26,814 nucleotides of DNA from a virus. The notes below the pieces were generated by a model. The model did no database searches, was not told the origin of the DNA, and worked only from the letters and a program-made list of their open reading frames with translations. A program made the translations under genes and the position numbers. How positions within the stretch are numbered: the stretch's first letter is position 1; each line of letters opens with the position of its first letter. Below, piece by piece: positions 1 to 26,814 of the stretch. Where the stretch lies: the IMG/VR virus record IMGVR_UViG_3300034111_000785, positions 1 to 26,814 of that record; one strand, written 5' to 3'.

Positions 1-275
1 AACTGGAAAAAGACGGTTACTACATCACTGGGCGCGGACAGAAGGGCAACCAGTTCGTGATCGTGCCGCCTGAGTCTAACGCTGACGTGATGGGTGGCTA
101 CGCCCGGCAGGCGCTAGATTCGCTGAGCCGAGGCTTCATCCTTGGAACCAGCACGCGACTGGACACACTCTCCAAGCGCGACCGCGACCGCCACGAATCG
201 CTGCTGGCAAAAATGGCCACACGATTGGCGTTGCTGAAACTTCCAATTAGAGAAGCGAGAAAGTTGCTAAAATGA
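1..275 (+). CDS. 3' end of an unrecognised phage protein (partial)
   Basis: An open frame enters from the left edge (first full codon at position 3) and ends with TGA at 273-275, giving about 90 residues. A GTG at 57 could be a start, but the frame stays open upstream to the window edge, so I treat the gene as truncated by the window. The visible part is hydrophilic, with a C-terminal basic helical stretch rich in Arg, Lys and Leu after TLSKRDRDRHESL. No family motif is recognisable. Its stop overlaps the start of the next gene as ATGA, so the two are probably translated together. Function unknown. Confidence 0.6.
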   Translation, partial: LEKDGYYITGRGQKGNQFVIVPPESNADVMGGYARQALDSLSRGFILGTSTRLDTLSKRDRDRHESLLAKMATRLALLKLPIREARKLLK

Positions 276-411
276 AACCCCCGCCCGTCACCTGCACCCT
301 CTGCGGCGCGCTGGCTCGCCGACATCTGAACCTGTGGCAGTGCCGCCGGAATCCGCGCCACATTGCGGACCTGCTGCGGCGGGTCTGGTTCGAGTGCGGG
401 CCAAGCGGGAA

Positions 412-415
<4 letters not shown>
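272..415 (+). CDS. small Cys-containing protein (47 aa)
   Basis: The ATG at 272 overlaps the upstream stop (ATGA), and the 47-residue frame ends with TAA at 413-415. It starts with MKPPPVTCTLCG and contains Cys8-x2-Cys11, then Cys24 and His30 further on, so a small zinc ribbon is plausible. Cys42 lies near the C-terminus. The stop overlaps that of the convergent glycosyltransferase gene. The frame is short, so evidence that it is real rests on the coupled start and the CxxC motif. Function unknown; it could be a small DNA-, RNA- or protein-binding factor. Confidence 0.45.
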
Positions 416-2980
<2,565 letters not shown>

Positions 2981-2992
2981 GTGGCGCACTAT

Positions 2993-3009
2993 TTACGAAA
3001 GTCGCGTAA
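2993..3009. promoter_or_regulatory. TTACG-N7-CGTAA inverted repeat (site 1)
   Basis: TTACG (2993-2997) and CGTAA (3005-3009) are an inverted repeat with a 7-nt centre, followed by AAAG. The site sits in the only gap between the leftward operon (start 2980) and the rightward virion genes (start 3052). The same arrangement recurs at 13282-13298 and 19759-19774, each upstream of a virion block. Here the TTGAC element of the other two sites is missing. Best read as an operator or part of a divergent promoter. Confidence 0.6.
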
Positions 3010-3051
3010 AAAGCAATTGCCTTTTTGCTGCGTCCGTGTAAATCGGGAGTC

Positions 3052-3732
3052 GTGTCCTTCACCATTGCCAACGCACTTGCACGTTTGTCGGGCAGCAAAT
3101 TCAATATGTTCCTCACCCAAAACGGTGTGATGAGCAACGTCCAGCAGCTTCAACGGCTGAACGAAGTGCTGGAAAAGTTTTACGACCGTGGCGATTGGCG
3201 AGGCGTCCATCAAAACGTCAGTCTGACCAGCGTTAGCGGCGTGATTACACTGACATCCTCCTACCTGCGGCTGGATGGGTTGGGGATTCCGGCAAACAAT
3301 TTCGTCGTGCCGATCAAAAACATGGCGTTCGCCTATCAGGTTGGCGGGCCGATGATTCAGGACTGGACGAATTACGGAAAAACCATCGCGATTGACATGG
3401 GCGAAAACTCGTCCGGTCTGCGACAGTATCAGATTACCGGCAGCGCCACGGCAAACGATGCCCTGACCTTTTCCGGGTTGGCTCGCCGCCGGTTCAACTG
3501 GATCACCGACACCTCAACGGTGGTGGTGCCTGACTGTTTTGGAGCGTTGCAGACAGGCGTTCGCGCGATGGCGGCGGAGGACGAAAACGACATCGCGACG
3601 GCCAAGGAGTTGTGGAGTCAGGCGTTCGCCGAGCTGGACGACAACCACGAGGAATTTGAAGCGCCGCAAAGCTCTGGCATTTTGCAACTTGACCCGCTAT
3701 TCACGGCGGCTCGCATCCCGAATATCCTGTGA
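3052..3732 (+). CDS. putative head-tail connector or other structural protein
   Basis: A 226-aa frame. The frame is open to a TTG at 3025, but the GTG at 3052 is the better start: it gives an N-terminus MSFTIANALARL and leaves room for the upstream control site. GGAG lies only two bases before it, so it is a poor SD. The protein has an N-terminal helix region, a beta-rich middle and an acidic helical C-terminus (residues about 170-205, with EDENDIATAKELW) resembling adaptor-type proteins. I do not recognise the family. Position as the first gene of the rightward virion cluster, coupled by GTGA to the next gene, supports a structural role. The connector assignment is inference only. Confidence 0.55.
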   Translation: MSFTIANALARLSGSKFNMFLTQNGVMSNVQQLQRLNEVLEKFYDRGDWRGVHQNVSLTSVSGVITLTSSYLRLDGLGIPANNFVVPIKNMAFAYQVGGPMIQDWTNYGKTIAIDMGENSSGLRQYQITGSATANDALTFSGLARRRFNWITDTSTVVVPDCFGALQTGVRAMAAEDENDIATAKELWSQAFAELDDNHEEFEAPQSSGILQLDPLFTAARIPNIL

Positions 3733-4334
3733 GCAATTTCCAAGACGACTATCTCGATCAAATTTACGGCAAGCTGCCGACAGACTTTCCGATGACAGGC
3801 GGAGTTTCGTTGGCAAAAAAAGTCGCGCCGCAAAAAACTGACTACCGTTCCGCGTATGTCAGCCAGCTTGAGGCCATGTCGCAGAAGGCGCTTACGTCAG
3901 GTTACGGCGGAAACGCGCAGCAGGCTTGGCAGAATCCGCCGCCTGTGATGGGCAATCCTGAGTCCGCGCGAGAATTTCGGGCGCGCAGTGGGCGAATTTC
4001 GTCTCGCGTCGCGCCCGGAGCCGGAAGCGGACCCGGAGGCGGTCTGGTCAGCGGAGGAATGGCCGGAAGCGCAAGGTCGTTCGCTGAGACGTTTCCGGTT
4101 GCGCCGGGACAGCGGCCAGGTGAATCCGGGTTTATCGGACCGATTCAGAGCGGAAGAGTTGCTGGCGGAATGGCAACTATTTTCCCGCAAAAGCCAGCGC
4201 CATCATGGCAATCGTCCACCGCTGACGAGCGGGCGCAAATGGATAAAACGTATGGTCCGAAGTTTGGCGTAACCAGAATCACCCCGGCGGTATCCACAGA
4301 CCCGCGAAAATTTGCCGACAAGCTGTTCGCCTAA
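3729..4334 (+). CDS. Gly/Ser/Pro-rich virion-associated protein, unknown
   Basis: A 201-aa frame starting with GTG at 3729, which overlaps the upstream stop (GTGA). The N-terminal 50 residues are ordinary and acidic (MSNFQDDYLDQIYGKL). The middle, residues about 70-160, is low-complexity and rich in Gly, Ser, Arg and Pro, and is probably disordered. No transmembrane segment, Cys cluster or enzymatic motif is visible. It lies between two other structural-type genes. A flexible linker or minor head/tail protein is plausible, but function is unknown. Confidence 0.6.
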   Translation: MSNFQDDYLDQIYGKLPTDFPMTGGVSLAKKVAPQKTDYRSAYVSQLEAMSQKALTSGYGGNAQQAWQNPPPVMGNPESAREFRARSGRISSRVAPGAGSGPGGGLVSGGMAGSARSFAETFPVAPGQRPGESGFIGPIQSGRVAGGMATIFPQKPAPSWQSSTADERAQMDKTYGPKFGVTRITPAVSTDPRKFADKLFA

Positions 4335-4339
4335 CTGAT

Positions 4340-5179
4340 ATGCCGGAGTTCGATCATTCCCAAATCCCGACACCGTTCAATCCGCGCGAAGCGTTTAACC
4401 GCCGTCGCACGGATCATCGCGGCGTGGTGGAATCGCAGAACATGGCGTTGCGTGCGCAGCAACAGATCATCAACGAAAACATCTCTCAGCAGCGGTTCGG
4501 GTTGCAGCAGCAAAGGCTGGAGCTGGAGCAAATGAAGGCACAGGCCGAAATGGCAAAGGAAGCCGCGATGATTCGCCAGCAGATGCAGACCGAGGCGCAC
4601 ATTGCCGGTGCGATAAGCGGACTCGCCAAGCTGTCGCCGACCGACCCGGAATACGCTACGCGCATGGCGGAAGTGTTTCAGGCAAACCCGATGGCGCGCA
4701 CCGACCCAACGGTTCACTCGTTGGTTTCCAGCCATCTAAAGGTGCGCGAAACCATTGATACCACTTCGGAACAAATCCGCGCCACGCGGGAACGTATTGC
4801 CGCCGAGAAAGCTGCCACGATGGCGCTGCGCGATGACGCCAAGGCGCGCGAAGACGCGAAGTTTGTGGACGATTCAAACAAGACCGTGCTGGAAAATCAG
4901 GCGGCAGGTGAACTTGCGGAAAAGATGAATCTCAAGCCGTCAGCGATTCGTGACGGTAAGATTGTCTTCGGCGAAGGCGATAAGGCCAGTCAGGGCACGC
5001 GAAAGGTCGTCACCGACCCGACTGGAATGAAGACCGTGACCGAGACGCGGCCCATTACGGACGCCGCGCCGGTCACTCCCGCGCCAGCGACCGCCGCAAC
5101 GGCGCGTCCAATTTTCAAAGACGCCAAAGGCAGAAGGGCATACAAAAACCCGGACGGAACATTTGAGGAAATTCCGTGA
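4340..5179 (+). CDS. coiled-coil protein, probable internal virion component
   Basis: A 279-aa frame starting at the ATG five bases after the previous stop. Residues about 30-90 are a Gln-rich heptad region (FGLQQQRLELEQMKAQAEMA) and residues about 130-195 form a second long charged helix, so a rod-like coiled coil is likely. The C-terminal quarter is Thr/Ala/Pro-rich and ends with a small FKDAKGRRAYKNPDG element, often seen at the end of phage proteins that precede large ejection proteins. It is three bases upstream of the 1890-aa gene, so joint packaging or ejection with that product is a reasonable guess. No enzyme motif found. Confidence 0.62.
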   Translation: MPEFDHSQIPTPFNPREAFNRRRTDHRGVVESQNMALRAQQQIINENISQQRFGLQQQRLELEQMKAQAEMAKEAAMIRQQMQTEAHIAGAISGLAKLSPTDPEYATRMAEVFQANPMARTDPTVHSLVSSHLKVRETIDTTSEQIRATRERIAAEKAATMALRDDAKAREDAKFVDDSNKTVLENQAAGELAEKMNLKPSAIRDGKIVFGEGDKASQGTRKVVTDPTGMKTVTETRPITDAAPVTPAPATAATARPIFKDAKGRRAYKNPDGTFEEIP

Positions 5180-5182
5180 CGC

Positions 5183-8100
5183 ATGGCTTTCGATTCCTCG
5201 TCCGCCGTTCTTGAAGAACCAGTAGGCTTCGATGCCTCAACTGCCGTTGAGGATACCGGGTTTGATCCGTCCAGCGCGCAACCGGAAGGGTCTGCGCCTG
5301 AACCAGACCGCTCTTTTGGAAGCGCGCTCAAATACGGCATAGATCAGCCTCTTGAAAATCTTGGGACAACAGCGGAAGTGCTTGGTCAGCCGGAATTTGG
5401 AGGCGCGTTAAAGAACATCGTCAAAGCGCCGGAAAACTACGAGTCCGCCGCCTCGCGTTTCGTTAAACCGCAAGAAGGCGACTTCACCCTTCTGGGATTT
5501 GCTCCGGCACAACTTCCACGCGCCATTGTGGAGCAATTCGGACAAGCTGCCGGTTCGCTAATTTCCCGCGTGGCGGGCGGTCTTGCTGGCGGCTTTATTG
5601 CTGGAGGCGCTGGCGCTGCGGCAACTTCTCCAACCGGACCAGGTGCCATTGTTGGCGGAGGCGTTGCTGCCGCACCAGGAGTTGTCGCCGGTCAATTCGT
5701 TGGGCCGTTTCTGTTTGGAGCATTGCAAACCATCGGCCCGGTGGCGCTCGAACGCGCACGGCGCAATGGACGCACGGAGCCAACCGGCGAAGACATAGCG
5801 GCATCGCTGACAACGGCGATGGCGAGCGGCGCACTGGATTCCATTGGAGCGCAATATCTGCCCGGCGGAAAAGCTGTCATGGGGCCGGTAATGGAACGGA
5901 TCATCAAAGGATTTACCGGAGAATTTCTGACGGAAACGGCGCAATCGGTGACTGAACAGTTTGGGCAAAGCGTTGCCACAAAACACGGATTGGAAATTGA
6001 TCCGCGTGAAGCCGTTGGCGAAGGCGTGATCGGTGGCGGGACTGGCGCGGCATCCGTTGCCGTCACTGCGCCATTGCTCAAGTCCGAAGCGCCCAAGACG
6101 GCAGCAGCCGTGGAAGCGACCATTTCGCGCACCCAGCCTGTCACCGTGACCGTGCCGGAAGTCGCGCCGCCGAATCTGCCGAGCGGCAGTCTTGGTCCAC
6201 CTGACCCAATCGTGGCGGAGGCGGAAGCAGCCGGTGCGCCGCAGACTGCCGCCGCGCTCAACCAGACGATGCCGCAAAAGCCGTTCGCGCCGCGCATTGA
6301 GGAACCGGGCACGCCGACGCCATACGGGCGCGAGACGGACGTGTATGACGTGACCGCAAGAATGGAGCGCAAACCATCTTCGCCAGCCCCGTCGGGCACA
6401 CCCACACCGGAACAACCGCCTTCGGTGGCTGGCGCACTTTCACCCGAGCCGACACGCACGGAGCCGTCGCCGGTCGCTACCCCGGCGGCGGCTGTGCAGG
6501 ATGCGGCAAAGCCGGTGGAACAGATGACGCCAGAGGAGCATAGGATGGATCAAGCGCGTCGTATTCAGTCCGTGATTGAAGCGCGCGATCAACTTGCAAT
6601 GCTTCAAGAACTTGGTGCAGATGAGGCCGCCATTAAGAAGGCAAAAGACAAGGTGGAAAACGCCGAGATTGGTGTTGTCGATGTACGCCAACAAGACGCA
6701 AGAGAAGTAATACAGCGAGCAATCCGCAACGGGAAGCCGTTTAATGCTGAACTTGCAAAGTTAGCGCAAGAAGCTGGATTTGAATTACCAGAAGGCTGGA
6801 CGCAGCGCGGCAACCTGTGGCATCCGCCGGAAGCGAAGTCCCCCGCACCTTCACCCGAGCCGACACGCACGGAGCCGTCGCCGGTCGCTACCCCGGCGGC
6901 GGCTGTGCCGGAAGCGAAGGCTGCTGAACCTACACAGCAGCAATACGACGCGATGGTTGCGGCTGATCGAGTAAAAAACTTAAAGCGACTCAAAGAGGAA
7001 CGCAAAGACTTGATTTCGCAGTATGGAAATCAAGGTGAAAAGCATCCGCTTGGAAGGATGATTGGCGGGCTGAATCCTGCCGCCGTGAAGCTACAATCCA
7101 TTCGTGGACAAATCGCACAACTTGAACGGCTGATTGGCGAAACAAAACCGGAGAAGCCGGTGATGACTCCAATCTCAGGCACGAACGCTAGGCGCGAGAT
7201 GGGATTGCTTTACGATGTGAAATTTGGAGAGCGAACAGGGAAGATTGGAAAAAGCAATTTAGGGAAGTGGTATGCGGTGGAAAACGGCGAGATTGTCACG
7301 CAAGATTTTCGCACCGCTGCGGAAGCGCGTGATGCTTGGGCAAAGTCAAAGCCCACCCCCGCGCCATCGCCCGCGCCCGCAGCGCAGGCCTCCGCCCGCA
7401 TCCAGCTCAAGTCCGGTCCCGCGACCTACTCCGTGGTGGAGCAACTGCCGCCGCAGAAAGGCGACCAGCCCGGCGAGGTCTATTTCCGCGTGAAGAACGA
7501 GCGCACCGGCGAGGAACAGACCGTCGAGGCGGCGGATATGAAGCCGGTGAAGGCGAAGGGCGGGAAGGCGAAGTCTGACAGAATCGAGTCAGCCTTGGAT
7601 AGCGCCATTGACGCGCTGAAACCGAGCAAAGGCACGCTCTACGCCGACCCGCTTTTCATTCAGACCGTTGGTCGTCCCGCGTTGCGTGCCGCGCTCATGG
7701 TGGCACGCGCCGCCTATCGCGCCGGAAAGACCGTAGCGCAAGCCGTGGCAGAAGGCATCGCGCACCTGAAAACGCTGGTCAAGAATCTGGACGAAGCCAA
7801 GGCGCGCGAGTTCTTCGCTGCCGCTGGTTTGGATGATGGCAACCCGATTCCCGGCGAACCGGTCGAAGGCGGACGAGAGGGCGAATACTACACCCGCGTA
7901 GCCGAGCGCGACCAAGGCACGTTGAGCGACAACGCTTGGAACGTGGTTCGCAACCGCACCACGCTGCCGGACACGTTCAAAAAGGATTTGGACGAGGCCG
8001 CTAAAATCCTTCTTCAAACCAATGAAGGCGACTTGCGTTCCTCGCTAGACCGCTCCAAGGAAATGAGCGCATCTGGACTGAAGGACTACTTCAGCGGACT

Positions 8101-10855
8101 CACCGACCGGCGCAAGGCCGCGCTGCTTTTCCTGATAGCACAGAACGCCGCCACTCAGCGCGAGACGGCCACCGATCCGAAACAGATTGCCGCGCTCAAG
8201 GATGTGGAGGCGGAAGCCATCGCAGACTTTACCGACATGATGAGTCAGGGCGGCAAGCTGCTGAACATCGCTGGCCAGCTTTACGCCGCAATGCCGATGT
8301 CGCCCGACGCAAAGGTGATGGCAGCGGAGAAGCTGCTGGCGCGGATGACAGGCGGAAAGGCTGCGGAAGTGGAGGCGGCGCAAGCCAAGGACACGCTGAA
8401 AACCGCACTCGATGAGCAACTGAAAGGAATGGACGAATCCATCCGCGACATCATGCGGACGAAGCCCAAAGCGTCGTGGGACGAAATTCGCCAGCGCATC
8501 GCGGATGAAGTTGTCGCCAAGATGAATCTTGCCACGGAAGCGGAGCGCAAGGCGGCGACTGAAAAGATCATCGCCGACCTGAAAAAGCGCATGGAGAAGG
8601 TTCGCAAGGAACTGCTCGCCAAAATGAGCAAGCCCGGCAAACCCGGCAACAAGACCGCGCTCGACAAGCTGTGGAAGTTGTTCGAGATGGGCGCGCTGGA
8701 CGACGACACGCTAGCCAAGGTTTTCATGGAGAAAGCCGGGGTGCAGGAGTTCACGCCAGCGTTCCGCGACAAGCTCAAGAAGATGTATGAGGACGCCGAG
8801 GCCGCACCGGAAGGGATGCCGCGTGACCGCATCCTTGGCAACATCGCCGTGGAACTGGCTATCGCCAATCCCAAGACGTTCTCGTTCTGGTGGAACCTCG
8901 CCATGTCGATCAGCTACGGCAACATCCTTGGCGCGTTCACCACGATCTTCGTGAACAACCCGTTGGGATCAGCGGCTACGTCCGGCGAGATGACGATAAT
9001 GAGCGCGCTGTCGAACAAAGGCGCGCGAGCCGAGACGTTGAAAGGTGCGGTAAAGACGTGGGCGCGCTCGTTTGGCGACGGCGTGGCCATGATGCGCGAC
9101 TTGTGGAGCACAGGCGAGAACCTGCAAAAGATCAGCCAATTCGATTCCGCGCTCGTCAACAGTCCGGTGGAGTTGCTGGCGAAGATGGCGGAAGACCCGG
9201 CGTTCCCGAAGAAGTTCAAGCTCGCGGCCAAAGCGGTGTCGCAATACAAGTGGATCATGCGCGCCATGATGGCTGCGGATGCGGTGATTCGCTGGCCGGC
9301 ACGCGAGGCGGCACGCTTCACGCAGGCGGCGGCACTGGCAAAAGAGACGCGCCGACCGGGGCAATCGCTGGAAGACGCTGTGGATGAACTGAACTATCCC
9401 GGAGGGCGACCGGCGGCGGTCAGGGAATCGCGCGCACAGGCGGCACAGGAGCGCAAGGACGGCACGCTGAAAACCAAGCTGGACGAACGGCTGCGCGTCA
9501 TTCAGTTGCTCCAATCCAAGCTCTCGCCGGAAGGACGGGAAGCAGCCACAGAATCCGATGAACTGGCCAACTACGGCTCGCTGCTCAACGACCAGCCGCA
9601 GGACTTCATAGGCGTCATCGCCAGCGCCATCCTAAAGGTGGCGTTCCCGAGTAATACCAAGAGTGACATCCAGAAAGCTCTCGGCGGCGCGGCGCAACCA
9701 TTCGTTCGCTTTGTTCGCACCAGCGCCAACGCCACGCGCGTCATGCTGGACTACTCCGTTGGATACGGGGCGTTCCGTTACATGACGCGCAACTGGCCGG
9801 TTGTCGGCGCGGAATCGCTGGCTGGTGGAGTGAATCTAGTCGAGGGGCGCGCAGGCGACCGCCTCACCCAAGTCCGCATCCAGCGCGCCTATCTCGGCAT
9901 GGTGCTTTACGCCGGACTAGCCGCCATCTACGCGGCCATTGACGACGAGGAAGACCCTTACATTGACTTCATCGGCAGCGGTCCAACCACGCCGGATGAG
10001 CGGCGGCGCTTGCGGGACACTAAGCGTATGCGCTTCAATTCAATTAAAATTGGCGACACCTACATTCCGACCAATGTTGGGCCTTTGCAGCCGCTTGCTG
10101 GCATCCTAGCGCCGTTTCAGCGGATGCGGGACAACAAGAAGTGGCCGAAAGGAACCAGCAAAATTGTCGGAGAAAAGGTGCCGGAGATGGCAGGCGTAGC
10201 CGTCGCAAAGGGCATCGCCGACGCCATGATGAATCAGTCTTTCACGCGCTCACTGGCCGACCTACTGACGATGATTAACACAGGGAAAACTTCGTTTGGT
10301 GAAACGCCATCGGAGTTCATTGGCAAGAACGTGGCACAGTTCATTCCCGGCAATCTGCGCGGACTCTCGCAACTGGACGAGATTGTGAGTGGAAAAAAGG
10401 AACGCGCCGATGGATTCTTCGACACCGCCACGAACGCCATTGCGTTCTATGCGCCGAATGGGCGCGCCGTAACACTTCTTGGAGACGAGGTGGACGCCGG
10501 AAAGTCGATGGCGCTAAAGGCTGGAGAGAAGGTTTTCCAGTTCACAACTATGGCCGATGACAAGACGACGCTTTTTGTGGTTCGCAACGGTCTGTCTGTT
10601 CCTGACCGACAAGTGAAGTTAGACGGACGCAGGCAGACGTATAAAGAGTATAGCGATTACATCAAAGAGAGCGGAAAGATGATGCGGACTTGGCTGGAAA
10701 CGAAGAATCCCGAAACCGGCAAGACTGGCATGGAGATGTTGCAGGCAATTCCAGACGAAACGCCCGGCAAGAACGGCCAGACAACCAACCCGAGGAAAAA
10801 AGCGATGAACGGTCTGTGGGTAAAATTCCGCAGGGTTGCGCTGATGAAGCAATGA
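5183..10855 (+). CDS. giant polyvalent-type internal virion protein (1890 aa)
   Basis: By far the largest gene of the window. The N-terminus has three FDxS(S/T)A motifs within the first 35 residues. Residues about 120-190 are Gly/Ala-rich and hydrophobic and could contact membrane. Residues about 420-440 and 557-576 are identical Pro/Thr/Ala linkers (SPEPTRTEPSPVATPAAAV) that separate small modules; another Pro/Ala linker lies near residue 725. Residues about 1066-1153 are a long charged helix. Residues 1233-1263 (FWWNLAMSISYGNILGAFTT and following) and 1570-1595 are hydrophobic. The C-terminal part resembles large polyvalent-protein domains (LPD38-like), by recollection only. Such proteins are carried in the capsid and ejected into the host. 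I see no polymerase, protease or transglycosylase signature that I would defend. Confidence 0.8.
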   Translation: MAFDSSSAVLEEPVGFDASTAVEDTGFDPSSAQPEGSAPEPDRSFGSALKYGIDQPLENLGTTAEVLGQPEFGGALKNIVKAPENYESAASRFVKPQEGDFTLLGFAPAQLPRAIVEQFGQAAGSLISRVAGGLAGGFIAGGAGAAATSPTGPGAIVGGGVAAAPGVVAGQFVGPFLFGALQTIGPVALERARRNGRTEPTGEDIAASLTTAMASGALDSIGAQYLPGGKAVMGPVMERIIKGFTGEFLTETAQSVTEQFGQSVATKHGLEIDPREAVGEGVIGGGTGAASVAVTAPLLKSEAPKTAAAVEATISRTQPVTVTVPEVAPPNLPSGSLGPPDPIVAEAEAAGAPQTAAALNQTMPQKPFAPRIEEPGTPTPYGRETDVYDVTARMERKPSSPAPSGTPTPEQPPSVAGALSPEPTRTEPSPVATPAAAVQDAAKPVEQMTPEEHRMDQARRIQSVIEARDQLAMLQELGADEAAIKKAKDKVENAEIGVVDVRQQDAREVIQRAIRNGKPFNAELAKLAQEAGFELPEGWTQRGNLWHPPEAKSPAPSPEPTRTEPSPVATPAAAVPEAKAAEPTQQQYDAMVAADRVKNLKRLKEERKDLISQYGNQGEKHPLGRMIGGLNPAAVKLQSIRGQIAQLERLIGETKPEKPVMTPISGTNARREMGLLYDVKFGERTGKIGKSNLGKWYAVENGEIVTQDFRTAAEARDAWAKSKPTPAPSPAPAAQASARIQLKSGPATYSVVEQLPPQKGDQPGEVYFRVKNERTGEEQTVEAADMKPVKAKGGKAKSDRIESALDSAIDALKPSKGTLYADPLFIQTVGRPALRAALMVARAAYRAGKTVAQAVAEGIAHLKTLVKNLDEAKAREFFAAAGLDDGNPIPGEPVEGGREGEYYTRVAERDQGTLSDNAWNVVRNRTTLPDTFKKDLDEAAKILLQTNEGDLRSSLDRSKEMSASGLKDYFSGLTDRRKAALLFLIAQNAATQRETATDPKQIAALKDVEAEAIADFTDMMSQGGKLLNIAGQLYAAMPMSPDAKVMAAEKLLARMTGGKAAEVEAAQAKDTLKTALDEQLKGMDESIRDIMRTKPKASWDEIRQRIADEVVAKMNLATEAERKAATEKIIADLKKRMEKVRKELLAKMSKPGKPGNKTALDKLWKLFEMGALDDDTLAKVFMEKAGVQEFTPAFRDKLKKMYEDAEAAPEGMPRDRILGNIAVELAIANPKTFSFWWNLAMSISYGNILGAFTTIFVNNPLGSAATSGEMTIMSALSNKGARAETLKGAVKTWARSFGDGVAMMRDLWSTGENLQKISQFDSALVNSPVELLAKMAEDPAFPKKFKLAAKAVSQYKWIMRAMMAADAVIRWPAREAARFTQAAALAKETRRPGQSLEDAVDELNYPGGRPAAVRESRAQAAQERKDGTLKTKLDERLRVIQLLQSKLSPEGREAATESDELANYGSLLNDQPQDFIGVIASAILKVAFPSNTKSDIQKALGGAAQPFVRFVRTSANATRVMLDYSVGYGAFRYMTRNWPVVGAESLAGGVNLVEGRAGDRLTQVRIQRAYLGMVLYAGLAAIYAAIDDEEDPYIDFIGSGPTTPDERRRLRDTKRMRFNSIKIGDTYIPTNVGPLQPLAGILAPFQRMRDNKKWPKGTSKIVGEKVPEMAGVAVAKGIADAMMNQSFTRSLADLLTMINTGKTSFGETPSEFIGKNVAQFIPGNLRGLSQLDEIVSGKKERADGFFDTATNAIAFYAPNGRAVTLLGDEVDAGKSMALKAGEKVFQFTTMADDKTTLFVVRNGLSVPDRQVKLDGRRQTYKEYSDYIKESGKMMRTWLETKNPETGKTGMEMLQAIPDETPGKNGQTTNPRKKAMNGLWVKFRRVALMKQ
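6439..6497 (+). repeat. 59-bp exact direct repeat, copy 1
   Basis: Begins TTCACCCGAGCC and ends GGCGGCTGTGC inside the giant gene. It is base-for-base identical to 6850-6908, including third codon positions, so it is recent or maintained by recombination. It encodes a Pro/Thr/Ala linker. Confidence 0.95.
6850..6908 (+). repeat. 59-bp exact direct repeat, copy 2
   Basis: Second identical copy, 411 bp after the first and in the same frame (411 = 3 x 137). Recombination between copies would remove a 137-residue module without a frameshift. Confidence 0.95.
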
Positions 10856-12642
10856 CCGCCGCGCCCGCAAAGCCAAAGGCCAAGCCATCGCTCACAGCCT
10901 ACGGCTACACCTTTGCAGACTCGCCGGAAGTTCGCGCACTGCTCGCAAACGAACTGCTGCGCGAATTGTTCTTTTTTCGGGAAGCCGCCAACATCCCCAC
11001 CTACGAAGGGCCGGGCGCTTACGCTCACGCCAAACGCGCGGCAGACATGCTGTGGAATGGAAATCCGCAAAAACCGGGAATCATCTGGCACCCGGACTGC
11101 GAGACGGCTTTGGAGGAGTTTTGCAAAATCGGAGCGAAAGGCGAGGTGCTGGTCAGCGGCTCAGCGTCGGGCGGAAAATCCTTCGCCGCCGCCATCTACT
11201 CGGTTTTGTTCTGGCTTTGCGACCAATCCAATAGCGCCGTGCTGGTTTGCTCCACCACGCTGCCAGGTTTGCGGAAACGTATTTGGGGAGAAGTGCGACG
11301 GCTATATCTCGCCATTGAAACTATCTGCGCTCCGGCAAACTACGTCGAAAGCAAGCTGTCTATCGAGTCGGTGAAAGGCGACGCCAAGCACGGCATCTTC
11401 GGCGTATCTGTTGGAGCCGGTGACGAGGCTAAGGCGCTTGGTCGTCTGATTGGTTTCCACGTTCCCAGAATGTGCGTGATCGCAGACGAGCTAACCGACG
11501 TGCCGGAAGCTATTGTGCAAGCTATGACCAACCTGAGCACCGGCAAAAAGAAAGCCGCGTTCATCGGGCTTGGCAACGCCGCGTCCTACTTTGACAGTCA
11601 CGGCAAGATGTGTGAACCGGAGGATGGATGGTCCAGCATCAACGTGAATACAGACCGCTGGAAAACCAAGCGCGGCGGAGTGGCGCTGCACTTCGACGGA
11701 TTTCAGTCCCCAAACGTGCTGGCGAATCGCGTCATCTACCCGTTCCTACTGACCCGCGAGGACATCGCGGCCACGGCGCGGGACTACGGCGAGAACAGTC
11801 CGCAGATGTGGCGTTTCCGGCGCGGCTTCTGGCCACCGGACGGGATTGAGCAGACAGTTCTCAGCGAGTCGCTGCTACAACGCTTCGCGGCCATGTCGAA
11901 AGAGCCGTGGGCCGATATGGATACGCAGCTTTGGGCAGGGCTAGACCCGGCGTTTGGCGGCGGCGACAAGTGCCTTCTCAGCTTTGCCAAGACCGGCAAG
12001 ACCGCACGCGAAACGAACGTGGTGGAGTTTGCGGAAACAGTGACGATCAAAACAGACCTCACCAACCCGTCGCCGCTGCATTTTCAAATCGCCAACAGCG
12101 TGAAGGAACACTGCGTAAAACGTGGCGTAAATCCGCGCAACTTCGGGATGGACGTGACCGGCGAGGGCGGAGGATTGGCTAGCATCATTGCGGAAACGTG
12201 GAGTCCAGACTTTCATCAGGTGGAGTTTGGAGGGAAGCCAAGCGAGATGCCGGTGAGCGAGATGAATCCCAAAACGTGCCGGGAGGAATACGACCGCAAG
12301 GTGACTGAATTGTGGTATTCGTTTCGCGTGGCAGTGATGGCCGGTCAGGTGCGCGGACTGTCGCCCGATGCCGCCAAGGAGTTTTGCATCCGCCTTTTCT
12401 CTGTTGAAAACAAGATCAAGCTGGAAAAGAAAACCGACATGAAGCTGCGCGTCGGACGTTCGCCGGATGCCGCTGATTCGTGCTGCGTGCTGCTCGACAC
12501 CATCCGCAGTCGTGGCGCGCTTGGTGGCACACAGTCAAAAATCCGTCGCACTCTGGACAAAAACTGGCAAGCTTTGGTGCAGGAGTTTTCCATCAACACT
12601 GAGGACAGCTATTTGGAAGATTCAATGGCCGCGCTTTTATGA
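10852..12642 (+). CDS. terL: terminase large subunit
   Basis: The ATG at 10852 overlaps the stop of the giant gene (ATGA) and gives 596 aa. The frame opens earlier (10690) but only inside the upstream gene. It is the ATP-driven DNA-packaging motor with a C-terminal nuclease. Visible motifs are: Walker A GSASGGKS (residues 103-110); Walker B CVIADE (208-213) with catalytic Glu213; and a coupling-type segment AAFIGLGNA (235-243). The RNase H-like nuclease has Asp365 in GLDPAFGGGD, Asp434 in FGMDVTGEGG and a late Asp in RSPDAADS. The length is normal for the family. No small-subunit gene is recognisable beside it. The next gene, coupled by ATGA, is Cys-rich and unusual. Confidence 0.95.
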   Translation: MTAAPAKPKAKPSLTAYGYTFADSPEVRALLANELLRELFFFREAANIPTYEGPGAYAHAKRAADMLWNGNPQKPGIIWHPDCETALEEFCKIGAKGEVLVSGSASGGKSFAAAIYSVLFWLCDQSNSAVLVCSTTLPGLRKRIWGEVRRLYLAIETICAPANYVESKLSIESVKGDAKHGIFGVSVGAGDEAKALGRLIGFHVPRMCVIADELTDVPEAIVQAMTNLSTGKKKAAFIGLGNAASYFDSHGKMCEPEDGWSSINVNTDRWKTKRGGVALHFDGFQSPNVLANRVIYPFLLTREDIAATARDYGENSPQMWRFRRGFWPPDGIEQTVLSESLLQRFAAMSKEPWADMDTQLWAGLDPAFGGGDKCLLSFAKTGKTARETNVVEFAETVTIKTDLTNPSPLHFQIANSVKEHCVKRGVNPRNFGMDVTGEGGGLASIIAETWSPDFHQVEFGGKPSEMPVSEMNPKTCREEYDRKVTELWYSFRVAVMAGQVRGLSPDAAKEFCIRLFSVENKIKLEKKTDMKLRVGRSPDAADSCCVLLDTIRSRGALGGTQSKIRRTLDKNWQALVQEFSINTEDSYLEDSMAALL

Positions 12643-13271
12643 GCAAATACACACTGAAATCTCCAAACCAACCGCCGACAGAGCTTGGCTTCGTCTATAA
12701 GCAATACGAGAGCGGGATGCAGTTCAGTTCCGTCTCGCATACGGAGTGCGCTGGCTACGTTTTGCAGCATCGCCTTGCCAACGGCTACCCGCGTGCCACT
12801 CTGGCGGAGTGCATTGACGACGTGATCGACCAGGTGTGTATCGTGATGGGGCCGGATTACTGCGTGAACAATACCTTCGAGGCGTTTGGGTTCTCGAATA
12901 ATTGGGACCGCATCAAAGCTGGAACGAAGACGCTGGCGACATGGGCTTTCACCGCTCTCGCAAAAGGAAAAGACCCCTACGTTTCGCAGGAATTGGCGGA
13001 GCAACGGGCGGATGCGTGCAGAAATTGCTTTGCCCGCACCGTGACTAGCGGCTGTCTTTCGTGCGGATGGATGGACCTAGTGCGAAAACTCATTGGCGAA
13101 ACCATCAAGAAGGCTGTGAAGCTGGAGGAAAGCAGTTCGTGCCGGGTGTGCGGCTGTTTGCTCGCGGCAAAGTGCCATCTAAAACCGGAAATTCTGGTCG
13201 CTGGCACCACGGCAGAACAGAAATCCGCATACAAGGAAGTCGGAAATCATTGCTGGATGAGCAAACTATAA
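12639..13271 (+). CDS. Cys-rich putative zinc-binding protein between TerL and portal
   Basis: A 210-aa protein starting at ATG 12639, which overlaps the terminase stop (ATGA). The N-terminal 110 residues are mixed alpha/beta with scattered Cys. The C-terminal half is dense in potential metal ligands: Cys127, Cys130, Cys139, Cys142, then Cys168, Cys171, Cys173, Cys179, His180, His204 and Cys205. The arrangement of two CxxC pairs plus a CxxCxC cluster would fit two zinc sites, or less likely an iron-sulfur cluster. Its conserved-looking place in the packaging operon suggests a role in DNA packaging or maturation, perhaps a DNA-binding partner of the terminase. Family not recognised. Confidence 0.7.
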   Translation: MSKYTLKSPNQPPTELGFVYKQYESGMQFSSVSHTECAGYVLQHRLANGYPRATLAECIDDVIDQVCIVMGPDYCVNNTFEAFGFSNNWDRIKAGTKTLATWAFTALAKGKDPYVSQELAEQRADACRNCFARTVTSGCLSCGWMDLVRKLIGETIKKAVKLEESSSCRVCGCLLAAKCHLKPEILVAGTTAEQKSAYKEVGNHCWMSKL

Positions 13272-13273
13272 CC

Positions 13274-13303
13274 TTGACTTCTTACGCGGCTACCGTAAAA
13301 ACT
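13274..13303 (+). promoter_or_regulatory. TTGACT + TTACG-N7-CGTAA control site (site 2)
   Basis: TTGACT (13274-13279) looks like a -35 box. TTACG (13282-13286) and CGTAA (13294-13298) form an inverted repeat, followed by AAACT. The string TTGACTTCTTACG is identical at site 3 (19751), and CCGTAAAAACT also matches. The GTG start of the portal gene is only 12 nt after the repeat. A promoter overlapped by an operator is the simplest reading. If TAAAAA serves as a -10 box, the portal message would be nearly leaderless. Confidence 0.65.
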
Positions 13304-13310
13304 CCCACCT

Positions 13311-15695
13311 GTGCAGACTGAACTTGCCACGCTAGACGCAACCACGAAGGAGCCGCCAAAAACGCGCATCGGCACAGCGTCAAACGCATCGTCCATGTTC
13401 TTTCGGATGCGCGACGCGGACCAGTTGCGTAGTCAGAATCGGGCGCGGGTGCAGGGTCAGATTGACGGAAACGCACCGTTCAAGCGGTCGGAATTGCTGG
13501 CGAAAGGGATGGGGAGCGCGTGCAACCTGAACTTCCGGCAGGCCGGTGCTATCATCGACCAGTATCGCACGCCGTATTTCGATCTTCTGGTTGAGGTTCC
13601 GATGATCGCGGAAATCCAAACCGCTTTCGGAACCGTCACAGAGCGCGCGGATTGGAGTCAGATCATCAGCGAGGAATATAATCGCATGGTGACGAACTGG
13701 AGCGAGTGGGACAAGGTGATGCAATTCTCGCAGTATCAAATGCTGGTGCATGGCATCGGCTTTCTCTACTTCCCGGACGACAAAGATTGGAGGCCGGACA
13801 GCGCCAAGACCGGCGACGTTCTGGTGCCGGACGGAAGCCGCAGTTCCACAGAGGAAATCGAGGTTCTGTGCATCCAGAAAAGCTACGCCAGCAACCGGCT
13901 GTATCGCTACATTCGCAATCCCAAGCAGGCAACAGACGTTGGTTGGAATGTTCCGGCCACAGAGAACGCAATCATTGACGCTTTCAACGGTTCGGCAATG
14001 CCGCCTCCCGGCGCGAACGCCTACGAGTTTTACCAGTCTAAGCTCAAGAACGCCGACATTTACTACGGCACAAGCGAAAGCCGACAGGTGCAAACGTCGC
14101 ATGTTCTCGTGGCGGAGTTTGACGGCAGGGTGAGTCACCACATCATTCGCGCGGATCGCAGCAGCGAAGAGTTTTTGTTCAGCGACATTGGGCGCTTCGA
14201 CTCCATGCAGAGCGTCATCTGCCCGTTTTTCTACACGATTGGCGACGGAACGTGGCACTCGGTTGGCGGACTCGGCAAGGAGATGTTTGCCTACTGCGAG
14301 GTGTTTAACCAGCTTCGCTGCAAGGAAGTGGACGGTGCAATGATCGCGTCCACAGTGCTGTTGCAGCAGACCAGCGCGGATTCTTTGACTAAAAGCCAGC
14401 TTCTATCATTGGCGAATCTGTCCATCATTCCGGCTGGATTGCAGATGATGAGCAGCACTATCGGGCAAGGAATCGACGCGACCGTTAGCGTTCGCCGTGA
14501 TATGGAGGCCGGGCTAAACAACAACATCGGCCTTATGCGCGATGCCCCCGGCGAGACAGTGCCGAGACGTGGGCAGAAACACGCCATTCTGGAATTGCAG
14601 CAGCAGGCGGCGCTCGGCAAAGGGAACATCAATCGCTACTACGTCAGTCTCGACATGCTGCATCGCCAGATGTTTCCGCGTGCGGCCAGCCCCAACGTGC
14701 GCGCTTTTCATCCTGGGGGGCCGCAAGCGTTGGAGTTTCAACGTCGGTGCGTGATGCGCGGAGTGCCGTTGCAAGCTCTTTCGGAAATCGACTCCATCAA
14801 GGCCATGCGTTCGCTTGGCGCTGGCAGCGCCGTGAACGCCATGATGGCGGCACAAGCCATCATGGAAAACGCCGGAAGCTACCCGGAGGAGGGGCGCGTG
14901 CTGGCGATTCGCGACTGGATTTCCCGCACGGCGGGCGGCAGTTTTGCGGATCGCTACATGGGCGAGTTGAACACGAACCGCTCCACTGAGGACGACAGCA
15001 TTGCGGCGCTGGAAAACAACGCGCTCCGCACGGGCGGTCAGGTTGTCATCACCATTCAGCAAAGCCACGTCCGACACTTGGAAAGCCACTTGACGGATGC
15101 GGAGGCACACGAAGCGGAAGTGATGGGACTGGACGCCGAAAGCGGCGCTGGAGTGGCAGCTTTGCAGGCGCTTCACGTTCACCTCGACGGAGCTGGCAAA
15201 CATTGCTACGAACATTTACAGCAACTCTCGCAGGACAAGATTCGCGCCGGGGACTACCAGAATCTTTACAAACGCTGGCAGCAACTTTCTCGGGCGCAGG
15301 ATCAGGTGACGCAACGCTTGGAAGAACAGATGCAAGCCGAGGCGGAACAGCAGGCGCAAGGGCAGGCACCGGAGGCGCAGCAGGACATTCTGAAACTTCT
15401 CAACTACAAGAGCGCGCCGGAAAGCGTCAAGGCGCAGATGGAAGCCGCCGTTGGTCTGGAGCGTGCGCCTGGCGACATTTCGGAATCTGGCCGCAACTTG
15501 GAAATTAAGGAACAGACCCTTGGAATCAAGGTGGCAACCGCTCGGCAAAAGATGGTGCTTGGGGACGTGACGGTTGCTGAGAGCGTAAAAAAGAACGATC
15601 ATTCCATGATGACCAGTAACGCCAAGCTGGCTCTTGAAGCTCAAAAACAAAGGCAGGAAGAAGCCAAAGAAAAACCAGAAACGCCGATGAAATGA
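13311..15695 (+). CDS. portal protein
   Basis: A 794-aa protein starting with GTG at 13311, with no Shine-Dalgarno upstream. The portal forms the dodecameric ring at the capsid vertex through which DNA is packaged and ejected. Evidence is its place after the terminase and before a scaffold/capsid block, its size (podovirus portals are typically 500-750 aa), and its composition: an N-terminal arm with RARVQGQIDGNAPF, an alpha/beta core, and a long helical C-terminus. Residues about 660-794 are very Gln/Glu/Ala-rich (for example EEQMQAEAEQQAQGQAPEAQ) and resemble the barrel/crown extension of some podovirus portals. No other candidate in the window fits. The assignment rests on context more than on a motif. 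Confidence 0.8.
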   Translation: MQTELATLDATTKEPPKTRIGTASNASSMFFRMRDADQLRSQNRARVQGQIDGNAPFKRSELLAKGMGSACNLNFRQAGAIIDQYRTPYFDLLVEVPMIAEIQTAFGTVTERADWSQIISEEYNRMVTNWSEWDKVMQFSQYQMLVHGIGFLYFPDDKDWRPDSAKTGDVLVPDGSRSSTEEIEVLCIQKSYASNRLYRYIRNPKQATDVGWNVPATENAIIDAFNGSAMPPPGANAYEFYQSKLKNADIYYGTSESRQVQTSHVLVAEFDGRVSHHIIRADRSSEEFLFSDIGRFDSMQSVICPFFYTIGDGTWHSVGGLGKEMFAYCEVFNQLRCKEVDGAMIASTVLLQQTSADSLTKSQLLSLANLSIIPAGLQMMSSTIGQGIDATVSVRRDMEAGLNNNIGLMRDAPGETVPRRGQKHAILELQQQAALGKGNINRYYVSLDMLHRQMFPRAASPNVRAFHPGGPQALEFQRRCVMRGVPLQALSEIDSIKAMRSLGAGSAVNAMMAAQAIMENAGSYPEEGRVLAIRDWISRTAGGSFADRYMGELNTNRSTEDDSIAALENNALRTGGQVVITIQQSHVRHLESHLTDAEAHEAEVMGLDAESGAGVAALQALHVHLDGAGKHCYEHLQQLSQDKIRAGDYQNLYKRWQQLSRAQDQVTQRLEEQMQAEAEQQAQGQAPEAQQDILKLLNYKSAPESVKAQMEAAVGLERAPGDISESGRNLEIKEQTLGIKVATARQKMVLGDVTVAESVKKNDHSMMTSNAKLALEAQKQRQEEAKEKPETPMK

Positions 15696-15976
15696 ACAAC
15701 TACACGATAAGCATGGGTGAGCTTGACCCAGTAGAGGACGCATCGCTTCTTCCAAAAGACGAGCAAATTATAGTTGGAGAACGGCGCGCTCGCGCTGTTG
15801 TTTCCACGCCAGAAAAGGAGACGGCATTTCTGAGCAGTCCATATGACCCGACGGACAGGCAGTTGCACGCGGAAGCAATGGTGGCGCTTCTTGTGGCGGT
15901 CAGCGACTTCATCATGGACAGCGAATTTCCTACACCGGAGAACCCTCCGCAACCCACTCTTACCATTGCCCCCTGA
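15692..15976 (+). CDS. small acidic hypothetical protein (94 aa)
   Basis: ATG 15692 overlaps the portal stop (ATGA). The product is short and acidic. It has a helical stretch (LHAEAMVALLVAVSDFIM, residues about 58-75) that is amphipathic rather than a convincing membrane helix, and a Pro-rich C-terminus. It lies between portal and scaffold with overlapping genes on both sides, so it is probably a co-translated accessory of head assembly. Family not recognised. Confidence 0.6.
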   Translation: MNNYTISMGELDPVEDASLLPKDEQIIVGERRARAVVSTPEKETAFLSSPYDPTDRQLHAEAMVALLVAVSDFIMDSEFPTPENPPQPTLTIAP

Positions 15977-16244
15977 CCAATTCCTAACCCGTCACGCCGA
16001 GCAATGGCAGGTGCTTCGCCGCGACCCGATGTGGCGCGACCTCATCGAAACCATTCGCACTTTCGACCCGTGCCGCGCCATGCCAGCAGTGACCGCCAAG
16101 GACGCCACTGAGAACACACAACACCTTCTGGGGCGCATCGCCGGCTTCAATCTCGCCGTCAACGTCATCACGGCGCTGGAGCCGGGGCCGCAGCACGTCA
16201 ATTTGCAAGCAACATACCAACCCGAAGAAACCACAGATGCCTGA
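15966..16244 (+). CDS. small hypothetical protein with TTG start (92 aa)
   Basis: The frame is open from 15843, but reading from there runs through the middle of the previous gene and gives unnatural sequence (RRTGSCTRK). The TTG at 15966 gives MPPDQFLTRHAEQWQVLRRD and overlaps the preceding gene by 11 nt. The remaining 92 residues form two to three helices and include NTQHLLGRIAGFNLAVNVI. Its end overlaps the scaffold start by 8 nt. This is the size and place of small head proteins seen in several podovirus clusters, but no family is recognised. The start choice is uncertain. Confidence 0.52.
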   Translation: MPPDQFLTRHAEQWQVLRRDPMWRDLIETIRTFDPCRAMPAVTAKDATENTQHLLGRIAGFNLAVNVITALEPGPQHVNLQATYQPEETTDA

Positions 16245-17313
16245 TACCGAAACCCAAGAACCTCCTGTCGCCGATGTGTCGCAAGTCGCGGCCATTTTCG
16301 ACAAGATATTTGAAAAAGACCCCAACGCGCTGCCAATTCTGGTCGGCGAAGAACCGCCCGTAGTGGCGCAAGTCACGCAAACCGAACCGCCGAAGGAACC
16401 GGAGGCGAAACCGGAGGCGAAAGTCTCGGCTGAGGACTTCCCGGAAACCCTGCCAAACGAAGGGCGCGGAGACAAGTGGAAGCAGTTTCGCAAGGCCCAC
16501 GAGGAAACGAAAAAGGAGCTACTGGCGCTCAAGGCGGAGCACGAACAGTTTGGAGCAACGCGGGCGGAACGCGACGAACTGAAAGCGCGCACCGCCGAGT
16601 ATGAGGCGAGGATTGCCAAGCTGTCCGAAGTGGACAGCATTGCGCGACTTGAGAACGACCCTGACTTTCAATCGAAGTATGTTGCCAAGCGAGAGCAGGC
16701 GGTCGGCAAGCTGAAAGAGCTGGCCGGATATTCCGACATTGAACCGGAGGCGCTGCTTGGCGTCCTGTCCAAGACAGGAAAGGAACGATTCGCCGCTCTG
16801 GAAAGCGTTCTGGAGTTTGCGCCGTCCGTTCTCAAGACGAAGATCGCCGCGCTGGTTGACCAAGTGGAGGGCATTGACGAGGATCGTCGTGCCGAGCTGT
16901 CCAAGGCGCAGGAATCGCTGACCAAACGCCAGCAGGAACGGCAGGCGAGAGAGGCGGAGCAGCAGGCGCAATTCCAGAAGCACGCCAGCGAAGCCTTTAC
17001 GCGCACGGCGGCAAGTCTTGCCAAGGAGCTTGGCATTGACGAGGCGACGATTACCAAAGCCCGCGAGTTCTACGAAAAGAACAGCGACCTCGAAGCGGCT
17101 TCCCGCGTCATCCTGAAATCGTTTGCGGCAGACGGTGCGCTTGGCAAGGCGAGCGAATCGGCCAAGAAGATTGCGGAACTGGAAAGCGAACTTGCGAAGT
17201 ATCGCGAGTCGTCTCCGGGCATTTCAAGCGGTGGCGCGACTACCGCTGTGCCGAAGGAAATGGACTTCATATCAGCCATCCGTGCGGGCGCGAAGGACGC
17301 CCGAATAATCTGA
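16237..17313 (+). CDS. capsid scaffolding-type protein
   Basis: A 358-aa protein starting at ATG 16237 with an 8-nt overlap. The N-terminal 75 residues are acidic and Pro-rich and probably flexible (TEPPKEPEAKPEAKVSAEDF). Residues about 80-130 and 215-260 are heptad-rich helices, and the extreme C-terminus is short and basic (SAIRAGAKDARII). This pattern of a disordered start, long coiled coils and a basic C-terminal capsid-binding tip is characteristic of phage scaffolding proteins that template procapsid assembly and leave before DNA entry. Position between portal and capsid supports it. In this phage three sugar-modification-type genes separate it from the capsid gene. Confidence 0.72.
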   Translation: MPDTETQEPPVADVSQVAAIFDKIFEKDPNALPILVGEEPPVVAQVTQTEPPKEPEAKPEAKVSAEDFPETLPNEGRGDKWKQFRKAHEETKKELLALKAEHEQFGATRAERDELKARTAEYEARIAKLSEVDSIARLENDPDFQSKYVAKREQAVGKLKELAGYSDIEPEALLGVLSKTGKERFAALESVLEFAPSVLKTKIAALVDQVEGIDEDRRAELSKAQESLTKRQQERQAREAEQQAQFQKHASEAFTRTAASLAKELGIDEATITKAREFYEKNSDLEAASRVILKSFAADGALGKASESAKKIAELESELAKYRESSPGISSGGATTAVPKEMDFISAIRAGAKDARII

Positions 17314-17314
17314 T

Positions 17315-18337
17315 ATGCTCTGCGTTCTAAGCATCTGCCACAAGGAGGCGCAGACGGCGCTAAAGCTGGCGCAATGGATTCGTGAGCTTGGCGGTGTCGG
17401 CAACCACGAGTGCTTGCTATCAGTCAATCAGACGATGGCGAGCGCCAAGCTGCACGAGCCAATCATGGACGAGCTGAAAGCGGCGTTCCGTGTGGTGACG
17501 TTCTACGTGCAATCGCCGGAGGACGAGCGACCGGGACCACCGCAGATGCCGCACGTCTATTCAGCCAACAACGCCTTTATCCGGGTGAACAAGGATGTCA
17601 TCGACGACCATTCCGACACGCCGTATTTCTGGCTGGAAGGCGACGCTATTCCGCTGGTGTCCGATTGGCTGGACCGCATCCAGACTGAATACTTCGCCGC
17701 CGGAAAACCGTTCATGGGCGCTCGCGTGATTTATCCGAACACGCCGGAGCACATGAGCGGAGTGGCGGTTTATCGCGCCATCGGCAGGAACGCGCCGGAC
17801 TACGTGATGGCTCAAAACAACGCTTGGGACGTTGTGGCCGCGTCGCAGATACTTCCAAAGGCGCATTTCACAGGACTCATTCAGCACGATTGGAAAGCTG
17901 AGCCGTTCAATTCGCAGGAAGACATGGCGCGGATTCGTTCCGGGGTGGTTGTCTATCATCAGTGCAAGGATGGATCGCTGATTGACCGACTGCGCGAATC
18001 GCGGGGTGGTGTAGCGACAACACGCTCCGTTCATCACGGGGAGATCGCCGGTTTGAATCCGGCCCCCGCTACTAACCCGGACGTAGCTGCACTGCTCGCC
18101 GAAATAGCATCATTGAAGTCCGATTACAAAGATGCCATTGCTAATTTGGAAATGCAGCGGTCCGCGTTTGCTAAATTCACTGCTTCACGGACGCAAGTTA
18201 TTGTTTCGCCAGAAAAGTCAACTTTGCCTAGTCGGAAACGAAAAACCAAAAAGCCCGACACGCGCACTCCTGAGCAAATTCAAGCAGCCAAGGACCGAAT
18301 GGCCAAGGCGCGGGCCGGGCGGAAGGTGGTGGCGTGA
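17315..18337 (+). CDS. GT-A-type glycosyltransferase-like protein with basic tail
   Basis: A 340-aa protein starting at ATG 17315, one base after the scaffold stop. Residues 1-60 look like the nucleotide-binding half of a GT-A fold (MLCVLSICHKEAQTALKLAQ). Residues 106-114 read WLEGDAIPL, an acidic strand end equivalent to the DxD metal site. Later come HFTGLIQHDWK and VYHQCKDGS, which may form the acceptor side. Residues about 252-290 are a probable coiled coil. Residues about 300-340 are strongly basic (SRKRKTKKPDTRTPEQIQ and on), not a normal part of glycosyltransferases, and could dock to capsid or DNA. The family is recognised by pattern only. Likely works with the next two genes. Confidence 0.68.
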   Translation: MLCVLSICHKEAQTALKLAQWIRELGGVGNHECLLSVNQTMASAKLHEPIMDELKAAFRVVTFYVQSPEDERPGPPQMPHVYSANNAFIRVNKDVIDDHSDTPYFWLEGDAIPLVSDWLDRIQTEYFAAGKPFMGARVIYPNTPEHMSGVAVYRAIGRNAPDYVMAQNNAWDVVAASQILPKAHFTGLIQHDWKAEPFNSQEDMARIRSGVVVYHQCKDGSLIDRLRESRGGVATTRSVHHGEIAGLNPAPATNPDVAALLAEIASLKSDYKDAIANLEMQRSAFAKFTASRTQVIVSPEKSTLPSRKRKTKKPDTRTPEQIQAAKDRMAKARAGRKVVA

Positions 18338-19035
18338 CTGTCGATCTGGTCATCAAGTCGTATCCAGCCGACTACCCGTGGCTGGCGTATGCTCTGAGGT
18401 CACTTCAAAAGTTCGCCACAGGATTCAATGACATCATCGTTCTTCTTCCAAAAAGTTCTCCGCTAAACCTTACGGCGGAAAAGGTGGTGTATCTTGACGC
18501 GCCGGAAGGGTATTTGCAGCAGCAGGTCGCCAAGCTGAACGCCGACCGGCACACGCGGGCGGAATACATCGTTCACTGGGACAGTGACATGATCGCAACT
18601 GCGCCATTCACGCCGGGCATCTTCTTTCACAACGGCAAACCAGCTTGGACAATGACGCCGTGGGGCGACATGCCGGGACAGGTGGAAAAAAAAGCGTGGT
18701 ATCATGTCATGGCGAAGTGCCTGCAAGAATGTCCGCCATACGAGTTCATGCGGAAGTGCGCCATTATCGCGCCGCGCTCGATTTACCAGGAGTTCAGGGA
18801 TTTCATCATGGAAACGCACGGAGCTTCAATGGAAGCCTACGTGATGAACCAACCGGGCCACGAGTTCAGCGAATACAACTGCATTGGATTCTTCGCGTGG
18901 CTCAAGCATCGCGACAAATTCCACTGGCACGACACGACCAATGGCGGCGTTCCGACTTGGCCGTGGAAGCAGTTCTGGAGCTGGGGTGGATTGACGCCGG
19001 AAATCAAAGCTGAAATCGAAACGCTACTGAAATGA
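18334..19035 (+). CDS. glycosyltransferase-like protein (DxD)
   Basis: A 233-aa protein starting with GTG at 18334, overlapping the upstream stop (GTGA). The N-terminal MTVDLVIKSYPADYPWLAYA opens a GT-A-like fold. Residues 80-86 (VHWDSDM) contain the DSD metal/nucleotide-sugar motif, followed by a conserved-looking aromatic region (GKPAWTMTPWGD). It resembles small family-2/DUF6492-like transferases by recollection. Predicted to be cytoplasmic with no membrane segment. Together with the neighbouring glycosyltransferase and FkbM methyltransferase it forms a translationally coupled three-gene set placed directly before the capsid gene. Acceptor unknown. Confidence 0.75.
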   Translation: MTVDLVIKSYPADYPWLAYALRSLQKFATGFNDIIVLLPKSSPLNLTAEKVVYLDAPEGYLQQQVAKLNADRHTRAEYIVHWDSDMIATAPFTPGIFFHNGKPAWTMTPWGDMPGQVEKKAWYHVMAKCLQECPPYEFMRKCAIIAPRSIYQEFRDFIMETHGASMEAYVMNQPGHEFSEYNCIGFFAWLKHRDKFHWHDTTNGGVPTWPWKQFWSWGGLTPEIKAEIETLLK

Positions 19036-19754
19036 ACACCGAAATACCGGACGACTCAATAACCGCCAATCCGAACGTGGAACTACTGCCGATTGGACAG
19101 CGCGGTGTGGCCGTCATTCGCGGGGATAAGTTTGTCACGGAATGGGTGCGAGAGACGCAAAAGCTCTGTCACGACGATTGGCTGGCCGATCAGATGCGGC
19201 GCTACCTGAAACCGGGCGACGTAGCCTTGGACATCGGGGCGAACATCGGGCAATCGACATATCCGATGCTGGCGGCTGGGGCGTTCGTGCACGCCTTTGA
19301 AATCGACGCCGATTGCTGCGCGTGCATCCTGCACAACTGCGCTGGCGGCACGATGGAACTGCGCGGCGGCGTGGCCGTTGGCGACGACCCCAACGCCTTT
19401 GTCGGCTATACGCGAGACGCCAACAACGCCGGAGCCAGCCATGTCCAGGCCGGAACGCAATACCCGGTGCTGACCATTGACGAACTGGACTTCCAAAAAA
19501 TGGCGTTCATCAAAATCGACGTTGAGGGAAGCGAAGTCGCGGTGCTGCGCGGAGCCGCCAAGACGATTTCCAGAACCAAGCCGACAATGTTCATTGAGGT
19601 CAACCGTGGGGCGTTGGAGCGGCTGGGTGAATCAGAGGACTCGCTTTGGGCGCAACTGGAGTCGATGGGATACGACGTGGCGGTGGCGCAGGACAACTGC
19701 GAGCGCGGCGACGCGCAATACGACGTGATAGCACGCCCAAAACTTTCCATTTGA
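19032..19754 (+). CDS. FkbM-family SAM-dependent methyltransferase
   Basis: A 240-aa protein starting at ATG 19032, overlapping the upstream stop (ATGA). The SAM-binding loop is VALDIGANIGQS (residues 64-75), with acidic Glu90/Asp92 after strand 2. The FkbM signature is FIKIDVEGSEVAVLRGA (159-175), and IEVNRGALERLGESED lies further on. FkbM enzymes O-methylate hydroxyl groups, commonly on sugars, and are frequent in polysaccharide and glycoprotein loci. Here it closes a set of two glycosyltransferase-like genes, so methylation capping a phage-made glycan is the natural reading. Its stop codon TGA lies inside the TTGACT element of control site 3. Confidence 0.9.
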   Translation: MNTEIPDDSITANPNVELLPIGQRGVAVIRGDKFVTEWVRETQKLCHDDWLADQMRRYLKPGDVALDIGANIGQSTYPMLAAGAFVHAFEIDADCCACILHNCAGGTMELRGGVAVGDDPNAFVGYTRDANNAGASHVQAGTQYPVLTIDELDFQKMAFIKIDVEGSEVAVLRGAAKTISRTKPTMFIEVNRGALERLGESEDSLWAQLESMGYDVAVAQDNCERGDAQYDVIARPKLSI

Positions 19755-19779
19755 CTTCTTACGGTTTTCCGTAAAAACT
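19751..19779 (+). promoter_or_regulatory. TTGACT + TTACGG-N4-CCGTAA control site (site 3)
   Basis: TTGACT (19751-19756) is followed by TTACGG (19759-19764), TTTT and CCGTAA (19769-19774), a perfect 6-bp inverted repeat, then AAACT. TTGACTTCTTACG and CCGTAAAAACT are identical to site 2 upstream of the portal. It lies at the start of the 183-nt leader of the capsid gene, so a dedicated late promoter with overlapping operator is likely. Confidence 0.68.
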
Positions 19780-19804
19780 ACCTGCGTCTCACAAAACCCT
19801 GTTC

Positions 19805-19898
19805 GCGCCTTCGGAAGCGCAAAGAAAGCACAGCTCGCTTTCGAGACAAAAATGCTTGGCCAGTTCGGTAAAAGCGGAAGCCGCGTTCGCGGAACTTC
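19805..19898 (+). other. structured 5' leader of the major capsid gene
   Basis: The longest stretch without a gene in the window (19755-19937) holds no credible ORF but three potential RNA hairpins. Hairpin 1 is GCGCC-TTCG-G-AA-GCGC (19805-19820) with a UUCG tetraloop and an AA bulge. Hairpin 2 is CTCG-CTTT-CGAG (19834-19845). Hairpin 3 is GAAG-CCGCG-TT-CGCGG-AA-CTTC (19877-19898), again with an AA bulge, followed by the T-rich TTTCGTTTTC. The last one could act as an attenuator or mRNA-stabilising structure before the capsid start. Confidence 0.45.
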
Positions 19899-19937
19899 TT
19901 TCGTTTTCAAGCATCCTACTCTCAAAAACCTACTTCT

Positions 19938-21149
19938 ATGCCTCTTACTACAGCAGACTGCAACGCACTATCCGACTTGTTCACCCGCGAAAGCGGGCGC
20001 ATCGCCCCTACGCTTCAAAAGCGCATGACGGGAAAATCCCTGTTCCTCGACCGCATCAAGCGCGGCCCGTTTCCAGACGGCATGGGCACGACCATTTCCG
20101 TGCTCACCGTGGAACGCTCGTTCACCACTGACGCCGACGACGCCGCATGGACGGCGGTTACGGCATCCACCGGCACCGGCAACGGCACCTGCTTGCCGAC
20201 ATCATCGGCGCTGACCTTTGGCCAAACCCCGCGCACCTTCGCCCTGTATCGCAAGGCGTTGGAAAGCCCCGACATCTGCTTGGAAGACCTTCGCACGGAC
20301 TTCCAGATCAACCAGCAGCTCGGCGCTTCCATCGACTCGCTGACCGGCGCAGTTCAGTGGGAACTCGAAAAGCACGCCATCAACCAATACATCGCGCTGA
20401 TGCCGCCTGGCAACATCCTGAACGTCAACTCCGCGATGACGCCCAACGTCACTACCGGCGTGTTTGTTTCTGGACCGCCTCCAACATCGCCGCTGACTCA
20501 GGGCGTGCTTGATGCCGAGTATGTCAAAATCATGCGCGACAGCTTCGGAGACGGTGCCGCTGGCCGCGCTGGTGCCGCCTACGTGTTCACGCTGGTTTGC
20601 TCGCCGGAAACGTCGCGCAACCTCATCAAGCAGAACGCCGACATTCGGCAGGACTGGCGCTACGCCTTCATGGGCGACAAGATGGAAAGCCCGCTTTTGC
20701 AGGGCTACGGCGTTGACCGCAGCTACGGCAACTACGCTCACTACATCGTGCCGCACATGCCCCGCTACGACCTTGTGGCGAACGTGATGACCCGGCGCAA
20801 CTACTGGACGCAATCCAGCACCACCAAGGGATACAAATACGAGGTCAGCTCCACGTATCTCGCCGCTGCCTACGAAGTCTCGATCATCTTCAACGAGAAG
20901 GTCTATGAATGGCTTGTGCCCGGCTCGATCAACGCTCCCGGCGGAACCACTCGGTTCAACACGCCCGACTACTTCCCGGCGTCTGTGACGTGGAAAAACA
21001 TCCCGGATCGTGTTTGCAACCCGGACGGAACCATTGGTTTCTTCCGCGCTGTGCTCGCATCGGCGTCCATGCCGGTGCATCCCGAATACGGTCGCGTGTT
21101 CCTGCACCTGCGCTGCGGCCCGTCGCTTGACCAGCAAGCCTGCGACTAA
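19938..21149 (+). CDS. major capsid protein
   Basis: A 403-aa protein starting at ATG 19938; the leader ends in AAAAACCTACTTCT with no Shine-Dalgarno. It forms the icosahedral shell (expected HK97 fold). Support comes from its place after the scaffold, its own control site and a strong terminator right after it, its typical length, and its composition: an N-terminal helical arm, a long helix near residues 125-155 (ASIDSLTGAVQWELEKHAIN), and a beta-rich C-terminal half with many aromatic residues. No Cys-rich or enzymatic motifs occur. It contains many Thr/Ser (for example residues 60-95), which would be available as O-glycan acceptors if the upstream cassette acts on it. Confidence 0.82.
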   Translation: MPLTTADCNALSDLFTRESGRIAPTLQKRMTGKSLFLDRIKRGPFPDGMGTTISVLTVERSFTTDADDAAWTAVTASTGTGNGTCLPTSSALTFGQTPRTFALYRKALESPDICLEDLRTDFQINQQLGASIDSLTGAVQWELEKHAINQYIALMPPGNILNVNSAMTPNVTTGVFVSGPPPTSPLTQGVLDAEYVKIMRDSFGDGAAGRAGAAYVFTLVCSPETSRNLIKQNADIRQDWRYAFMGDKMESPLLQGYGVDRSYGNYAHYIVPHMPRYDLVANVMTRRNYWTQSSTTKGYKYEVSSTYLAAAYEVSIIFNEKVYEWLVPGSINAPGGTTRFNTPDYFPASVTWKNIPDRVCNPDGTIGFFRAVLASASMPVHPEYGRVFLHLRCGPSLDQQACD

Positions 21150-21168
21150 GTAATCGCAACCCTCAACC

Positions 21169-21200
21169 GGGCGGTCCTGAGCAATCGGGACCGCCCTTTT
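21169..21200 (+). terminator. intrinsic terminator after the capsid gene
   Basis: GGGCGGTCC (21169-21177) pairs perfectly with GGACCGCCC (21188-21196), a 9-bp GC-rich stem with a 10-nt loop, followed by TTTT (21197-21200). It starts 19 nt after the capsid stop and ends 12 nt before the fibre gene. It would end capsid transcripts, or let only a fraction of them continue into the fibre gene. Confidence 0.88.
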
Positions 21201-21212
21201 GGGTGAAAACCT

Positions 21213-23114
21213 ATGGCGACCATCACCGTAACGACTTACTGGAACATGGATTCGCGGAAGTGGACGAGCGATCTGCTTGGCACCACGGAGCAAGGACCGT
21301 TGGCAGGCATTGTCCAAGGCGACATTGTGAAGTTCGCCGTGCGGTTCGTGCAAGGCGGCGTAGCGGTGGCGCTGACTGCCCCGGTCTTCACCGCATCTGG
21401 CATAAAGGCGCAGAACGATTTCACCGGCGGCTACCTCATCCAGCTTTCCGCTCCTGTTCTGAGCGACACCACGCTCTACACATTCACGGTCAGCCCGCTG
21501 AACAGCGCGCAACTGAACACGTTTTTGCAGACGTATAGGAATACGTGGTGTGCGCTGGAACTTTATGACAGCGCCAACGGCATCCTGACGACGCCACTTG
21601 AACTGCAAATCACGCCGGGATACAGCCTGAGCGGGACGCCGACGGACAATGTGGATGGCGTAATTGTCGTCGCCGCCGGAAAGACCGTCACATTCCCGCT
21701 AACGCTCACGTTCCCGAGCGCGGCGGGGACGAATGGACAGCAGCTTACGCTTTCCAACTCGACAACGGGATTGCTCGAATGGGCTGCGAGCGGCAGCAGC
21801 GGTATCACCATCGGCACAACGACCGCCAACGGCACGGCTGGGCAGGTGCTTTACACGGACGGCAGCTTGGTGCAGGCGTATGCCATCAGCGGCACCGGCA
21901 ACGTGGCGATGACGACAAGCCCGCAGTTCACCACGCCGAGCTTGGGCGCGGCCACGGCGGCGAGCATCAATGGCATGGTCATTAGCTCATCGTCTGGAAT
22001 TGAGATTTATCCTCCCGGCAGTCCCTCTATTCCTTCAATTTTGATGTTAAACGCAGCAAATACTGCTGGAAGCATCAACACTAGCGGAGGGGCATCCGCT
22101 AGTGGCGGCAGCATAAACACCAGCAACGGCGGCGGCTACGTGAAAACTAGCAGCAGCGGAGGCAACATCGACACCAGCAGTAGCGGTGGAGCCCTTAATA
22201 CCAGCATCGGCGGAGGCTACATCGACACCAGCAGCGGCGGAGGCAATATCGACACCACCGGCAGCGGCAGCATCCAGTTTGGCTTTGCTGCCAATCGCAT
22301 CACACTGGTCGGCACGGCTGGCAGCAACGGCAAAACGCAAACCCTGCAAAACGCCACCGGCACCGTCGCGCTGACCAGCGACATCACCGGCGGCACGCTG
22401 GCGGGGAGCTTCACCACGCTGGCGGTCAACGGGAAAAGCCTGACGCTCGGCGCAAACTTAACCACCAGCGGCACCGACCTCCCGACGTTCGCTTTCCCAT
22501 CGGCGGCAACGGCGCGCACCTACACCTTCCCGACGACCACTGCGACGCTGGCGCGCACCGATGCGGCGCAGACGCTCACCGCGACGCAAACCATCTCCGA
22601 ATCAACGGACAGGAACGGAGCTGCAGCAGGGGCATCACTGACCATTAGCGGGGCGGCATCCGTAGGGCCAGCCTTTAAGATGTCCACCACTGCGGCAGGC
22701 ACGTTTAGTGTATTTGTCCATGCCACAAACGGGCATACATACGTCGGCACAGCATCGGGTTCGCTTATTGTGACGAGCGGAGTCAACAGCAGTGGATCAA
22801 CCATGTTCTCGGTCACAAGTGGCGGCGCTTTTTCCATACCTGGCACGCTCGCCGTCACCGGAGCCACCACGCTGACCGGACTGCTTACGGCCAATGGCGG
22901 AATCACACTTGGAGACGCGCAGAACATCGCGGTCAACACCACGACCGGCACGAAGATTGGCACGGCTACCACGCAGAAGATCGGATTCTGGAATGTCACT
23001 CCAGTAGTGCAACCAGCCGCCGTGGCGGACAGTAGCGGCGTGCTGATGGACCTGACCACGCAATTCAACGCACTACTCGCCAGACTCCGATCCGCCGGAA
23101 TAATCGCCACCTAA
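21213..23114 (+). CDS. tail fibre / receptor-binding-type protein
   Basis: A 633-aa protein starting at ATG 21213, with leader GAAAACCT and no Shine-Dalgarno. Residues 1 to about 135 form a beta-rich N-terminal domain that could attach to the particle. Residues 140-295 are Thr/Ser/Gly-rich. Residues 297-350 are six 9-residue repeats of a GGxhxTS type. Residues about 360-560 are Thr/Ala-rich strands typical of beta-helical fibre shafts. The C-terminal segment GTKIGTATTQKIGFWN (about 592-607), followed by a conserved-looking helix (DLTTQFNALLARLRSAGII), resembles the end of many metagenomic phage fibres. No enzymatic domain is visible. It probably binds the host surface. Confidence 0.8.
   Translation: MATITVTTYWNMDSRKWTSDLLGTTEQGPLAGIVQGDIVKFAVRFVQGGVAVALTAPVFTASGIKAQNDFTGGYLIQLSAPVLSDTTLYTFTVSPLNSAQLNTFLQTYRNTWCALELYDSANGILTTPLELQITPGYSLSGTPTDNVDGVIVVAAGKTVTFPLTLTFPSAAGTNGQQLTLSNSTTGLLEWAASGSSGITIGTTTANGTAGQVLYTDGSLVQAYAISGTGNVAMTTSPQFTTPSLGAATAASINGMVISSSSGIEIYPPGSPSIPSILMLNAANTAGSINTSGGASASGGSINTSNGGGYVKTSSSGGNIDTSSSGGALNTSIGGGYIDTSSGGGNIDTTGSGSIQFGFAANRITLVGTAGSNGKTQTLQNATGTVALTSDITGGTLAGSFTTLAVNGKSLTLGANLTTSGTDLPTFAFPSAATARTYTFPTTTATLARTDAAQTLTATQTISESTDRNGAAAGASLTISGAASVGPAFKMSTTAAGTFSVFVHATNGHTYVGTASGSLIVTSGVNSSGSTMFSVTSGGAFSIPGTLAVTGATTLTGLLTANGGITLGDAQNIAVNTTTGTKIGTATTQKIGFWNVTPVVQPAAVADSSGVLMDLTTQFNALLARLRSAGIIAT
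22101..22262 (+). repeat. six 27-bp (9-aa) tandem repeats in the fibre gene
   Basis: The consensus unit is (S/G)GGxhxTSx with h = I, V or L, for example SGGNIDTSS and GGGYIDTSS. Repeats are imperfect at DNA level but hold the 27-bp register exactly. A related partial unit (GSINTSGGA) precedes them. This would suit a beta-solenoid or polyglycine-type receptor-contact region. Confidence 0.82.
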
Positions 23115-23120
23115 AAACCA

Positions 23121-23555
23121 ATGAAAGACCTATTCACAATTCAAACCGAATCCGGCCAGCTATGGCTCGACATCAAAGCGCAGCTTGACGCGAAAGACGC
23201 GCAACTCGCCGACCAAGCCACTGAAACGAACCTCGCGCGCCAAGCTGCCACCGACGCTCACGCTGCCGCGCTGGCCGCGCTGGCAGACCAGCACGCCGCA
23301 GCTCTCGCACAAGCCGCAACCGACCAAGCCGCCGCTGTGGAGGCCGCGAAGCTCGCAATCCAAACCAACCTTGACGCGCTCGTGACTGCCGCCGAAACCG
23401 CACACGCCAGTGGCGACTTGGATGCCGTCGCAGCGGTCATCGCGCAAGCCCGCTCCTACACCACCGCAGCGCGCCGGGCGAAGATCGAGGCAGACCTCGC
23501 CGCCGCACAGGCCGCTGCCGCCGCACACGCCGCCGCGCTCGCCGCTCTCGCATGA
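23121..23555 (+). CDS. Ala-rich coiled-coil protein (144 aa)
   Basis: ATG 23121 follows the fibre stop by six bases (leader CTAAAAACCA). After a short N-terminal segment (MKDLFTIQTESGQLWLDIKA) almost the whole protein is one Ala-rich helix with heptads, and about 40 percent of residues after position 45 are Ala. No Cys or membrane segment is present. It could be a trimerising or chaperone-like partner of the fibre, or a spacer that pairs with the coiled coil of the next protein, to which it is coupled by ATGA. Function unknown. Confidence 0.65.
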   Translation: MKDLFTIQTESGQLWLDIKAQLDAKDAQLADQATETNLARQAATDAHAAALAALADQHAAALAQAATDQAAAVEAAKLAIQTNLDALVTAAETAHASGDLDAVAAVIAQARSYTTAARRAKIEADLAAAQAAAAAHAAALAALA

Positions 23556-24199
23556 GCGACGAAACCCACGAACTGCTGCGCGCCGCGCGCGAGAACGCCG
23601 GATGGCTTGGCGTGGCGCTGACATTTTGCACGCTGGCGTTTAAGCCTGTGCGGAAGTTTTTCGTTTGGGCGTTCGGCTGGATTTACCGGCCCGTTGTAGT
23701 CATTGAGCGACTGACCGGCGCGGTGGACGTTCTCTCCACTCGGATTGAGTCCGTAGATAGGCGATTGGAAAGTATGGACGCGCGGCTGCTGGGACTCGAA
23801 ACAGTCATCACGAACGCGGCTAACAGCGCCGAGGCTGCGAACGTGCGGGCGCGAATGGCGTTCGAGGAAAGTCCGATTGGGCATTTCGAGTGCGATTTGA
23901 ACGGGGAGTGCGTGTGGGTGAATCCAGCCTTATCAAAGCTGTTCGGAATTTCGCGGGATCAAATGCTCGGACGCGGATGGATGGCGGCGCTTCACCCGGA
24001 GGACGGTCAAAAAGTGTATGAACAGTGGCGTGATACGATTGAGCACTGGAGGCCGTATCGCGTGAATTACCGTCTTGTGCGCGAAGGAGCGCGCGAGGCG
24101 CTGACCGTCGAGGCCAGCGCCACGGTGATGCAAAGCGCGACGAAGCATCCGATCTGCATTTGGGGCCGCGTCGTTCCGCTGCCGTCAATGGTGGCGTAG
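23552..24199 (+). CDS. membrane-anchored coiled-coil protein with a PAS domain
   Basis: A 215-aa protein starting at ATG 23552, overlapping the upstream stop (ATGA). Residues 17-51 contain one or two hydrophobic segments (LGVALTFCTLAF, then FFVWAFGWIYRPVVVI). Residues about 54-90 are a coiled coil (STRIESVDRRLESMDARLLG). Residues about 103-195 match the PAS fold: the entry FEESPIGHFECDLNGECVWV, then NPALSKLFGISRDQMLGRGW and HPEDGQKVYEQW. PAS domains sense ligands, redox state or light in signalling proteins. Here no kinase, cyclase or other output domain follows. In a phage late region it might adjust lysis timing, anchor to host signalling complexes or inhibit them. Function is inferred only. 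Confidence 0.82.
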   Translation: MSDETHELLRAARENAGWLGVALTFCTLAFKPVRKFFVWAFGWIYRPVVVIERLTGAVDVLSTRIESVDRRLESMDARLLGLETVITNAANSAEAANVRARMAFEESPIGHFECDLNGECVWVNPALSKLFGISRDQMLGRGWMAALHPEDGQKVYEQWRDTIEHWRPYRVNYRLVREGAREALTVEASATVMQSATKHPICIWGRVVPLPSMVA

Positions 24200-24210
24200 A
24201 AAACTTTCCG

Positions 24211-24251
24211 TTGACAGGCGCATAAGCGGGGGCAAAGTGGGGGTGCTTATG
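24211..24251 (+). promoter_or_regulatory. TTGACA box and inverted repeat over a start codon
   Basis: TTGACA (24211-24216) is a consensus -35 hexamer, but no good -10 box follows. CATAAGC (24221-24227) pairs with GCTTATG (24245-24251), whose last three bases are the ATG of the next gene. The spacer contains two GGGGG runs (near 24228-24232 and 24239-24243). This could be an operator, or an RNA hairpin that hides the start codon. Confidence 0.45.
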
Positions 24252-24530
24252 AACGGCATCATTCCATCGAAATTAGCAGCCGTCACGGAAACGCGCCGAG
24301 CTTTAAGCGGGCTGATAGCAGAACAGGCCACGGGGATGAGAAGCGACATCAACGAGCAAGCCGAGAGGCTGCTGACGGCTCTCTACGAGGCCGGGGCCGC
24401 TCGCGCTGGCGCACTGCTAGAAAAATACGCACCGCGACAGCACGGGCTGTCGCACGAACGAAAATGCCCGGCTTGCGGAGGATGGTGGCCTCGACACGCG
24501 GAGACATGCGAGATTGCGGAGGTAATATGA
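24249..24530 (+). CDS. small protein with C-terminal zinc knuckle (93 aa)
   Basis: GTG codons at 24237 and 24243 are in frame, but I choose ATG 24249, which gives MNGIIPSKLAAVTETRRALS. The first 65 residues are helical and charged. The C-terminus reads KCPACGGWWPRHAETCE, a CxxC...HxxxC zinc-binding arrangement. The start codon lies within an inverted repeat. The stop overlaps the next start (ATGA), and a GGAGGT Shine-Dalgarno for that gene is embedded in its 3' end. Possibly a nucleic-acid-binding accessory; family unknown. Confidence 0.6.
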   Translation: MNGIIPSKLAAVTETRRALSGLIAEQATGMRSDINEQAERLLTALYEAGAARAGALLEKYAPRQHGLSHERKCPACGGWWPRHAETCEIAEVI

Positions 24531-24754
24531 GAACTGAAACTATCAAATGCCCGGACTGCGAGGGGCGGGGCCTGAGCGGTGAATGGCATCATTCGGTAGT
24601 GGGATACCTGATAAGATGGTGCCGGGAGAAAGGCGTGTCGCCAGCCAACGCAGCCATGTGGGAGTTGGCTGAGAAGCAGTGGATCGAAGCTAATTGCCCG
24701 AACGGCCCAAGCTCAGCGGCGACGCCGGGCGAAAGGAGCACCGATGTCCGCTGA
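24527..24754 (+). CDS. small CxxCxGxG protein (75 aa)
   Basis: ATG 24527 overlaps the upstream stop and is preceded by GGAGGT (24518-24523), one of the few strong Shine-Dalgarno sites in the window. An earlier in-frame start at 24464 would only extend it into the upstream gene. Residues 8-15 (CPDCEGRG) match the CxxCxGxG half-site of DnaJ-type zinc domains. Residues 22-56 are helical with Trp/Cys, and the tail is polar. Only one half-site is present, so metal binding would need a partner (Cys32, Cys57, or a dimer). The last 11 nt overlap the next gene. Confidence 0.58.
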   Translation: MRTETIKCPDCEGRGLSGEWHHSVVGYLIRWCREKGVSPANAAMWELAEKQWIEANCPNGPSSAATPGERSTDVR

Positions 24755-24971
24755 CCTCCCCAACCCGGCGCTGTCCGCTGGAGCGCGTGGTTCGGCGAAT
24801 TGTAAGCGGCGCTCGTGCCCGAAGTGCAATGGGAAGGGATTCACAGTTCACGAGTATCCCACGCAGAGAGTATTCCGCGCCTGTGTGTGCCAAAAACGCT
24901 CCGCCTCAAAGCCGCGCCATTCGCCGAACGATGTAAGCTCTGCGACTGCGGGCGGAAAGGGTGGGGCGTAG
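24744..24971 (+). CDS. small DnaJ-type zinc-motif protein (75 aa)
   Basis: ATG 24744 has a good Shine-Dalgarno (AAGGAG, 24733-24738) with 5-nt spacing, and the gene overlaps the previous one by 11 nt. Residues about 20-50 hold CKRRSCPKCNGKGF and then RACVCQK, a CxxCxGxG plus CxC arrangement that can make one zinc site. The rest is basic, Ser/Ala-rich and probably disordered. Similar motif to the gene before it, so the pair may derive from a duplication or act together. Possible RNA- or protein-binding function. Confidence 0.55.
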   Translation: MSADLPNPALSAGARGSANCKRRSCPKCNGKGFTVHEYPTQRVFRACVCQKRSASKPRHSPNDVSSATAGGKGGA

Positions 24972-24972
24972 C

Positions 24973-25203
24973 ATGGGCGATCCAATTCCAGACCCAGCGA
25001 AATGCGCTGCTGAGAACGCAGTTCGACAGCAGCGCATGGCTAGGCCGCTGAGAGAAACCGTGAAGCGAATGGACTGCCCAAGTGCGATGCGCGAACACCT
25101 GTGGAGTATAGAGCGTGGGGGCATGATCGAATGCCTGTGGTGCTTTGAGCGGCGTCGCTCGGAGGATAGAGAGCGGCCTAGCCACAGAATATGCGAAGAA
25201 TGA
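24973..25203 (+). CDS. small Arg/Cys-containing hypothetical protein (76 aa)
   Basis: ATG 24973 follows the previous stop by one base; a GTG at 24961 is an alternative start. The protein is charged (many Arg and Glu) and contains CLWC (residues about 54-57), with other Cys near positions 11, 35 and 74 and a His near 42. A single zinc site is possible. No family recognised. Its stop overlaps the next start (ATGA). Confidence 0.48.
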   Translation: MGDPIPDPAKCAAENAVRQQRMARPLRETVKRMDCPSAMREHLWSIERGGMIECLWCFERRRSEDRERPSHRICEE

Positions 25204-25505
25204 AATCTTTTTGGCAGCGCAAGCGCGTGAAGACATGCGCGAAAATGCAGCGGTGGCGTGATGCCAAGGAGCGCAAACGGCTCGCGTCTGATGAGCCTGT
25301 CCGCGTTGAGTGGCGCGGCAGGCTTGAACATTCCATCACATTCCACAACCGGCTTACCGGCGAAATGCACACGTTGGACTTGCGACGCGGAAAACGGCGC
25401 GACCAATTCGCCGCCGAGGTGGACGGCAAGCCGTGGCGCGTGCTATCAGCGACACAGCTTGGCAAGCTGGTCCGCGACAAATTCAAACCGCACATCAAAG
25501 AATGA
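25200..25505 (+). CDS. basic hypothetical protein (101 aa)
   Basis: Two in-frame ATGs exist, at 25191 and 25200. I choose 25200 because it makes the ATGA overlap that is the rule in this genome. The N-terminal 35 residues are a Lys/Arg-rich helix (MKSFWQRKRVKTCAKMQRWR). Residues 45-101 alternate strands and helices and contain TGEMHTLDLRRGKRRDQ. The high positive charge suggests nucleic-acid contact, but no known fold is recognised. Confidence 0.52.
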   Translation: MKSFWQRKRVKTCAKMQRWRDAKERKRLASDEPVRVEWRGRLEHSITFHNRLTGEMHTLDLRRGKRRDQFAAEVDGKPWRVLSATQLGKLVRDKFKPHIKE

Positions 25506-25660
25506 AAAAAACACGATACCCCAACAACATCAAACTAGGCGTCACCCCAGCGCAAGCGAAGTGGATCAAGCAGCAGGCCGCGAAGCGGGCACTGAGCGAG
25601 GCGCAGGTCGTCAGAACGGCTGTTGACCACGCTCGCGGATGCGTTACCGTCCACCAATGA
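25502..25660 (+). CDS. ribbon-helix-helix-like small DNA-binding protein (52 aa)
   Basis: ATG 25502 overlaps the previous stop (ATGA); the 52-residue size suits an Arc/MetJ-type repressor. Predicted layout: an N-terminal strand RYPNNIKLGV (residues 5-14), helix A TPAQAKWIKQQAAKR, a turn at ALS, and helix B EAQVVRTAVDHA. This is the ribbon-helix-helix plan, in which paired strands of a dimer enter the major groove of inverted repeats. It is the only evident transcription-factor candidate in the window and thus could be the ligand of the TTACG...CGTAA sites (inference). Too short for certainty. Confidence 0.55.
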   Translation: MKKTRYPNNIKLGVTPAQAKWIKQQAAKRALSEAQVVRTAVDHARGCVTVHQ

Positions 25661-25851
25661 GCGAAACCCCGAGAACAAACGCGGTGTTTGCGAGCACCGA
25701 CCACGCTGGGATCATGCGCGACTTTGCCCGCGCCTTGGAACGCGAACTTGCCGCCGTCAAAGCCGAGAACGAAAGGCTGATACGCGGAGAGTATGTCTGC
25801 CGCGAGTGCGGCATCCGCAAAAACGACACGCATCCGGGGGGCGACTTTTGA
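25657..25851 (+). CDS. small TPRT...FARxLERE-type phage protein (64 aa)
   Basis: ATG 25657 overlaps the previous stop (ATGA); an upstream in-frame ATG at 25639 is less likely. It begins MSETPRTNAVFAS and contains MRDFARALERELAAVKAEN (residues about 25-43), a pattern I recognise from a widespread, uncharacterised family of small phage proteins. A CxxC (YVCRECG) follows near the C-terminus. The helix is amphipathic and probably mediates protein contacts. Function unknown. The last four bases overlap the TTG start of the spanin gene. Confidence 0.58.
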   Translation: MSETPRTNAVFASTDHAGIMRDFARALERELAAVKAENERLIRGEYVCRECGIRKNDTHPGGDF

Positions 25852-26354
25852 ACCGCCTCGCCCTATTCGCGGCCATCCTTCTCCTGACCTCATGCCAAAG
25901 CGCCCCGACAAAAGCCCGCGCCATCATGGCCCCGGTGGCGAAGAAAGCCGAGCGGGCAGGCAGGCTGGTGGAAAAGCAAAAGGGCAGCATCGGGCGGCTA
26001 AAGGAAAGCGTGGCGGAGTCCGTGGCGACGGCGGAGAAGCTGAACAAGGAACGCCCGGACGGCGACACAGCGCGGCTGATCCTTTCCCTCCGCATCGCAG
26101 CATCGGAGACGGATGCTTTACGTGGAACGAATGACGAACTCAGACTCACCCTTGCCAGCCTCGAAACCGAAGTCGCCAAAGCTCAGGACAAGGTGGCCGT
26201 CGAGGTCGCCGGGGCCGAGACGTGGAAATCGTGGGCGTGGTTTTGGGCTAAAGCGTTTTTCGGATTACTCGTGGCATGGGTTGCATTGCGGATGTTCAAA
26301 GCGTATCTAGTGACAGTTCCCGTCATCGGCCCAATAATCAGCAGAATCCTATGA
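25848..26354 (+). CDS. u-spanin-like lysis lipoprotein
   Basis: A TTG start at 25848 (overlap TTGA with the previous stop) gives a 168-aa protein with a perfect lipoprotein signal: MNRLALFAAILLLTSC, lipobox LTSC with lipidated Cys16. Starts further upstream would bury the signal peptide. Residues about 20-120 form a charged coiled-coil periplasmic region. Residues 129-150 (SWAWFWAKAFFGLLVAWVAL and on) are a C-terminal membrane helix, followed by a short tail. An outer-membrane lipid anchor plus an inner-membrane helix in one chain is the u-spanin layout (as in phage T1 gp11), which fuses inner and outer membranes at the last step of lysis. It implies an outer membrane in the host. Confidence 0.78.
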   Translation: MNRLALFAAILLLTSCQSAPTKARAIMAPVAKKAERAGRLVEKQKGSIGRLKESVAESVATAEKLNKERPDGDTARLILSLRIAASETDALRGTNDELRLTLASLETEVAKAQDKVAVEVAGAETWKSWAWFWAKAFFGLLVAWVALRMFKAYLVTVPVIGPIISRIL

Positions 26355-26358
26355 ACCC

Positions 26359-26733
26359 ATGAAACTTCTAAAATCCATCACCGCAACATTCCTCTCACGC
26401 AAGCTGCTCGCAACCATCGCGGCGGCATGGTTGCTTGTGTGGTTTCACGACGGCGCGGTGAGCGACCTCAAAGGAATGGAGTCCGAAAAGGCCGCGTCTC
26501 TCACGACGATATTCATCACGACCTCCGGCACGCTGGGCGCGCTGCTCATCGGCTACCTTGGATTCCAGACACTCCAAACCCGCTTCGGCTTATCCGGCGT
26601 GGCGCAGGTGATGGCGAACCGGGACGACGGCAAAACGGAGCACACCGAAACCCAGAACATCAACGAGCGGATCGAATACGTGAACGCGGGCCGAGCAAAA
26701 GACGACGACTACGACGATGAATCTATCTCCTGA
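26359..26733 (+). CDS. holin-like membrane protein
   Basis: A 124-aa protein starting at ATG 26359, four bases after the spanin stop. It has two hydrophobic helices: residues about 16-29 (LLATIAAAWLLVWF) and 48-70 (LTTIFITTSGTLGALLIGYL and on). The N-terminus is basic and the C-terminal tail is highly charged and acidic, ending DDDYDDESIS. Two membrane helices and placement between spanin and endolysin suit a class II holin that controls timing of membrane permeabilisation. Family not identified. The 3' end overlaps the endolysin start by 17 nt. Confidence 0.65.
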   Translation: MKLLKSITATFLSRKLLATIAAAWLLVWFHDGAVSDLKGMESEKAASLTTIFITTSGTLGALLIGYLGFQTLQTRFGLSGVAQVMANRDDGKTEHTETQNINERIEYVNAGRAKDDDYDDESIS

Positions 26734-26814
26734 ATCCAGAAAGCTCATCCTCGACTTTGAGGTGGGTGGCGGCGAAGCCTACTACACGAAATACCTTTCG
26801 CGTCCGACGTGGCC
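26717..26814 (+). CDS. lysozyme-like endolysin, N-terminal fragment (partial)
   Basis: ATG 26717 starts a frame that runs off the right edge after 32 codons. The visible N-terminus (MNLSPESRKLILDFEVGGG, then EAYYTKYLSRPTW) matches, by memory, the start of T4-lysozyme/pesticin-like phage muramidases, in which an I-x-x-F-E-V motif carries the catalytic Glu (here Glu15) and a Tyr/Pro/Trp element follows. It would cleave peptidoglycan once the neighbouring holin opens the membrane. Truncated by the window, so the catalytic domain cannot be confirmed. Confidence 0.62.
   Translation, partial: MNLSPESRKLILDFEVGGGEAYYTKYLSRPTW

Follow-up and report, generated by a model that had tools for sequence, protein, structure and literature searches.

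A candidate virion-glycosylation operon among the head genes of a virus whose head-gene order resembles that of N4, compared with cluster O mycobacteriophages

Predicted sugar-transfer genes among phage head genes

Virion glycosylation in phages has been documented mainly in mycobacteriophages. Phages of the Corndog cluster carry an O-methyltransferase and glycosyltransferases between the portal and protease genes (PMC4351075), and glycosylated proteins have been reported for Corndog, Che8 and Myrna (PMC12363180; see also PMC12619734). Two cluster O genomes were used for the comparison with Corndog, those of Firecracker and of Catdawg, the sister of Corndog, and the gene order of Catdawg, read directly, displays the O-methyltransferase and the glycosyltransferases between portal and protease. 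The DNA analysed here (the window), a virus record, spans 26,814 bases and has no end repeats. It has in common with Corndog gp35-gp38 and Catdawg gp33-gp36, which lie between portal and capsid, a sugar-type O-methyltransferase and several tandem glycosyltransferases inside the head genes. The Corndog virion has been reported to be glycosylated. The two systems also differ in several respects: the methyltransferase of cluster O is of the TylF type and that of the window of the FkbM type; the cluster O genes are located at the portal-protease position while the cassette of the window lies between scaffold and capsid; and fused and exchangeable versions occur in the lineage of the window.

On the plus strand of the window, the large terminase gene is followed by a portal-like gene, a scaffold-like gene, three overlapping genes and a 403-aa capsid-like gene. 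The terminase is backed by a PHROG profile (phrog_2, 3.8e-12), and portal, scaffold and major capsid gave no PHROG or PDB profile match. The labels of these three genes rest on gene order and synteny: the scaffold-like gene (16237..17313, plus strand) has same-position homologues with 23-26% identity in relatives, and the 403-aa product of 19938..21149 (plus strand), presumed to be the major capsid protein and a candidate acceptor, likewise has homologues at the same position. This order resembles that of portal, small gene, gp57 and gp56 in phage N4. The capsid alignment with N4 gp56 is a weak collinear match (E 0.012) and only suggestive of a likeness, and comparison of the N4 portal and N4 gp57 with their counterparts in the window returned nothing. 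Searches of phage records with GT1, GT2, portal and capsid gave no match, and the terminase matches in those records were too weak for placing the phage.

The preliminary description of this DNA had pointed to a coupled three-gene cassette between scaffold and capsid, two genes that it regarded as normally adjacent. The three ORFs are indeed consecutive, with overlaps of 4 bases (17315-18337, 18334-19035 and 19032-19754), the flanking genes being labelled by gene order. The adjacency of scaffold and capsid proved to be the norm within the lineage of the window, where 18 related contigs show a spacing of 79-366 bp against 2.6 kb in the window.

Predicted enzymes of the cassette

The first gene (GT1; 17315..18337, plus strand; 340 aa) is composed of a glycosyltransferase core of approximately residues 1-230, followed by a disordered linker, a coiled coil and a basic C-terminal tail. 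Its AlphaFold2 model (pLDDT 84.7) has a confident core, and the top PDB matches of this model in Foldseek are all GT-A enzymes of the GT8/GT25 type (E about 1e-6), the best solved structures being LgtC, glycogenin, COLGALT1 and XXYLT1. GT1 shares the fold and an acidic metal-binding motif with GT8/GT25-type enzymes such as LgtC, glycogenin and COLGALT1, but identity is 10-15%, the TM-score does not exceed 0.46 on query length, and no Pfam family was assigned across 20 members. Many viral matches of GT1 are annotated as glycosyltransferases. The EGD and DSD motifs highlighted in the preliminary description were borne out as DxD-like acidic motifs by conservation: in GT1, E108-x-D110 is invariant in 20/20 homologues, as is H215, and in GT2 homologues D85 is invariant and D83 is conserved in at least 90%. 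GT1 models as a GT-A-fold glycosyltransferase-like protein with predicted catalysis. Its basic tail (RMAKARAGRK-like; 18263-18334 in the window) is conserved at the C-terminus and recurs at the end of a GT1-GT2 fusion in contig L025, so that it would mark the end of the enzyme unit. A search for the motif in the other proteins of all loci located it only in GT1 or its fusions.

The second gene (GT2; 18334..19035, plus strand; 233 aa) passes the cut-off of the DUF6492 family (PF20102, 25.2 bits against 22.9). Its AlphaFold2 model (pLDDT 90.9) matches GNPTAB, CpsY and the blood-group enzymes GTA/GTB in the PDB with E values of about 1e-8, the top Foldseek matches again being all GT-A enzymes. 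Structure prediction and fold search with both proteins, as proposed in the preliminary description, therefore gave models of the GT-A class, and the refutation envisaged there did not occur. Stealth-type sugar-phosphate transferases (GNPTAB, CpsY) are among the best structure matches of GT2, and DUF6492 is its above-cut-off family; however, Stealth_CR2 scores 14.3 bits in GT2 of the window, far under the cut-off of 39.4, and GTA/GTB fit nearly equally well. Because weak Stealth_CR2 matches appear in 13/19 GT2 homologues, a phosphotransferase reaction by this Stealth-like protein is possible. The third gene (19032..19754, plus strand; 240 aa) carries the FkbM signature ascribed to it earlier, with matches to PF05050 (1.2e-16, 61.7 bits, cut-off 22.7) and phrog_8156 (4.1e-21). 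A literature search on FkbM in phage virion glycosylation found nothing relevant.

As in the Corndog/Che8 kind of system, predicted glycosyltransferases, here GT1 and GT2 with a modelled GT-A fold, are encoded among virion structural genes, in this case between scaffold and capsid. At the level of descent, hhalign against three Catdawg transferases gave a best E of 0.009 with a probability below 5%, the part of Catdawg gp36 that could be aligned with GT1 being limited to a short acidic motif. By analogy, the system of the window would work like the Corndog-cluster one, common descent with the Catdawg enzymes being not detectable.

An additional element is nested in the GT1 frame, where a tRNA-Met(CAU)-like cloverleaf was detected at 18000..18072 on the plus strand (ARAGORN; Rfam RF00005, 46.5 bits). 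The segment encodes GT1 residues 234-253, which are disordered in AlphaFold2. A stronger counterpart (54.9 bits in Rfam) occupies the homologous place in L025 (6003-6074), and in L004 (7795-7867), L012 (6677-6752) and L022 (6677-6752) ARAGORN places a tRNA there as well, degenerate and negative in Rfam. Relatives sharing the nested cloverleaf show about 40% protein identity. Third-codon-position identity in the cloverleaf compared with the glycosyltransferase core was 0.71 vs 0.31 in L012 (Fisher p 0.0002), 0.67 vs 0.39 in L022 (p 0.015) and 0.58 vs 0.39 in L025 (p 0.08), three comparisons made with non-independent relatives. The segment thus appears tRNA-Met-like and conserved at the nucleotide level in relatives. 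Nearly all other viral contigs matching the pattern of T-arm plus acceptor have tRNA-Met genes there, mostly outside ORFs. A pattern taken from the nested tRNA hit scattered taxa and pointed to no host. A literature search for tRNAs lying within phage genes found nothing relevant.

Exchange and fusion of the cassette in relatives

Relatives were gathered by scanning viral contigs, which delineated a broad lineage. GT1-GT2 separates scaffold from capsid in 14 contigs, the window among them; one (L002) is near-identical to the window, and the remaining twelve show about 36% terminase and about 25% capsid identity. Among these contigs, FkbM follows GT2 in the window and L002. In the others, GT2 is succeeded by different genes: one product weakly resembles WcbI (E 0.006), another gene is of the O-methyltransferase type, and there are also an NAD-dependent epimerase (6e-10), a C-methyltransferase (PF08484, 1.3e-18) and further ORFs. 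The comparison of presence and absence suggested in the preliminary description reveals the cassette as optional cargo at the scaffold-capsid site, which is empty in the 18 contigs mentioned above. One alternative is that the gap is a tolerant landing site for varied cargo and that the sugar genes are functionally unlinked to the virion. The empty sites fit with such an idea, as do contigs such as L173, L193 and L223 in which the gap is filled by genes without recognised sugar function; nevertheless, the GT1 family adjoins terminase or portal in other lineages, which ties it to the head module as a whole rather than to a single gap, and the fusions described below indicate a dedicated unit, so that this alternative is considered quite improbable.

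In more distant relatives, GT1 adjoins the terminase or sits between portal and capsid, and in L072, whose capsid is 36% identical, GT1, another ORF and FkbM are found between portal and capsid. Because the GT1 family is present at several places of the head module, a simple insertion at a single fixed point does not account for everything. A scan of 30 neighbour genes from the distant GT1 contigs identified five of epimerase/GDP-mannose-dehydratase type (best 2e-137), together with methyltransferases and family-2 glycosyltransferases. Genes resembling nucleotide-sugar epimerases/dehydratases, with a Rossmann start motif, were also observed in the interval that separates scaffold or portal from capsid in three distant members of the lineage (L167 12643-13662, L146 4234-5166 and L150 6069-6971). 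The neighbour set includes a radical SAM protein as well, likely the product of L028 8234-8983, which has a CxxxCxxC-like start and adjoins GT1-GT1-GT2. The content of these islands bears on another alternative, namely that the transferases hypermodify bases of the phage DNA. Phage glycosyltransferases acting in DNA hypermodification are documented (cited in PMC12619734); here, the island genes scanned included no base-modifying partner, the transferases are accompanied by sugar epimerases and methyltransferases, and the genes are located among head genes, so that on the part of the genome covered DNA glycosylation is rated as very improbable.

The physical association of the enzymes is closest in L048, where GT1, GT2 and FkbM are found in that order within one 826-aa ORF. 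In L025, GT1-GT2 constitutes a single ORF of 543 aa, and tandem GT1 domains adjoin GT2 in both L028 and L029. PHROG searches with the genes flanking the L048 fusion, and with L050/L051, gave no match. Because the three domains are fused in that order in L048, there is strong evidence that GT1, GT2 and FkbM of the window would act together as a unit tied to the head genes.

A further possibility is that the enzymes alter the sugars of the host surface, blocking superinfection or changing receptor identity. Modification of the host serotype by phage glycosyltransferases in lysogens has precedent (reviewed in PMC12619734). However, hydropathy analysis detected no transmembrane segments in the three cassette proteins (highest 19-residue hydropathy 1.32), and the cassette contains no membrane-embedded transferase or flippase. 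Besides, the genes overlap one another and in many contigs form part of the late head module, and no GT1 relative, prophage ones included, was found in the bacterial genome contigs searched. Host-surface remodelling is accordingly rated as unlikely. The preliminary description had offered it beside virion glycosylation, and the latter is favoured because of the fusions, the sugar-gene islands in relatives and the lack of membrane segments.

A proposal for particle glycosylation

The best explanation for the cassette, and a fairly probable one, is a virion-glycosylation operon inside the head-gene module. Particle glycosylation fits best because soluble transferases and sugar-tailoring enzymes are linked to late head genes and exchanged among relatives. 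According to this proposal, GT1 and GT2 would be soluble GT-A enzymes co-produced with the scaffold and capsid proteins, and would move sugars from nucleotide sugars onto one of the particle's structural proteins, in all likelihood the neighbouring capsid protein or else a fibre. FkbM would afterwards O-methylate a sugar hydroxyl. The nucleotide sugars would be made by the host in the case of the window phage and partly by the phage in relatives; the cassette of the window contains no gene for nucleotide-sugar synthesis and would therefore depend on host sugars. Among relatives, GT1-GT2 is retained while the genes behind it are exchanged (an epimerase, a C-methyltransferase, further methyltransferases and additional transferase-like genes), so that each phage would display a different sugar. 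The activity of the enzymes, their acceptor, the order in which they act and the benefit, for instance masking of the particle, are all put forward here as predictions. Counted against the proposal are the synteny-only identity of the capsid, the lack of detectable homology with the Catdawg glycosyltransferases and the missing nucleotide-sugar gene.

The leftward glycosyltransferase gene had been included in the preliminary description as a fourth member of the same glycan system. Its family is upheld (412..1140, minus strand; PF00535, Glycos_transf_2, 7.4e-6, which passes the Pfam cut-off), but its share in the pathway of the cassette is not so far. Instead, its start codon overlaps the stop of the adjacent gene (ATGA), an arrangement of translational coupling. 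This neighbour (1137..1898, minus strand), 16 kb from the cassette, ends in a Gly-Pro/Ala-Thr collagen-like repeat and is the candidate acceptor of the leftward enzyme. Four other contigs also have the two genes side by side or overlapping, with variable repeat length. As O-glycosylation of Thr-bearing collagen-like repeats occurs in other bacterial systems, the two genes may represent a second enzyme-acceptor pair.

Downstream of the capsid, a fibre-like gene (21213-23114) and the next gene (23121-23555) are 79% and 100% identical in the L007 and L008 phages, in which the corresponding stretches are L007 16918-19131 and L008 15128-17341 and the capsid is only about 25% identical. The downstream module would therefore move separately from the head genes. 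A Ser/Thr/Gly-rich stretch is present in the fibre-like protein.

A broader and rather unlikely version of the proposal is that of a wide, uncultivated lineage with N4-like head-gene order and a dedicated, fusable head-glycosylation module, in which GT1 would represent an unclassified GT-A family, the Stealth-like GT2 would potentially add a phosphodiester-linked sugar, and swapping of the downstream sugar genes would diversify the capsid glycan in the manner of a serotype. The three-domain fusion of L048 provides a compact one-gene handle for testing with the neighbouring capsid protein. If the proposal of virion glycosylation is true, exchangeable head-linked sugar islands with apparently unrelated enzymes in a large environmental lineage would suggest that glycosylation has evolved more than once in phages and that it diversifies.
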